In this document: positions 1 through 64,000 of the stretch, piece by piece
How positions within the stretch are numbered: the first letter of the stretch is position 1
Layout of the letters: the number at the start of each line of letters is the position of its first letter
Source of the DNA: Peptococcaceae bacterium
Lineage (GTDB): Bacteria > Bacillota > Desulfitobacteriia > Desulfitobacteriales > Syntrophobotulaceae
Length of the DNA: 64,000 bases
Assembly: GCA_009782825.1 (NCBI GenBank)
Contig: WRII01000004.1
Location: 1-64,000 of the forward strand
Direction: 5' to 3'
Program-made: the position numbers and the translations under genes
Notes under the pieces: generated by a model
What the model was told of the DNA's origin: nothing
What the model saw: the letters and a program-made list of their open reading frames with translations, nothing else
Database searches by the model: none

Positions 1-1407
1 GTGATTCCAGCCATTGTCGTTTGTCACCCAGCCTTCAGTGTCGTAATTGTATAACTTCGCGGTGGCTGGATCACCTGGAACACCTGGGTCACCTGGAACA
101 ACGGGATCGGCTGGAGGAACATATGCAACTAACCCTGAGGAGACGACATATCCTCTTTTGATCCCTTCTGCTGTTGAGTATTCAATAAATGTATAGGTGT
201 TAGGAGTGTCTGTTGGCGAACTCAGCCGTGTAACGACTTTCTCCTCGCTGACTGATCCCACCGTGGCATACTTGTTTGTGGGGCCGAAATAGACTGTTAG
301 GGAGCTCGTGGTCTTATAAGATTCCTCGGTATAATTCAGCTCAGGAACATCGTCGGTATCCAGGAGCTGCAGAGAATCGTTAGCTACATATCCCCTTGTT
401 CTGCCGTTTTGGGTGTTGTATTCAATGTAGGAGGCTGTGCTGTTTGTTTGTAGGAGTGTTACATATTCGTTAGCCCTGACTGAGCCGGATTGGGATTCGA
501 AGCTGGGGGTGTAGTAGACACTGGTTCCGTTGGAGGCGATGGCTATGGCTAACCCTCCTTCTTTCCGGATTAGTTCGCTGCCTTGAATGTATCCTCTTTT
601 GATCCCTTCGGGGGCGCCATATTCTATAAAATGCATGTTGTTTTCCGGCGGGGTGAATTCTGTAACGCCTTCTAACTCGGATATAGTTCCGATTGGTGCT
701 CCTGTCGCTATATTGCTATCGGCATAAAGGGTGGATTGGGGATAGATGAGGTTGTTGTTGCCCTTAAAGGTCTTGGTCACATCCACAATTTGTATGAGGG
801 GATCAATAGTGACTTGAGAAATATCAACATATCCCCGCTTGAGTTTTATTTTGTCCGTCCAATAACGGATAAAGAAGAAGTTGTTTTCTTGGTTGATAAC
901 TTGGACTTGTCCTTTTTTGAAAACAGATCCGATGGGCGCATACAGGGTTGTGCTGGGTCCTCCATAAACGGTTGCATCTGTATTCATCGTGGCATTCGCA
1001 TAGTAGCTGTATTCGTATTCATGGGGATCTTCATAGATATTGGCGATGCTTGGCTGCATACCCAGGTGCAAATGTATCCCATTGGCACTGCCTGTTTCTC
1101 CGGTGTTGCCGAGTAATGTGCCTTCTTGGACTTCGCCTCCCGCTTCAACCTCTATATGATCCAAATGATAATGCAATAGCTTCTTGCCGAGACGTGGATA
1201 GTTGACCCAAATGTATTGAGCGCCGTCACCGGCAGTGCCGCAGCTGATAACGCTTCCCGGTTCTATGGCATAGAGCTCCCAATTTTGTTTGTGAGTCCCA
1301 TAGTCGGTTCCATTGTGGAATTCGAGTGCGTTATTGACTTTGCGATACCCGAAACTGCTGGTGACATACCAATCAGTACGTCTAAATATTCTGCTGACTA
1401 ATTTCAT
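1..1407 (-). CDS. M23-family peptidase with SH3-like repeats (C-terminus beyond left edge)
   Basis: The reading frame is open from an ATG at 1407 to the window edge (469 residues visible). Near the N-terminus it has the LytM/M23 zinc motifs: HNGTDYG (the HxxxD pair) and, about 75 residues later, GIHLHLG (the HxH site), which indicate a glycyl-type endopeptidase acting on peptidoglycan cross-bridges. Four SH3-like repeats follow, each with a core of the form FIEY..G.KRGYV, probably binding cell wall, and then a proline-glycine linker with PGDP repeats. No signal peptide is visible (the protein starts MKLVSRIFRR), so export would need a holin, a prophage-type route or another signal. The start overlaps the end of the upstream small gene by 26 bp, which suggests translational coupling. 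Seen: motifs and repeats. Inferred: wall hydrolase. The missing C-terminus could hold another domain. Confidence 0.85.
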   Translation of the reverse strand, partial: MKLVSRIFRRTDWYVTSSFGYRKVNNALEFHNGTDYGTHKQNWELYAIEPGSVISCGTAGDGAQYIWVNYPRLGKKLLHYHLDHIEVEAGGEVQEGTLLGNTGETGSANGIHLHLGMQPSIANIYEDPHEYEYSYYANATMNTDATVYGGPSTTLYAPIGSVFKKGQVQVINQENNFFFIRYWTDKIKLKRGYVDISQVTIDPLIQIVDVTKTFKGNNNLIYPQSTLYADSNIATGAPIGTISELEGVTEFTPPENNMHFIEYGAPEGIKRGYIQGSELIRKEGGLAIAIASNGTSVYYTPSFESQSGSVRANEYVTLLQTNSTASYIEYNTQNGRTRGYVANDSLQLLDTDDVPELNYTEESYKTTSSLTVYFGPTNKYATVGSVSEEKVVTRLSSPTDTPNTYTFIEYSTAEGIKRGYVVSSGLVAYVPPADPVVPGDPGVPGDPATAKLYNYDTEGWVTNDNGWNH

Positions 1408-1612
1408 CATCGGGGGCAGCCTCCTCTCTCTCATTAAATCTGTCCAGTGAATTGGCGTTAGGCTGTATCCTCAGCCGGGATTCTTCAAGAGAGTGAGTTC
1501 GGGGGGCCTCTAATAATTCATTTTCGGGGGGTATCTTCCCATACAATCTTTCCAGTTCTTCTCTGTTGGCGTCAGTAATGATGATTTGGGTTTGGATGTT
1601 TTCCAGGCTCAT
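1382..1612 (-). CDS. small hypothetical protein upstream of the M23 peptidase
   Basis: This 76-residue acidic, glutamate- and asparagine-rich protein has no membrane segment or recognised domain. The ATG at 1612 is preferred over an upstream in-frame ATG at 1642 because an AGGAGG lies nine bases before it. Its stop codon lies inside the start of the M23 peptidase gene (26 bp overlap), so the two are almost certainly co-transcribed and probably translationally coupled. It may be a small partner of a lysis or wall-remodelling cassette, but nothing in its sequence shows this. Confidence 0.6.
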   Translation of the reverse strand: MSLENIQTQIIITDANREELERLYGKIPPENELLEAPRTHSLEESRLRIQPNANSLDRFNEREEAAPDDEISQQNI

Positions 1613-1642
1613 TCGCGCATTCCTCCTTAAAAATATTTGCAT

Positions 1643-1948
1643 TCTTGAGTAAATGTGTGTTGAGGAACAATACGATTAACCAACTTCTTCACATGCACAC
1701 AGTTGCATCGCTTAATACAAGACACGGAATATGTCAGAATATGTCGAAACTATCGCATCCCCCTCTAACTATACATAATTTTACACAAAGAGGATCCTGT
1801 TGTCAAGTCACTCGTCAAGTCAAGTCACAGTCAAGTCACAGTCCCTCGTCACAGTCACTCGTCAAATTACTTGTGTTGAAGCATTTGTCTTTGCTATACT
1901 TATAGGAAAACAATGAGGATAAGGAGATATACTGAAAAAGGAGCAAAG
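1643..1948. other. intergenic region between divergent genes, with a tandem array
   Basis: This is the divergent spacer between the small minus-strand gene and the plus-strand lipoprotein gene. Apart from the tandem array at 1801-1870 I see only AT-rich sequence; a TATACT-like hexamer near 1896 may be the -10 box of the lipoprotein gene. No RNA gene is apparent. Confidence 0.6.
1801..1870. repeat. degenerate direct tandem repeat (GTCAAGTCAC-type units)
   Basis: Units of the form GTCAAGTCAC or GTCACAGTCAC recur about seven times with small length changes. The array lies about 80 bp before the lipoprotein start. It belongs to the same class of short direct arrays found all along this window. 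Confidence 0.8.
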
Positions 1949-2900
1949 ATGAAAACGAAAGTACACCCTATAACATATATATTATTATGTGTATCTTTAT
2001 TTGCCGTCGTGTTAACTGGTTGCAGCAGCTCAAAATCAAATGATTTAAAATTAACAAAAACCTTGCCAATAAGCAAAGGAAAGCTCAGCGCAAGTCATCT
2101 CGCAGATAATTCATTTATTTTCGAAAAGAATGGGAGAGAAGATAATGAAAGTATTCCAGACAGCGAAGATCTTGAAGTATGGGGTACCCTTCTCGAAATA
2201 ATTGATGTTGATGGAAATATTTTAATATCATTAGGAAGTGACTCCAATAATCCATCCAAAAAATATGGCGCCTATTTAGGAGAAGGATATTATCTTCTTA
2301 TAACAGACACTGGTGAAGCGGAGATCGTAAAGGACAGCAAGGAAATATATCATCTGAATAGCACGGAAAGCTTAGGATGCCTAATCGCTCTGTAAGAGTC
2401 TATGATAAGAATAAAAATGAGATCTCATCATTAGCATTGACTGAAAAGGAGAGAATGGTGGAAATTCTAAGTAATGGTATGTATGTAGTTGACTCCTGTT
2501 ATATTTACGACATTGACTCTCAACTCATAGCCAATACGACATATTTTGAAGAGGAACTATTGGGAAGTAAAAATTACGCAGTTCTTTCGAGTCCAGCCTC
2601 AAATTGGTCAAACACTATTATATACAATGATAAAACGGCAGGAAGCGCTTATGTTTATGACTGGAAAGGACATAGAAAAGGCAGATATAATGGACTTTAT
2701 GGCAACTATGTAGATCAATATTTGATTACCGGAGGCCATGCTAAATATGATCCATATTTTGGAATTATCAATTTGATAACAAAAGCAGGATATAGAGATA
2801 GTGGTGAAAAACGGTCTTCTTTACAAGACATATCCCCAAACCAAAAATATATAATTTTATATCATTCTGAAAGAAACCGCAGTTATCTCTATGATGAATA
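1949..2900 (+). pseudogene. secreted lipoprotein gene, frameshifted and truncated
   Basis: Translation from the ATG at 1949 (AAGGAG five bases upstream) gives a lipoprotein signal with a hydrophobic core and the lipobox LTGC, followed by a soluble domain rich in Tyr, Gly and Asp with strand-turn words reminiscent of a beta-propeller. The frame ends at 2395, but the same type of sequence continues in the next frame from about 2362, so a single-base indel between 2362 and 2395 splits the gene. The second part runs into the antisense of the acyl-CoA ligase 3' end after about 2900; its last 20 or so residues (to a stop at 2955) look like antisense noise rather than protein, so the true 3' end seems to be lost. 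The family was not recognised. A sequencing error could explain the frameshift but not the truncated end. Confidence 0.65.
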
Positions 2901-4547
2901 CTATCCCCCATTCTCAATCTCAATCTGCCTTTTAATCACACTTCCTCCACTATAGTGAGCCCGAAGCTTAGGCTTCTCAATCTTGCCCGTCGCGTTACGA
3001 GGCACCTGATCAAAAATAATCCTATACGGCCGTTTATACCGCGGCAGCTGCGTGCAAAACTGCCGGATCTCCTCCTCGCTGCATTCCCTTCCCGGCTTTA
3101 TTTCAACAATCGCCGCGGCAACCTCACCCAAACGGGGCTCCGCCAGACCAATGACAGCAGCATCCTTAATTTTATCGCAGCCCCGCAGGAAATCTTCAAT
3201 CTGAACAGGGTAGATATTTTCGCCGCCGGTAATGATAACATCCTTTTTCCTGTCCACCAGAAAGATAAAACCCTCCTCATCCTCGCACGCCATGTCACCG
3301 GTATACAGCCATCCATTCTTCAGCGTGTCCGCGGTAGCCTCCGGATCTCTGTAGTACTCCTTCATAACACCGTCCCCGGCAAGGATCAGCTCCCCGACAT
3401 CACCGGGCGTGACAGGGTTCCCGCTCTCATCCACAATTTGGGTCCGCCAGCCGTAACCCGCCTTGCCAATAGCCCCCACCTTGTGAATATTCTCCACGCC
3501 GAGATGAACCGCCCCCGGGCCAATAGATTCCGAAAGCCCGTAATTCGTATCATAGTCATGATGTGGGAACACCTTCTTCCAGCGCCGGATCAAACTGGGC
3601 GGAACCGGCTGAGCGCCTATATGCATAAGCCGCCAGGCGCTCAAATCATACTCCGCCAAGTTGATCTCCCCGCTTTCAATCGCATCAAGAATATCCTGAG
3701 CCCACGGCACCAGCAGCCACACAATACTCACGCCCTCACGCGCCGCCGCCTCCAAAATCCATTGAGGACGTATCCCGCGCAGCAGCACGGCGCTGCCACC
3801 CACCAACAAGCTGCCAAACCAATGCATTTTAGCCCCGGTGTGGTAGAGCGGAGGAATGCAGAGAAAGACATCAGAAGCTGTCTGGCTGTGGTGATTCTGT
3901 TCCACCTCGCAAGACATAACCAAGCTCCGGTGCGAGTGCAAAATCGCCTTCGGCCGCCCCGTCGTTCCCGAAGAAAAATAGATCGCGGCATCCTCCTCAT
4001 CCGTCAGCTTTATGTCCGGCGCCTGAGGGGATTTGGTCCTTATGAGTCCCTCATAGCTCTCCGCAAAATCCGGACACTCATCCCCCACAAACCACAACGA
4101 CCTCACACCAGAAATATCATCCTTAACAGCTTGTACCCGGTCGATGAACTCCGGCCCTAACACAAGTACAGAAACACCGGCAAGTCCAAGAGCGTACTCA
4201 ATCTCATCAGAAGAGTATCTGAAATTTATCGGCACAACAATCGCGCCCGCTTTCAACACGCCAAAATATATCGGCAGCCATTCAATACAGTTCATCAGCA
4301 AGATACCAACTTTGTCGTCGCGCTTAACCCCCCGTTCCAAGAGCACATGGGCAAACTGATTCGCTTTCTCATCAAAAGAACGCCACGTCAGCTCTTTGCG
4401 GTAACGGACATTATGCGCGGTTTCCACCAACGCCAGCTCCCTCCAGGTCTGCCCGCTCTTTTCCTCCTGTTCCGGATTGATCTCCGTCAAGCATATTTTA
4501 TCCCCATAAAGTTTCACATTTCTATCCAGAAATTCCGTAATAGGCAT
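2901..4547 (-). CDS. AMP-forming acyl-CoA synthetase/ligase
   Basis: This 548-residue member of the ANL superfamily activates a carboxylic acid with ATP to an acyl-adenylate and transfers it to CoA. Visible motifs in order: the P-loop YFSSGTTGRPK, the YGLSES motif, the GWLYTGD motif, the hinge region DRKKDVIITGGENIYP, and the C-terminal catalytic lysine in NATGKIEKPKLR. The length is normal for the family and AGGGGAG precedes the ATG. It lies 18 bp downstream of the sodium:solute symporter, so both are probably read from the T-box-controlled promoter. The substrate is not visible; the co-transcribed transporter suggests an imported carboxylate or amino-acid-derived acid (inference). Confidence 0.92.
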   Translation of the reverse strand: MPITEFLDRNVKLYGDKICLTEINPEQEEKSGQTWRELALVETAHNVRYRKELTWRSFDEKANQFAHVLLERGVKRDDKVGILLMNCIEWLPIYFGVLKAGAIVVPINFRYSSDEIEYALGLAGVSVLVLGPEFIDRVQAVKDDISGVRSLWFVGDECPDFAESYEGLIRTKSPQAPDIKLTDEEDAAIYFSSGTTGRPKAILHSHRSLVMSCEVEQNHHSQTASDVFLCIPPLYHTGAKMHWFGSLLVGGSAVLLRGIRPQWILEAAAREGVSIVWLLVPWAQDILDAIESGEINLAEYDLSAWRLMHIGAQPVPPSLIRRWKKVFPHHDYDTNYGLSESIGPGAVHLGVENIHKVGAIGKAGYGWRTQIVDESGNPVTPGDVGELILAGDGVMKEYYRDPEATADTLKNGWLYTGDMACEDEEGFIFLVDRKKDVIITGGENIYPVQIEDFLRGCDKIKDAAVIGLAEPRLGEVAAAIVEIKPGRECSEEEIRQFCTQLPRYKRPYRIIFDQVPRNATGKIEKPKLRAHYSGGSVIKRQIEIENGG

Positions 4548-4565
4548 AAGCCGTTTCTCCCCTTC

Positions 4566-6128
4566 TTACTCGTTGCCCAGATCCTCGCTCACTTTCACAC
4601 TGACCGTCTCTTCATAGCAGGAGAAGCAGGATTCAACCGCTTTCTTATCCGGCGTCTTTGTCAAGAGACTGACAACCGGCACGATAATAAATCCAGCAAG
4701 CATAACGAACGCTCCGGCGTTAATGGACGATTGTAAAATTGTCGGGAATGCGCTCTTGAAGAAGATATTCAGAATCATAAAAACACTGCTAAAGCCAAAA
4801 CAAGACCAAACAGCGGCTTTACTCACACGTTTCCAATAGAGCCCGTAAAGGAAAGGCGCCAGGAACGATCCGGCCAGAGCCCCCCAGGAAATACCCATAA
4901 GCTGAGCAATAAAATCAATACGCCCTTTAAACTGTATCGTCGCGATAATAGAAGCAATAAGGATAAACACTACAATCAACAAACGAATACTTAAAAGCTG
5001 CCTTTTCTCATCCATTTTCTTGAAGATATTCCCTTTCAGAAAATCCAGCGTAAAAGTCGACGCCGACGTCATGACCAACGCAGAAAGTGTGGAAATAGAT
5101 GCCGAAAGCACCAAAACCACCACAATCCCAATCAGCAGCGCGGGAAAGTTCTCCATCATCTTAGGAACAATGGAGTCAAAATTCGGCGATCCGTTCGCAA
5201 CTCTGTCGATACCCTCCGCGTACAAACGCCCAAAACTGCCGATAAAATAGCTGCCGCCGGCAATCACCAAAGCAAAGACCGTCGATATAACCGCCCCTTT
5301 GAAAATAGTTTTCTCAGATTTAATCGCATAAAACTTCTGTATCATCTGCGGCAGCCCCCAAGTTCCCAAAGACGTGAGAAGGACAACCCCCAGCAAATTC
5401 AACGGATCAGGGCCGAAAAAGGACGTGAAGACACCAGGCGCAGAAGCCGCCGCCGGGTCAGCAGCCTCAGGCTGAACATGAGCCAGAGCGTTGAGGGACG
5501 ACATAAAACCGCCGTGATCATTTAACACAACGCCAATAACCGCTATGATACCCACCAGCATAATGATGCCCTGGATAAAGTCATTGACCGCCGTAGCAAA
5601 ATACCCGCCGGCAATCACATAGATCCCCGTCAAAACCGCCATCGCCACGATACAAATCGTAAAATCTATCCCATAGGCCATGGAGAAAAGCCGGGAAAGC
5701 CCATTGTACAACGAAGCCGTATAGGGAATGAGGAAAACAAAAATAATGACCGAGGCCCCAATTTTTATGGATTTGGAATCAAACCGGGATCCAAAAAATT
5801 CCGGCATCGTCGCGCTGTTCAAATGATGCGTCATAAGCCGCGTGCGCCGACCCAAGATAATCCAAGGCAGCAACGAGCCAATAAGGGCGTTGCCCAACCC
5901 AATCCATACCGCCGCCGTTCCAAATTTCCATCCGAACTGCCCCGCATACCCAACAAAAACCACAGCAGAAAAATACGACGTCCCAAAAGCAAACGCTGTA
6001 AGCCACGGCCCCACAGAACGCCCGCCCAACACAAAATTGTTTACACTTGACGCCCGCTTTCGAAAATAGAGACCAATAAAGATCGTGACAGCAAAAAACA
6101 CCAGCAGCAAAGAAACCTTAATAAACAC
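4566..6128 (-). CDS. sodium:solute symporter (SSS family)
   Basis: This integral membrane protein of about 520 residues has around 13 hydrophobic segments and the SSS-family layout, including the N-terminal SVNNFVLGGRSVGPW region typical of these Na+-coupled carriers. I prefer the GTG at 6128 because AAGGGAG lies eight bases upstream; the in-frame ATG at 6155 touches the T-run of the leader terminator and lacks a Shine-Dalgarno. A T-box leader lies directly upstream and the acyl-CoA ligase directly downstream. The cargo cannot be read from sequence: SSS members carry proline, pantothenate, acetate, sugars and others. The T-box suggests a link to an amino acid. Confidence 0.9.
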   Translation of the reverse strand: MFIKVSLLLVFFAVTIFIGLYFRKRASSVNNFVLGGRSVGPWLTAFAFGTSYFSAVVFVGYAGQFGWKFGTAAVWIGLGNALIGSLLPWIILGRRTRLMTHHLNSATMPEFFGSRFDSKSIKIGASVIIFVFLIPYTASLYNGLSRLFSMAYGIDFTICIVAMAVLTGIYVIAGGYFATAVNDFIQGIIMLVGIIAVIGVVLNDHGGFMSSLNALAHVQPEAADPAAASAPGVFTSFFGPDPLNLLGVVLLTSLGTWGLPQMIQKFYAIKSEKTIFKGAVISTVFALVIAGGSYFIGSFGRLYAEGIDRVANGSPNFDSIVPKMMENFPALLIGIVVVLVLSASISTLSALVMTSASTFTLDFLKGNIFKKMDEKRQLLSIRLLIVVFILIASIIATIQFKGRIDFIAQLMGISWGALAGSFLAPFLYGLYWKRVSKAAVWSCFGFSSVFMILNIFFKSAFPTILQSSINAGAFVMLAGFIIVPVVSLLTKTPDKKAVESCFSCYEETVSVKVSEDLGNE

Positions 6129-6139
6129 TGAGAGCACTC

Positions 6140-6600
6140 CCTTCCTAAGGGGCATATAAAAACGCCCCGGATATTGATTAAATCCGAGGACGACTGCAAC
6201 GCAACCGCGGTACCACCTCAGTTTCGCGCAGCCTCACAGCACGCGCGCTCACAGGGTATTTTCATTTAATCTAAATATCAAATATTAATATACCCCAAAT
6301 GCTGTAACGGGCATACCCGTCGCGTCCTACTTAATGACAATTTCGAGTGTTTGCACTCCTGCAATTCAAACTCCTGCAGTTCAAACTTCTACAGTTCACC
6401 CTTCTGCAGTTCAAACCTCGATTCTTTCTTACACTTGCGCGTCTCGAACCCGTCATTGTTCAAAGCGAAGCTCCCAGGATGTATTCGCTCCCCCGCTCCT
6501 CATCGGCTCGCACCAACCGCCGACTCTCTGAGAAGAGCCGCAGCCCTCCGAGGAGAGCCCCAGATCTGAGAAGATCCATGGAAAGCTACTTGTTCCCGAT
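6140..6600 (-). promoter_or_regulatory. T-box riboswitch leader (tyrosine-type specifier candidate)
   Basis: Read on the minus strand, the leader contains in order: an AGAGAG bulge followed by a TCGGC/GCCGA hairpin (distal stem I); a GAATACATCC context in which UAC (Tyr) sits where a specifier codon is expected; a stem III-like GACGGGTATGCCCGTT; the diagnostic T-box sequence GAGGTGGTACCGCGG (6204-6218), whose UGGU would pair with an ACCA tRNA end; and a terminator hairpin (CGTCCTCGGA/TCCGGGGCG) followed by TTTTT just before the symporter. Uncharged tRNA should stabilise the antiterminator and switch the operon on. T-box identity is solid; the Tyr specifier is my reading of alignment context and less certain. 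A 15-bp tandem array is inserted between stem I and the antiterminator. Confidence 0.9.
6356..6415 (-). repeat. 15-bp tandem array inside the T-box leader
   Basis: Four copies of a 15-bp unit (plus-strand form CTCCTGCAGTTCAAA with a few substitutions) run without gaps between stem I and the stem III/antiterminator part of the T-box. Confidence 0.9.
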
Positions 6601-6628
6601 CATGGCTTTTATAAAGATATCTAAAATC

Positions 6629-6657
6629 ATTATAGGACACAAAGATTGTGTTGTCAA
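6629..6657 (-). promoter_or_regulatory. consensus sigma-A promoter of the T-box operon
   Basis: On the minus strand TTGACA (6652-6657) and TATAAT (6629-6634) are separated by exactly 17 bp, a perfect housekeeping promoter. The spacer contains the dyad ACACAA-TCT-TTGTGT, a possible operator. Confidence 0.85.
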
Positions 6658-6692
6658 AAAAAAATTAAGAAAGAAAAAAAATTAAGAAAGAA

Positions 6693-8792
6693 TCAAGTCC
6701 GGCCAAACCGTTTCTCCAGCTCCTGCCGGGTCAACGGAATCAACACCGGACGGCCATGAGGACAACTATATGGGTTTCGCACCTGTCCCAGCCTGTGCAG
6801 AAGTTCTCCCATTTCCGCCAGACTCAGTGTATCAGAACCCTTAATAGAATTACGGCAGGCCAGGACAAAAATCCACTTTTCCATAAGATCCGGCAAACTG
6901 GGCACAGCCGCAGTGGTGAGCACAGCATCCAAAAACCGATGAAAATACTCTTCAGCGTCCATCTGTCCCGATCCTACAGGGACACCCCGCAGCAGATAAG
7001 TCCTCGTCCCAAACTCTTCCACCAAAAACCCCATTTGCCGCAACTGCGGCAAATACTCCAGCATGGCCTGCTCTTCGCGCAGCGTCAGATGCAGCGCCAA
7101 AGGCGTCAACAGCAACTGGCTGGCCACCTCACTCTGAAGCGCCTGTGCCAAAAACTCTTCATACCGGATTCTCTCGTGGGCAGCATGCTGGTCAATCACA
7201 TAATAAACATCGCCCCCTGCCGCCAAAATATAAGTCTTAAACAATTGCGCCAAAGGGCGCAAGCTCTGAAAAAAAGCTTCATTTTCATTAACCGGCACAG
7301 AAAGTTCAGACGGAAAAAGCTCACGAGGCAAAAGTCTATCCCCGTCTACTGCCTCATCAGCATGCGCTGGCTTTTCAGAACCCTCCCCTTCAGCCTCCCC
7401 AGTCTCCCAAATCTCCCCATCTTCCTCCATCGCCTCTTCTTCTGTAAAAAATTGTGCAATGGAAACCCCTTCCCCAAAATGCACGCGCAAACTATCTTTA
7501 TTCAATATCTTACGAATATCTTGAACAAGGTCAGCTGACATATTCTTTGGCAAAACCTTTTCTGCAAACGTTTTCTGACAAACCTCTTCGGAGACTTTCA
7601 CAGCGGCTTCATTTTTACCTGAATCCATGGATGTATCAGCGTCTTCCCCAGGATTTACCTGGTATTCCTGCGGTGTCTCCGCCACATAATTTTGTGTTGT
7701 GCCGTCTGAGAGTGACGCATCCTTTGACACATCCTTTGACACATCCTTTGGTGTATCCTTTTGAGGCACAGCAAACAATCCCGGCGCAAACCGCGATGAG
7801 TGGGACACCCGCAAAGCCTGCCCCAAAGACTCACGCAAACGCTCAAGAATTTGGCGTTCCTGTTGAAATTTAACCTCAGTTTTCGCCGGATGGACATTGA
7901 CATCAAGCAAGCTCGGATCCAGCTTCAGCACCAGCACCACCACAGGATGCCGCCCTGCGGGCACATGAGTATGATACGCCTCCCGCAGGGCCTGAGCCAG
8001 CACCTTCGCGCGCACCACACGCCCATTGACAATAAACGTCTGAGTGTTTTTCGACGACCGTACAACATGAGGAGGCGAAATAAACCCACCCACAGACAGC
8101 CCCTCATACATGCCCCCCACAGACACAAGAGTTTGAGCCAGCTCCTTGCCCAGCACCTGGCCCAAAACATCCCGCAGATCCCCATTTCCCGGCGTCTGCA
8201 AAATCACACGCTGGGGGTGAGCCAGAGAAAATCCAATATCCGGCCGGGACATAGCCAGCCTGCCCATCATCTCTGAAATCAACCCGAACTCAGTCCCTGC
8301 CGATTTCAGAAACTTCAAACGGGCCGGCACATTGGCAAACAAATTCCGCACCGTCACCGTCGTCCCCGGCGGACATCCACATGTGCCCTGATCCACACAG
8401 ACTCCAGCTTCCCAACGGCAAAAAGATCCCGCCACACTCTCCCTCGGCCGGCTGACAATCTCCATCTCCGCCACAGACGCCATGCTCGGCAGCGCCTCCC
8501 CCCGAAACCCCAAAGTATCCAGGGAAATCAAATCCTCAAAAGCCCCAATCTTACTCGTAGCATGAGGCAGCACCGCCTGGGCAATCTCCTCCTCCGTCAT
8601 TCCCAGGCCATTATCCCGCACCCTGATCAAAGGCACGCCTCCCGCCTCAACCGCCACATCAATCCGGGACGCCTGAGCATCAATAGCATTTTCCAGCAAT
8701 TCCTTGACCACTGAATAAGGGCGCTCAATAACCTCCCCGGCCGCAATTTGATTGATACACCCTTCCGGTAACACATGAATGCGGGACGCCAT
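6693..8792 (-). CDS. mutL: DNA mismatch repair protein MutL
   Basis: This 699-residue MutL has an N-terminal GHKL ATPase (IAAGEVIERPYSVVKELLENAIDA; DNGLGM; GFRGEAL) and a C-terminal dimerisation/endonuclease domain with the metal-binding motif DQHAAHERIRYEE and the later ACRNSIKG and CPHGRP motifs. It is therefore the nicking type typical of bacteria lacking MutH. The start at 8792 is set by GAGGAG six bases upstream. The linker (roughly residues 345-500) is long and holds a 12-bp in-frame array giving KDTPKDVSKDVSKDAS. MutS is not in this window. All key catalytic residues are present, so the protein should be active. Confidence 0.97.
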   Translation of the reverse strand: MASRIHVLPEGCINQIAAGEVIERPYSVVKELLENAIDAQASRIDVAVEAGGVPLIRVRDNGLGMTEEEIAQAVLPHATSKIGAFEDLISLDTLGFRGEALPSMASVAEMEIVSRPRESVAGSFCRWEAGVCVDQGTCGCPPGTTVTVRNLFANVPARLKFLKSAGTEFGLISEMMGRLAMSRPDIGFSLAHPQRVILQTPGNGDLRDVLGQVLGKELAQTLVSVGGMYEGLSVGGFISPPHVVRSSKNTQTFIVNGRVVRAKVLAQALREAYHTHVPAGRHPVVVLVLKLDPSLLDVNVHPAKTEVKFQQERQILERLRESLGQALRVSHSSRFAPGLFAVPQKDTPKDVSKDVSKDASLSDGTTQNYVAETPQEYQVNPGEDADTSMDSGKNEAAVKVSEEVCQKTFAEKVLPKNMSADLVQDIRKILNKDSLRVHFGEGVSIAQFFTEEEAMEEDGEIWETGEAEGEGSEKPAHADEAVDGDRLLPRELFPSELSVPVNENEAFFQSLRPLAQLFKTYILAAGGDVYYVIDQHAAHERIRYEEFLAQALQSEVASQLLLTPLALHLTLREEQAMLEYLPQLRQMGFLVEEFGTRTYLLRGVPVGSGQMDAEEYFHRFLDAVLTTAAVPSLPDLMEKWIFVLACRNSIKGSDTLSLAEMGELLHRLGQVRNPYSCPHGRPVLIPLTRQELEKRFGRT
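7714..7761 (-). repeat. 12-bp in-frame tandem array in mutL
   Basis: Four copies of GACACATCCTTT-type units encode repeated KDVS/KDAS residues in the flexible linker of MutL. Confidence 0.9.
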
Positions 8793-9022
8793 GATTTTCT
8801 CCTCTATCACTTTTTGTGAAATCTCTTACACACTTACTATATCACACTGGTGCGTTCAATTCCAAATCCAAACAAACACATGCCAAACCCAAACACAGTT
8901 CCTCTCCTCACAATACATTTCAGTGATATTCTGTCATGACATGTTTAATACTCTATGGATTAGTCGATTAATATACCAAAGGATACTTATCATAAAGTGT
9001 AGTGTTAACGAAAGGATTTATT

Positions 9023-11191
9023 ATGGCACTTTCAAAAAAATGGATCAGAAGCCTGCAGTCTTCTGATCCCACCCAAGATTCCGAAAGGGTTTTTGCCCGG
9101 AATATGTCGGCTCTGCAGGCAAAAGACATCTCCCTCTATCATAAAATCGCGTCTCTGCCCCACGACCCATCCTATGAGCTTTATCGGCAGAAACCCAAGG
9201 ACCTCTATAATTTGCTTCTGAAAAATCATAACAGCCATGACGCAATTCACCCTTATTATGACCCCACTGATATCTTGGCGAGTGTCGAACACAGTCTCAG
9301 CAAACACGATACCCGAAACAGACGCTTCATCATCCTGTGCGGCATAGGTCTCGGATACGAGCTCCTAACTTTTTTGAACCAGTATTCCTGGAAGACATTT
9401 TCACAGACCCTGCTCGTCATTGAAAAAGATCCGCACATCTTTAAGACATGTCTGGAATCCATAGATTTAAGCGACCTCATCGCCGACCCCAATATTTCTT
9501 TTATGGTTGGACATGCTGCTCCGGATTTTAAAACAGCCTTTCTGGACTACATTTCCCCCATACCCAGATTAGCCTTACTCAAATCCATATGCGTCATTCT
9601 GCCTGATCCGTGTCTTAGAACGGACTCCCCTTATTATGTTGACATTGTCAAAGCCATCAAAGCCAGCTCCGTTTATATGATGCGTTTTTTGGGCAACTCT
9701 CCCGAAGACTCCATAATCGGCGAGAGACACATGTTCCGCAATCTCAAATCCATTCTTGAAAATCCCGGCATCACTCTCCTCTACGGTAAATTTTCCGGCA
9801 AACCAGCCATCGTCTGCGCCAGCGGCCCCTCCCTGACAGCGGAATTACCTCTTCTGAAAACCCTGCAAGATCAAGTCCTCATCCTGTCCGCCGAATCAAC
9901 TTTCTGGGCATTGATAGCTCACGGCATCCGTCCCCACATCATATGCACCCTGGAACGGGTTGTGCGCCCTACAGGCTATTTCGATAAGTTCTCCCATGAC
10001 GACGTCAAAGACACGTATCTCGCCGCAGTTCCTGTAGTCCCCCCCAATATGTATGAAAGCTATCTCGGCCCCAAGATCAATGTCTATCGCAATTTCAACC
10101 ATTTTCACTGGCTGCCCTTTGATAAAGGCATTCTGGATATCAAACAATCCTCAGCCAGCATGGCCTTCAAATTGGCCCACATACTGGGCTGTTCCCCCAT
10201 CATACTTTTGGGCCAAGACCTGAGCTTCGACCGGGATACCCATCTCACCCACATAGCAGAGCATCATTTTGGCGCCAACCAGACGCAATACCATGAGCAG
10301 GAATCTATTGAAGTTCCCGCCAACGACGGACAAACAGCTTTAACATCGCCCATTTGGCTGGATTTTCTCAGAGGCTATGAGGTCGACGTGCGCGCTTATG
10401 GCGGCGACGTCATCAACTGTTCCGCCAAAGGCGCTTATATTGAGGGCACACGCTATATGCCCTTCAATCAGGCTGCCGATCAGTACCTGAAGAACCCCTA
10501 CGCCCCTCTCCCTATAATCCGGAAAGCCTTGGCCCCTTTCACCAAAGACACCATCCACAAAGACCTTATCCTCCTGATTGACAAAATCGACACCGCTCTG
10601 CCCGATCTGTCCGCCCTGGCAGAAGCCTGTGCCGAAGGCCTCCGCCTTATTGAGGAATGCGCCGAACTCTTTAGTGAAGCTCTCTCTGATATCAACTCCG
10701 GCGCCCATTCTGACTTCACTGCCTCGGCCTCCGGGCGCCAATCCCTGTCAAAATATTTAGATAAAATAAGTGCTCTGAAAAATCGCCTCTATGCATCAGA
10801 CACCTATCAAATGATTGTTCTTCATGTCATGCAGTCTTTTATCGTTGCCTTTGAAATGAATCTCAACGAAGATTACCTAGAGTTGAATTCCGAAGACATC
10901 ATGATACTCCACACAATCCTCAAACACCAAGAATACTTCAGTACCCACGCCACCTTCATCGATAAGATCACTAAAGAACTGGAAGAAGCCCAAGGCGGCA
11001 TCACCTCTTCCCTCGCGCCTGCTGACCCCGTCGAAAATAAATCCCCTGATCAAATCGATCCCGACGGCTACCTGGCCGAAGTCGCCGGCTCCTACGAAGA
11101 CCAAGACTTCCACCCTTATTACAGCTCCCCCTATCCCGATCCCTCCCAACCCGACTTGCCCCATCCCACCCCTGGGGAAACCCACCCATGA
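9023..11191 (+). CDS. MAF/DUF115 motility-associated glycosyltransferase-like protein
   Basis: This protein of about 722 residues contains the DUF115 (MptE-like/MAF) domain, with the core GKPAIVCASGPSL near residue 260, a long Rossmann-like region, and an acidic Pro/Ser-rich C-terminal tail. MAF proteins are required for flagellin modification with nonulosonic acids in several bacteria and are thought to transfer the sugar. The ATG at 9023 is chosen because GAAAGGA lies just upstream. The gene overlaps the following epimerase by 4 bp and lies in a motility block with neuC, so a role in flagellin glycosylation is likely but inferred. Confidence 0.88.
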   Translation: MALSKKWIRSLQSSDPTQDSERVFARNMSALQAKDISLYHKIASLPHDPSYELYRQKPKDLYNLLLKNHNSHDAIHPYYDPTDILASVEHSLSKHDTRNRRFIILCGIGLGYELLTFLNQYSWKTFSQTLLVIEKDPHIFKTCLESIDLSDLIADPNISFMVGHAAPDFKTAFLDYISPIPRLALLKSICVILPDPCLRTDSPYYVDIVKAIKASSVYMMRFLGNSPEDSIIGERHMFRNLKSILENPGITLLYGKFSGKPAIVCASGPSLTAELPLLKTLQDQVLILSAESTFWALIAHGIRPHIICTLERVVRPTGYFDKFSHDDVKDTYLAAVPVVPPNMYESYLGPKINVYRNFNHFHWLPFDKGILDIKQSSASMAFKLAHILGCSPIILLGQDLSFDRDTHLTHIAEHHFGANQTQYHEQESIEVPANDGQTALTSPIWLDFLRGYEVDVRAYGGDVINCSAKGAYIEGTRYMPFNQAADQYLKNPYAPLPIIRKALAPFTKDTIHKDLILLIDKIDTALPDLSALAEACAEGLRLIEECAELFSEALSDINSGAHSDFTASASGRQSLSKYLDKISALKNRLYASDTYQMIVLHVMQSFIVAFEMNLNEDYLELNSEDIMILHTILKHQEYFSTHATFIDKITKELEEAQGGITSSLAPADPVENKSPDQIDPDGYLAEVAGSYEDQDFHPYYSSPYPDPSQPDLPHPTPGETHP

Positions 11192-12201
11192 GCAAAAAAA
11201 TCCTCGTCATTGGGGCCGACGGCTTCATCGGCAGCCATCTTGTCGAACACCTTCTGGGCCGGGGCTACGACGTACGCGCCTTCGTCCGCGATACCCCCTT
11301 CACCTCCTTCAACTCTTGGGGCTGGCTCGACACCCTGCCTGCCCAGATCAAAAAAGAACTTGATATCACCAGCGGCGATATCCGCGACCCCCAGCGGGTC
11401 AGAACCGGTATGAAAGGCGCGGCCACCGTTTATCATCTTGCTGCTCTCACCTCCACCTCCTACAGCTTCGCGGCCCCTCAAGCCTATGTGGACACCAATA
11501 TCCAAGGCACCCTTAATATCCTGCGGGCCGCCCAGGATCTTCGCACAGAAAGCCTTATCCTCACCTCCACATCCGAAGTCTATGGCGCCGCCCGCTATAC
11601 TCCTGTCGATGAAGAGCATCCGCTGCAAGCCCAATCGCCCTACGCCGCCAGCAAAATCGCCGCCGATGCCCTGGCCATGTCCTTTCACCACAGCTTCGGT
11701 CTGCCCCTGCGCATCGTACGGCCCTTCAATACCTTCGGCCCCCGTCAACCCCCCCAAGCCTTTCTCCCCTCCCTGATCCTCCAGCTATTAGGCCATAATC
11801 AGGATCCCGACACCGTTCAAACCCTCCCCAAAATCAGGCTGGGCAACTTAGCGCCCACACGGGATTTCACCTACATCCACGATACCGTACGCGGGTTCGT
11901 CAGCATTGCCGAAAGCACCGCAACCCTCGGCGAAACCCTGAACATAGCCACCGGACAAGAACTCAACATCGCCGATATCGCTCACCATCTCATCCGTCAC
12001 ATCCATCCTCATATCAATCCCCAAACCCACATCCTTCTGGACAAATCCCGTTTGCGTCCCGGACACAGTGACATAGACAGATCCGTCGGCAGCACTGATA
12101 AAATCAAGCGTTTGACCACCTGGCGGCCACAAGTCACCTTTGAAGAGGGGTTAATGACGACAGTTCAGTGGTTCCGGGAAAATCCGGATCGATACAACTA
12201 A
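11188..12201 (+). CDS. NAD-dependent nucleotide-sugar epimerase/dehydratase (extended SDR)
   Basis: This 337-residue extended short-chain dehydrogenase has an N-terminal GADGFIGSHLVEHLL (GxxGxxG NAD site) and the catalytic SPYAASK (YxxxK) with an upstream Ser/Thr. The length fits UDP- or GDP-sugar epimerases and 4,6-dehydratases. Its start overlaps the MAF gene by 4 bp (ATGA type), so they are coupled. Together with the NeuC-type enzyme nearby it plausibly makes a precursor for flagellin glycan (inference). The exact substrate cannot be told; LegB-, GalE- and RmlB-type activities are all possible. Confidence 0.88.
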   Translation: MSKKILVIGADGFIGSHLVEHLLGRGYDVRAFVRDTPFTSFNSWGWLDTLPAQIKKELDITSGDIRDPQRVRTGMKGAATVYHLAALTSTSYSFAAPQAYVDTNIQGTLNILRAAQDLRTESLILTSTSEVYGAARYTPVDEEHPLQAQSPYAASKIAADALAMSFHHSFGLPLRIVRPFNTFGPRQPPQAFLPSLILQLLGHNQDPDTVQTLPKIRLGNLAPTRDFTYIHDTVRGFVSIAESTATLGETLNIATGQELNIADIAHHLIRHIHPHINPQTHILLDKSRLRPGHSDIDRSVGSTDKIKRLTTWRPQVTFEEGLMTTVQWFRENPDRYN

Positions 12202-12264
12202 AATAAATAAAACTGGGTACTCTATTATTGTAAAATAAAGATAAATTAAAAGGAGATTATTTTG

Positions 12265-12774
12265 ATGAACCAAACACTACAATGGTCCGACTTAGGCGAC
12301 ATCAAAACCGGCCGCGGTAATTTGGGCACTGAACTTCCCGTCGAAATGTACCGCTTGCTGCAGTATACCATTATGGATGAATTGACCGAGCGCTTCGGCT
12401 CCGAAGATGCCGAACAAATCCTCCGCAGCGCCGGTTACCGGGCCGGAGCCGTCTTCTCTCAGAGCCTTCTGGAAAAGAAAGAGGATTTTTATGACTTCGT
12501 TTCAGAGCTGCAAGAAAAGCTGAAAACCATGAAAATCGGTATTCTACGCGTCGAAAAAGCTGATTTGGAAAAATTAGAATTAGTCATGACTGTCAGCGAA
12601 GACTTGGACTGTTCCGGCCTGTCCCTGCAAGACAATACCGTCTGTGTCTATGACGAAGGATTCATCGCCGGTATCCTTGACGATTACACCGGTAAAACCT
12701 TCGATGTCAAAGAAGTTGATTGCTGGGCCACCGGTGACCGCACCTGCCGTTTCAAAGCCCACGCCACCAATTAG
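12265..12774 (+). CDS. V4R (4-vinyl reductase) domain protein
   Basis: This 169-residue protein ends with the conserved V4R pattern: an acidic, cysteine-containing region (EDLDCSGL..) and GDRTCRF. V4R domains bind small hydrophobic ligands or metals and often act as sensors beside signalling proteins. The ATG at 12265 is preceded by AGGAG at nine bases. The next gene is a diguanylate cyclase 55 bp downstream on the same strand, so it may be a detached sensor for that enzyme (inference). Confidence 0.8.
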   Translation: MNQTLQWSDLGDIKTGRGNLGTELPVEMYRLLQYTIMDELTERFGSEDAEQILRSAGYRAGAVFSQSLLEKKEDFYDFVSELQEKLKTMKIGILRVEKADLEKLELVMTVSEDLDCSGLSLQDNTVCVYDEGFIAGILDDYTGKTFDVKEVDCWATGDRTCRFKAHATN

Positions 12775-12829
12775 GGCATGTTCCTGCTAAGGGGCTAATA
12801 CAGAAGATCATGTAAGAGGAGACTTCTGA

Positions 12830-14104
12830 ATGACCAAAGATCATGAGAGCGCTCTCCAACATCTCGCCTTAATTCTAGACAGTCTGCTGGAGAACAAACC
12901 CTTGCCCGCAGAATCCATCGATTATGCCTATCCGCCTGAATGGACCCCTCTGGTGGACTCCTGCCAGAGGCTTCAAAACGCTATTGATGAATTCAATGCC
13001 TATGTCCTGGCGCTTTCTCAAGGAAATATCGACGTGGAAGCCCCGCCGAGAAAAAATTATCTGGCCAGCAGCCTTAAACATTTCCAAGCCCAGCTGCAAC
13101 ATTTAACCTGGCAGGCTGAATGTATCACCCAGGGCAATTACAATCAAAAACTCGACTTCATGGGAACCTTTTCCGAAGTCTTTAACACCATGGCTCTCCA
13201 GCTGGAATTCCGTGAAAAGCAGCTGATCTCTCAGCAGGATTCTATGAAACGCGTTTTTGACAAGCTCGATCCTATCTTCATTGTGGAAACCCATGCGGGA
13301 ACTAACAACGCGGAAACTATTCTCTACGCCAATCAACTGGCCCAAGAACGTTTTCACCTTCAGGAACAAACCCATCTCATGGAGTACAGCGCCACCCTGC
13401 CCCAAGACATTGCCCAGCTTCCCCGAGACGGCACGCCCATGGAATTCCCGGACGCTGAGAACACATACTGGTATCGCATCACAAGCTCCTATTTCCCATG
13501 GACGACCCATCACGAAAACACCCTGTTGTTTCAATGCGTCGATATCACAACCCAAAAACGTCACGCCGCCAAGCTGGAACAAGCTGCCAACACCGACGAA
13601 CTCACCAAAGTTCTCAACCGCCGGGCTTTCGAATTCTCCGCCACCCATCTTTGGGAGGCCTGCCTCAATACCTCAAAGCCCTTCTCCGTATTGATGTTCG
13701 ATCTCGATTATTTCAAAAGATGTAACGACACATACGGTCATCAATTTGGCGATCTCTGTCTGAAAACCTTTGCCGACATCCTGAAGAAAGTCTTCTCCCG
13801 TTCCAGTGATATTGTCGCCCGCTACGGCGGTGAAGAATTCGTAGTCGCTCTCCCCTTTACCCCAGGAGATATGGCTATTCTTCTGGGTGAAAAAGTACGG
13901 GAACGCCTGCAGGAAACCCCTATTCCTGATCCTTGCGACAATAGTCTGGATGTTCATTTGACCGTCTCCATCGGAGTCACCAGCCCCATCCCCGAACCCC
14001 ACTATCCGTTAAACACCCTCATCGCCAGAGCCGATCAGGCTCTCTATAAAGCAAAAGAAGACGGACGCAATCGCGTCGTCTTTCTGGAGATGGAGACTGG
14101 CTAA
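12830..14104 (+). CDS. diguanylate cyclase (HAMP-like, PAS-like, GGDEF)
   Basis: This 424-residue cytosolic protein has a HAMP-like helical region at residues 60-125, a PAS-like segment at about 130-245, and a C-terminal GGDEF domain from about 255. The signature is RYGGEEF with an intact inhibitory I-site RSSD five residues upstream, so it should make cyclic-di-GMP and be feedback-inhibited. No transmembrane segment is seen, so input must be cytosolic, perhaps through the V4R protein encoded just upstream. AGAGGAG precedes the start. Its position beside flagellar genes fits control of motility. Confidence 0.93.
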   Translation: MTKDHESALQHLALILDSLLENKPLPAESIDYAYPPEWTPLVDSCQRLQNAIDEFNAYVLALSQGNIDVEAPPRKNYLASSLKHFQAQLQHLTWQAECITQGNYNQKLDFMGTFSEVFNTMALQLEFREKQLISQQDSMKRVFDKLDPIFIVETHAGTNNAETILYANQLAQERFHLQEQTHLMEYSATLPQDIAQLPRDGTPMEFPDAENTYWYRITSSYFPWTTHHENTLLFQCVDITTQKRHAAKLEQAANTDELTKVLNRRAFEFSATHLWEACLNTSKPFSVLMFDLDYFKRCNDTYGHQFGDLCLKTFADILKKVFSRSSDIVARYGGEEFVVALPFTPGDMAILLGEKVRERLQETPIPDPCDNSLDVHLTVSIGVTSPIPEPHYPLNTLIARADQALYKAKEDGRNRVVFLEMETG

Positions 14105-14118
14105 TTTGTAAGCATCGT

Positions 14119-14176
14119 TGCCAACCGTGTTCGGCCAACCGTATCCGGACAACCGTGTTGGACAACCGTGTTCGAC
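14119..14176. repeat. tandem array between convergent genes (CAACCGTGTTCGG units)
   Basis: Four degenerate copies of about 14 bp lie between the stop of the diguanylate cyclase and the stop of neuC. No convincing terminator is seen here. Confidence 0.85.
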
Positions 14177-15357
14177 TAAAAATCATAAAATTGCTTCTTG
14201 AGACTGCTCCTTTTGCGACCCAAAAACTCCGTAATCCCAGCAACAATCTTTTTCGACGCCTCGCCATCGCCATAAAGAGCCGATCGATATTCCATGCTTT
14301 TGAGAAATTCCGGATCCCGCGCCCTATGGATCGCGACATGAATCCCTTCCATAGTCGGCGGACAGTTGATGATGGATCCCGACTGCAGGCGTCCCTTTTG
14401 CCGATCTCCGATGTTGACTGTCGGTACGCGGAAAATTGGCGCGTCAAAGATTCCGCCTGATGAATTGCCAATCACCATTGTTCCATACTTGACAGCGCTT
14501 AAATACTGTTTTGTACTCAGAGAATCAACTCCCACCGCGTTGGCATGCTCCTTGACAAAACCATCAATCTTACTGTTAACCATTTGTCCACACACATCCG
14601 CGTTAGCGTGCAGAAAAATATAGTTGAGTTCCCGGTGCTTATGTAAGGCTTTCAGGAGCTGCGTACATTGTTTTGCCACATTCTCTTCTTCCAAAACCGC
14701 CGGACGGAAAGTCACCATCGCATAAGGCTGGTTCAGAGCAAATCCCAAGTTTTTTTCCAAGTCATCCTTGCTGAGAAGATGATTGACCTGCACAATATTA
14801 TCCATGGCCAGTGCCCCCACATTAAACACGCGTTCCGGATCCTCTCCCAGCTGAATCACCCGTGTGCGGTAAATCTCTGCGCTCGTGAAATGCAGATAGC
14901 TCATCTTTGTGATGGCATGACGGATGGCATCGCCCAAGAACCCTTGCGTGATTTCTCCCCCGCCAATGTGGACTATCGGGATACGCTGATGCAGGGCGGC
15001 GCAGCATACCGCCAGCGTCTCATGACGATCCCCCAGTACCACCAACATATCCGGCTCTACCTCAGCAAAATAATCAGCGGATCCCACCAATCCCAGAGCC
15101 ATAGATTTTGAGATGGCCGACGGCGAATCAGAAGCCAGATGAGTTTCCAAATATTTATGAACACTGAATCCATCCCGGCGAACATCATTCACCGTATGCG
15201 CAGCTCCAGGAGACTCCATCCCGCCCGCTGCAAGGATTTTTACATCAAAGATTCCTTCTTCTCTGAACTGAAAAATCAGAGGCCGCAAAAGTCCGTATTC
15301 AGACCGTGTCCCGGCAAATACGCCAACAACCTTTTTTTTCCTTCTTGCTTTTTCCAT
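14176..15357 (-). CDS. neuC: UDP-N-acetylglucosamine 2-epimerase (hydrolysing), NeuC/LegG type
   Basis: This 393-residue enzyme carries the family landmarks: GTRSEYGLLRPLI at the N-terminus, VLGDRHETLA, HIGGGEITQG with the following D..RHAITK, and the UDP-binding region GNSSGGIFDAP near the C-terminus. It releases UDP and forms ManNAc or the di-N-acetyl analogue, the first step to sialic, legionaminic and related nonulosonic acids. It is the last gene of the minus-strand flagellar run, after an imperfect hairpin. With the MAF protein and epimerase on the other strand it points to nonulosonate decoration of flagellin, but the synthase (NeuB type) and CMP-transferase are not in the window. Confidence 0.92.
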   Translation of the reverse strand: MEKARRKKKVVGVFAGTRSEYGLLRPLIFQFREEGIFDVKILAAGGMESPGAAHTVNDVRRDGFSVHKYLETHLASDSPSAISKSMALGLVGSADYFAEVEPDMLVVLGDRHETLAVCCAALHQRIPIVHIGGGEITQGFLGDAIRHAITKMSYLHFTSAEIYRTRVIQLGEDPERVFNVGALAMDNIVQVNHLLSKDDLEKNLGFALNQPYAMVTFRPAVLEEENVAKQCTQLLKALHKHRELNYIFLHANADVCGQMVNSKIDGFVKEHANAVGVDSLSTKQYLSAVKYGTMVIGNSSGGIFDAPIFRVPTVNIGDRQKGRLQSGSIINCPPTMEGIHVAIHRARDPEFLKSMEYRSALYGDGEASKKIVAGITEFLGRKRSSLKKQFYDF

Positions 15358-15374
15358 GGGTTCCTACTCCAGTT

Positions 15375-15418
15375 AAGGACTGTCCCACACTACCTTGGAC
15401 AGTGAGGGACAGCCCCTT
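15375..15418 (-). terminator. imperfect hairpin in the neuC leader (possible attenuator)
   Basis: AAGGACTGTCCCACACT (15375-15391) pairs imperfectly with AGTGAGGGACAGCCCCTT (15401-15418) across a 9-nt loop. It sits between the stop of the 127-residue gene and the start of neuC. No long T-run follows, so it may be an attenuator, a processing hairpin or a repeat remnant. Confidence 0.45.
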
Positions 15419-15439
15419 ATGTAATTTTGGATGCTTCCC

Positions 15440-15823
15440 TCATTGCTCCATATGTGGCAACGATCCTTTTACGGTGTTAAACCAATACTTATAGAGTGGC
15501 AGCACTTCATCCTTAAGAGTATTGCGCACGCTGCTGACGTCCTTGTACTCATAGGCCTCGACCAGCGTCGCAAAAGCTTCATCCACTGACGAAAACGCAC
15601 TGTCGGGCTCCTGGCTCTGTTCATCCTCTTCCTCATCAGACAAAGTCATGGGCAGCGCTTCCCCAATCGCATAAAAAGCTTCCAAAACTTCTGTCATAAT
15701 AGGCAGTGTGGCTAACGCGTCGCCATCTTCCCGCTCCGCGAGAACGGCGGCATGCTCAATAGCCTCAATAGTAGTGTGTCCCAATTCTTCAATTTGACTC
15801 ACAAGATTGATCTTATTTTCCAT
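15440..15823 (-). CDS. uncharacterised protein of the flagellar cluster
   Basis: This 127-residue acidic, largely helical protein has a cluster of acidic residues (SDEEEDEQ) in the middle and an aromatic C-terminal part (PLYKYWFNTVK). No membrane segment or signal peptide is seen. A GGGAG precedes the ATG and the gene starts 11 bp after csrA. Its steady position after fliW-csrA suggests a small flagellar export or regulatory partner, but I do not recognise the family. Confidence 0.75.
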   Translation of the reverse strand: MENKINLVSQIEELGHTTIEAIEHAAVLAEREDGDALATLPIMTEVLEAFYAIGEALPMTLSDEEEDEQSQEPDSAFSSVDEAFATLVEAYEYKDVSSVRNTLKDEVLPLYKYWFNTVKGSLPHMEQ

Positions 15824-15834
15824 ATTTTTTCTCC

Positions 15835-16083
15835 CTAGCTATTTTGCTCCTTGCGCATTGGCTTGGACAGCAAGCCCTTAATGTCCTCGGCCGCACCTGG
15901 AGAATGAGCAGCTTTGAGGTTTTGGTCACGCACTTCCTCCAAAATCTCCTGACGTATAATCTTGACCTCTTTGGGCGCATTTATGCCGATGCGGACTGCA
16001 TCGCCGCTGATGGCCACGAGTGTGATCTCAATATCATCGCCAATGAGAATTTTCTGATCGACTTTCCGAGTTAAGACAAGCAT
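15835..16083 (-). CDS. csrA: carbon storage regulator CsrA
   Basis: The protein begins MLVLTRKVDQKILIGDDIEI and contains the RIGINAP core of the RNA-binding CsrA fold; at 82 residues it is slightly longer than usual. CsrA represses translation by binding GGA hairpins, in Gram-positives classically the flagellin leader. It follows fliW with an 18-bp spacer, the standard arrangement in which FliW titrates CsrA. AAAGGAG precedes the start. Confidence 0.97.
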   Translation of the reverse strand: MLVLTRKVDQKILIGDDIEITLVAISGDAVRIGINAPKEVKIIRQEILEEVRDQNLKAAHSPGAAEDIKGLLSKPMRKEQNS

Positions 16084-16101
16084 ACAATCTCCTTTACTAA
16101 A

Positions 16102-16554
16102 TTAGTACATAAACAGAGGCTGATTCGAGCTGAACGCGTCATTATCGATAATCATCTGCACGCCCTTTTGCGCCCGTCTATTGATGAGGAGAGGAGCCCG
16201 CAGATTTGCCGTACTGTCGCGCATATCATCTTGCCCCAATGTCACAATCACCCACATGTCGACATCTTCCCCCTCATTGCAGTCTAACAAAATAGCGGCA
16301 TCATCGTCAAGTTCAAGTGTCGTCACATACTCCTCAAAGAGCGCTTGGGGCTGCAGCAGCAAAAACCCGCAATCTTCATCATCCTCCACTGTCAAATGGG
16401 CCAATGGAGAATCCTCTTCCAGCCTCATGGAAAATTGGCTATACTCCTCAAACCCGGGAATTCCCTTTGGAAAGTCAATCACAAGAGTTTCTCCCTGCAC
16501 AAAAGCTCCCTCTTGTATAACAGATCCTTCTTGCATAATGGTTCCTTCTTGCAT
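16102..16554 (-). CDS. fliW: flagellar assembly factor FliW
   Basis: The FliW fold is clear from VIDFPKGIPGFEEY (about residue 25) to the C-terminal APLLINRRAQKG. FliW binds both flagellin and CsrA, coupling flagellin synthesis to export. The N-terminus is unusual: three or four copies of a six-residue MQEG.. unit made by an 18-bp array precede the normal start of the fold. Each DNA unit carries an AGAAGGA-like sequence, and the first two also place an ATG nearby, so internal starts are possible. The first ATG has GGAGG at five bases and is used here. Confidence 0.95.
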   Translation of the reverse strand: MQEGTIMQEGSVIQEGAFVQGETLVIDFPKGIPGFEEYSQFSMRLEEDSPLAHLTVEDDEDCGFLLLQPQALFEEYVTTLELDDDAAILLDCNEGEDVDMWVIVTLGQDDMRDSTANLRAPLLINRRAQKGVQMIIDNDAFSSNQPLFMY

Positions 16555-16562
16555 AACTTCCT
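16509..16562 (-). repeat. 18-bp tandem array at the fliW start
   Basis: About three copies of an 18-bp unit (plus-strand form TTCTTGCATAATGGTTCC) cover the start codon and Shine-Dalgarno region of fliW. Confidence 0.88.
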
Positions 16563-16567
16563 CCTTT

Positions 16568-16594
16568 CCTATGCCTATGCCTATGCCTATGCCT
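16568..16594 (-). repeat. 6-bp microsatellite CCTATG at the 3' end of the DUF6470 gene
   Basis: Four and a half perfect copies of CCTATG span the stop codon of the DUF6470 gene and the spacer to fliW. Unit-number change would alter the gap to fliW. Confidence 0.95.
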
Positions 16595-17156
16595 CAAAAT
16601 CAAAAGCCCATCCTTCAGTTGTGATTTCCAGGAGAGGTTCCCGTTCTAAATAAACATCCACCACAGCCGGGGCATAGTTGACCACTTCCACCTTTCCTAA
16701 AGCCCCATTAATCTTGAGGCGCTCCAGCTGGACATCAGTTATAACCTCTCTAGGTTCATAGTGTATCTCAGGCGGCATAATATATTCCAAACACATCTCC
16801 GGCAGATCATTATCAAAATATTTGGCTTGGGCCGCCCATTGAGAAACGGTCATATGCCTGTGCAGCTGAGCAAAAGCATCCCCGGAATTCACCGTTCTCT
16901 TTAAATCAGCCTCAAAAACCTGCCTGGCTTCCGCAGCGATCGTTTGTGTGATAAATTCAGCTGACCCATATCCCAGAGAATTTTGCATCTGTGTATAATC
17001 AATGCGCAGATCTCCAGGTTCAATAACCATATTAACCGCCGCCGGTATCCGGTCGATGTTGATATCACACGGCGTGCGCTGAAGGTCAAACCGGCGCGGT
17101 TGAGTCTTCAAGCCGATTTGACCCAATTCTTGATGGATAGAAAGAGTTACCGCCAT
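16587..17156 (-). CDS. DUF6470 family flagellar-cluster protein
   Basis: This 189-residue soluble protein begins MAVTLSIHQELGQIGLKTQ. It matches the DUF6470 type commonly found between flgL and fliW in Firmicutes, with an N-terminal region of repeated PRRF/DINID-like words and a beta-rich C-terminus. The ATG at 17156 is chosen because GAGGTGATC lies just upstream; an earlier in-frame start lacks one. The function is unknown; gene order suggests a role in hook-filament assembly or flagellin regulation. Confidence 0.82.
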   Translation of the reverse strand: MAVTLSIHQELGQIGLKTQPRRFDLQRTPCDINIDRIPAAVNMVIEPGDLRIDYTQMQNSLGYGSAEFITQTIAAEARQVFEADLKRTVNSGDAFAQLHRHMTVSQWAAQAKYFDNDLPEMCLEYIMPPEIHYEPREVITDVQLERLKINGALGKVEVVNYAPAVVDVYLEREPLLEITTEGWAFDFEA

Positions 17157-17236
17157 CTCGATCACCTCATAAAATCTGCATGATCTCATCAACTCTGCAG
17201 GACCTTATCAAACCCGCCTTATCAATTCTATCTGCA

Positions 17237-18193
17237 TTACCTCATAAAGTCGACCAGCGACGGCTGAATAATCTGAGCCCCCACTGCCAGAGCAGCCTGG
17301 TAAATATTTTGAACCGACTTTAATTGCAGGATAGCTTCAGCCATATCCACATCCGCCACTGTGGAGAGACTAATCTGAACATTGAGAAAGTTTGTCTCCA
17401 ACTGTTTTTCAATATTCTCCAACCTGTTGGATCGCGCCCCCAAGTCGCCGCGTACAGCTAGCAGATTATTGGTGACAGCCGTCAGTGTATACGGATCAGG
17501 ATCATCTTCATTACCCAGAATAGCGCCGATCTCATCAACTTTGCTGGGATCTTTCAGCGCCTCGCTCAAACGATAGAGCGTCGTCAATAGCTGAGAGGTC
17601 TGCGGCGGCCCGTCTTCAATACCATACAGATCTCTTCCATTCACCGAGATATCGATCAGGAGACCCGGCCCCACTTCAATATTGATCGGCTTGCCGTTAC
17701 CGCCCCAAGTGAGTTCAGCCTGCTCCGTCACGCCATTCCATGCGACACTGCCCGACACAATGAATTCATGATCACTGCGTGTTCCGGAAAAGATATATCT
17801 TCCATTGAATTGAGAATTCGCTGATTGCTCAAACTGTTTGATCAGCTGCCCCACTTCTTGTTCGATCTTGAGCCGGTCATCAGGCGTGGTCGCTCCGTTG
17901 GCTCCTTGTACGGCCAGCTCCCTCAGGCGGTGCATCATAGAGGTCATCCCATCGAGCACCCCTTCGGTACTCCGCATATACGTGATCCCTTCACTGACGT
18001 TTTGTTTCCATTGCTGCATGGACGACAGTGTGCTTTTCAGGCGCATGGCAATCTCAACACCCACGGGATCGTCGGAAGGTTTATTGATACGCGCTCCTGA
18101 CGCCAGTTGATTTTGCAGATCAATCATGCGGGTTCCCGAATTGGAGAGATTGCGCAGCAGATTGTTCGTCATCATATTCTGTGTGATTCTCAC
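17237..18193 (-). CDS. flgL: flagellar hook-associated protein 3 (FlgL)
   Basis: This 318-residue flagellin-like protein has an N-terminal coiled-coil segment (LQNQLASGARINKPSDDPVG is the classic flagellin/FlgL motif) and a C-terminal helix (ADVDMAEAILQLKSVQNIYQ). FlgL joins the hook-filament junction to flagellin. It starts with GTG preceded by GAGGGG and follows flgK by 26 bp. Its middle domain is short, as usual in Firmicutes. Confidence 0.96.
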   Translation of the reverse strand: MRITQNMMTNNLLRNLSNSGTRMIDLQNQLASGARINKPSDDPVGVEIAMRLKSTLSSMQQWKQNVSEGITYMRSTEGVLDGMTSMMHRLRELAVQGANGATTPDDRLKIEQEVGQLIKQFEQSANSQFNGRYIFSGTRSDHEFIVSGSVAWNGVTEQAELTWGGNGKPINIEVGPGLLIDISVNGRDLYGIEDGPPQTSQLLTTLYRLSEALKDPSKVDEIGAILGNEDDPDPYTLTAVTNNLLAVRGDLGARSNRLENIEKQLETNFLNVQISLSTVADVDMAEAILQLKSVQNIYQAALAVGAQIIQPSLVDFMR

Positions 18194-18219
18194 AGGATCC
18201 CCTCGCTTTCATCAGAAAT

Positions 18220-19710
18220 TTATCGTGTCATCCCCATTGCTAATAAACTCTCAAGCATGCTGTCAATCATCGTGACAACCCGGGCCGCAGCATTGTAACT
18301 CTTTTGAAATCTCATGAGGTTAGTCATTTCTTCATCCAGAGACACGCCCGACACCATTTCCCGTTGATTGGACGCGTTGGTCAAAAGAATCTCCTGACCC
18401 TTTGTCATCCTTTGAGCTTGCTGAGACTCCACACCCAAGGCAGAAATCTGCGACCGATAATAATCCATCAGCGAGCTTGAATTTTTCACATCGCTGGGAA
18501 TGCCGGTAAACCCCGGATTTAAGCTCGCCCATCCCTGGGCCAGATTGGAAATGCGCAGGGCAATGCTGTTATCGCTGACAGCCACAGTAGTATCAATCAG
18601 TCCTGTCGCAATATTTTCCATTCCCGCCGTGCCCAGCAGCGCTGAATTCAGCGAAATCGATGTCAGGGTAAACCCGGCTCCGCCGTCATCGACAAAGAAC
18701 GGAATTCCCGTTCCCGTATAGGTCAGGCCCTGTCCCTCCTCATGAATGCTGTTCACAGCCAGCGCCAAAGCCTCCACCAAAGTATCCATCTGCTGCCGGA
18801 AGCTTACCAGGTACTCATCACGCATATCCAATGTGGATTTGAGCTTGCCATATCCGTCTTTAAGCTCCAGAGGATCTCCGCTGTCTGCCCATGTGACATG
18901 AAGCAGCCCATCCATATCCGCGTCGGCTTGTAACTCATAGGTCTTATCGGCGTTCACCAGAGGCTGGAGGGTATCCCCCATAATATAAACTTGATAGATT
19001 CCCACCTGACGTTCCGTAAAACGCGGATCCTGAGATTCCATCACTCTGACCGGCGCCAGAAAAGACAGCTCATCCACCAGAGAATCCCGCATATCTTTTA
19101 AATCATTAGGATTATCTCCGCACACCTCTAAACGGTGAATTTCAATATTCAGCCGCTTGATTTGCTCCGCCAGGTCATTGATAGACCGAACGCTGGTTTC
19201 CACTGTTATATTCAAATCATTGGTCATCTCGTTCAGCTGATTATCTACATGACGAAACGTATCAATCAGGGTCAGCGCACGCTCTCTCACCACAGCGCGA
19301 GCCCCGCTGTTCTGCGGATTCTCCGCCAATTGGCTCCACGCGTTCCAAAACTTGTCCAAATCCCCGCTGATACTATATTGATTAGGCTCGTTCACAAGAC
19401 CTTCCAAGACAGCTATAGACGTGGCACGGCTGCTCCAATAAAAATACTTCGCCGACTCATTGCGCCACTGATTATCCGTAAAAGCATCCCGGGTACGAAA
19501 GATCGTATCCACAGTGGATCCCGTCCCCAGACTCATGGTTCGGCCCATAGCCTGAAAACGCAAAGGAATTGCCGTTTCGATATTGGCGTTTTGACGCGAA
19601 TATCCTACTGTGTTGGAATTCGCGATATTATGACCCGTCACATTCAAAGCCGTCTGTTGCGAACGCAAAGCATTGTTGGCAATCTGAAGGCCAAAAAATG
19701 TTGAGTACAT
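18220..19710 (-). CDS. flgK: flagellar hook-associated protein 1 (FlgK)
   Basis: This 496-residue protein begins with the rod/hook N-terminal motif STFFGLQIANNALRSQQTAL and NVTGHNIANSNTVGYSRQ and ends with the matching C-terminal EEMTNLMRFQKSYNAAARV helix. It is the first junction protein between hook and filament. It has an AAGGAG before the ATG and lies in the order flgN-flgK-flgL. Confidence 0.97.
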   Translation of the reverse strand: MYSTFFGLQIANNALRSQQTALNVTGHNIANSNTVGYSRQNANIETAIPLRFQAMGRTMSLGTGSTVDTIFRTRDAFTDNQWRNESAKYFYWSSRATSIAVLEGLVNEPNQYSISGDLDKFWNAWSQLAENPQNSGARAVVRERALTLIDTFRHVDNQLNEMTNDLNITVETSVRSINDLAEQIKRLNIEIHRLEVCGDNPNDLKDMRDSLVDELSFLAPVRVMESQDPRFTERQVGIYQVYIMGDTLQPLVNADKTYELQADADMDGLLHVTWADSGDPLELKDGYGKLKSTLDMRDEYLVSFRQQMDTLVEALALAVNSIHEEGQGLTYTGTGIPFFVDDGGAGFTLTSISLNSALLGTAGMENIATGLIDTTVAVSDNSIALRISNLAQGWASLNPGFTGIPSDVKNSSSLMDYYRSQISALGVESQQAQRMTKGQEILLTNASNQREMVSGVSLDEEMTNLMRFQKSYNAAARVVTMIDSMLESLLAMGMTR

Positions 19711-19748
19711 ATCAATTCTCCTTTTTATGATAAAGATGTTGTTTTCAT

Positions 19749-20225
19749 TTACGCGTCGTGATCAATAACCCCCCGGGAAATCCCCGAACCGGGACTCGGC
19801 TTACTCACAAGAGTCCCGGGGCTGCCATACATCGGCTTGGTATCCCCAATAATACTCTGCAGCGAAAAATTAACATAGGCCAGTTGGCTGTCAATAAGCT
19901 GAGTATTGATACGGTTAATATCCTGCAGCTCCGTCATTTCTTCCCGCAGCCTCACTCCCAACCGGGTAAATTCAGGATAATCCTTTGCCAAGACAGAAAA
20001 ATTAAATCCCTGATCCAGGGTAAAAGAAGCCGTTCCTTCTGCACGATCGGCTTCAAGCTGGTGCAAATTCTGTATGATCTGTTCCTCTTCCCCGACAATA
20101 CGGTCAAGACTTACGTTGTCATGACTTATCAGAGCAGCTTGTTTATCCTTTTCCAAAAGAATCAGGTGCTGATGCAGCTCACTCTGATATTGTAAATTAT
20201 TGAAGAGAAATGTCATGTCTCGCAT
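19749..20225 (-). CDS. flgN: flagellar chaperone FlgN-like protein
   Basis: This 158-residue, mostly helical protein fits the FlgN (YvyG-type) export chaperones for FlgK and FlgL by length, helical heptad pattern (HLILLEKDKQAALISHD), Gly/Pro-rich tail and position between flgM and flgK. AAGGAGG precedes the ATG. Sequence conservation in this family is low, so the gene order carries much of the weight. Confidence 0.85.
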   Translation of the reverse strand: MRDMTFLFNNLQYQSELHQHLILLEKDKQAALISHDNVSLDRIVGEEEQIIQNLHQLEADRAEGTASFTLDQGFNFSVLAKDYPEFTRLGVRLREEMTELQDINRINTQLIDSQLAYVNFSLQSIIGDTKPMYGSPGTLVSKPSPGSGISRGVIDHDA

Positions 20226-20257
20226 ACGACATCCTCCTTATTGACTTAGTTTATCTT

Positions 20258-20530
20258 TTATTCTCCCAGCATTTTGCGAGCAATCAGCTGGCTGTCTATA
20301 ATAAAATTCCCGCTTTCAATTTTTGCGGCAATCTCTTGAACTCTCTCTTCTCTTATATCGGGTATCTCTTTCGTTTTCTGAAGAACTTTTTGCATCAATT
20401 GAGCCTGTCCAGAAACTTCTACATTATCCAGCTTAGAGACATGCTTCGTTTTTTCTGCTGCTGACACTTCTGCGCTTTTGGGATTCGTCATCAGATTAAC
20501 CATGTTTACATTAACGCCGTCGATTTTCAT
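20258..20530 (-). CDS. flgM: anti-sigma-28 factor FlgM
   Basis: This 90-residue protein has the FlgM C-terminal sigma-binding region: REERVQEIAAKIESGNFIID followed by SQLIARKML. It holds the flagellar sigma factor until the hook is complete and FlgM is exported. It is the first gene of this minus-strand flagellar run. Upstream at about 20600-20607 a GCCGATGT octamer resembles the -10 of sigma-28 promoters, but the -35 part is weak. Confidence 0.95.
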   Translation of the reverse strand: MKIDGVNVNMVNLMTNPKSAEVSAAEKTKHVSKLDNVEVSGQAQLMQKVLQKTKEIPDIREERVQEIAAKIESGNFIIDSQLIARKMLGE

Positions 20531-20630
20531 TTATAAATACACCTCGTTAAATTATGTTTTGAAGGATAAGCTGAGTCGCCTTGTTCCTCCTAATGAATAC
20601 ATCGGCACGTTTTCAGTTTTCTTCAATCCA

Positions 20631-20673
20631 ATTAATGACTAATAATGACTAATAATGACTAATCTTGACTAAT
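20631..20673. repeat. 10-bp tandem array ATAATGACTA
   Basis: Four copies of ATAATGACTA lie in the divergent spacer between flgM and yaaR. The last copy has CTT for AAT. Confidence 0.92.
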
Positions 20674-20817
20674 TGAAAAATCAATTTTTGGATAAGATAA
20701 TAAGCGCAGGCTGCACTCGTAAATAGCCAATGACTTACGAGAACAAACCACCTTGTTTTTCATTAATGTTTTGCAGACCTAAGCAGCCGACATCTTTTCC
20801 GGGAGGAATTTATTTTC

Positions 20818-21252
20818 ATGCGCGTCAATCCTGCAGATAAAAACCCCATTATTGGAGCTCCCAACATCGTCACCTCCGAAAAAAGCCGGGGGGATTTCGA
20901 TACCATGCTCATAAGATCCCAAAAGATCCAAGAACATGAACTCAGCTATTTCCTCACTCAGCTCGAAGAGCAAGGTAAAAAACTCTCCGAATCCATGTCC
21001 TCAAAAGATCTGATCAAATTTAAAAATATGATCAAAAGTTTTCTGCAATCCACCTTTGGGCAAAGCCGTCAGATGCAGGAAGAATCCATGTGGGATTTCC
21101 GCGGTCAGCCCAGAATCATGGCCCGAGTCTCCAAAGTCAATCAAGCCTTGGAAGAGCTGGGGGAACATGTGCTGTCCCGCCAGGCGGAACCCATGGAAAT
21201 TCTTAATAAAATTGGTGAGATCAAAGGTCTGATTATTGATCTCTTTGGGTAA
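20818..21252 (+). CDS. yaaR: YaaR family protein (DUF327)
   Basis: This 144-residue helical protein matches YaaR/DUF327 through FDTMLIRSQKIQEHELSYFL, the central DLIKFKNMIKSFLQ and the C-terminal ILNKIGEIKGLIIDLFG. Its function is not established; in Firmicutes it is often near flagellar or housekeeping genes. GGGAGGAA precedes the ATG. It is followed 37 bp later by cheR. Confidence 0.88.
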   Translation: MRVNPADKNPIIGAPNIVTSEKSRGDFDTMLIRSQKIQEHELSYFLTQLEEQGKKLSESMSSKDLIKFKNMIKSFLQSTFGQSRQMQEESMWDFRGQPRIMARVSKVNQALEELGEHVLSRQAEPMEILNKIGEIKGLIIDLFG

Positions 21253-21289
21253 ATTATCGAATATTGAACTCGGCGCGGGAGGGGAAAAG

Positions 21290-22111
21290 ATGTCTTTCAG
21301 CCGGAAACCGGATATCAGCCAAATCATCACTCAGGTGACCACTTATGAGAAATTTAAAGACACCTATTTAAAGCTCAGTGGTTTGGATCTGACCTTTTAT
21401 AAAGAAGCGCAAATGAAACGCCGTATCCATAGTTTTATGACATCCAACGGATTCGGTGATGATTATACAGGCTTTTTAAAAAAACTCAGCCTGGACGAAT
21501 CCTTATTTGACCTTTTTTTTAAGCACTTGACCATCAATGTCACCCAGTTCTTTCGTGACACCAAGTATTGGGACTCCTTTGTCCAGAGCATCATCCCCAG
21601 CCTCCTGCAAACCCGGGATACCCTCAAGCTGTGGAGCGCCGGATGTTCCAGCGGCCAGGAACCCTATACCATGGCCATGATTTTTGCCGAGTATTTTCCT
21701 CGCGCCCACTTCTCCATTCTGGCCACAGATATTGATGTCAAAGTCCTCGATCAGGCCAAAGCCGGCGTCTATAACGAACGGGATTTTGCCACGACTCCCA
21801 AAACCCTGATCGATAAATACCTGACTAAAAAAGACGGCCATTCCTATGAGGTCAGCCCTTCTCTGAAAAGGAACATCACCTTCCAGGCCCAGAACCTTCT
21901 TATCGATACTTTTCCGCCCAACATGGACTTTATCGCCTGCCGCAATGTTGTTATCTATTTTACGGATGAGGCCAAAAGCACCCTCTATCAAAAATTCAGC
22001 CAATCTCTGTCCCCGGGAGGCATCCTGTTCACAGGCAGCACTGAACATATCTTTGGGGCGGCTCATTTGGGGCTGCACTCTAAAACACCGTTTTTTTATT
22101 GTAAGGTGTAA
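21290..22111 (+). CDS. cheR: chemotaxis protein methyltransferase CheR
   Basis: This 273-residue protein has an N-terminal helical CheR domain (LDLTFYKEAQMKRRI) and a SAM-binding domain with LWSAGCSSGQEPYTMAMI and the later IACRNVVIYF and GGILFTGSTEHI motifs. It methylates glutamates on chemoreceptors. The ATG at 21290 follows GGGAGGGG and is preferred to an upstream start inside yaaR. No cheB or receptor is nearby. Its 3' end overlaps convergent hpt by 32 bp. Confidence 0.95.
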   Translation: MSFSRKPDISQIITQVTTYEKFKDTYLKLSGLDLTFYKEAQMKRRIHSFMTSNGFGDDYTGFLKKLSLDESLFDLFFKHLTINVTQFFRDTKYWDSFVQSIIPSLLQTRDTLKLWSAGCSSGQEPYTMAMIFAEYFPRAHFSILATDIDVKVLDQAKAGVYNERDFATTPKTLIDKYLTKKDGHSYEVSPSLKRNITFQAQNLLIDTFPPNMDFIACRNVVIYFTDEAKSTLYQKFSQSLSPGGILFTGSTEHIFGAAHLGLHSKTPFFYCKV

Positions 22112-22682
22112 ATTTACAGCCCACATTCTCCCCACTTTTCACCACCGCCACATAAGGCAGATTGCGGTAACATTCCGAACAATCCATGCCGTATCCCACG
22201 ACAAAAGCGTCCGGAATAACGAACCCGTTGTAGTCAGCTGTTATGGGCGCTTCCCTTCTGTCAGGCTTGTCCAGAAAAGTGACAATTTTGAAGCTCAAGG
22301 GTTTCCGGCGCAAAAAGTTTTCCTTCAGATAAGCAAGTGTCAGGCCCGTATCCACAATATCCTCAACCATCAGGACATGGTAGTTCTCCAGGGACGCGTC
22401 AAGATCCTTAAGGATTTTAACCGCGCCGATGGAAGACGTCGCTTTGCCATAGCTGGACACCGAAATAAAGTCAAAGGCCAGCGGCAGATCGATAGCCCGG
22501 CACAGATCCGCATAAAAAGGAACAACTCCTTTCATCACGCCAATAGCGAGAATGTTGGGCTCATCGGCTTCCTTGTCCACCAAGTGCCGGTAATCCTGTG
22601 TAATCTGTTCCCCCAGTTCGCGTACACGTGTGGTAATCTCTGTCTCTGTCAGCAGCACCCGTTCTAATTCCAGTAGAGGCAT
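22080..22682 (-). CDS. hpt: hypoxanthine phosphoribosyltransferase
   Basis: This 200-residue type I phosphoribosyltransferase has the PRPP-binding motif VLMVEDIVDTGLTL and the purine-binding VVGYGMDCSECYRNLPY. It salvages hypoxanthine and guanine to IMP and GMP. It has about 20 extra C-terminal residues compared with typical bacterial HPRTs, lying over the cheR 3' end, perhaps created by read-through after loss of an older stop. AAAGGAC precedes the ATG. Confidence 0.96.
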   Translation of the reverse strand: MPLLELERVLLTETEITTRVRELGEQITQDYRHLVDKEADEPNILAIGVMKGVVPFYADLCRAIDLPLAFDFISVSSYGKATSSIGAVKILKDLDASLENYHVLMVEDIVDTGLTLAYLKENFLRRKPLSFKIVTFLDKPDRREAPITADYNGFVIPDAFVVGYGMDCSECYRNLPYVAVVKSGENVGCKFTPYNKKTVF

Positions 22683-22740
22683 AGTGTGTGTCCTTTCATG
22701 CCCGCGCCTCCTCTATTCTTTGACGATGTCGGGTTTTTAT

Positions 22741-23100
22741 CTATTCTTCCGCGTCTTCAATCATTCGGCGAAGCTCTCCGGCTTCCCCCGCAGACAGTTT
22801 CCTGTCCTGTAAGAATGTTGCCAAAAGCGTAGGCAGTGACCCGTCAAAGGTGCGGTTAAGCAAGGCTTCGCCTTCATATTTCTGGACTTGTTCATTTGTA
22901 ACTAACGATGTTACTATTGTGTTGACATTCTGAAGAACTCCCCGGTCACAGAGCTTTTTGAGCACTGTATAAGTTGTTGATTTTTTCCAGCCCAAGCGTT
23001 TATGGCAAATCTTCACAAGCTCGGTGGAATTGATGGGTTCAACTTCCCAGATAATCGTCGCAAACCTGTATTCAGCATCAAATAATTTGTATTTGTCCAT
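22741..23100 (-). CDS. BlaI/MecI/CopY family transcriptional repressor
   Basis: This 119-residue protein shows the family's winged helix (GWKKSTTYTVLKKLCDRGVL, the recognition region) and a C-terminal dimerisation helix (DRKLSAGEAGELRRMIEDA). Such repressors usually pair with a BlaR1-type membrane protease or a copper pump, but neither is adjacent; hpt follows 58 bp downstream. The dyad-rich spacer upstream could hold its operator, but I could not define one. Confidence 0.9.
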   Translation of the reverse strand: MDKYKLFDAEYRFATIIWEVEPINSTELVKICHKRLGWKKSTTYTVLKKLCDRGVLQNVNTIVTSLVTNEQVQKYEGEALLNRTFDGSLPTLLATFLQDRKLSAGEAGELRRMIEDAEE

Positions 23101-23216
23101 AATAAACCTCTATAAACTTGTAAATGATAGATTCAATGTACATAAATTTATCATCTTAACCCCTGCTTGTCAACAAATTTTTCCGCGCAACATTTTCTTC
23201 GGCTTCATCACACATC

Positions 23217-23256
23217 ACACATATTGACACATATTGACACCTTATATTGACACCTG
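23217..23256. repeat. tandem array ACATATTGAC that multiplies TTGACA
   Basis: Three or four copies of about 10-14 bp; each carries a TTGACA -35-like hexamer. It lies directly upstream of the VWA/PotD hybrid gene. Confidence 0.9.
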
Positions 23257-23274
23257 TCGCATAAATGCTACAAT
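23247..23274 (+). promoter_or_regulatory. probable sigma-A promoter of the VWA/PotD hybrid gene
   Basis: TTGACA (23247-23252), 16-bp spacer, TACAAT (23269-23274), 35 bp before the TTG start. The -35 box is the last copy of the tandem array. Confidence 0.65.
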
Positions 23275-23309
23275 TATTTTATAGAATCTGTGAAAAGGGG
23301 GACAAAAGA

Positions 23310-25746
23310 TTGAAGAAATCTAACATCGTTATACTTGGTGTCATTGCGGTCGTGGTATTCGGAATCATTTTTGGAATTGTCTCATTTACGGAAAATTGGG
23401 GCAAAAGCAGAGACCAAGTTGACACCGAAGCCGCCATGAAAAATCTAGACAGACTGTACTCCCAACTCAATATCAGCAAACCAACCCCGAAAAAAGACGC
23501 CGATTATCAAGACACAGATGAAAACGCCGAAAAAATCGCGGTGTTACCCGACATCGGAGAGTATCCCTTCGTCGTCAATCCCACGACAGACAATTTTCTG
23601 ACGATCTACTCCTCATTGGAAAAAATCGATTGGCTGATCGAAGCCGCGAATAAATTCAACCAAAGCGCTCCAACGGCCGACAACCATCCTATATCCGTAG
23701 GCATACGCGCCATTCCCGGCAATTTGGGCGCGGATTTCATATCCTCCGACAAATACAGACCAGACGTCTACGCACCGTCAAGCGAAATCTACGGCGACAT
23801 GCTGATCGGTCAAGGCGTCAAAGCCGCCTTAGTCGAAAAAAGCCTTGCCGGTAACCTGACCGGCGTGGTCATGACCCAGAAAATGAATGACGACCTCACC
23901 AACAAATACGGCGCCCTGAACAGCGAAACAATCATCGAAGCTGTCTTGAACAACGGACTCACCCTGGGGTACACAACACCCCTGTCCAACGAAGACGGAT
24001 TCAATTTCATCTTGACGCTGCTGGCCGACTCCGACAGCAACAACCCGTTGAGCGACAACGCCATAGAAAGACTGCGGAAATTTCAAGACAAAATTCCGTT
24101 CATCTCATATGACATCGACCAGCTAAAAGCGTCTCTAACCGGCGGCGCCTTAGACGCCATCATACTGAACCATCAGGCCTACACGAACTCACCCAACCTA
24201 GCAGGCCATTACACCTTTGTGCCGATCGGAATCCGACAAGACAACCCCGTTTATGAAATCGGTGACCTGTCCGCCCTCAAAAAACAGATAACCGCCCAAT
24301 TCATAGCGTTCTGCAAGAACCCTGACTCACAAAAATCCGCCGCCGAAAAAGGGTTCAACAACTTACAAGACTACGTCGGCGCCGCCCCCATGAACGGCAC
24401 AACAATCCTGCAAGCCCAAGAAATCTACAAAAAAGAAAAGAACGGTTCCAGCGATCTGACCGCCGTATTCGTCGCCGATATCTCTGGCAGTATGGAAGGC
24501 TCTCCCCTCTTGAACCTAAAAGCAAGCCTGAACCGCGCGGCCGGCATAATAGACTCAAACACAAACATCGGGCTGGTCACCTTTTCGGACACCGTCACCA
24601 TCGACGTGCCCATAGCGAAATTTGACAACACCCAAAGATCGTACTTCTCCAACGCCGTAAAATCCATGCGTGCCAGCGGCAGCACAGCGATGTTTGACGC
24701 CATCGTAGTCGCGCAAAAAAATGCTTATGGACGCAAAAAGCCGCAATCCTAACACCAAGCTGATGCTCTTCGTCCTGACTGACGGCGAATCAAACCGCGG
24801 CTTCGTTTTCAAAGATATTGAGAACATAGCCAAAGGAACCAGAATCCCCATCTACACCATAGGGTACAACGCGGATCTCGATGTTCTGCAAGAACTATCC
24901 GACATCAACGAAGATATGTATGATGGCATCACCAAAAACCCTAACTCGTATGATGTCTTGGTACCCTCCGACTACACCATTGACCGCCTGATTAAAGAAG
25001 GAAACCTGGCCAAGATCGAAAGAGACAAAGTCCCCAACATCGCCAATGTTGCAGAAGAATATCTCAGTCCCGCCTACGATCCTGACAACGATTACGTTGT
25101 GCCCTATATGGTAGGAACTTTAGGCATCCTTTACAACAAAAAACAGGTTACAGAACCTGTTGACAGCTGGAACGTGTTGCTGGATTCCCGATACAGCGGA
25201 AAAACCTTGATGCTGGACTCTCAACGAGACATGATTGGCGCCACGCTAAAAATGCTGGGATACAGCATGAATTCAAGCGATGACTCCGAATTAGCCCAAG
25301 CCAAATCCAGTTTATCGACCATGCGATCCCTTGCCCAATCCCGCAATGAAAGTGACGAAATCCTCGACAAACTGGTCGCCGGCGAAGGAATTATGGGTGT
25401 TGTCTACTCAGGCGACGCCAAAATCGCCATAGACAGGAATCCCAATTTAGCCTACGTGATTCCAAGCGAGGGATCCAACAAATGGGTTGACGGATTCGTT
25501 ATTTTGAAAAACACCCAGCACGCTGAAGCGGCGCAGAAATTCATTAACTTTATGTGCCGTCCCAATATAGCGGTCCGAAACATGTCGACAATCGGTTACA
25601 CCTCGTCGATCAAAGGCGCCTGGTTCGAGTTCAATGAGAATAAAATCATGTTCCCGTCAGCGGAAGAGCTTGGACGCTGCGAGGCGTTTCTATACGACGC
25701 CCAAGCTACGCAGAAATACTCGAAGCTATGGTTAGAGATTCGTTGA
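23310..25746 (+). pseudogene. membrane-anchored binding-protein/VWA protein joined to a PotD-like domain; frameshifted
   Basis: Translation from a TTG start (AAAGGGGG upstream) gives one N-terminal membrane anchor, a periplasmic-binding-like region (about residues 50-370), then a von Willebrand A domain with the MIDAS motif DISGSM. The frame stops at 24752, but the VWA domain continues in another frame from about 24719: dropping one A from the A7 run at 24714-24720 joins them perfectly and restores the next VWA element FVLTDGES. Around 24900-24915 the VWA sequence (LQELSDINE) runs straight into a PotD-type polyamine-binding protein lacking its signal peptide and first strands (SYDVLVPSDYTIDRL, then PYMVGTLGILYN, to the PotD C-terminus). 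It therefore looks like a deletion fusion of a VWA gene with a potD gene, plus a homopolymer frameshift. Expression may rely on slippage, or the gene may be dead. Confidence 0.8.
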
Positions 25747-25747
25747 T

Positions 25748-26371
25748 TCAGAGACGATTTTGATAGTAAAATACCGCCAATTGCGTCCTATCCCGAAGCT
25801 CCAGCTTCTCAAGGATGAGGCTGAGATAATTCCTTACAGTCCCCTCGCTCAAATAGAGACTATCCGCGATTTCCTTATTATTCAGCCCCTTCGCCACATG
25901 TTCAATAATCGCCGTTTCGCGGTCGCTAATATTGTATCCAGATAAATTCAGTTTCCCCTGCCGGCTTAAAAAGGACGGAAGTTTGGCCACAATTTCATCC
26001 CCAAACACACTCTGCCCCGACATAACAGCCTTGAGGGCCGGGGCAATGGCTTCGGCATTCTGCTTGATCAGATATCCTTTTGCGCCCATATGGAGCGCTT
26101 TTACAATGTACTCATTATCAGAAAAAGTTGTCAGGAACAGAATCCTCGCCTTCGGATGTCTGCGCAAGATCTGCTCTCCTGCGCCCAAGCCGCCCAGTCC
26201 GTCCATCTGGATATCCATCAGCAGAATATCCGGTTGGGCGCTCTCATACAGGTCAATCGCTTCCTCGCCGCTGGTCCCCACAGCGACGACCTCAATTGCG
26301 GGGTCGGCCCGCAATATCGTTGTGAGTGATGCACAGATAAAGCTGTCATCATCAATAATTATAATCTTCAT
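25748..26371 (-). CDS. NarL/FixJ-type response regulator
   Basis: This 207-residue regulator has a receiver domain (IIIIDDDSF acidic pocket, phospho-acceptor Asp in ILLMDIQMDG, LTTFSD, and Lys in GYLIK) and a LuxR-type HTH (ISDRETAIIEHVAKGLNNKE, LSEGTVRNYLSLILEKL). The ATG at 26371 has AAGGAG upstream. It directly follows its histidine kinase and lies on the opposite strand to an ABC-2 exporter, which is its likely target. Confidence 0.94.
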   Translation of the reverse strand: MKIIIIDDDSFICASLTTILRADPAIEVVAVGTSGEEAIDLYESAQPDILLMDIQMDGLGGLGAGEQILRRHPKARILFLTTFSDNEYIVKALHMGAKGYLIKQNAEAIAPALKAVMSGQSVFGDEIVAKLPSFLSRQGKLNLSGYNISDRETAIIEHVAKGLNNKEIADSLYLSEGTVRNYLSLILEKLELRDRTQLAVFYYQNRL

Positions 26372-26376
26372 TGATC

Positions 26377-27588
26377 TCAATTCTCCTTATCATTATCATC
26401 AGAATGATCTCCCTTGGGGACAGATATGAATATCTTGAACCCTTTATCCTGTTCCGTACGAAAAATCCCGCCAAGAGCCTCCACGCGGTCAGCCATGTTC
26501 CTTAGCCCGATCCCCACCGGGAATCCATCCGCCTTGGCTTTATCCGCCTTGGCTTTATCCGCCTTGGCTTTATCCACCTTGGATCTATCCACCGTGGAGA
26601 CATTCCGGGCAGTTCCGTTGTCTCCAATAATCATCTGGCAGAACGCGGGATGCTCAGTTACAGTGATATAAGCCTCCGTGGCATGGCTATGCCTTGCAAT
26701 ATTGCTGAGGGCTTCTCGCACAATAGAAGCAAAGCAGTATTTTAGAGCGCCGGGCAGCTCTCCGGCATCATAACGCAATTTGACCGGACAAAACTTGAAT
26801 CCGTTGATCATGGTCTCCAGCTGAACTCTAAGATCAACGGAGTCATCATGCAAGTCATGGACACTGTTTCGGATGCTGTCCATAGCATCCGACAGCGTTC
26901 CTTTGATCAAATCCACTTCATTAACCAAGCTGCCATCTTCAGTACGGGCCACGCGCAGGGCCCCGAGCTGCAAAATGGAGCGCGTCAGCAAATGACCGAC
27001 ATTATCGTGTATCTCCCGAGCAATACGATTGCGTTCCGCCAGCGTTGCCAGCCGTATTTCGTAGTCCTGTCTCTCCATCAGGTCACGGTTCTTCTGTTCC
27101 ATAAACGCAGCTCGTTCCTTTGTATCGTCCGTCAGCGCAAAAAACTCACTGCGGATTCTTAGGTGAGCAGATGTCCTGTATTGCAGCAGGAAGGCTGCTC
27201 CCGAGGCACAAACAACAACCGCCGGGAGGTGCAAATTCCCCGCGAACAAACAGGCCGGCAGCGCCACAATCCAACAAAGCCGCAATACCCATTTACGTAT
27301 ACGCAAAGGTCCTTCACCTGCGAGGTTTGTGAAGCTCGTACTTCCTCCGGCGCAGTCGTAAACAATCAATGGCAGAAAAGCAACACATTCGGGCACACAT
27401 AAACATAGCGCGATATAGAAAACGCACAAATACACCGGAATCTTGTTTTCAAAATAACTGTTTAATGAACTGACAGCCACCGCCCCAAGCACAGTAATAA
27501 CAGAAATCCATTGGATATCTGTGAAAGACAGCGCCAGAAGGCACAGCCCGAATAATATCAGCTTGTCAATCAAAATCAATATGTGCAT
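26377..27588 (-). CDS. sensor histidine kinase (HisKA_3 type)
   Basis: The protein of about 403 residues has an N-terminal hydrophobic sensor part with about five to six membrane segments, a HisKA_3 phosphoacceptor (AERNRIAREIHDNVGHLL) and a GHKL ATPase (N box near EALSNIARHS, DNGTARN, GIGLRNMADRV). Its ATP-lid region, between the DNG and GIGLRNM boxes, carries a five-residue tandem array (DKAKA units), an unusual place for an expansion. Such kinases of the DesK/LiaS class often sense envelope stress or lipids. The ATG at 27588 is preferred. Confidence 0.92.
   Translation of the reverse strand: MHILILIDKLILFGLCLLALSFTDIQWISVITVLGAVAVSSLNSYFENKIPVYLCVFYIALCLCVPECVAFLPLIVYDCAGGSTSFTNLAGEGPLRIRKWVLRLCWIVALPACLFAGNLHLPAVVVCASGAAFLLQYRTSAHLRIRSEFFALTDDTKERAAFMEQKNRDLMERQDYEIRLATLAERNRIAREIHDNVGHLLTRSILQLGALRVARTEDGSLVNEVDLIKGTLSDAMDSIRNSVHDLHDDSVDLRVQLETMINGFKFCPVKLRYDAGELPGALKYCFASIVREALSNIARHSHATEAYITVTEHPAFCQMIIGDNGTARNVSTVDRSKVDKAKADKAKADKAKADGFPVGIGLRNMADRVEALGGIFRTEQDKGFKIFISVPKGDHSDDNDKEN
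26525..26595 (-). repeat. 15-bp in-frame tandem array in the histidine kinase ATP lid
   Basis: About five copies of TTATCCGCCTTGGCT-type units (plus-strand view) encode repeated DKAKA residues. Confidence 0.92.
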
Positions 27589-27644
27589 ACACGCTCTGTT
27601 CCTTTTTAGGGGCTGTAAGTCATTATAGCATATCACTGGGGAAC

Positions 27645-27735
27645 TCCGTCATAACATTTCCGTCATCTCCGTCATGATCGTCATCTCCATCATGACCGTC
27701 ATCTCCGTCATGATCTCCGTCATGACATTTGTCAC
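27645..27735. repeat. tandem array (CCGTCATCTCCGTCATGAT-type units)
   Basis: Degenerate units of about 9-18 bp built from CCGTCAT and TCTCCGTCATGA occupy much of the divergent spacer between the two-component genes and the ABC exporter. Confidence 0.9.
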
Positions 27736-27839
27736 AAAAAATACGGCCAATATCATGATAATAATCACTATTTTTTAATAGACATCTTGATATACTAGAC
27801 TCAGCAACACTGGACTGAGGCAGAAAGGAGACTATCCGT

Positions 27840-28769
27840 ATGATTCAAGTTCACAATTTAGTAAAACGTTACGGCGATCTGATTGCGTTGGATCACTTTG
27901 ACCTGACGATTCACAAAGGAGAGATTTTCGGGCTTTTAGGGCCCAACGGCTCAGGCAAAACCACAGCAATCAACTGTATGCTCTCCCTGTTGAAATACAG
28001 CAAGGGCGAAGTCAAACTATTTGGCCAGCCCATGGGCCCGAATCGTTACGCACTGAAAAAACGCATCGGTGTGGTCATGCAAAATGTGGCCGTTTTTAAC
28101 GAATTAACGGTGATAGAAAATATCAATTATTTTTGCGGACTCTATGTCCCCGACAAAGCCAAGCGCAAGGCTTTGGTTGAGGAGGCCATTGACTTCACGG
28201 GGTTGGGAGACTATCGCAAATTCTTGCCTAAGAAGCTTAGCGGCGGCTTGTTGAGGCGGCTCAATATCGCCTGCGGCATCGCGCACAAGCCGGAGTTGAT
28301 CTTTTTGGATGAGCCAACTGTCGCTGTTGACCCCCAGAGCCGCAACCATATCCTTGAAGGAATCCGCAAGCTGAACCAAGATGGCGCCACAGTTGTTTAT
28401 ACTTCCCATTACATGGAGGAGGTTGAACAGCTTTGCTCGCGGATCATGATTATGGATAAAGGCAAGGCCGTCGCAACAGGAACCAAGGAGGAATTAAAAG
28501 CGATGATCCGCACCGGGGAGAAACTGACGGTGGAACTCCATGCCCTTCCCGAGTCTATCTTGGAGGAAATACGAGGCATTGAGGGTCTGGTTCAAGTGGA
28601 TTATGCTGATAACACCTTGACAATGCGTTACGCCGCTGGAGGGCATCATCTCTCTACTGTTCTGGATATTTTAAGGCGCCATGATATCTCTTTTGGACGC
28701 GTCTTCTCTGAGCCGCCCACCTTGAATGATGTCTTTCTTGAGATTACCGGCACTGAGCTCAAGGATTAG
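27840..28769 (+). CDS. ABC-2 exporter ATP-binding protein
   Basis: This 309-residue ATPase has Walker A GPNGSGKTTA, the signature LSGGLLRRLNIA, Walker B LIFLDEPT and a switch His (YTSHYMEE). The signature is LSGGL where LSGGM or LSGGQ is usual, which is tolerated. It belongs to the NatA/DrrA-like group exporting drugs, lipids or peptides. It heads an operon with two ABC-2 permeases and lies opposite a two-component system that may sense the exported compound. AAAGGAG precedes the ATG. Confidence 0.95.
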   Translation: MIQVHNLVKRYGDLIALDHFDLTIHKGEIFGLLGPNGSGKTTAINCMLSLLKYSKGEVKLFGQPMGPNRYALKKRIGVVMQNVAVFNELTVIENINYFCGLYVPDKAKRKALVEEAIDFTGLGDYRKFLPKKLSGGLLRRLNIACGIAHKPELIFLDEPTVAVDPQSRNHILEGIRKLNQDGATVVYTSHYMEEVEQLCSRIMIMDKGKAVATGTKEELKAMIRTGEKLTVELHALPESILEEIRGIEGLVQVDYADNTLTMRYAAGGHHLSTVLDILRRHDISFGRVFSEPPTLNDVFLEITGTELKD

Positions 28770-28790
28770 GAAGGTGGGATTAGGAAGGTG
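28763..28790 (+). repeat. exact 14-bp duplication covering a stop codon and a ribosome binding site
   Basis: GGATTAGGAAGGTG occurs twice head to tail. The first copy contains the stop codon of the ATPase gene and the second supplies the AAGGTGG Shine-Dalgarno for the next permease. Confidence 0.95.
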
Positions 28791-28797
28791 GACAGCT

Positions 28798-29928
28798 ATG
28801 TTTAGAAATATTTATTGGAAACGCATCCTCCGTACTCTGCGCGATAAAGCTACATTGTTTTGGACCTGGATCTTTCCCATCATAATGGCAACACTGTTCT
28901 ACGTTGTTTTTGCCAATTTGGACGTCATGGGACAGCTTCACGAAATCCCTCTTGGCGTCATTGACACTGAGTCTTACCAGCAAGATATCTCTTTACACTC
29001 CGCCTTGGAGTCGGTTTCCGACGAAAACGGCGATACCTTGTTCACAGTGAGTCTGTTTGGCAATACGGATGAAGCGGATATCGCTCTGGAAAACGGGGAC
29101 ATCGATGGCTATGTCCTCTATGACCTTATGGGCGATGACCCCACACTGGTCGTCAGCGACGATGGTTTGAACCAGACCCTTGCAAAAAGGTTCCTCGACG
29201 GCTACCTGCAAATAAAAAACAGTGTCAGCATTCAGGCCACGGAACGCCTTTCCTCTCTGTTGGAAGAGGAGACCTATACCAAAGAAATATCGTTGTCAAA
29301 CAATCCGCCCACAGAAAAGGTGAATTACTACTATGCCCTCCTGGCTATGATGTGCTTGTATGGAGGGTTTCAAGGGTTAATAACTGTAACCTATCTGCAA
29401 TCCAACCTGTCGCCTTTGGGCGCGCGCCAGGCCATGGCGCCTGTCGGACGTATGCGTATGGTTGCTTATGATTTGTTGGGCGGTCTCACCATGCATTTTC
29501 TGTGTTTGCTTATCGCTGTAGCATATATCATTTTTGTGTTAGGAACAGATTTTGGATCCAAGCTCTGGCTCGTGCTGCTGACATGCTTCGTGGGAAGCGT
29601 TCTGGGCGTTGCCTTCGGCGCGATGGTGTCCCTTACCTCCAAACTCAAGGAAGCAGCCAAGGTGGCCCTCTTGATTACTGTCACTATGGTCTGCTGTTTC
29701 CTGTCTGGTTTGATGGTCGGCGGCGTTAACTATACTGTAGCGGAAAAAGCGCCGGTTGTTGCCTGGCTCAATCCCGCCGCACGCATCACTGATGCCTTCT
29801 ACTGCTTGTATTACTATGATACCTATGAACGATTCTTTCTCAATATTGGGATCATCCTGATTATGGCGCTGGCCATGCTCACGGTGACAGCCCTTTTTGT
29901 CAGGAGGCAGCGCTATGACAGTATTTAA
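28798..29928 (+). CDS. ABC-2 type exporter permease
   Basis: This protein of about 376 residues has the YhgE/ABC2_membrane_3 layout: one N-terminal membrane helix (FWTWIFPIIMATLFYVVF), an extracellular domain of about 160 residues, then five or six helices. The ATG at 28798, eight bases after AAGGTGG, is chosen over an upstream start inside the ATPase gene. It overlaps the next permease by 14 bp, so the two are probably made as a heterodimer. Confidence 0.9.
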   Translation: MFRNIYWKRILRTLRDKATLFWTWIFPIIMATLFYVVFANLDVMGQLHEIPLGVIDTESYQQDISLHSALESVSDENGDTLFTVSLFGNTDEADIALENGDIDGYVLYDLMGDDPTLVVSDDGLNQTLAKRFLDGYLQIKNSVSIQATERLSSLLEEETYTKEISLSNNPPTEKVNYYYALLAMMCLYGGFQGLITVTYLQSNLSPLGARQAMAPVGRMRMVAYDLLGGLTMHFLCLLIAVAYIIFVLGTDFGSKLWLVLLTCFVGSVLGVAFGAMVSLTSKLKEAAKVALLITVTMVCCFLSGLMVGGVNYTVAEKAPVVAWLNPAARITDAFYCLYYYDTYERFFLNIGIILIMALAMLTVTALFVRRQRYDSI

Positions 29929-31123
29929 GGCTTGTTTCATGATAGTCAAACGGCATTATGCCGCGTTAGCGCTTTATTTCAGTATCTTCATGGTTCTGGC
30001 TGTGGCCATGACTGCGCTGTCAGCAGACAATTTCAGCACTGACTTTTCCGCCACAAGGCCCGCTTTCACACTCATCACCCGTGACGGCCACACCCCTCTG
30101 TTGGCCGGATTGGCCTCTTACCTGCGTGAACATGGCAATGAGGTTGTTCTCGATGATCGCACAGAAGCACTTCAAGACGCCAGCTTTTATCACGCCACCG
30201 ATTATATTGCTATTGTGCCCCAAGGCTTTCACGACGCCTTTTTTGATGGCGAACCTTTAAAAATAGAGACGGTTCTGACAACAGAATCGGCTAAAGGGTA
30301 TTATGCCGATAGATTGGTAACCCAATATTTGAATCTGGCGCGCCTCTATCAGGCGGCAGGGGACATAGACGAAGAAACGATTATTTCATCAGTATTAAAG
30401 GATTTGTCCATAGAGGCGCCTGTTGAAAAGAAACACTTTGGCGCCGGCGCGCCGGTCAACGAAGGGTTTCAACTCTATGCACAAATAGTGTGCTATATCA
30501 TTATCGTGCTGATCATTCTCTGCATCAGCAATATCACGTCAGCTTTCCGGCGTCCCGACCTGAGAATGCGGAATCTCTGCGCCCCCACCAAACCCCGTTC
30601 CTTCAGCGGACAACAGATACTGTGCGGCGCCGTGGTCAGTATTGCCGCATGGCTGTTACTGATGACAATCGGGTTCGCCCTATACGGATCCCAGCTGTCT
30701 GGGACTGATGGCCGGATCATCGGGCTGATTTTGCTAAACACGTTTATTGTGACCGTGGTAGCCCTCTCCCTCGCATCGCTGGCAAGCTTATTTATTCGCA
30801 GTCCCAATTCCCAGAGTGCGGCAGCCAATTTGCTGGCCCTTGGCCTCTGCTTTCTAGGCGGCGTCTTTGTCCCACTGCATATGATGGGAGAGAGCATTCT
30901 AACCGTGTCAAAATTCACGCCAACCTATTGGTACAGTACAGCGCTAGAGCATATCTGCACCCTGACATCTTTTGGCGGAGATGTCTTGGCTCCGGTCTGG
31001 CAAGCCATGCTGATGCAGCTCGCCTTTGCCTTGGCCATCTTCTGCGTCGCTCTTGTAATCAGCAAGTATCAAAACCAGTCGGAACGCTTCTTCAGCAGTA
31101 TACAGACGGAACTCGAGGCTTGA
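29915..31123 (+). CDS. ABC-2 type exporter permease (second subunit)
   Basis: This 402-residue protein has the same layout as its neighbour (N-terminal helix, extracellular domain, five to six C-terminal helices), so it is likely the partner subunit. AGGAGG precedes the ATG at 29915, inside the end of the previous gene. The transported compound cannot be read from sequence. Confidence 0.88.
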   Translation: MTVFKACFMIVKRHYAALALYFSIFMVLAVAMTALSADNFSTDFSATRPAFTLITRDGHTPLLAGLASYLREHGNEVVLDDRTEALQDASFYHATDYIAIVPQGFHDAFFDGEPLKIETVLTTESAKGYYADRLVTQYLNLARLYQAAGDIDEETIISSVLKDLSIEAPVEKKHFGAGAPVNEGFQLYAQIVCYIIIVLIILCISNITSAFRRPDLRMRNLCAPTKPRSFSGQQILCGAVVSIAAWLLLMTIGFALYGSQLSGTDGRIIGLILLNTFIVTVVALSLASLASLFIRSPNSQSAAANLLALGLCFLGGVFVPLHMMGESILTVSKFTPTYWYSTALEHICTLTSFGGDVLAPVWQAMLMQLAFALAIFCVALVISKYQNQSERFFSSIQTELEA

Positions 31124-31280
31124 TAGCTCTATTTTATAGCGCAACTCTTTTAGTAGGGCGTGTTTGCAAGCCAGCTACCCGCTTCGCTTGAAGCAAGTGC
31201 CTAACGATAACAGTGTGGTGTACGCTTTCATATGCTATAAAGCGGTGTTACAAAGCCGCCATAAGAAAGGAGATATGATT

Positions 31281-32063
31281 ATGTATCCATCTTCATCCCA
31301 TGACACCCGCGAACAGCATACGCCGCAAATACAATATGATATGCCGCAATCACACTATACACTGCAATCACAATACACACCACAATCGCAATACACACCA
31401 CAATCGCAATATGGGCTGCCAACAGATCCTATTCCGCCGGTGACTCCGGGGCGCCATGTCCTGCCGCCGCTGCCATATGCGTATAATGCCTTGGAGGATA
31501 TTATTGATGAAAAAACTCTGAGGATTCATCACGATAAACATCACAAAAAATATGTGGAAGACCTTAATAAGGCCGAACTCGCCTTGCAGACAGCCCGAAA
31601 CAGCGGTGATTACACGTACATTAAACATTGGGAAAAAGAGGTCGCTTTCAACGGTTCAGGACATATTTTACACAGCCTTTACTGGACGTCGATGAGTCCG
31701 CCGGGCTCGGGCGGGCAGCCCCACCCCGCGACCCAAGCTTACTTGGAGCGTGATTTTGGCGGAATTTCTCACTTTTGGGCACAGTTTTCAGCTGCGGCCA
31801 ACGCCGTCGAAGGATCGGGCTGGTGTGTGCTGGGCTACAACCCTTATTTCCGGTCCCTGGAAATCCTGCAGGCGGAGAAACACCAGAACCTGACCCAATG
31901 GGGCGTCATTCCCCTTTTAGTTTGCGATGTTTGGGAGCATGCCTATTATTTGAGCTATCAAAATGAACGGGCGAAATATGTGAAGAACTGGTTTGGGCTA
32001 ATGAACTGGCCTGAGGTTGAGCATCGGTTGAATCAGGCGGAACCCGCTTCTTATTCTTTATAA
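31281..32063 (+). CDS. superoxide dismutase (Fe/Mn type) with a repetitive N-terminus
   Basis: This protein of about 260 residues has a standard Fe/Mn-SOD core from HVLPPLPYAYNALEDII onward. Metal ligands are visible: His in RIHHDKHH, His in GHILHSLYW, and Asp and His in VCDVWEHAYY. It converts superoxide to peroxide. The first 55 residues form a Gln/Tyr/Ser/Pro-rich stretch made by an 18-bp array (QYTPQS units) that is not part of the enzyme fold; similar leaders occur on some spore-coat-associated SODs (inference). The ATG at 31281 has AAGGAG at eight bases; the ATG six bases earlier is too close to it. Confidence 0.94.
   Translation: MYPSSSHDTREQHTPQIQYDMPQSHYTLQSQYTPQSQYTPQSQYGLPTDPIPPVTPGRHVLPPLPYAYNALEDIIDEKTLRIHHDKHHKKYVEDLNKAELALQTARNSGDYTYIKHWEKEVAFNGSGHILHSLYWTSMSPPGSGGQPHPATQAYLERDFGGISHFWAQFSAAANAVEGSGWCVLGYNPYFRSLEILQAEKHQNLTQWGVIPLLVCDVWEHAYYLSYQNERAKYVKNWFGLMNWPEVEHRLNQAEPASYSL
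31345..31412 (+). repeat. 18-bp in-frame tandem array in the SOD gene
   Basis: About four copies of CAATCGCAATACACACCA-type units encode QSQYTP repeats. Confidence 0.92.
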
Positions 32064-32085
32064 TGTATAGCCAGATACGAGACAG

Positions 32086-32502
32086 TCAGCGTATCCACTC
32101 AAAAACAATAGCCTCAGCCTGCTCAACAGGGTCAAACTCATGGTGGTCGCAAGTTAGCACAGCTGTGCCGCTCACGGATGCCTGCCCCAGTAGAATGGCA
32201 TCGCCAAGGGAGATTTGATACGAGCCTTTTAACCGGCCCGCTGCCAGAAACACAGCATCCGAGATGTGTTCGATAATTTGAACATCACTGGCTAGCACAT
32301 CGGCGATCATTTCATCGGCAAGGGCTTTCCCGCTCTCCCTATAAAAGCCGTAATAAACCTCTAAAAGGTTAATTTTGTGCATGAAGAGCGAAATCAGTCC
32401 CTTTTCTGAAGCCTGCAAACAATCAGAAACAACACCCGCGCCATGCTCATCGTTGAAAAAAGCGATCAATGAGCAAGCATCAAGGATATACAAGGATTTC
32501 AT
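32086..32502 (-). CDS. PIN-domain toxin (VapC-like ribonuclease)
   Basis: This 138-residue PIN domain has the acidic active-site residues expected of a Mg2+-dependent RNase: Asp in YILDACSL, Glu in NLLEVYYG, Asp in SLGDAILL and Asp in LTCDHHEF. It overlaps the upstream antitoxin by 4 bp (ATGA), the usual toxin-antitoxin arrangement. Its likely job is growth arrest by cleaving tRNA or rRNA when the antitoxin is degraded (family knowledge; target not known). Confidence 0.92.
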   Translation of the reverse strand: MKSLYILDACSLIAFFNDEHGAGVVSDCLQASEKGLISLFMHKINLLEVYYGFYRESGKALADEMIADVLASDVQIIEHISDAVFLAAGRLKGSYQISLGDAILLGQASVSGTAVLTCDHHEFDPVEQAEAIVFEWIR

Positions 32503-32789
32503 TCTTCAAGCTCCTTTTCGCGCTGTTTTTGAATCATAAACATATCCGTGGAAAGTATGTCCTTGTATTTCCCCCGCAGACCCATCGCGGAAGACTTGAT
32601 CTCCGGCATGAGTCTATCTACACGGGTTTCCGGACGTAGATCAAATGGAAGCCCACCAACATTACGGGACTGGTAGATAAAGATATTAATCGCATCTGTC
32701 AGACTCATACCATAACGTTTGTAAATCTTTTCAACTTCCGTCTTAATTTCGGGGTCGATGCGGATATACATGCTTGAAGTTTTGGCCAT
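32499..32789 (-). CDS. RelB/DinJ-type ribbon-helix-helix antitoxin
   Basis: This 96-residue protein has the N-terminal RHH pattern MAKTSSMYIRIDPEIKTEVE and the DinJ-like MSLTDAINIFIYQSR, plus a variable acidic toxin-binding C-terminus. It should neutralise the PIN toxin encoded immediately downstream and repress the operon. A RelB-type antitoxin with a PIN toxin is a mixed but known pairing. GGAGG precedes the ATG. Confidence 0.9.
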   Translation of the reverse strand: MAKTSSMYIRIDPEIKTEVEKIYKRYGMSLTDAINIFIYQSRNVGGLPFDLRPETRVDRLMPEIKSSAMGLRGKYKDILSTDMFMIQKQREKELEE

Positions 32790-32909
32790 AAAAATTACCT
32801 CCATGGGGTGTTGTTAGAGTAATTCTACCAAAAAATATGCACAAATGCAATACAATGTTATGAGCAGCACAGTCAGTCGAACATCTCTATGAGGATTGAT
32901 TACCCGAAC

Positions 32910-32942
32910 GAGAAAACGCACCCTCTCTCAAGAAAGTGCGTT
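32910..32942 (-). terminator. probable terminator downstream of the SASP-like micro-gene
   Basis: On the minus strand GAACGCAC and GTGCGTTTTC form a 7-bp stem with a 14-nt loop and end in TTTT. Confidence 0.45.
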
Positions 32943-33045
32943 CCCCTAAGTTTCCGAGAGCCAAGATGCTCTGTCACTCCTATGGAAAAACCAACCCAGA
33001 CCCTGGGCTTATCCTAATTATTACTATTCGCTCGGATCAAGCTTA

Positions 33046-33077
33046 GGAATCCTTCCTCTTTAGGAATCCTTCTTTTT
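33046..33077. repeat. duplicated TAGGAATCCTTC block
   Basis: Two copies of TAGGAATCCTTC, 16 bp apart, overlap the 3' end of the SASP-like micro-gene and its downstream flank. Confidence 0.8.
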
Positions 33078-33167
33078 CTTTTTAGGCTTATCTTGAGGAA
33101 TGCCAGTCTCCTGGGCTATCTCGTACTTGAGATTTTCGATCTCTTCCATACGGTTTTTCTTAGCCAT
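33060..33167 (-). CDS. SASP-like micro-protein (35 residues)
   Basis: A perfect AAGGAGGT lies ahead of an ATG at 33167. The product MAKKNRMEEIENLKYEIAQE.. closely resembles the first helix of alpha/beta-type small acid-soluble spore proteins (LKYEIAQE.GI) but replaces the DNA-binding second half with a lysine-rich tail (PKKKKKDS). It could be a truncated SASP gene or a real short spore protein. A terminator-like hairpin follows. It suggests a spore-forming ancestry. Confidence 0.65.
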   Translation of the reverse strand: MAKKNRMEEIENLKYEIAQETGIPQDKPKKKKKDS

Positions 33168-33288
33168 GGTTGACCTCCTTATCTCTTGATAGAGTTAGTA
33201 TCTATCATAACCGGGGAAAAATCCATGACATTTGTTGGCGAAACTTCAAGCATGAGCCACCGATTACATCTGTATTTTCTAGGGGACA

Positions 33289-35427
33289 CTAATGAATCCC
33301 TATCTCAGCCGACGGATACACCCGCTCCACTTCCGCAAACACCTTCCCATAAGCCACCGGATCGGCCAGCGCGCGCACAAGAATGGCACGGCTCTGCTCA
33401 ATCAACTGTCCGTCCCGACTCAAATCCAAAAGCCGCACCTCAGGAAATCCATGCTGACGCAGACCCATCACCTCACCTGGACCACGGAGCTTGAGGTCTT
33501 CCTCCGAAATCTTAAACCCATCTTCCGTTTCACAAAGAACCCGCAAGCGGGCATTATTCATCTGGCGGCTGACAAGAAAGCAATAAGACTGTTCCGCCCC
33601 ACGCCCCACACGGCCCCGCAGCTGATGCAGCTGGGCCAAGCCAAACCGTTCAGCATTTTCAATCACCATAATGGTCGCGTTCGGCACATCCACCCCCACC
33701 TCAATGACAGTGGTAGCCACCAACATATCAATCTCACCCTGGCGAAACCCCTGCATAACGCTCTCTTTTTCCTGACTCTTCATGCGCCCATGAAGCAAGA
33801 CAACCCGGTACTTGGCAAACCGTTCGCACAGCTGCTCATAGCGCCGGGTTGCGGACATAAAATCACTGGTCTCCGTTTCTTCCACCAACGGACACACCAC
33901 ATAAATCTGACGCCCCTGACTCATGTGCTGCTCCATAAACTCACACATCTGCCGCCCAACTCCCTGCACCAGGCGCGTGACTATTTTTTGGCGGCCGGCC
34001 GGCATCTCATCCAGAACAGACAGCTGCAAATCGCCATACACAGTCAAGGCCAGCGTCCTGGGAATCGGCGTCGCCGTCATTACCAGAACATGGGGATTCT
34101 CTCCTTTGTCCTGCAACAGAGTACGCTGCCTGACACCAAAACGGTGCTGCTCATCAGCCACCACCAGCCCCAAAGACGCAAAACGAACACCCTCCTGAAT
34201 CAGGGCGCTGGTTCCCACTACGACCTGTATAGTCCCAGAGCGAATGTCCTCCAACGCGTGCCGGCGTTCTTTCTGCGTCTGACTGCCCGTCAACAGACAC
34301 ACACGAATCCCCCGAGGCGTAAAAAATGTGTCCAAAGTTTGAAAATGCTGCTGGGCCAACACCTCCGTCGGCGCCATCACCGTCCCTTGATATCCTGAAG
34401 TCACAGCCTGCAAAAGAGCCATCATAGCCACCACCGTCTTCCCTGATCCCACATCCCCCTGCAGAAGCCGCCGCATAGGAGATCGTTGCTTAAGATCAGC
34501 CGAGATCTCTTTGAGGGCTCTTCCCTGAGCCTCAGTCAGAGCAAAAGGCAGCTCCCTCGCAAAAGCCATCAGTTCCTCTGTCTCTCCTTCGAGAGCAGAA
34601 GCCGTCTCCGCTTTAGGCTGAGAACGCATACATGCAAAAGCCAGCTGCAACATCAGCACCTCTTCACAAATAAGCCGCCTGCGCGCGGAGTGCAAGCTCT
34701 CTTCATTGTCCGGCCTGTGCATCTGGCGGTAGGCTTCAGCCCTGGGCACACTCCGCAACTCCTCCCCCTCTGGCAAGATTTCCGGGAACAAGGATTCGCT
34801 ATAGGCCAAGCCGTGACTCATGATGGTTCGCAGAGCCTTGGAATTGAGACCAGCGGTCTCCGGATAAACCGGAACAAGGGAACCCGCACTATCCCCTTGT
34901 TGAGCACTCTCAGCCCGCTGAGATGTAAGTGGCCTTTTCTCTATGTTCGTCACGAGAATTTCAGGCACTTTGTCATTCCATTGACCTGGCGAGCCAGTAT
35001 CTTTCCACTGTGCCACAGCCGGTACCCTCCGGCCTGTTGATATATCCTCCAGCCGGATCTTCCCCGTAACAGCTACAGGCGTCCCCGAAGGAAAAGATTT
35101 AGGAATACGGATCTGATTAAACCAGACGCCATGAATCTGTCTTCCCTGCCGTCTTTCTTCCCCTTGTCCCTCATCTTCCTCTTCAATCAGAAGCCTGACA
35201 ACTTTGACACGCCCTTGGCTCACATGAGAACCGGCAACCGTTCCCACCACAGTGGCCAATTCCCCGTCCTGCACATCTTCAATGCGCCTCGTCATCACCC
35301 GCTCATAGCGCCGGGGAAAATGGCACAGCAACTGCTCCATACTGGTGATACCCAGAGATCGCAGAAGTTTGAGCCGATAAGGTCCGACCCCCTTCAAATA
35401 TTGAAGATCAGGAATGTCTTGCTTCAT
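33289..35427 (-). CDS. recG: ATP-dependent DNA helicase RecG
   Basis: This protein of about 712 residues has an N-terminal wedge/OB domain and superfamily 2 helicase motifs: Walker A GDVGSGKTVVA, DEQHRFG (DExH), TATPIPRTLAL, and the C-terminal HQLRGRVGRG. It regresses stalled replication forks and processes Holliday junctions. The ATG at 35427 is preferred to a TTG 24 bp upstream, though its Shine-Dalgarno is weak. It is an isolated housekeeping gene here. Confidence 0.96.
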   Translation of the reverse strand: MKQDIPDLQYLKGVGPYRLKLLRSLGITSMEQLLCHFPRRYERVMTRRIEDVQDGELATVVGTVAGSHVSQGRVKVVRLLIEEEDEGQGEERRQGRQIHGVWFNQIRIPKSFPSGTPVAVTGKIRLEDISTGRRVPAVAQWKDTGSPGQWNDKVPEILVTNIEKRPLTSQRAESAQQGDSAGSLVPVYPETAGLNSKALRTIMSHGLAYSESLFPEILPEGEELRSVPRAEAYRQMHRPDNEESLHSARRRLICEEVLMLQLAFACMRSQPKAETASALEGETEELMAFARELPFALTEAQGRALKEISADLKQRSPMRRLLQGDVGSGKTVVAMMALLQAVTSGYQGTVMAPTEVLAQQHFQTLDTFFTPRGIRVCLLTGSQTQKERRHALEDIRSGTIQVVVGTSALIQEGVRFASLGLVVADEQHRFGVRQRTLLQDKGENPHVLVMTATPIPRTLALTVYGDLQLSVLDEMPAGRQKIVTRLVQGVGRQMCEFMEQHMSQGRQIYVVCPLVEETETSDFMSATRRYEQLCERFAKYRVVLLHGRMKSQEKESVMQGFRQGEIDMLVATTVIEVGVDVPNATIMVIENAERFGLAQLHQLRGRVGRGAEQSYCFLVSRQMNNARLRVLCETEDGFKISEEDLKLRGPGEVMGLRQHGFPEVRLLDLSRDGQLIEQSRAILVRALADPVAYGKVFAEVERVYPSAEIGIH

Positions 35428-35596
35428 TGACTCCACACCGGTAAAGGCCAATCCTTTCTAGAATTTAACAAACCTATTTTCGCATGTTTAGAGGCTCTTT
35501 GCAATCATACTTTCGGATGATACCTTTTTGCTTGGATAAGATCTATAATATGATTAATTAGGCGCACTCCTGAAAAACACACGAGGGGGAATTCAT

Positions 35597-36541
35597 ATGA
35601 ACGAAGTCGTTACCATTGTTGACTTGCAGAAAAATTACAAAGACCGCAAGGCCGTGGATGGTATCAGCTTCGATGTCCACAAAGGAGAAATCCTTTGTAT
35701 TCTAGGGCCGAACGGAGCCGGGAAAAGTACCACCATCAATATGCTGACTGGCTCGCTGAGCTGTGGCGGCGGCGCCATCCGTTCGGAGCTCATCGGCGGA
35801 CAGGACATCCACGCGAACCTGAACGTCTACAAACGAAATCTGGGCATCGTGCCGCAGGATCTGGCTATCTACGAAGACTTGAGCGCGCAAAATAACGTAG
35901 AGTTCTTTGCTTCCCTTTATGGGCTCAAAGGCGCGGAACTCAAAACCGGCTGCCACTTTGCACTGGAATTCGTCGGCCTGCTGGACCGGGCCAAGGACAA
36001 AGCCAAGACCTTCTCAGGCGGCATGAAGCGGCGGCTGAATATCGCCTGCGCCATCGCTCACAGGCCCGAACTGCTTGTCATGGACGAACCCACTGTCGGC
36101 ATTGACCCGCAATCCCGCAGCCATATCCTCGCGTCCATCCAGCGCCTGCGGGATGAGGGCATGACCCTCATTTATACCACGCACTATATGGAAGAAGTCG
36201 AGGAAATCTCCACCCGGATCATTATCATGGATCATGGTAAAATCATCGCCACCGGCACAAAGGAAGACTTGAAGAAGAACCTTGAAGCGGAAAAAGTGAC
36301 AACCATCGAGGCAGATGATCTGGACACATTCAACACCGATCTTCTGCACAGCATTGTGGGCGTGAAACACGTGACAAACCATGGCAAGCTCGAAATCACG
36401 ACTATCCCTGATATCGAAAACCTCGACCGTATTATCAGCATACTCATTGAAAATGGAAAGAAAATCAACAGCATCACCACACAGACAACCAGCCTGGAAA
36501 CAGTATTCCTCAGCTTGACCGGACGCACCCTGCGGGATTAA
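35597..36541 (+). CDS. ABC-2 exporter ATP-binding protein (second system)
   Basis: This 314-residue ATPase has Walker A LGPNGAGKSTTIN, the signature FSGGMKRRLNIA and Walker B LLVMDEPT, similar in length and C-terminal extension to the 27.8-kb exporter ATPase. It heads an operon with two permeases at 36582 and 37340. AGGGGGAA precedes the ATG. The cargo is unknown; drug- or bacteriocin-export types are likely. Confidence 0.95.
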   Translation: MNEVVTIVDLQKNYKDRKAVDGISFDVHKGEILCILGPNGAGKSTTINMLTGSLSCGGGAIRSELIGGQDIHANLNVYKRNLGIVPQDLAIYEDLSAQNNVEFFASLYGLKGAELKTGCHFALEFVGLLDRAKDKAKTFSGGMKRRLNIACAIAHRPELLVMDEPTVGIDPQSRSHILASIQRLRDEGMTLIYTTHYMEEVEEISTRIIIMDHGKIIATGTKEDLKKNLEAEKVTTIEADDLDTFNTDLLHSIVGVKHVTNHGKLEITTIPDIENLDRIISILIENGKKINSITTQTTSLETVFLSLTGRTLRD

Positions 36542-36581
36542 TCAGGATTAAGGGAATAGACTGTAAGGAGGAATGAAAATC

Positions 36582-37343
36582 ATGTACGAATTTCGCCAAA
36601 TCCTGAAAACCGATCTCAAAAACCTCTACACCAATCCCATGTGGTGGATTGGCGCCATGGGTCTTCCACTGCTGCTGGCTCTTATCATGGGCTTCATCAC
36701 CCAAGGCGCCTACGGAACCAACACTCCCTCTGGAACCGGCGTAACATCCTACAACTACTACGCCATCACCATGTTGATATTCGGAGCCTTGAACAACTCC
36801 ACCATCGCCGCCAACAGCTTCATGGAAGGGCGCATCATGAAAGCCAACATGCGGCTGTGCAATGCCCCTATCCCCAATTCCTTTATCTTCCTTCCGAAAA
36901 TCATCGCGTCCCTTCTCTTTGGAACCCTATGCCACACCCTTGCGGCGAGCGCGATATTCTTCATAACCGGCGTCAACTTTGGCGGAGGAAACGCCATCTT
37001 TCTCTGGCTTCTTTTGCTGGCAGTCTATTTCTTTGCCGTATGTTTTAGCGTCATGCTCTGCTGTATTCTCAAAAAAGAAGAAACCGTCAACATGATCCTG
37101 TCCACAGCAGTGAGCCTGCTGTGTTTGCTGGGCGGCGCTTTTTTCCCGATGAAGGGATTGGGCCGTATTGTGGAAGTCATCAGCAACATATCCCCCGTCA
37201 CATGGATCAGCACAGCCGCATTCCAAGCGGTCTATGACAACAGGCTCATTCTGCTTGGCCTCGTATGTGCCGGAATGCTGGCGCTTGCCGGACTGTGCAT
37301 AGCGCTGACCACAAAACTGTTCAACCGGGAGGATTACTTATGA
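36582..37343 (+). CDS. ABC-2 type exporter permease
   Basis: This protein of about 253 residues has six hydrophobic helices in the ABC2_membrane pattern and no large extracellular domain. The ATG at 36582, ten bases after AAGGAGG, is preferred over one nine bases earlier that is too close to it. Its stop overlaps the next permease (ATGA). Confidence 0.9.
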   Translation: MYEFRQILKTDLKNLYTNPMWWIGAMGLPLLLALIMGFITQGAYGTNTPSGTGVTSYNYYAITMLIFGALNNSTIAANSFMEGRIMKANMRLCNAPIPNSFIFLPKIIASLLFGTLCHTLAASAIFFITGVNFGGGNAIFLWLLLLAVYFFAVCFSVMLCCILKKEETVNMILSTAVSLLCLLGGAFFPMKGLGRIVEVISNISPVTWISTAAFQAVYDNRLILLGLVCAGMLALAGLCIALTTKLFNREDYL

Positions 37344-38326
37344 GAGCGGTATTGAAAAATAACCTGCGGCGTCTTGCCATACACACAATTATCCTGCTCA
37401 TCATTTTTATTGCTGCAGCCGTCGCAGCGGCCATCTTCGCGAGTACCGGGATTAAGCAAACATGGGATGTCGCCGTTGTTTCGGAATCATCTGCCGCATT
37501 TAGCCTCTATCAAAACACAGTTAACCCCGATTCGGTAAAAGTAACCTTGATGGACACAACACCGCTGCGTACCGATCTGGTGTCCGGTAAATATGACGCC
37601 ATCCTGACTCTGCATGCCGATGGGAGCCACACAGTGGATTCCATCAAAAGCGAAGATACAACGGCGAAACTGCTGGGCGCTTTGGAAGGTCAACAAAATA
37701 CGGAAATTCTATTCAGCGGCCGGGGAACCGGAACCAATGTGCTGGGCTTTCTGATGACATTTCTGCTGCTCATGGGATCGACGTGTATGAGTATGTATGC
37801 GGACGACAAATCATATGGGCAAATCAGGCGCGTGGCGGCGGCGCCCCTCAAAATCAGCACTTACTTGTTCGCCCACAGCCTGTTTAATTTTTGCTTCCTG
37901 TTCTTCCCGACAATGATTATTCTCTCACTGGTCACGTTCATCAGTAGCGTGGATATTGGGTTCAGCTTCCTGCAGCTCATTGGATTGGTCGCGCTCCTGT
38001 GCGCGTTTTCCTCAGTCTTTTGCCTGCTGCTCTTTTCCCTGCTCTCCGACAAAAACGATTCAGCGAAAATGACTGGCAATACCATCATCATCCTCACATC
38101 CATACTGGCCGGGGGCTTCTTCGCCTTTGATCAGGGAAATCACGCGTTGAGCCTCATCATCCAAGTCCTCCCTCAGAAGGCCCTTTTGACAGTGGCCAAC
38201 GGGTTGGAACAGCACCTGTCTCTCTCCGCCTTTCTCCCCGCCCTCGTCTATCTGGCGGCACTCATTGTTGCTTTCTATGTGATTTCGGTGATCAAGACAA
38301 AGCGCGCTTATGTCGGAAAACGTTGA
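37340..38326 (+). CDS. ABC-2 type exporter permease (second subunit)
   Basis: The protein of about 328 residues has an N-terminal membrane helix, an extracellular domain of about 110 residues, and five or six C-terminal helices. The start overlaps the previous stop (TTATGAG), a translationally coupled pair. Its end overlaps the next gene by 17 bp. Confidence 0.88.
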   Translation: MRAVLKNNLRRLAIHTIILLIIFIAAAVAAAIFASTGIKQTWDVAVVSESSAAFSLYQNTVNPDSVKVTLMDTTPLRTDLVSGKYDAILTLHADGSHTVDSIKSEDTTAKLLGALEGQQNTEILFSGRGTGTNVLGFLMTFLLLMGSTCMSMYADDKSYGQIRRVAAAPLKISTYLFAHSLFNFCFLFFPTMIILSLVTFISSVDIGFSFLQLIGLVALLCAFSSVFCLLLFSLLSDKNDSAKMTGNTIIILTSILAGGFFAFDQGNHALSLIIQVLPQKALLTVANGLEQHLSLSAFLPALVYLAALIVAFYVISVIKTKRAYVGKR

Positions 38327-38699
38327 CGGCAGCAAAACCATCTACTCCGGCATTTGCTGCGCCGTCGGCTACAACGCCCCGGCGGCCTCCTGCGCGTTGC
38401 GGGCGAGCCTGGACAACTTTTCTGAAAGCGACTTCAAAGACAGAACCGGCGAACCCATCCTGGCCGCCGCCTTAATGGACGAAGCCCGCCTGTGGGGCTC
38501 GGCGCGGCTCGCCCAGTGGGCATGGTTTGCCATCGATGAAGCCCTGGAACCCTTCGACGAAGCCGAACACGCGGCCATCCCCATCGTGCTCTGCGTCGCC
38601 GGAGACGACCGCCCGTTAGGCTCGGCGGACGAACGGTTACACACCATGAAAGAAGCCGAACAGGCGCTGGAGAGGCCGATAGCAAAAACAATGGCATGA
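38310..38699 (+). pseudogene. truncated beta-ketoacyl-synthase-like fragment
   Basis: The 129-residue product (IYSGICCAVGYNAPAASCAL then PIVLCVAGDDRPL) resembles the N-terminal third of the thiolase-fold proteins found near type VI secretion and PAAR-toxin loci, but the remaining two thirds are missing. It overlaps the permease gene end and has no clear Shine-Dalgarno, so it may be translated only by coupling. GC-rich codon use differs from its neighbours, suggesting transfer. The similarity is from memory and moderate. Confidence 0.5.
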
Positions 38700-38740
38700 T
38701 CTCCCTCGAATGCGCGGAGAATGTGATGAATATCCTGACC

Positions 38741-39631
38741 TTACTTTTGATCCAACTGTGCTCTCAGTTTTGCGATTTCAGCATCCTTTTGCAGGATCAC
38801 CGATTGCCACTTGCGGTCAGATCGTTCTTCCCCACGCTTTTCCCCGCGTTTTTCCCCGCGTTTTTCCCCGCGTTCTTCCCCGCGTTTTTCCCCGCGTTCT
38901 TCCCCGCGCTCCTCAGCCTCTTTTTGCCATACGGCTTTGGCGTCTTCTATCTTCCACTCTTGTAATAACATATTTGACACCTCCGAACCATTATTTCTTA
39001 GATATTCTGTCAATATGTCCTGTTCTATGCACTCTTTTATGGCTCTCTCTACGGCTTTGGCCCGTTCCAACCCATTCTGTTCGTATTCCCGTGCTTTGGC
39101 GACAAGGAGAATGTATCCGTACAAGCTTTCGCTGCGCCTGACAATGTCTTCGTTGTGTCCTGTGTTGACGTTATAGACGGTTACGGTTAAGTCTAGGGCT
39201 GTCTCGTTGTTGTTGCGCCGGTTATATGAATCTGACAGGCGATAGACGGTTTTTTCTGGGAAGGGCTTCACACCGTTATACAACACGTAGAATTCAGGTT
39301 CTGGTATCATGACGCGCTTTTCGGAATACATCACCGCATTGTCAATGAGTTTTTCATAGATCCTGCCACAGTAAATAAGATCGCGCAGGGGCATGTTCTC
39401 ATTCGGGGTTGACTGATGCTCAAAGAAGACGACCAGCTTATTTCCGATGCTAAAGGAAAGGTCGTTGACCCTATCCATATACAGGGCATCGGCGAGCGTC
39501 AGGTCTACCACGGGTGTATCCGGTGGAAACTGTACTGAAGAAAATGCGTTGTACAGTTCCAGTTCTTTCTCGGGTTCTCCAAACAAGTGCGTAAAGACAC
39601 CTGCCTTGAAATTGCGGTTTACCTTGCTCAT
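38741..39631 (-). CDS. Rpn/PD-(D/E)XK nuclease family transposase-like protein
   Basis: This 296-residue protein fits the Rpn/PDDEXK_2 family (transposase_31-like): the nuclease core is in the first 140 residues (VVDLTLADALYMDRVNDL, LVVFFEHQSTPNENMPLR) and a helical C-terminus follows. Rpn proteins promote RecA-independent recombination or phage defence. Near residues 240-270 an array of GEERGEKRGE units comes from a 12-bp repeat. No inverted repeats mark it as a complete transposon. GGAGG precedes the ATG. Confidence 0.85.
   Translation of the reverse strand: MSKVNRNFKAGVFTHLFGEPEKELELYNAFSSVQFPPDTPVVDLTLADALYMDRVNDLSFSIGNKLVVFFEHQSTPNENMPLRDLIYCGRIYEKLIDNAVMYSEKRVMIPEPEFYVLYNGVKPFPEKTVYRLSDSYNRRNNNETALDLTVTVYNVNTGHNEDIVRRSESLYGYILLVAKAREYEQNGLERAKAVERAIKECIEQDILTEYLRNNGSEVSNMLLQEWKIEDAKAVWQKEAEERGEERGEKRGEERGEKRGEKRGEKRGEERSDRKWQSVILQKDAEIAKLRAQLDQK
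38827..38914 (-). repeat. 12-bp in-frame tandem array in the Rpn-like gene
   Basis: Seven copies of TTCCCCGCGTTT-type units encode GEKR/GEER repeats. Confidence 0.93.
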
Positions 39632-39789
39632 TTTGCCTCCGACGCTTTACTGCTGTTACTGAAATTCTAAGGGAGATCACAGTCTGTTGTCAATAGGGAT
39701 AATGTCCAACTTAATTTATACCATAGGCATGGGGCATACCATGAGCATGACGCTTGGAGTTATTAATTATAGAGCAGCATCGCGATGTA

Positions 39790-39840
39790 TTGCCGAGCCC
39801 AACAATAAAGTATATAATTATTTTTGGACAATCATTGTCT
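39790..39840 (+). promoter_or_regulatory. promoter and palindromic operator of the metal ABC importer
   Basis: TTGCCG (39790-39795), 17-bp spacer, TATAAT (39813-39818). Immediately at the expected transcription start is the palindrome GGACAATCATTGTCT (39826-39840), a 7-1-7 form like Fur/Zur/PerR-family boxes. A metal-sensing repressor bound here would block initiation. Confidence 0.65.
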
Positions 39841-39890
39841 ACCTTTGAAATTTCATGCCCAAACGCAAAAGCTAACGGAGGTTTTATACC

Positions 39891-40883
39891 ATGAAAAGGT
39901 TCGCCTCAATTATTTTGGTCGTTTTATTGCTGTTAACAGCTCTGTCCGGCTGTCATCAAGGTGACAAAGCAGACAAGGTACAAGACAAGAAAATCAGCAT
40001 CGTGTGTACGATTTTCCCGCCATACGATTGGGTGCGGCAAATCCTTGGAGATCAGGCAGATGATATGGATCTGACCCTTCTCCTGAACAATAGAGTTGAT
40101 CTGCACAGCTATCAGCCCTCGGTAGAAGACATTGTGAAAATCTCTACCTGCGATTTGTTCATTTATGTAGGCGGCGAATCCGATCAATGGGTGGAAACCA
40201 TGTTAAAAGAGCCCTCTAACACAAGTAGGGTTGTTATCAATTTCTTGGATACACTTGGAAATACGGCGAAAACAGAGGAACCCCTCGAAGGAATGCAAGA
40301 GGAAGAACATGAAGATGAGGCTAAGGATGAGGCTAAGAAGGAAACCGAATATGATGAACATGTATGGCTCTCCTTGAAAAATGCCAAGACATTTTGTTCT
40401 GTCATTGCCGGCGCACTTTCATCATTAGATCCTGATCATGCCGGAGAATATAAGAACAATGCGGACGCATATACCATGAAGTTGTCAGATTTGGACGCAG
40501 AATATAATACGGTCATAGAAGCGTCTCCTGTTAAAACCTTATTGTTCGGCGACCGGTTTCCGTTCCGCTACCTGACAGATGACTATGGGCTGACTCCCTA
40601 CGCCGCTTTTCCTGGATGCTCTGCTGAAACAGAAGCTAGTTTTGATACTGTTATAGGTTTGGCGAAGAAAGTGGATGAATTAAACCTGAACACCATTATG
40701 GTCACCGAAAGTTCAGATCAGTCCATTGCTCGAACCATCCTCAATAGTACACAGAATAAAAACCAACAGATTCTCGTACTGAATTCCATGCAGTCGGTTA
40801 CACTAGGAGATGTGAGGAACGGAACAACTTATCATACCATCATGGAATCCAACTTGAACGTGCTCAAAGAAGCTCTGAAGTAA
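39891..40883 (+). CDS. znuA: metal (Zn/Mn-type) ABC transporter substrate-binding lipoprotein
   Basis: This 330-residue lipoprotein (signal with lipobox ALSGC) fits cluster A-I metal-binding proteins: LHSYQPSVEDIVKI, a His in YDEHVWLSLKNAK, LFGDRFPFRYL and a C-terminal TESSDQS. It has an acidic, lysine-rich loop with a DEAK tandem repeat in place of the histidine-rich loop of classic ZnuA. It feeds the ATPase and permease encoded downstream. The choice of zinc over manganese is inferred. Confidence 0.88.
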   Translation: MKRFASIILVVLLLLTALSGCHQGDKADKVQDKKISIVCTIFPPYDWVRQILGDQADDMDLTLLLNNRVDLHSYQPSVEDIVKISTCDLFIYVGGESDQWVETMLKEPSNTSRVVINFLDTLGNTAKTEEPLEGMQEEEHEDEAKDEAKKETEYDEHVWLSLKNAKTFCSVIAGALSSLDPDHAGEYKNNADAYTMKLSDLDAEYNTVIEASPVKTLLFGDRFPFRYLTDDYGLTPYAAFPGCSAETEASFDTVIGLAKKVDELNLNTIMVTESSDQSIARTILNSTQNKNQQILVLNSMQSVTLGDVRNGTTYHTIMESNLNVLKEALK

Positions 40884-40987
40884 AAAGTCACCTATGGAGA
40901 CACAGACCGCCAGGTTATCATACCGGGATATCACCGGCATTCGCCAATGGCAGTATGGATGGACAAAACTAAAGGAGGAGGCGCCTT

Positions 40988-41701
40988 ATGCCGCAGTTAT
41001 CCTGTCAGAATTTGACCCTTGGCTATGAAGGCAAAGTGGTAATTTCCGGTTTTTCCTTTACCGTAAATACCGGAGATTATCTCTGTATTGTTGGGGAAAA
41101 CGGATCAGGCAAAAGTACATTGATGAAAACCCTGCTGCGCCTGAAGATGCCGATGTCCGGGCAGATTGTGATGGGAGACGGTTTGACTCCAAACGAGATC
41201 GGTTATCTGCCCCAGCAGACCATTGTGCAAAAGGATTTTCCCGCGTCTGTAAAAGAGGTTGTCCGCTCCGGTTGTCTGAACCGCTGCGGGTTGCGTCCCT
41301 TTTATAATAGAAAAGAAAAGCGAATGGCAGACGAAAACATGGAAAAACTTGGTGTTAAGAATCTCGCCCACCGCTGTTATCGAGAACTCTCCGGCGGGCA
41401 GCAGCAAAGGACGCTTTTGGCAAGAGCTCTGTGCGCCGCCCAAAAAATTCTGCTCCTAGATGAGCCGGCAGCCGGGCTTGACCCCAAGGCGACAGATGAG
41501 CTGTATACTCTCATAAAAAAATTGAATGACAGTGGCATGACCATGATTATGATTTCTCATGATATCGCCGTTTCCTTAAAATACGCTTCCCACATCCTGC
41601 ATCTGGGAACACAATCTTCATTGTTTTTTGGAAAAACAGAGGATTATGTAATCAGTGAAACAGGTCTTATATACACCGGATTAGAAGGGGAGCAGACATG
41701 A
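40988..41701 (+). CDS. znuC: metal ABC transporter ATP-binding protein
   Basis: This 237-residue ATPase has Walker A GENGSGKSTLM, signature LSGGQQQRTLLA, Walker B ILLLDEPAAGLD and the switch His ISHDIA, in the ZnuC/MntB branch. AAAGGAGG precedes the ATG and the stop overlaps the permease start by 4 bp. Confidence 0.93.
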   Translation: MPQLSCQNLTLGYEGKVVISGFSFTVNTGDYLCIVGENGSGKSTLMKTLLRLKMPMSGQIVMGDGLTPNEIGYLPQQTIVQKDFPASVKEVVRSGCLNRCGLRPFYNRKEKRMADENMEKLGVKNLAHRCYRELSGGQQQRTLLARALCAAQKILLLDEPAAGLDPKATDELYTLIKKLNDSGMTMIMISHDIAVSLKYASHILHLGTQSSLFFGKTEDYVISETGLIYTGLEGEQT

Positions 41702-42585
41702 TCGAGATTATAGATAAACTCGCTTCTTATTTTCAATATCCGTTCGTGCTGTATGCTATGATTGCCGGCGTTCTGATAGCGCTCTGTTCCTCTCTTTTGG
41801 GTGTAACTCTGGTATTGAAGCGCCTTTCTTTCATCGGAGACGGCCTTTCCCACGTTGCCTTTGGCGCTATGGCAATTGCTGTAGCAGTGAATGTCGTTGG
41901 CAAGCAATACTTCCAGGCAAGCCAAGACGTCCTGCCACACAACTTCTTCTTGGTTTTGCCCATAACGATTTTTGCTGCTGTCCTGCTGCTGCGTACAGGG
42001 CAGAACACAAAAATCAAGGGCGATGCGGCTCTCGCCATGATTTCAGTAGGATCCCTCGCAATCGGCTATCTTCTCATGAACCTTTTTTCCAAGTCCTCGA
42101 ATCTCTCAGGAGACGTTTGCTCCACATTATTTGGATCCACTTCCATTCTGACGTTAACCGAGACAGAAATGTGGTTGTGCGTTGTTTTTTCGGTGCTGGT
42201 GACAGGTGTCTTTCTGTTTTTTTATAACAAAATCTTCACTGTCACCTTTGACGAGGATTTTGCCACAGCCACCGGCACCAGAGCCAAACTCTATAACCTG
42301 ATCCTTGCCATTGTCATTGCTGTTGTAATTGTGCTGGCCATGAATTTGGTCGGCGCGCTGCTGATCTCCGCGTTAGTGATATTTCCGGCTCTGTCCGCCA
42401 TGCGAATTTTCAAGAGCTTTCAGGCCGTCACCCTATGTTCAGTGATTGTGTCGGTGTTCTGCGCTGCTCTTGGCATCCTGATCTCTATTGTAGCGGGGAC
42501 GCCGGTAGGCTCTACCATTGTCGTCGTCGATATTGTGGTCTTTTCTCTTTTCAGCGCAACCAGTCTATTAAAGAGGAGGTTCTGA
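41698..42585 (+). CDS. znuB: metal ABC transporter permease
   Basis: This 295-residue ABC-3 permease has eight or so membrane helices and the family's LLGVTLVLKRLSFIGDGLSH near the N-terminus. It overlaps the ATPase gene by 4 bp (ATGA). It forms the channel of the Zn/Mn-type importer. Confidence 0.93.
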   Translation: MIEIIDKLASYFQYPFVLYAMIAGVLIALCSSLLGVTLVLKRLSFIGDGLSHVAFGAMAIAVAVNVVGKQYFQASQDVLPHNFFLVLPITIFAAVLLLRTGQNTKIKGDAALAMISVGSLAIGYLLMNLFSKSSNLSGDVCSTLFGSTSILTLTETEMWLCVVFSVLVTGVFLFFYNKIFTVTFDEDFATATGTRAKLYNLILAIVIAVVIVLAMNLVGALLISALVIFPALSAMRIFKSFQAVTLCSVIVSVFCAALGILISIVAGTPVGSTIVVVDIVVFSLFSATSLLKRRF

Positions 42586-42589
42586 CACC

Positions 42590-43033
42590 ATGAAAAAATA
42601 TGTATTGCTTGGAGGAATCCTGTGTCTCCTATTCTCATATACCTTAGGCTGTTCCGCACCGGCCGCCGATGCAAGTGTCGATGTGGATTTAACAGTCTTA
42701 AGCCGCACAATGGTTTATGCCGAAGCCGCTGACATGACCAATAACCCTGATAATTATATAGGGAAAACAGTGAAAATGAGCGGCCTTTATGGGTCATCTC
42801 AGTATGATCAAACCGGCCGGCTTTTCCATTACGTGCTTATAGAAGACGCAGCCGCTTGCTGCCAACAGGGTTTCGAATTCGTATGGAACGGAGAGCATAT
42901 TTACCCGGATGACTACCCAGAGGAAACAACACAAATTGAAATCGTTGGGGTGTTCCAAAGTTATGAGGTATCTGGTAACACGTATTACTGTTTAGCGGTT
43001 GATAATATACTTGTTTTAAACTCTTCTCAATAA
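42590..43033 (+). CDS. lipoprotein of the metal-importer operon
   Basis: This 147-residue lipoprotein has a signal ending in TLGCSAP and a beta-rich OB-like domain (IGKTVKMSGLYG, HYVLIEDAAACCQQGFEF with vicinal cysteines, EIVGVFQSYE). It starts four bases after the permease stop. Similar small lipoproteins accompany zinc importers in other Clostridia (recollection); vicinal cysteines suggest metal handling (inference). Confidence 0.78.
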   Translation: MKKYVLLGGILCLLFSYTLGCSAPAADASVDVDLTVLSRTMVYAEAADMTNNPDNYIGKTVKMSGLYGSSQYDQTGRLFHYVLIEDAAACCQQGFEFVWNGEHIYPDDYPEETTQIEIVGVFQSYEVSGNTYYCLAVDNILVLNSSQ

Positions 43034-43074
43034 AAGTCATTACAAGAGAAGTCATTACAAGAGAAGTCATTACA
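43034..43074. repeat. 15-bp tandem array GAAGTCATTACAAGA
   Basis: Nearly three perfect copies lie between the lipoprotein stop and the convergent aldo-keto reductase stop. Confidence 0.93.
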
Positions 43075-43105
43075 TTATGAAGCGACTGGTCATTGAAGCA
43101 TTAAG

Positions 43106-44239
43106 CTATCCCCACATATCCCGCAATTCTTCAGTAATCTTCGCCATCCGCTCCGGAATATCAATCATCTGCGGACAAAAATCAACACAGTGACCACAGT
43201 CCGTACACCGATCAGCCATCTTCTCCGGACCCAACTGCTCTAACCCAATAGAATATCCTATCTTGTCGCCAGAAGTGAGCCACCCGTTGTGCAAGCCAAA
43301 AACCCGCGGAATATCTACTCCCGACGGACACTCCATACAATACCCACACGCCGTACACGGTATGGGACACGCTGCCCTGAAAGCATCCAGCGCCAGCTGA
43401 ATCACATTCTGCTCCTCCTGAGTCAACGGTTTAAAGCCACTCAACGTCGCAATATTATCCTTCAGCTGCTCCATCGTAGTCATCCCACTCAAAATCGTCA
43501 ACACATTGGGTAATGACGCACAGTAGCGCATCGCCCAGGACGCCACACTGGCCTTTGCCTCCGCAGCCCGGAGAATCTCCCGGGATTTCTCACACAAAGA
43601 CGCTAATCCCCCACCCCGGACCGGCTCCATCACAATCACCGGAATATTCCTTTGCGTCAAAATCTCATACTGCCTCTCAGCATCCTGAAGTTCCCAGTCC
43701 ATATAATTGAGCTGGAGCTGACCAAAATCAAACTCGTAGCGGGTCACCAATCGCTCCAAAAGTTCAGTCCCCCCATGGAAAGAAAACCCCAGATGACGGA
43801 TTTTTCCCTGGGCCTGCTTCTTCTTCAAATAAGCATAAACCTTGAACTTCTCCATGACAGCCAGCAATTCCTCATTCATACTATGCATCAGGTAAAAATC
43901 AAAATAGTCCGTCCGGCAGTTCCTCAGCTGCTCATGAAAAATCCGATCCACATCCTTACGTTTCTCCAAGGAAAACAAAGGCATTTTCGTCGCCAAAAAA
44001 TACTTGTCCCGCGGATACGGCGCTAAAGCCTCCCCCACAAAAGCCTCCGAGGTTTTCCTATGATAAGGATAGGCCGTATCAAAATACGTCACCCCATGAG
44101 CCAGCGCATAGTCCAGCATCTGCCGGGCTTTTTCCTTGTCAATACACTCTGCCTTCCCATCGATCACCGGAAAACGCATACACCCAAACCCCAGCAAGGA
44201 AACCTGTTCATTTGTCTTTTTATAAACTCTCGTATCCAT
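43106..44239 (-). CDS. aldo-keto reductase with C-terminal 4Fe-4S motifs
   Basis: This 377-residue protein combines an aldo-keto reductase barrel (LLGFGCMRFPVI; Asp/Tyr in FDTAYPYH; Lys in LATKMPL; His in YLMHSM) with a C-terminal ferredoxin-like segment (CTACGYCMECPSGV and CTDCGHCVDFCP). Such fusions are common in strict anaerobes and probably take electrons from ferredoxin. The ATG at 44239 follows AGGAGG. The substrate is not known. Confidence 0.94.
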   Translation of the reverse strand: MDTRVYKKTNEQVSLLGFGCMRFPVIDGKAECIDKEKARQMLDYALAHGVTYFDTAYPYHRKTSEAFVGEALAPYPRDKYFLATKMPLFSLEKRKDVDRIFHEQLRNCRTDYFDFYLMHSMNEELLAVMEKFKVYAYLKKKQAQGKIRHLGFSFHGGTELLERLVTRYEFDFGQLQLNYMDWELQDAERQYEILTQRNIPVIVMEPVRGGGLASLCEKSREILRAAEAKASVASWAMRYCASLPNVLTILSGMTTMEQLKDNIATLSGFKPLTQEEQNVIQLALDAFRAACPIPCTACGYCMECPSGVDIPRVFGLHNGWLTSGDKIGYSIGLEQLGPEKMADRCTDCGHCVDFCPQMIDIPERMAKITEELRDMWG

Positions 44240-44534
44240 ATGATTGCCTCCTGATCTGGCTGTATTCCTTCCCCAAAAAATTTCAGGGCAAACTTCGCAG
44301 CACACATTCTTTTATTCTTTATTTATTCTATGTTATTCTATCCTTTTCTTAAATAACCTTTTGCCCTTTTTAGGGTTCTATTACATTAATTCAGGATTCA
44401 GATGAGGCAATAAGCCTCAGGTAACAATATTTTGTTGCGTGAAGAGTGTCAAAATGCTACAATTTCTTTAAAAAATACATTAATCAAATTCATGGACGGT
44501 GTCATGCAGGCACAGGTTTCGTAAGGAGATAACC
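44240..44534. other. AT-rich divergent spacer
   Basis: This spacer lies between the aldo-keto reductase and the kinase gene. No RNA gene, array or convincing promoter was found; it must hold the start signals of both genes. Confidence 0.5.
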
Positions 44535-44928
44535 ATGAGCGACATCAAACACTACGAACCCCTATGGGGCACATGGTACATAGACTCCCTGCTGGGAGAA
44601 GGAGGGTTCGGCAAAGTTTATAAAGTCCGCCAGGAACAGTTTGGCAAGACCTACTATTCAGCTGTGAAAATCATCTCCGTTCCCAATAACGACGCCGAGC
44701 TGCGGCAGATAAAAAGTGAAGGACTGGATCAAGACTCCATAGAAAAGTTTCTCTACGCCTTCGTCACAGACATCATCACAGAAATCGATTTGATGGGGCA
44801 GCTCAAAGGCAACAGCAACATAGTCACCTTGGAAGACCACCAAGTTATCCCCAAAGCCGATGGCATCGGCTGGGATATTCTGATGCGCATGGAATTGCTC
44901 ACCAGCCTTACCGACCATATTGAACGCA

Positions 44929-44937
44929 CCCCCCCCC
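44929..44937 (+). repeat. C9 homopolymer at the kinase frameshift
   Basis: This run of nine C sits exactly where the kinase reading frame is lost. Confidence 0.95.
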
Positions 44938-45857
44938 ACCCCAGCCAACGTCATCAAGTTAGGCATTCACATTTGCCGGGCTTTAGAGCTGTGCGCCCAG
45001 AGAAACACCATACACCGAGACATCAAACCAGACAACATCTTTATCTCCTCCTACAACGAATACAAGCTGGGCGACTTCGGGGTAGCCCGGCATCTGGAGC
45101 GCACCTCGTCCGGGCTTTCTAAAAAAGGCACATACACCTACATGGCGCCGGAAGTATTCCGGGGAGAACCGTACGGCTCCAACATAGATACCTATTCCCT
45201 GGGCATCGTCATGTACCGCCTGCTCAACCAGAACCGAGCCCCATTCCTGCCAAACTTTCCTCAGCTCATCATGCCCAACGATCGGGATGACGCGCTGCAG
45301 AAACGTCTGCGTGGTGCCCCTATCCCCACTCTAAAGAACATAACACCAGAGCTCAATCGCATTGTGCGGAAAGCCTGCGCATTTGACCGTCATAAGCGGT
45401 TTGCCAGCCCCACCAAAATGCGCGAGGCTCTGGAAGCTGTGGCCAAGAGTCAGGCTTATGAGGTCATGACGCCACAGACCATACTTGCAGAAAATCCCCC
45501 GATCCTGGCAGCAACGGAGACCCCGTCCCAGCCCTTGCCGGAACTATCCGCAACATACATGGCGTCCCATACCCTGACAAAACCATCGGCAGCACATATG
45601 GCGTCCCAACCATCGGCAGCACACACGGCGTCCCGGGCCGCACCTTCCCCCATACCTAGCCATAACGCAAGGAAGAAAAACAGAACCAAGCTTATAGCCC
45701 TCCTCAGCTCTTGTGGCGCAGTGGTCATAGCTGTGATTATTGGCCTTTTTGTGTGGGTGGGAAGTTTGAATAATTCGGGAGATCTGAACGTTTCGGAAGA
45801 CCAGGGGGATCCGCAGGGACAGGAGCAAAGCTCCACCCTCTCAAATGATGATCTCAC

Positions 45858-46863
45858 CATTATTAGCGTAGGTGGAGGGTTCAACCATACGATGGCGATC
45901 AAACACGATCACAGCCTCTGGGCCTGGGGAGAGAACCAGTACGGGCAGCTCGGCGACAGTACGAAAACGAACAAATCAACTCCAGTGAAAATCATGGATG
46001 ATGTGATGTGGGGTTCGGCAGGTGGTGATCATACATTTGCCATCAAAAAAGACGGCAGTCTTTGGGGCTGGGGCAGGAATCAGTATGGACAGCTCGGTGA
46101 TAGCACGAAGACAGACAGATCAACTCCAGTGAAAATCATGGATGATGTCGTCCAGGTTTCGGGATCCTTTCACTCACTGGCAATTAAAAAGGACGGCAGT
46201 CTTTGGGCCTGGGGATGGAACATTGGCGGACAACTCGGCGACGGCACAACGACGGACAAATCAACTCCGGTGAAAATCATGGATGATATTGCCCAGGTTT
46301 CGGCAGGTTCCGGTCATACATTGGCAGTCAAAAATGACGGCAGCCTTTGGGCCTGGGGAGCTAACGCCAGCGGACAACTTGGCGACGGTACGATAGTGAA
46401 CAAATCAACTCCAGTGAAAATCATGGATGATGTCGCGCAGGTTTCGATAGGTGTTGATCATACATTGGCAATCAAAAAAGATGGCACTCTTTGGGCCTGG
46501 GGAGCTAACCACAGCGGACAGCTCGGCGACGGTACAATGGTGGGCAAAGCAATTCCGGTGAAAATCATGGATGATGTCGCGCAGGTTTCGGCAAACGTTG
46601 CTGCTCATACATTGGCAGTCAAAAAGGACGGCAGCCTTTGGGTTTGGGGAAATGGCGAGGATGGACGTCTTGGCGATGGTACGACGGTGGACAAAGCAGC
46701 TCCGGTGAAAATCATGGATGATGTCGCACAGGTTTCGACAGGGCACTATCATTCATTGGCAATCAAAAAAGACGGCAGCCTTTGGGTTTGGGGAGGTAAC
46801 ATGTCCGGGCAGCTCGGCGATGGAATGACAACAAACAGGTCAACTCCGGCAAAAATCGATCTA
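45858..46863 (+). repeat. seven tandem RCC1 repeats (141-147 bp period)
   Basis: Each unit encodes about 48 residues of the form [18 protein letters not shown] with GQLGDGT and [10 protein letters not shown]. Seven units match one seven-bladed propeller. DNA identity between units is high, so recombination could change the copy number. Confidence 0.92.
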
Positions 46864-47008
46864 TGAATACAAAACCTCATCAATTATGGCGTAAGCTCTC
46901 ATGAAACTATTGTCCCGATTTTCCGCGTTCCTGCGCTCCCTTTTGGTTATCTGCTGGGCAACGCAGAGGGTAATGGGAAAATCCTATTTTAATCAGAATA
47001 CGTTGAAC

Positions 47009-48271
47009 CTACGCCGACTCTTCCTTCCCCAACCGTCCCGCCGGCACAGTCACCAAATGGGGCCGGGTCCTTTGCAGTACAGCCTCACGGGTCACCACAC
47101 ATTTGCTCACATCATCCCGAGACGGCAAATCGTACATCACATCCAGCATAATCTCTTCCAGAATCGCCCGCAGCCCGCGGGCTCCTGTATTGCGGTGTAT
47201 CGCCTCATCAGCAATTGCTCTCAAGGCCCCTTCCTCAAATTCCAGATGAACCCCATCCATCTCCAGCAGTTTCTCATACTGTTTAATCAGAGCGTTCTTA
47301 GGTTCAATGAGAATACGTACCAAGGCCGCGTTATCCAAAGCGTCCAGAGGCACAATCACAGGCAGCCGCCCCACAAATTCAGGAATAAGGCCAAACTTCA
47401 AGAGATCCACCGGAAGAATCAGACGCAAGACTTCGCCAATGCTGGTTTCGCTCTTCTTTTGAATCTGGGCGCCGAAACCCATAACCTTGTGTCCCGTCCG
47501 ATTTTGGATGATTTTATCGATCCCATCAAAAGCGCCCCCCACAATAAACAGCACATTAGTCGTATCCAGCTGGATAAATTCCTGGTGAGGATGTTTGCGG
47601 CCCCCCTGGGGCGGTACACTGGCCACTGTTCCCTCTAAAATCTTCAGCAGAGCCTGCTGCACCCCTTCCCCGGACACATCCCGGGTAATCGACGGATTCT
47701 CAGATTTGCGCGCGATTTTATCAATCTCATCAATATAGATAATCCCCCGTTCCGCACGCTCCACATCATAATCAGCCGCCTGAATCAGCTTCAGCAGAAT
47801 ATTTTCCACATCTTCGCCCACATAACCGGCTTCCGTCAAGGATGTCGCATCGGCGATAGCAAACGGCACATTCAACACTTTCGCCAAAGTTGAAGCCAGC
47901 AAGGTTTTTCCCGACCCCGTCGGCCCCAGCAAAACAATATTGGATTTTTGCAGCTCCACATCGTCCACTTTCATCCCGGAACCAATTCTTTTATAGTGGT
48001 TGTACACAGCCACTGACAAAGCCTTTTTCGCCTCTTCCTGACCCACCACATACTGGTCAAGAATCTCATGAATTTGCCGCGGCTTGGGGATATCCAAAAA
48101 GTCCGCCGCCGCACTGTCATGAATCTCCTCTTCAATAATCTCGTTACAGAGCTCTATGCATTCATCACAGATATACACGCCCGGCCCCGCAACAAGCTTT
48201 TTCACCTCATCTTGGTTTTTTCCACAGAATGAACATTTCAGTTGAGTTTTATCATCCTGATATTTTGGCAT
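47009..48271 (-). CDS. clpX: ATP-dependent Clp protease ATP-binding subunit ClpX
   Basis: This 420-residue ClpX has the N-terminal zinc-binding domain ([19 protein letters not shown]), Walker [14 protein letters not shown], Walker [12 protein letters not shown] and the C-terminal [14 protein letters not shown]. It unfolds proteins for ClpP. The ATG at 48271 follows GAGGTGA. The gene is directly downstream of tig; clpP, which usually lies between them, is not there. Confidence 0.97.
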
Positions 48272-48322
48272 ACCGTCACCTCTCGGAGTTTTCAATATAG
48301 GGCAAGGCACATGGGTCACTCG

Positions 48323-49681
48323 TTACTCTTGTTCAGAATCTTCAGTGGAATCGGATTTCTCATGATCATCGGATTTCTCATAATCAAGGAGGTCAGGTAA
48401 GTTCTTGGAAATCAAGAATTTTACCACACTTTCCCTTCTTATAGACTTCTTCAGTCCCAACAGTTCTCCATGATCCCGAAACCTTTGAACCACCTCTTCT
48501 ACAGAACATTGACGGGCCTCAGCGACCTTCTTCATCTGTTCCATAAAATCATCCTCGGGCCACGCAATATCCTCTGCCTCAGCAATCGCATCCAGGACAA
48601 GATCGCTCTTCACAGCCTTTTCAGCTTCACTCTTGAATCCGTTCATGAAGGTTTCAGGCTCCATCCCAAAGTATTGACAATATTGGCCTAAAGTCATACC
48701 TTGCTGGCTTAAACTTGCTTTCATATCCTCTACCATCATCTGATACCGGCTCTCAACCATCACAAGCGGAATATCCACCTGAGCGTTTTCAACAGCTATT
48801 TTGATCACTTCAGCCCTGCGCTCTTGGTTCAACCGCTTGAGCAGGTCTTCTGCCAGGTTCTTCTTAATGTCCTGCCGGTATTCCTCCAAGGTATCAAATT
48901 CGCTGACGTCTTTAGCAAACTCATCATCGAGAGGAACCAGTTCTTTCCGCTTAATGCTATTCACAGTAACTTCAAACACCACCGGCTGATCCCTAAGATC
49001 CTCCTGATGATACTCTTCAGGAAAAGTCACATTCACCTGAACAGACTCCCCAGTTGCGGCCCCGATAAGCTGTTCCTCAAACCCCGGAATAAATGTTCCT
49101 GACCCCAGAACCAGATTAACATCCTCTCCTGTACCACCGGTAAAAGCAATTCCATCCTTATATCCCACAAAATCAATATTAACAGTATCCCCATCTTCGG
49201 CGGGAATATCTTGCTCAAGAACCACCATTCTGGCGTAGGATTCTTGCCGGCGTTTTAGTTCTTCCTCCACCTGTTCCTCTGTGGTGTCCGGAATATCTTG
49301 ATCAATGGCAAGATCCAGATAGGCCCCAAGCTCCACATCAGGGGGAAGTTGTATTTTCGCTGTAAAAATGAGTTCCTGTCCTTCCTCCACCTGGACAAAA
49401 TCCACTTCCGGAGGCGCAATCGGATCCAACTCCGCTTCACTCAAGGTCGCAAAGTAGGCCGGAGCAATTAAAGGCTGGGCGGCTTCATCCAAAATATAGT
49501 CTTTTCCCACATGCCTTTCCACCATATGACGAGGAGCTTTCCCTTTGCGAAACCCAGGGATGTTGACTTGTCTCCCCAGCTTCTTCAGCGTCGATTGTAT
49601 AGATCTTTCATATTTTTCCTCGTCAACGGAAATCTGCAAAGTCACCCTATTTTTTTCCTCCATCTCCAATTTGAACCCCAT
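48323..49681 (-). CDS. tig: trigger factor
   Basis: This protein of about 452 residues has the ribosome-binding signature NIPGFRKGKAPRHMVE, a PPIase domain (DTVNIDFVGYKDGIAFTGG.. to VNVTFPEEYHQEDLRDQPVVF) and the helical C-terminal chaperone arms. It folds nascent chains at the ribosome exit. Start ATG 49681 follows GAGGAGG. The C-terminal tail has a duplicated HEKSD segment. Confidence 0.97.
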   Translation of the reverse strand: MGFKLEMEEKNRVTLQISVDEEKYERSIQSTLKKLGRQVNIPGFRKGKAPRHMVERHVGKDYILDEAAQPLIAPAYFATLSEAELDPIAPPEVDFVQVEEGQELIFTAKIQLPPDVELGAYLDLAIDQDIPDTTEEQVEEELKRRQESYARMVVLEQDIPAEDGDTVNIDFVGYKDGIAFTGGTGEDVNLVLGSGTFIPGFEEQLIGAATGESVQVNVTFPEEYHQEDLRDQPVVFEVTVNSIKRKELVPLDDEFAKDVSEFDTLEEYRQDIKKNLAEDLLKRLNQERRAEVIKIAVENAQVDIPLVMVESRYQMMVEDMKASLSQQGMTLGQYCQYFGMEPETFMNGFKSEAEKAVKSDLVLDAIAEAEDIAWPEDDFMEQMKKVAEARQCSVEEVVQRFRDHGELLGLKKSIRRESVVKFLISKNLPDLLDYEKSDDHEKSDSTEDSEQE

Positions 49682-49962
49682 TTTGACCTCCTCAATGATA
49701 TACATACTGACCTAGATTCTGTACTAGACTCTCTAATCTCAGTACCATAATATGTTATTCGCGACACACCCCAACTGTTAGAAACTCCGGATGTCAATTT
49801 CCATTCAGTTGATCATACCAAAACCCGCGGTAACAATCAAGTCATCACCGTAAATTTTAAGGTGTCCATTAAATATCCCAGAATAAATTCTCTAAAACCC
49901 TGAACTCTCCTGCTTGTTAAAAATATTTTTATTAGTTTTTTTTCTCAATTGGACCCTATCTT
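49682..49962. other. spacer between pyk and tig
   Basis: This AT-rich sequence downstream of pyk and upstream of tig should hold the tig promoter. No structured element was recognised. Confidence 0.5.
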
Positions 49963-51690
49963 TTACAACATGGCCACAACTCCCTCATAAATTACCCCGG
50001 TAATGGCATCCACAGTAATAAACTGCCCCTCCTGAATCTGGCTCAACGCCCCTTGAGCCGCGACCACGGCCGGAATTCTGTACTCCAGAGCCGCAAGAGC
50101 CGCGTGAGACGTCAGCCCGCCTTCCTCCACCACCAGAGCCCCCGCCTTGGCGATGACAGGTATGTTCTCAACATCCGTGGACGTGGCCACATAAATATGT
50201 CCCTTTTCGAAGGAATCGGGATCCGCGCCCAAACTGGCCGTTCCGCACAGCACAGATCGTCCCACACCCATACCCAAAGCCAGAACCTTTCCCACCACCT
50301 GAACCTTAATCAGGTTTGTATTCCCTGTTTGCCCGACAGGCACACCGGCGGTCAGCACAACAATATCCCCGGTTCTGATCAGACCGCTTTTTTGGGCATA
50401 GGTCACAGAAACCGACAGCAGTTCATCCGTCCCCTCCACATCAGGCACAAGGACAGGATGAACCCCCCAGGTCAGCGCCAGCATACGCGCCGTTTTGGCA
50501 AAAGGCGTTGTCGCAATATTGATGGCTTTCGGCCGGTGCATCGCAATAAAACCCGGCGTCAATCCCATCTGAGTCGGCGTAACAATGGCCGCCGCATTCA
50601 GATCCTGGGCAATCGTCGCGCTGGCATGGGCGATGGCATCGGAGATAGACTCTACCTCTTTGACAGTTCTCCTCCTCTGAAAAAAAATCTCCTCCGACCG
50701 CCTCGCCAAACGATCCATCATCTCCAAAGCCTCTCTTGGAAACTTGCCTGACGCCGTTTCGCCGGACAACATAATCGCATCAGCGCCGTCCAAAATCGCA
50801 TTAGCCACATCACTGGCCTCAGCCCGCGTTGGCTGAGGCTGCCGCATCATAGAATCCAGCATTTGCGTCGCCACAATAACCGTTTTCCCCATCTGGTTGC
50901 ACTGACGGATAATATCTTTCTGATGAATAGGAACCTCCTCCACAGGAATCTCCACACCCAAGTCCCCCCGGGCCACCATAATCCCATCCGCCACATTGAG
51001 GATGGAGTCAACATTCTCCACCCCTTCACGATTTTCGATCTTAGCAATAATTTTGACCCGGGCCTGCCGCCTTTCCACAATCTTGAGAACCTCCAGAATA
51101 TCGGAAGCCTTCCGGGTAAAAGACGCCGCGATAAAGTCCACATCATTGTCCAGGCCAAATTCTATATCCTGAATATCTTTCTCCGTCAAAGCAGGAAGAC
51201 GCACCGCGCCGCCGGGAACATTCACCCCTTTGCGCGATTTGAGCAAGCCGCCGTGAACCACCTGGGCCGCAATTTGGCCTGCTGTGATTTCAACCACCTT
51301 CAACTCAATCAGCCCGTCATCCAGCAAAATGGGAGATCCCACCGCCACTTCCTGCCACAATTTATCATAAGTGATAGAAACCCTTTGGGCTGACCCCACC
51401 GCCTCATCCCGATCCAGCAGAAAATCCTGCCCCTCTTCCAGCATGACCCCCTCTTCCGGCACTACCCCCGTCCGGATCTCCGGCCCCTTCGTATCAAGCA
51501 AAATCCCTACCGGCAAATCCAGCCGCATTGCCTGCTCTTTAACCGTATCAATCATCATTTTGTGCTCTTCATAAGTCCCATGGGAAAAATTGAGCCGGGC
51601 CACATTCATGCCCGCCTCAATCAGCTGCCGTATCGCCTCCGGAGATTGTGTCGCAGGTCCCAAAGTACAAATGATTTTAGTTCGTCTCAC
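49963..51690 (-). CDS. pyk: pyruvate kinase with C-terminal PEP-utiliser domain
   Basis: This 575-residue enzyme converts PEP and ADP to pyruvate and ATP. Visible parts: N-terminal RTKIICTLGPATQS, the metal/PEP site KIENREGVENVDSIL and ARGDLGVEIP, GETASGKFP, and a C-terminal PEP-utiliser domain with GGLTSHAA, as in Bacillus-type pyruvate kinases. It starts with GTG preceded by AGGAGG. It lies downstream of gap but separated by an unusual nested hairpin. Confidence 0.97.
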   Translation of the reverse strand: MRRTKIICTLGPATQSPEAIRQLIEAGMNVARLNFSHGTYEEHKMMIDTVKEQAMRLDLPVGILLDTKGPEIRTGVVPEEGVMLEEGQDFLLDRDEAVGSAQRVSITYDKLWQEVAVGSPILLDDGLIELKVVEITAGQIAAQVVHGGLLKSRKGVNVPGGAVRLPALTEKDIQDIEFGLDNDVDFIAASFTRKASDILEVLKIVERRQARVKIIAKIENREGVENVDSILNVADGIMVARGDLGVEIPVEEVPIHQKDIIRQCNQMGKTVIVATQMLDSMMRQPQPTRAEASDVANAILDGADAIMLSGETASGKFPREALEMMDRLARRSEEIFFQRRRTVKEVESISDAIAHASATIAQDLNAAAIVTPTQMGLTPGFIAMHRPKAINIATTPFAKTARMLALTWGVHPVLVPDVEGTDELLSVSVTYAQKSGLIRTGDIVVLTAGVPVGQTGNTNLIKVQVVGKVLALGMGVGRSVLCGTASLGADPDSFEKGHIYVATSTDVENIPVIAKAGALVVEEGGLTSHAALAALEYRIPAVVAAQGALSQIQEGQFITVDAITGVIYEGVVAML

Positions 51691-51725
51691 AGTGCCGCCC
51701 TCCTGTTGTATAGTGGGATAGCAGT

Positions 51726-51831
51726 GGAACCTCGAAAACCCCTATTACGGAGTGCTGATTCCTTGAAAAGCCCACTTCTAATCAAGGATTCAGCTTACCC
51801 GATAATCTCTTGGCAGGGTTTTCGAGGTTCC
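51726..51831 (-). repeat. nested inverted repeats between gap and pyk
   Basis: A perfect 16-bp inverted repeat (GGAACCTCGAAAACCC at 51726-51741 and its complement at 51816-51831) encloses a second stem (GCTGATTCCTTG at 51754-51765 with CAAGGATTCAGC at 51783-51794, one mismatch). On the plus strand it is followed by CTCTTTTT, which fits a terminator only for plus-strand transcription; both flanking genes are on the minus strand, where it would form a structured pyk leader or gap 3' end. Confidence 0.88.
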
Positions 51832-51869
51832 CTCTTTTTGGTCACACTCCCTTGTGAGTTTAAATGAGT

Positions 51870-52877
51870 TTAAAACCCCTTGTTAACAATATATCCCATC
51901 AGATCCACAACGCGGTTAGAGTATCCCCATTCGTTATCATACCAAGACAGCACCTTCAGCATTCTATCCCCTATCATCATGGTTGATAAGGCATCCACCG
52001 TTGAGCTGTGATCATCCCCATTGAAATCTTGAGACACCAACGGCAGCTCACAGAAAGCCAGGATCCCTTGCAAAGGCCCTTCCGCCGCAGCTTTCAGCTT
52101 AGCGTTGACCTCCTCTTTGGTCGCCGGACGACTCAGCATCACCACCAAGTCTACCACCGACACATTAGAAGTCGGCACCCGAATCGCCATACCATGCATT
52201 TTTCCCTTCAGTTCAGGAATAACCAAGGACACCGCTTTCGCCGCCCCCGTAGTGGTGGGAATCATCGATTGAAAAGCCGCCCGGGCCCGGCGCCAGTCGC
52301 TATGTTCCAAATCCAGAATCCTTTGGTCATTGGTCACAGAGTGACAGGTTGTCATCATGCCCTGCTCAATCCCAAACTCCTCCATGATCACCTTGGCCAC
52401 AGGCGCCAGACAATTCGTAGTACACGACGCGTTGGAAATAACATGATGCGCCTTGGGATCATACATCGCCTCATTGACCCCCATGACGACAGTGATATCC
52501 TCATCCTTGCCCGGGGCAGAAATAATCACCTTTTTCGCTCCCGCTGCCAAGTGTTTGCTCGCGTCCGCCTTCGCCACAAAACGCCCGGTAGATTCCACCA
52601 CCACATCCACATTCAAATCCTTCCAAGGCAGCTTTTCCGGATCCCGTTCAGCCAGAAGTTTAATGCTCCGGCCCAGAACTTTCATAGTATCCCCCTGCAG
52701 CTCCACCTCATAAGGCAAGTTGCCGTGAATGGAGTCGTACTTGAACAGATGGGCCAGCAGATCCGGTTTGCCCAAATCATTGACTGCCACAATCTCCAAA
52801 GGCTCCTTCGACTCCAGTGCGGCCCGCAGCGTCAGCCGCCCAATCCTGCCAAACCCGTTAATCGCAATCCTCGCCAT
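51870..52877 (-). CDS. gap: glyceraldehyde-3-phosphate dehydrogenase
   Basis: This 335-residue phosphorylating GAPDH has the NAD-binding N-terminus ARIAINGFGRIGRL, the catalytic Cys in ISNASCTTNCLAPV and the C-terminal SWYDNEWGYSNRV. It catalyses the sixth step of glycolysis. AGGAGG precedes the ATG. It lies 24 bp after cbiET and before pyk, so a glycolytic transcript is likely. Confidence 0.98.
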   Translation of the reverse strand: MARIAINGFGRIGRLTLRAALESKEPLEIVAVNDLGKPDLLAHLFKYDSIHGNLPYEVELQGDTMKVLGRSIKLLAERDPEKLPWKDLNVDVVVESTGRFVAKADASKHLAAGAKKVIISAPGKDEDITVVMGVNEAMYDPKAHHVISNASCTTNCLAPVAKVIMEEFGIEQGMMTTCHSVTNDQRILDLEHSDWRRARAAFQSMIPTTTGAAKAVSLVIPELKGKMHGMAIRVPTSNVSVVDLVVMLSRPATKEEVNAKLKAAAEGPLQGILAFCELPLVSQDFNGDDHSSTVDALSTMMIGDRMLKVLSWYDNEWGYSNRVVDLMGYIVNKGF

Positions 52878-52901
52878 AATTTTCTTCCTCCTTAATATTT
52901 T

Positions 52902-54128
52902 TTATTCCTGGTCATCATAGTGCCGCTTTCGCGCCGAAATGATAAACACCGGATTGATCGCTTGGGCAACATGGAAAGAATCCACCTCCGGCCAACGTAC
53001 CGCTTGCAGAGACACAATCTCAATCTCCTCAAAACGCAGCGCTTTCAAAAGCGCTAGGGCGCCCGTCACCTTCTCCACACTGACCGCCCTCATCACAATA
53101 CGTCCCCCCGGAACCAGCGGGGCTTCCGTCAACACCTCTTTTAATCTTCCCCGAGTTCCGTTGATAATACATATATTGACAGGAGGGATTTTGGAAAAAA
53201 CTTCCGGAGCGGTCCCGGACACCAACTTCAAATTAGCCACAGCAAACTTTCGCATATTCGCCCGGATCAGCTGTTGAGCCTCCCGATTGTTTTCGATGGC
53301 AAAAACCATCCCTTCCTTCGCAATCGCCGCCGCCTCTATACTGATGCTCCCCGTGCCCGAACCCACATCCAGAATAGAGTCATACAGCGATATCTGCGCC
53401 TTCGCCAGCACCTGAACCCGAATCTCCGCTTTAGTCATCGGCGCGTCACCCCGCACAAACTCCCGATCCGGAATGCCAATGCGCAGCACCCCATTGTATC
53501 CGAGAGGCTGATACTGGCCTGCATGGATCAGCAGCATCACATCGTTCAGAACCTCACTATAGTTCGCCAGGGCCACCGCCGAGAACGTTTGAAAAAACTC
53601 ATCAGGCTGCCCCAGATTTTTCCCCACAGAAATCGTCGGGTTCTGGGACCTCTCCAGAAAAATCCGCGCCACCTCCCGTGTCGTGGTCTCTCGGGTGAGC
53701 ACCACCAACGGCCTCAAAATAGCCCGTGGCAGAACCGCCACATCCCTGTCCTCAAGATCAACAAAAGACGCATCATGCCAGGAAATACCCACTTTGGCAA
53801 ACAACAACTGGACAGAACTTATACCAGGGTGCAGCTCAACATCCTCCGGAGGAAAAACCTCCTTGATATGCGGCAGAACCCCGTAAAACCCTGGATCCCC
53901 CGCCGCCAGAACCCCTACGCGCCTCTCGGATGTATGATGGGTTTTTAACAACTCTATCGTTTGTAAAGAGCTGCCGGAGAGAAAGAATTGTTTCCCTTTG
54001 GACTCCTCCCGGCACAAGTTCTTCATGCGTTGGCTCCCAATGAGAATATCACAGGAAGCAATCACATGATGCGTGTACTCCGTCATCCACTGCGCCTGCT
54101 CCGGTCCCATGCCTATAACCAAAATCAT
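52902..54128 (-). CDS. cbiET: precorrin-6Y C5,15-methyltransferase, CbiE-CbiT fusion
   Basis: The 408-residue protein joins an N-terminal CbiE tetrapyrrole methylase (LVIGMGPEQ, VLAAGDPGFYGV, residues about 1-200) to a C-terminal CbiT Rossmann methyltransferase (LDVGSGTGSISIEAA, residues about 210-408), the CobL-type arrangement. It methylates C5 and C15 and decarboxylates the corrin side chain in cobalamin synthesis. Other cob/cbi genes are not in the window. AGGAGAAAGG precedes the start. Confidence 0.95.
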   Translation of the reverse strand: MILVIGMGPEQAQWMTEYTHHVIASCDILIGSQRMKNLCREESKGKQFFLSGSSLQTIELLKTHHTSERRVGVLAAGDPGFYGVLPHIKEVFPPEDVELHPGISSVQLLFAKVGISWHDASFVDLEDRDVAVLPRAILRPLVVLTRETTTREVARIFLERSQNPTISVGKNLGQPDEFFQTFSAVALANYSEVLNDVMLLIHAGQYQPLGYNGVLRIGIPDREFVRGDAPMTKAEIRVQVLAKAQISLYDSILDVGSGTGSISIEAAAIAKEGMVFAIENNREAQQLIRANMRKFAVANLKLVSGTAPEVFSKIPPVNICIINGTRGRLKEVLTEAPLVPGGRIVMRAVSVEKVTGALALLKALRFEEIEIVSLQAVRWPEVDSFHVAQAINPVFIISARKRHYDDQE

Positions 54129-54180
54129 AACCTTTTCATACCTTTCTCCTGAGTTCTGTGTCTGATATAATAATAAGCTG

Positions 54181-54930
54181 CTAAATCTCTGCCTCCATCT
54201 GGTTAATCAGCGAGGCCAAGCGACCAGCCCCAAAGCCATTATCAATATTGACCACCCCCACTCCTGCCGCACAGGAATTCAGCATAGTCAGCAGAGGCGC
54301 CAGTCCGCCAAAGTTGGCCCCATACCCCACACTGGTCGGCACCGCAATAACCGGCTTGTCAACAAGACCGCCCAGCACGCTGGGCAGCGCGCCATCCATC
54401 CCCGCCGCCACCACCACTACTCGAGCTTGCCGAATCACCTCCATATGGGCGAACATACGATGCAGTCCCGCTACACCTATATCATACAAACGCTCCACTC
54501 GATTGCCCATCACCGATGCTGTCACAGCCGCTTCCTCCGCCACCGGAATATCGGAAGTCCCTGCTGTCACAATAAGTATGCGCCCCTTTTCCGCTTGAGA
54601 CCCCCGGCGCCAGACAAGAGTCCGCCCCAGAGAATTGTATTCCAGGGTATCTTCTGATCTGTAGTTTAAGGCATCCTCCGGCCTGCCCGTTGGAGTACAC
54701 ATCACCTCGTCTTCCGTGCTCTTCAGATGTTCGGCTACATAAGCATACAGAGCCGGATCCACTCGAGTTGCCAGGATATTGCCTTGGCATTTTCGCAGCA
54801 GAACCTCCAGGATAGAGACCACCTGTTCCTGGGTCTTTCCCTGGCAAAATACCACCTCCGGAAAACCCTGGCGCACCTGTCGTTCCACATCCACATAGGC
54901 AAATTCCAGCTCCGGCCCCTGTTCTCCCAT
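54181..54930 (-). CDS. larB: nickel-pincer cofactor biosynthesis protein LarB
   Basis: This 249-residue protein has the PurE-like LarB core: GTSDIPVAEEA, VVAAGMDGALPSVLGGL and PTSVGYGANFGGLAPL. LarB carboxylates and cleaves nicotinic acid adenine dinucleotide in the first step to the nickel-pincer cofactor of lactate racemase. LarC, LarE and LarA are not nearby. It lies 52 bp upstream of cbiET on the same strand. Confidence 0.95.
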   Translation of the reverse strand: MGEQGPELEFAYVDVERQVRQGFPEVVFCQGKTQEQVVSILEVLLRKCQGNILATRVDPALYAYVAEHLKSTEDEVMCTPTGRPEDALNYRSEDTLEYNSLGRTLVWRRGSQAEKGRILIVTAGTSDIPVAEEAAVTASVMGNRVERLYDIGVAGLHRMFAHMEVIRQARVVVVAAGMDGALPSVLGGLVDKPVIAVPTSVGYGANFGGLAPLLTMLNSCAAGVGVVNIDNGFGAGRLASLINQMEAEI

Positions 54931-55472
54931 ACCCTTCTCTCCTTTGATATCTTTCAGCTTTATGATCCAGCATAATTATATTTCCCCTGCTCGATCCCAT
55001 CCCAAAGCGGGTTCAGTCCACAATAGCCATTATAAATGATTTCCAGAAATCTAGCAATCATGGGTGGCCATCACAGGCGCCATACACCTGAGCGTCATGC
55101 ACCATGCACCATCCCCCCAGACCCCAGAAAAATAAAAAAAATAAAATTGAAAAATTAAGCAAAATTCTTGTGGCGTTAAGAACAAATATGGTATGATATT
55201 TGTAATTGAATATGCTTTTTAGGAGCCGATTTGAATTTGGCATTCACTGCGGGGTTTTTAAGGTTATTCTTTTGTGAATTGTGAATTTATATGAAGCATA
55301 CTGATCTTGACGATATTCTTGTGACCCTTCCCATCCGCATGGCACGTTGGAAGTGCCATGATCGACATGGATAAAGGTTGAATCAGCCGATTACTGATCA
55401 AGATAGGAAAATAAGGATCCTGCTGCTGTTATCTCAGATGATCAGCGCACAGGGCGCGCAGGAGGAGACGAA
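54931..55472. other. large intergenic region, no confident gene
   Basis: The region holds A-rich sequence near 55130-55190 and short broken reading stretches around 55290-55380. I see no tRNA, no riboswitch signature and no complete gene. It marks the change from housekeeping genes to the accessory zone and may be decayed sequence. Confidence 0.5.
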
Positions 55473-55697
55473 TTGTCTCGAACGTGGAGGTATGCTAATT
55501 TGATGACACACAAATCTGGGTCTGTAAAAATGCCTTTCAAATATAGAGCTTGGTGTGCTGAAATATATGGAAACACAGAAGATACTGGTGGCTTCTATGT
55601 TACCGCTCGAGTTGCTCTCCAGCAGTTGCTCTATCCTGTAACTGATGTTACCATTATTAACAATTTTATTATTGGTGATACACACCGTTTACACTAA
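55473..55697 (+). CDS. small hypothetical protein
   Basis: This 74-residue product has a TTG start and a strong AGGAGGAG upstream but no recognised domain. The C-terminal half is hydrophobic-beta (DVTIINNFIIGDTH). It ends two bases before the stop of the convergent coiled-coil gene. It may be a fragment. Confidence 0.4.
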   Translation: MSRTWRYANLMTHKSGSVKMPFKYRAWCAEIYGNTEDTGGFYVTARVALQQLLYPVTDVTIINNFIIGDTHRLH

Positions 55698-55699
55698 CT

Positions 55700-56086
55700 T
55701 CACGATACTCCCGTTCTTTGCTCTCGAATGGTGTATTCGACAGCCGACATTTTATGTTCTAACGTCTCAACGCGGCTTTCCAAACCTATAGCTAAATCCA
55801 ATTTATGGTTGAGTATTGCATGCCCGTCCATTGTTACTTTTATGGCTTTATCCATGTCATGTTCGACTTTGAATTCAAGTTTTCTTAATCGTTTGCTTAC
55901 CTCTTCCAGATCGGCTTTTGTAGCCATATCTTTCCTCAATGATTTTTCCATCGCGGTAAGCTTGGAATCCATAGCTTCTTCCATCGTGGTAAGCTTGGAA
56001 TCAAAAACCTCTTCGGTTCGGGCTAGTCGTGTTTCCACAACATCTACCAGCACTAATTTCAATTCTTGCATTTCTTCTTTTGTCAT
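55700..56086 (-). CDS. coiled-coil hypothetical protein
   Basis: This 128-residue, highly charged, helical protein has heptads over nearly its whole length and an internal duplication of DSKLT.ME units. GGAGG precedes the ATG. Similar small coiled-coil proteins occur in accessory loci; no function can be given. Confidence 0.7.
   Translation of the reverse strand: MTKEEMQELKLVLVDVVETRLARTEEVFDSKLTTMEEAMDSKLTAMEKSLRKDMATKADLEEVSKRLRKLEFKVEHDMDKAIKVTMDGHAILNHKLDLAIGLESRVETLEHKMSAVEYTIREQRTGVS
55960..56020 (-). repeat. 27-bp duplication in the coiled-coil gene
   Basis: Two copies of GGTAAGCTTGGAATC with flanks encode repeated DSKLT residues. Confidence 0.8.
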
Positions 56087-56336
56087 TTGTTAGCCTCCTG
56101 GATATGAAGGTCGATGCGTCTGCTTGCACCTTGGTCTTAATTATAACATATCGGAATATGTTATCAAATTTTTATGTGACTGAACAATTCAAGGATATTA
56201 ATTAAATATGGAAACATTAATACATTGACACTTACACATCATATCGCGACAATAAACCTGAGCGAAAAGTCCAATTACAATTTGATCTACGAGATCGATT
56301 GCGAATTTGGAGGATTCGAAAGAAGGGGTGGCGTTT

Positions 56337-57002
56337 ATGAATGCTTTTTATGAGGAATTTTCCAATCGACTTGTTGCAGCGCTATTGGTAGATTTCCAAG
56401 AAATCTTTTCCTTGATTCAGGGCGAAACACTCTACACGATGGCACTAATAGTTGACGATCGTGCGTCTGCCTTTTATTTTGCCTTAAATACGAAAGAATT
56501 TGCTGAAAGGAAAATTGTCCAAGATCCTGATAACAAAGTATGCTACGAGTGGGAGCCGGACAACTGGGGGTATTCTGATAGTTCTATCCAAAATTGCAGA
56601 CTGCGGGAGGTAAGTGATTTCCTATCAGAAAATGCACCGCTCCACGAAAGTTTTGACGACTTTGAGAAAAATATACACCAAGAAATGATAAAGGCCATGC
56701 TGCAACTGAAAAGGAATAACAGTGAGCTTGAGCATGTCTTTTGTTTCATTTCTGTTTCAGACAATAGCGATACGGAAAAGGTCGAAGACAACTCATCCAT
56801 GATATTAAATAGTCGTGAAATGCATGAGATATTCATTGATAGATTTTTCACGAATCAGGATTTTCGAGAAAAAGCCAGCAAAGCTTGGGCTAAAAAAGAC
56901 TATGTTAATTATGTGCGATTGATAGAGAAAATATCTGATACCCTTTCAGACTCGGAGAAAAAGAAATTGGATTATGCTACACAAAAGATAGAATCTGCAT
57001 AG
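56337..57002 (+). CDS. DUF4303 family protein (immunity-type)
   Basis: This 221-residue protein fits DUF4303 through its N-terminal SLIQGETLYTMALIVDD, the Trp/Tyr motif YEWEPDNWGYSD, and the C-terminal EIFIDRFFTNQDFR. DUF4303 proteins are common in polymorphic-toxin loci as probable immunity proteins. The ATG at 56337 follows AAGGGGTGG. No toxin lies next to it. Confidence 0.75.
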   Translation: MNAFYEEFSNRLVAALLVDFQEIFSLIQGETLYTMALIVDDRASAFYFALNTKEFAERKIVQDPDNKVCYEWEPDNWGYSDSSIQNCRLREVSDFLSENAPLHESFDDFEKNIHQEMIKAMLQLKRNNSELEHVFCFISVSDNSDTEKVEDNSSMILNSREMHEIFIDRFFTNQDFREKASKAWAKKDYVNYVRLIEKISDTLSDSEKKKLDYATQKIESA

Positions 57003-57111
57003 AAGTCTGGGGAAGCACATGCAGAACTGGGAACACAAAACGGAACGATTTTTGGGCTTTTTGAGCAGATGTTTTTATAAAATCCAGATTATAGGAGGAA
57101 GATGTGCAGTT

Positions 57112-58264
57112 ATGACAAAAGAAGATTTGAATGAGGACGAACTTTTTGAGGCCCGAAACCAATTATATGAAGCGGTCAACGAAGGTGATGCTGCGAAAGC
57201 GCGCGGTGGCGACGCAGGCGCCACAATTGCTGCACGAAGGCTGGTTAGGCGGGGCCGGCTCGACGTTCTTGCACTTGGCAGCAGGAAAAGGGAAGACTTC
57301 AATCTGCGCGGTACTGGTTGAGATGGGTATGGACGTGGACGTGCCAGATCCAGACAATTATGGAACACCGCTCGAATCCGCCGCTGGGGGCCACCTTGAT
57401 ACTGTAAAGTGGCTGCTCAAACATGGCGCATGTCCGAACGGATGGCCAACATCAATCGCTACCCCTTTGATCTCGGCTGCAGTTGACGGATCTGTTGACA
57501 TCGCACGCGCACTCGTTGATGCCGGCGCCGAAGTGAACCGTGAGCATTTGCGCATGCCACAGACAGCGCTTGACTTTGCAGAGGCATATAAGGTTAAGGG
57601 ATCAGGCCAAGACACTGTCGCCGATTTTCTTCGCGAGAGAGGCGGGATACAACCATATGTTGACCCGCACGACTGGAGCAAGGTTCCCGGAGGCGCTTAT
57701 ATTCAGCATATCGAGCAACAGATCGGGTCAATCAATCCGATTCGCATCAAGAGTCAAGCCACCGAGGACTGCTCGTTCACGGTTCGGAAATGCGCCATCT
57801 CACCGATCTGCCATGGCAGAAAACGTTGGTCGAATGAGGAATATAAGTTGATATTGACCGCTGGACTCAGTGATTCAATTGGCGCCGAGCTGGCAATGTG
57901 CCTGCCATGGGGATGGCCGCTTAACACCGATAGTCTGAAAATGCCGCAGTTCAACTGGCCAGTGACTCTGCTTACACGTCTTGCCAACGCGGCAAAGGAT
58001 GATGGGTTGAAACTCGAACACGGCTTCATTATTGATATTATGCACACAGCCCTAAAAGAGGTTGAGGAAGTCGCATCTGTCCCGCAATGGGTGTTTGTGT
58101 ACCACGAGTCGTTGAACATCAAACGCGACTCCACTGTGCCTGACACACTGCTGTTGACACCTATTGTCAGAAAGAGTCCGATTCCGGTATCTGCTGGCCT
58201 GTCTACTGCCGACAAAAAGAAGAGCGCGAAATGGAAGGCCCTGGCTGTGCCTCTTGATAAATAG
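57112..58264 (+). pseudogene. ankyrin-repeat/suppressor-of-fused (SUFU) immunity-type protein, frameshifted
   Basis: Translation from ATG 57112 (GGAGGA upstream) gives TKEDLNEDELFEARNQLYEA, which then loses its frame near the GCGCGC stretch at about 57190-57205. The next frame continues with three or four ankyrin repeats (STFLHLAAGKG, GTPLESAAGGHLDTVKWLL, TPLISAAVDGSVDIARAL) and a C-terminal SUFU domain (YKLILTAGLSDSIGAELAMC, LPWGWPLN, PVTLLTRLANAAKDDGLKL). SUFU and ankyrin proteins are frequent immunity partners of polymorphic toxins. One base indel separates it from an intact gene, so sequencing error is possible. Confidence 0.78.
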
Positions 58265-58309
58265 CACAAATTATAGATTTGGGATAAAACTTTTTCCAGG
58301 AGAAAGAAG

Positions 58310-58477
58310 GTGAGCCGGAAGGTCTCCACGAATAATTCCATGAAGTTTGTTCCAATAAGCGCGGGTGGTAAATCCCTGTCCGTCGGGCCGTACCAGTTGC
58401 CGCTGTCAGTGCCGGTGAAAGGCGGGGGTAAGGGCGTGTGTCTGCATATTGACCCGATGACGTATGATCACGGGTGA
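58310..58477 (+). CDS. 55-residue hypothetical protein (possible fragment)
   Basis: A GTG start with CCAGGAG upstream encodes a short Gly/Pro/Val-rich protein (SLSVGPYQLPLSVPVKGGGK). It lies between the SUFU gene and the next gene. It resembles the kind of short fragment left by toxin/immunity shuffling; no family recognised. Confidence 0.4.
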   Translation: MSRKVSTNNSMKFVPISAGGKSLSVGPYQLPLSVPVKGGGKGVCLHIDPMTYDHG

Positions 58478-58498
58478 GACGCAAAAAGGAGTTTGGTG

Positions 58499-59845
58499 AT
58501 GGATGAATTGAAGACTATCAAACCCATTTGTTTGACTATTGAAAAGGGGTACAGGATACCTCATGATATAGAGAAGGTCGCGCAAAGTATTTACACATTT
58601 TGTTTAAATAGTTCCAATTCTGCCGAGTGCGAGAGATTGATTTCACTGTTTCTAAAAAGCGTCAAACAATCAAGATTTGAAGACATATTTGAGAGGACAG
58701 CAGCCTACCTATTTAAGCTGGCTAACTCAGAGAAGTTATTGTATGAGGAGTTCTTTAAAGCCATTCATTTGTATGACTCCCTTAAGCGATTTTCTTATCT
58801 CGGGCTGACTGATGAGACTTGCTGTATGGATAGGGCCGAGGAGTGTATTAGGAGACTTTTTTCCAAATACCCAAAATGGGCAGGGGACCGAGTGAAGGAG
58901 CTGCGCAAAAAGACTAAAGCGGATACAACGGAGTGCAAAAAGGCTCTTGCGGAGTGCAACAACGATGTGGATCAAGCCTTAGCTTATATGCGCAAAAAGG
59001 GATTGGCTGGAGTGTCGCGAACGGTCAAAGGGCTACAGGGGTTAATAGAAGCAAGATCAGACTTACCAGAGCTTGGGTGGATTTCTGTCGACTCTCGTGT
59101 TGATAATACTTTAGTGCAGCTGAAAACACTCAGAAGTCAGGAGTTTCATGTTTTAGACTCTAACGCTGACGAGATCTGGGATTTAACTCCTTTTATGAAG
59201 ATCTCTATGTTCTTATCTGTTCTTGAGAAGTGCGAAGAAAAAACTACAAAACCCAGCCTGGAAGACTATACCCAAGCAATCGCCTTGGAAATAGAAGCAA
59301 GGCTAAACGAGATTGATACCTTAGCCCAAGAAATAGTAAACGCGGCAAAACCATCATTTCTTGATCTTTTCTCAAACGGGGAGCGCTATTATTACTGCAC
59401 CTTGACGACCTCGGGTGAAGCGCATCCTCCAACGATTTCTGCATGGTCCTGGGAGGCCTTAGACAGAGAGGCGCAACGCCAGAATCTGTCACAGGATGAT
59501 AAAGAGTGCCTAAAGTGGTCTTATAGCGAGTCCCCATACTTTTGCCATGGTGAAGACACATTTAACACTGTCCGTAGGATCTTCTATGAGCGTCCTTCTA
59601 TAGATGACCTTACCGATGCCGACTGGGTAAATGAATATGACATAAGGCTAAAAGCTATGGAGTTGGCCATGAAAAAGCTTGATGGAGACAAAATTTTCGA
59701 ACTCAATCAACCAAGGAATCAGGTTGTTATCAATGCAGAAGTCATGCCCCCTGATGGAACAAATACAGCACGAGCAAAGAGATTGAATAACTCAAAATCT
59801 AAAGCGATGAAGATGTGGCTTCGTGAAGCAGCGGAGCCGGATTAA
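58499..59845 (+). CDS. hypothetical protein with an EF-Ts N-terminal (UBA-like) module
   Basis: This 448-residue soluble protein contains, at about residues 130-177, RVKELRKKTKADTTECKKAL followed by a NNDVDQALAYMRKKGLA stretch. This closely resembles the N-terminal UBA-like domain of translation elongation factor Ts, which contacts EF-Tu. The rest (helical N-terminal part, mixed C-terminal part with SGEAHPPTISAWSWEALD and a charged tail) is not recognised. AAAGGA lies eight bases before the ATG. It sits in a zone of immunity-type genes; a link to EF-Tu or translation is an inference. Confidence 0.8.
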   Translation: MDELKTIKPICLTIEKGYRIPHDIEKVAQSIYTFCLNSSNSAECERLISLFLKSVKQSRFEDIFERTAAYLFKLANSEKLLYEEFFKAIHLYDSLKRFSYLGLTDETCCMDRAEECIRRLFSKYPKWAGDRVKELRKKTKADTTECKKALAECNNDVDQALAYMRKKGLAGVSRTVKGLQGLIEARSDLPELGWISVDSRVDNTLVQLKTLRSQEFHVLDSNADEIWDLTPFMKISMFLSVLEKCEEKTTKPSLEDYTQAIALEIEARLNEIDTLAQEIVNAAKPSFLDLFSNGERYYYCTLTTSGEAHPPTISAWSWEALDREAQRQNLSQDDKECLKWSYSESPYFCHGEDTFNTVRRIFYERPSIDDLTDADWVNEYDIRLKAMELAMKKLDGDKIFELNQPRNQVVINAEVMPPDGTNTARAKRLNNSKSKAMKMWLREAAEPD

Positions 59846-59906
59846 AAGAGCCGCCCCAGCGGCGAATCCCTACGCATATTTCAAACCCGCGTTCCATTGG
59901 CCCTGT

Positions 59907-60308
59907 CTATGTGCGCCTTTTAATCAGACCGAATCCTATACCTGCCACAAGGATGATCACCCCAGCAATAAGTAACACTTTCGCAGCAGAATTCAAGAAA
60001 TTGCTGGCGCCCCAAATCTCCTCAGGACTATTGGGATTATAATATATTTCAATTTCTCTTCCTTTATCCGTATTGAAAGGCAGTCCCTCAACCAAACCTC
60101 TCTCATAGGCTGTGCCATCCACTTCATATGAAACCGTCACCCCACTGATGAAGCTATATTTGACCCTTGCTGCCACAAAAGGTTCCTCGGTGATGACCGC
60201 TATGGTTTTGACCCCCTTTGGGTGATTAAATGAAGGATCTGTATAAAACATAGCAACCACTGATATTATGATGATTGTCATTCCCAACAGCGCTACACTT
60301 TTATTCAT
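59907..60308 (-). CDS. DUF3592 membrane protein
   Basis: This 133-residue protein has an N-terminal membrane helix, a beta-rich extracellular segment (VSYEVDGTAYERG, EIEIYYNPNSPEEIWG) and a C-terminal helix (VLLIAGVIILVAGIGFGLI), the DUF3592 arrangement. The function is unknown; members appear near toxin/immunity genes. Confidence 0.82.
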   Translation of the reverse strand: MNKSVALLGMTIIIISVVAMFYTDPSFNHPKGVKTIAVITEEPFVAARVKYSFISGVTVSYEVDGTAYERGLVEGLPFNTDKGREIEIYYNPNSPEEIWGASNFLNSAAKVLLIAGVIILVAGIGFGLIKRRT

Positions 60309-60339
60309 AATCGCCCCTTCATGATTATGACCATCCTCT

Positions 60340-60408
60340 TTACAGCCCCAGCAGTTTCCGCAGCGCAGGCTCCGGCCAGTGATTGCTTGGGAAAATTTCT
60401 ATGTATGT
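60340..60408 (-). pseudogene. 3' fragment of an unidentified gene
   Basis: Read on the minus strand in the frame ending at 60340, the last codons give EIFPSNHWPEPALRKLLGL and stop, a Trp/Pro-rich end that looks like a real protein C-terminus. No start is present: it follows the antitoxin stop directly, so only the end of an older gene remains. Confidence 0.35.
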
Positions 60409-60749
60409 ATTACATATTCGCGTGTCCCATCAGCAGATTCTAAATAAGCCTGTTTTTTAATTGCATCATACCGCGCCGTCGGATATCCATTCCGCTGATT
60501 TTTAGCGATCTCACTTTGAACGGCAGCCTGAAAAGCATTTGTGATGTCTGCCGAAAAATGACCTGCCCCAAAACCTGTCCTTTTCTCGCTGATGGGAAAA
60601 GGAATAGCGGACTCATCAACAGCTTTGCGTAGAAATACGTTAAGCGCTGTGCTCATATTCATTCCCAGTCGGTCAAACAGACTTTCTGCACGTTCTTTTA
60701 GATCTTTGTCAACACGGATTGTAATCCGCATGTCGTTTTGTACTCTCAT
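60399..60749 (-). CDS. RelB/DinJ-type antitoxin (orphan)
   Basis: This 116-residue protein starts with a ribbon-helix-helix segment (MRITIRVDKDLKERAESLF, GMNMSTALNVFLRKAV) and has a C-terminal region expected to bind a toxin. No toxin gene follows; only a 22-codon fragment and then DUF3592. GAGAGGAG precedes the ATG at 60749. Confidence 0.87.
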   Translation of the reverse strand: MRVQNDMRITIRVDKDLKERAESLFDRLGMNMSTALNVFLRKAVDESAIPFPISEKRTGFGAGHFSADITNAFQAAVQSEIAKNQRNGYPTARYDAIKKQAYLESADGTREYVIHT

Positions 60750-61117
60750 AACTGTGGCTCCTCTCATGGCTTTATGACTTATTATATGTCATACGCGACA
60801 AAATATCAACCAAAACACATCTTATGTATGCTTTTTGGTGCCAAGACCCAAGACTGACAAGCGACAAAAGGGTAGAGTTTTCCAAAACCCGTCTTTTTCT
60901 CGCCATTTTTGTCCTTTGTGTAGTTGGCTTGCCGATGCGTTGAATTTAAAAACACGGAAAGCCCTCGTCTGTTGACAGGAAGCGTGCACAACGAATGATC
61001 CTTGGTGCTCTGAATCACCTTGCCTTGTTACGGCGATTGTTATTATACTATGAGACAACGGCATAATAGTTGACATTTGCGGATGTTTTGTGTACACTAT
61101 CAGCAGAGGTGATTGTT
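60750..61117. other. divergent spacer between two antitoxin genes
   Basis: The right end holds the promoter of the second antitoxin; I see no gene in the rest. Confidence 0.55.
61070..61098 (+). promoter_or_regulatory. promoter with palindrome for the antitoxin operon
   Basis: TTGACA (61070-61075), 17-bp spacer, TACACT (61093-61098). The palindrome GTGTACAC (61090-61097) overlaps the -10 box and is a candidate operator for autoregulation by the ribbon-helix-helix antitoxin. Confidence 0.7.
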
Positions 61118-61438
61118 ATGTCTAATACACGTTCAAGTGGCATGCACATCCGGGTTAATCCCGAAATTAAAGCAAAGGTTGAGCCAATTCTTTCCGCAAT
61201 CGGTTTATCTTTTAGCGATGTTTTCAATCTCACACTCAATCAAATTTACCTTAAACGCAGAATTCCCTTTGAGTTGTCCTCCATACAGCTAACCGAAAAC
61301 GGCTATACCACGGACTTCGAAGCGGAACTTCTCTCAACATCAAAGAAATCCCATGCCGCTGTTGCGAATGGAGCTAGAACCTATAAAAGCGCGGCTGACC
61401 TCCGTGCAGCATTAGACTCGGAGGAAGATGATGAGTGA
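61118..61438 (+). CDS. RelB/DinJ-type antitoxin
   Basis: This 106-residue protein begins with a ribbon-helix-helix domain (GMHIRVNPEIKAKVEPIL, LSFSDVFNLTLNQIYL). AGAGGTGA precedes the ATG. The downstream overlapping toxin start (61431) is preserved, but the toxin is truncated, so the antitoxin is probably a relic or acts on a toxin elsewhere. Confidence 0.9.
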   Translation: MSNTRSSGMHIRVNPEIKAKVEPILSAIGLSFSDVFNLTLNQIYLKRRIPFELSSIQLTENGYTTDFEAELLSTSKKSHAAVANGARTYKSAADLRAALDSEEDDE

Positions 61439-61538
61439 GGATTATGTGTACTCCGTTTTTCCGTCCACCAAATACAAAAGGACACGCAAACTCGCAAAAA
61501 AACCAGGAGATATCTTCACCCTCACTCCCGCGGCTTAA
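61431..61538 (+). pseudogene. N-terminal fragment of a YafQ/RelE-type toxin
   Basis: Starting at the overlapping ATG 61431, the product begins MSEDYVYSVFPSTKYKRTRK, the typical first strand and helix of YafQ-like mRNA interferases, then breaks off after about 27 residues. The rest reads into the antisense of the transpeptidase gene and stops at 61538. Catalytic residues of the family, normally in the C-terminal half, are missing. Confidence 0.7.
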
Positions 61539-63507
61539 ACGTCACCTCCACCTGATCCCCCACATTAACAATTGTCCCCGGCGCCGGCGACTGTTCCGCC
61601 GCCAAGCCGCTCCCTTTAAAGGAAAATCCCAGCCCGCGCCGGGCCAATTCCTGCCCCGCCTGCCGGATTGTCAATCCCTTGAGATTAGGAACACACGCTT
61701 CCCCACTGACCAAAGGCCGTGCCGGCTGAACCTCCACCGCAGGAGGAACATTCCCCTCCCCCGCCACACCCACATCATTAATCGTGCCGGGCGTCTCCTT
61801 GGCCACCGGAATCCCCATGGACTGCAGAGCCCCTTCCAAAATATGTTGAGCCGCCGGCGCCGCCACTTGCCCCCCCTGAACCCTATCGCCCTGAGGCGTG
61901 TCAACCACCACCAGCAGAGCCATCTTCGGATCCTGGGCCGGCGCATAAGCCCCAAAAGACACAATGTACTTATCCTGATAATACTCTTTCGTCTCAGGAT
62001 TAAGTTTCTGAGCCGTTCCCGTTTTGCCCGCCACCCTAATCCCCTCAATTTTAGCGCGGCTTCCCGTCCCCTGATTCACCACCCCCTCCAAAATCGTATT
62101 CATAATCCCGCAGGTTTCCTCAGAGAGAATTTTCCGCCGAACCTGAGGTTCGTTCTTGCGCACCACATTATTTTTTTCATCAAAAACCGTATCCACAATA
62201 TACGGCTTATAAATCGTACCCCCATTAGCCACAGCACAGATTGCCGTCAGCATCTGCATTGGCGTCGCCAAATTCGCCTGTCCAAAAGACATGGTGGCCA
62301 TTTCAATCTCACGCACCTTGCCTTTCTCCATAAGCTGACCCCTCTCCTCCCCAGGCAGATCCACTCCCGTTTCCCTGCCAAACCCAAAAGAATCCAAATA
62401 CAAGAAAAACTTCTCCTTCCCCAAGCGCTGCCCCACCTGAGCCAAAACAACATTGGAAGAGGCTTGCATCCCCTGAGCAAAGGTAATCGATGTTCCCTCA
62501 GAACTCATATTGGAATCCCAGTTAGTAATCGTCATAGGCCCCACATTCAAGTATCCTGGATCATGAAACAACTCCCCTTGGGTAAACACCGCCTCCTCTA
62601 TCGCCGCACTTCCCGTAAAAATCTTAAAAACCGACCCCGGCTCATAAACCATACTTACAGCCAGATTCTTTCTCTGTTCCGGATCCGTTTTTCCATAGGC
62701 ATTAGGATCAAAGTTGGGATAGGACCCACTTCCCAGAATTTTTCCCGTCATCGGATCCATAGCCAGAATACAAACCCGCTGCGGGCGATACTCATTGACC
62801 AGCTTGGTCATTTCTTGCTCAATCAAAAATTGAATCGTCGAATCCAGCGTCAGCTGCAAAGACTTCACCCCGGATCCCTTGCCCAACAACTCATCATTGT
62901 AGCGATACTCAAGTCCCTCCGCGCCATTGCCATCCCTCTGCACAATGCCCAGGGTACCGGCAGCCAAAGTTTGCATAGGATACGTGCGCCGATAGGTTGG
63001 GCGGCCCCCAACCCCTTCAATCTTCAATCCCAACACCTGCTGCGCCAGCGTCATCTCCACATTGGGAGCGATCAAGACGTATTGTGAATTCTTCTCCAGT
63101 TCCTCCTGCAAGTAAGCCTGATCCAGAGACAACATCTGTCCCAGGGTTTCCGCCACTTTGTCCAGCGTCCATTCCTGAGTATTCCGCGGCGACGCGAGAA
63201 AATCCCGAACAATGTCCGGATCGAGAAAAATTTCCCGTTCTTCAACGCTGTACGCCAAAGAATGTCCCTGAGCATCAACAATACTGCCACGGTACGGTGT
63301 CCCCACATCCCAGGCCACCAACGCCAGCCGGGAGGACGCCTTCGCCTCAATCTCCGCAGCATTGATCAATTGAACGTACGCCAACCGGCCCACAATAACA
63401 CAGAACAAAAGAGCCAAGGCCGTATAAACAACAACATCCCGGCGGAAATACGTGTCCTTATTTTTTTTATCTGATCTTTGCCTTTGGGCCATCGGCTTTT
63501 TAGACAC
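61522..63507 (-). CDS. class B penicillin-binding protein with PASTA domain (SpoVD/PBP2 type)
   Basis: This 661-residue transpeptidase has one N-terminal membrane helix (VVYTALALLFCVIVGRLAYV), a dimerisation domain, the active-site motifs SVFK (in YEPGSVFKIFTG), SSN (in MQASSNVVLAQ) and KTG (in VAGKTGTAQKL), and one C-terminal PASTA domain (VPNLKGLTIRQAGQELARRG). It cross-links peptidoglycan; the PASTA tail and layout match SpoVD of spore formers, although FtsI/PBP2 is possible. It starts at GTG with AAGGAG upstream. It is not in a dcw cluster here. Confidence 0.93.
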   Translation of the reverse strand: MSKKPMAQRQRSDKKNKDTYFRRDVVVYTALALLFCVIVGRLAYVQLINAAEIEAKASSRLALVAWDVGTPYRGSIVDAQGHSLAYSVEEREIFLDPDIVRDFLASPRNTQEWTLDKVAETLGQMLSLDQAYLQEELEKNSQYVLIAPNVEMTLAQQVLGLKIEGVGGRPTYRRTYPMQTLAAGTLGIVQRDGNGAEGLEYRYNDELLGKGSGVKSLQLTLDSTIQFLIEQEMTKLVNEYRPQRVCILAMDPMTGKILGSGSYPNFDPNAYGKTDPEQRKNLAVSMVYEPGSVFKIFTGSAAIEEAVFTQGELFHDPGYLNVGPMTITNWDSNMSSEGTSITFAQGMQASSNVVLAQVGQRLGKEKFFLYLDSFGFGRETGVDLPGEERGQLMEKGKVREIEMATMSFGQANLATPMQMLTAICAVANGGTIYKPYIVDTVFDEKNNVVRKNEPQVRRKILSEETCGIMNTILEGVVNQGTGSRAKIEGIRVAGKTGTAQKLNPETKEYYQDKYIVSFGAYAPAQDPKMALLVVVDTPQGDRVQGGQVAAPAAQHILEGALQSMGIPVAKETPGTINDVGVAGEGNVPPAVEVQPARPLVSGEACVPNLKGLTIRQAGQELARRGLGFSFKGSGLAAEQSPAPGTIVNVGDQVEVTFKPRE

Positions 63508-63595
63508 TATAAGCTCCTTGATAGTTCACCGTGCTTCGTCCATATAGGCAGCGGCTTTAAATCATTCTCGTTTTTTACTATGTAATCCTTCAATT

Positions 63596-63629
63596 AAATA
63601 ATATGAACACATAAATAATATGAACACAG
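63596..63629. repeat. direct repeat AAATAATATGAACACA
   Basis: Two copies of a 17-18-bp unit lie in the spacer between the transpeptidase start and the rhomboid 3' end. Confidence 0.85.
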
Positions 63630-63775
63630 AAAAAGCTCACCGTCTTAACTATCGATAAAAATGACCGAGATTTACCTTGCTAAGACAAGTGAGCTTCATT
63701 CGATATTCTTCCCCTCCTCTGCAAGAGCATGCGATGAAATTATTGCCTGTCTCTTTTCTGAAAACCGGCGGAAAG

Positions 63776-64000
63776 TCAGGACACAGGGCGCTGAAAGAGC
63801 CGAAAAACACCACCGATTACCAATCCGGAAATCAACCCGCCAATATGTCCGGCATTGTCAATATAAGGCATAGTAAAACCAAAAATCAAATTGATAATCA
63901 CAAGCACCACCAAAGACGAAACAATACCGCTGCTGCGGAATCGCGGGTCCTTCCATGCATACGCCATCAGAGCCCCCACCAGTCCAAACACTGACCCCGA
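63776..64000 (-). CDS. rhomboid-family intramembrane serine protease (N-terminus beyond right edge)
   Basis: The frame is open to the window edge. The last 75 residues include the catalytic region SGSVFGLVGALMAYAW (serine in SGS at the very edge) and the conserved C-terminal MPYIDNAGHIGGLISGLVIG, whose His is the second catalytic residue. Rhomboids cleave membrane proteins within the bilayer. The start lies outside the window. Confidence 0.88.
   Translation of the reverse strand, partial: SGSVFGLVGALMAYAWKDPRFRSSGIVSSLVVLVIINLIFGFTMPYIDNAGHIGGLISGLVIGGVFRLFQRPVS

Follow-up and report, generated by a model that had tools for sequence, protein, structure and literature searches.

The window, which is the whole 64,000-nucleotide stretch of DNA that was analysed, includes a VWA gene joined to the core of a PotD-like gene. 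This locus is probably a VWA/PotD-like gene pair in decay, altered by a short-repeat deletion and a frameshift. It is best read as a pseudogene of recent origin, and an intact VWA-TelA copy is retained at another place in the genome.

Reading frames and junction of the fused locus

The locus is divided into two ORFs that are read in different frames (Table 1). In tblastn comparisons residues 1-476 of the VWA protein from a related locus, L045, matched nucleotides 23310-24719 within ORF1, and the frame changes at residue 475/476 of that protein, at a run of seven A's; the VWA domain of L045, which has six A's at this site, reads uninterrupted through it. The VWA gene is therefore split upstream of the join, a feature absent from the first-pass annotation. 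ORF1, which probably starts with the TTG at 23310, has an N-terminal membrane segment as seen by reading of the sequence. A search against Pfam and NCBIfam identified VWA in residues 5-64 of ORF2 with 22.2 bits, slightly below the cut-off because that frame holds only half of the domain; from about residue 54 onward the match is to a binding protein of the PotD type. A complete single-frame VWA domain is absent, its halves being distributed over the two ORFs and its last 23 residues being lost.

The first-pass annotation had described an in-frame passage from the end of a VWA domain (LQELSDINE) to a PotD core without its signal peptide. This passage is present, as determined by tblastn with the separate L045 proteins and by the Pfam and NCBIfam matches. 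The L045 VWA match reaches 24912 and the L045 PotD match starts at 24907, the 6-base overlap being AACGAA, read in frame as AAC GAA, and the join peptide of ORF2 crosses LQELSDINEDMYDGI. When compared to the L045 proteins, the last 23 residues of VWA and the first 82 residues of PotD are missing at the join. In L045, where both genes are separate and adjacent, two AACGA(A/G)G sites are located 376 bp apart. The proposals that the fusion arose by deletion and that a short sequence shared at the NE codons took part in it, at least AACGA being common to both genes, were supported by these comparisons, and a short-repeat deletion as the probable origin of the join is well supported. Both genes read the repeat as Asn-Glu in one and the same phase, so the in-frame product can be explained without selection.

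Other characteristics of the surrounding DNA include three close copies of TATTGACAC at 23225-23256, located 5' of and overlapping the promoter-like site of the VWA gene, and a divergent BlaI/CopY-family (Penicillinase_R) repressor gene (22741-23100, minus strand) directly upstream of the broken VWA gene, which this repressor might regulate. A 15-base tandem repeat at 26530-26590 encodes repeated DKAKA inside a sensor kinase ORF (26377-27636, minus strand).

Table 1. Features of the fused VWA/PotD-like locus
Feature	Positions	Strand	Basis
Sigma-70-like promoter 5' of the VWA gene, TTGACA-16-TACAAT, -10 preceded by TG (consensus match only)	23247-23274	+	Consensus scan, 11 of 12 matches
Ribosome-binding-site-like AAGGGGG, 8 bases 5' of the TTG at 23310	23295-23301	+	Direct reading of the sequence
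ORF1: membrane anchor, SBP_bac_11 and first VWA half, then out-of-frame codons to the stop	23310-24752	+	Translation, Pfam
Run of seven A's (A7), +1 frameshift inside the VWA domain	24715-24721	+	Sequence, comparison with L045
ORF2: second VWA half joined to the PotD-like core	24721-25746	+	Translation, Pfam, NCBIfam
Deletion junction AACGAA (Asn-Glu), common to both parent genes	24907-24912	+	Overlap of L045 VWA and PotD matches; L045 AACGA(A/G)G sites
PotD-like core without signal peptide and first beta-alpha-beta (L045 PotD residues 1-82)	24907-25743	+	tblastn, alignment, models, tree

Related loci and the VWA-centred gene set

Locus L045 (WRHM01000014.1), from a MAG labelled Oscillospiraceae bacterium, includes a VWA gene (4573-6264, 563 aa) and a PotD-like gene (6317-7393, 358 aa) that are back to back in the same order and strand as in the window, and whose products are 64-74% (VWA) and 73% (PotD) identical to the window parts. 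Unlike the window, L045 has both genes intact with no frameshift and an XpaC-like gene upstream, giving the order XpaC, VWA, PotD, without TelA. A second unfused VWA/PotD-like pair, also without TelA, was found in L050, where the XpaC queries gave no match to the upstream gene (264 aa). In four other loci (L046-L049) the order is XpaC-like, SBP+VWA, TelA, PotD-like; the VWA and PotD-like proteins are homologous to the window parts, but TelA is located between them and every gene is intact. The genome harboring the fused locus has an intact second locus on contig C22 with XpaC-like, VWA, and TelA genes and without PotD; the XpaC and TelA queries both matched this contig and had no match in the window. 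The Pfam family XpaC (Halogen_Hydrol) was assigned to the L045 protein only, and the 244-246-amino acid proteins of L046 and C22, which have no Pfam match, are referred to as XpaC-like on the basis of position, size, and mutual homology.

The window PotD and the six VWA-linked proteins of L045-L050 form one clade (100/100) that leaves the PotABCD-linked proteins outside, and a homologous VWA part is found immediately upstream of the window PotD, fused to it. The fetched flanks of L045-L050 (up to 6 kb per side) yielded no PotC homologue, while nearly all other PotD loci in the same scan have PotC just upstream. The PotC query had no match within the window and a single weak one (E 1e-5, 31%) in the rest of this genome, which is about 95% complete and in which no second PotD was found. 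The PotD-like gene is therefore the member of a VWA-centred set that encodes the binding protein. The expectation that relatives would have separate VWA and potABCD loci held in part: the VWA and PotD-like genes are separate neighbours in L045 and L050, but the PotD-like gene lies outside potABCD, and the tree together with the gene context rules out the potABCD origin implied for it. On contig C28 a match to the PotA family was rejected as potABCD, its neighbourhood being that of a sugar-type ABC transporter.

A permease-free set consisting of XpaC-like, SBP+VWA, TelA, and in some cases an orphan PotD-like gene recurs among these loci (L046:2082-6834, L045:3760-7393, L040:2937-6624). A literature search found no description of a combined XpaC/TelA/VWA operon or of the four-gene set. 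An operon of the XpaC/TelA type in Listeria has been considered in connection with tolerance of nisin and tellurite (PMC12791056). That no transporter permease is nearby suggests that the PotD-like protein, rather than supplying an importer, may present a ligand to the system of VWA and TelA, and the full gene set may sense envelope stress.

Predicted fold of the PotD-like part

Structure prediction of the fused protein had been proposed as a check, and it was done on ORF2 using AlphaFold. The PotD core was well modelled (mostly pLDDT > 90, TM about 0.75-0.82 to PotD structures), but the VWA piece upstream of it averaged < 60 confidence, a low value that is partly expected because the alignment contained no VWA rows. 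In the model of the intact L045 PotD, the predicted beta1 (48-55), alpha1 (61-71), and beta2 (73-80) are all located inside the 82 residues absent from the fusion. Also lost with this stretch is the YNxGEY loop; the corresponding loop of E. coli PotD touches the ligand (Trp34, Tyr37). The window PotD does not include a complete periplasmic-binding fold with an export signal. The extra A places the anchor half and the PotD half in different frames, and consequently the sequence as it stands does not encode a tethered fusion. The idea that the VWA anchor tethers a polyamine-binding domain fails on this separation and on the deletion of the first beta-alpha-beta.

Proposed history and alternative readings

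The differences with respect to L045 are mostly at third codon positions (0.61 for VWA and 0.59 for PotD; 40 of 62 third positions differ in the VWA tail), and all but one of the 44 strongly conserved PotD columns are retained. GC3 is 0.58-0.64, near that of the C22 VWA gene of the same host (0.545), and in a dN/dS comparison dS was saturated against the nearest relative. The third-position bias, the GC3, and the retention of conserved PotD positions indicate that both lesions arose late compared with the divergence from L045, and any loss of function would be recent.

The ancestor would have had a gene for a membrane-anchored SBP+VWA protein and, directly after it, one for a secreted PotD-like protein, as in L045. 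Slippage or other short-homology recombination between two AACGA(A/G)G copies then probably removed about 0.38 kb, a single deletion that would take from VWA its last 23 residues and stop codon, from PotD its first 82 residues, and the spacer between the two genes. Either before or after this deletion an extra A would have been gained in the VWA domain, breaking the frame, so that the product as sequenced would be truncated and would contain only one half of the VWA domain, and the second VWA half with the PotD core would lack an anchor, a signal peptide, and any evident ribosome-binding site. What speaks against decay is that the gene is clean apart from the two lesions and that the predicted PotD core still models well; in addition, the extra A could stem from sequencing or assembly or be a variant at the strain level.

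If the extra A were a sequencing error, a minority variant, or a phase-variable tract, the locus could encode a functional anchored SBP-VWA-SBP chain. This reading, which we consider unlikely, agrees with both halves being open and conserved up to the lesions, the in-frame join, the retained strong promoter-like site, and the good model predicted for the PotD core. However, the frame is broken as sequenced, and programmed -1 frameshifting at the A run is ruled out because entry into ORF2 requires a net +1, so that a -1 ribosomal slip misses its frame. Moreover, the binding fold would be without beta1, alpha1, and beta2, including the N-terminal ligand-side loop, and the fusion was found in no other genome searched. 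A particular version, in which slippage at A7 switches the production of one anchored SBP-VWA-SBP protein and the deletion thus built a phase-variable envelope sensor, is remote.

An assembly artefact joining two genes is very improbable: the assembly is fragmented (119 contigs), but L045 and L050 truly carry the two genes side by side, in this order and orientation, and the repeat of just 5-8 bases is far under the overlap length of an assembler. Even less can be said for an ancient conserved VWA-PotD fusion family, since every related genome with either gene has an unfused copy, and an ancient fused protein is ruled out as far as the collections reach. Had the fusion been old, the same full architecture would be expected in many species, but no fused orthologue was found: the query P0002 detected no second fused copy in the own genome, 60 relatives, 74 order genomes, or 83 class genomes, and none was found by a scan of 84,980 species with peptide patterns including the junction DINEDMYD, which relies on exact patterns and could let a diverged fusion escape.

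The event at this locus, an operon pair probably fused by a short-repeat deletion and also frameshifted, is real, if ordinary. Such an in-frame fusion documents a step of gene decay, and annotation could take its product for a novel architecture. Of more use is what the analysis found behind it, the recurring operon with XpaC-like, SBP+VWA, in some cases TelA, and PotD-like genes, without a permease nearby. As for known systems, the window PotD has the fold and the core sequence family in common with the PotD of the PotABCD spermidine/putrescine importer (e.g. PDB 1pot, 4eqb), from which it differs in the lack of the N-terminal 82 residues, the absence of an adjacent potC, and its position outside the PotABCD-linked clade.
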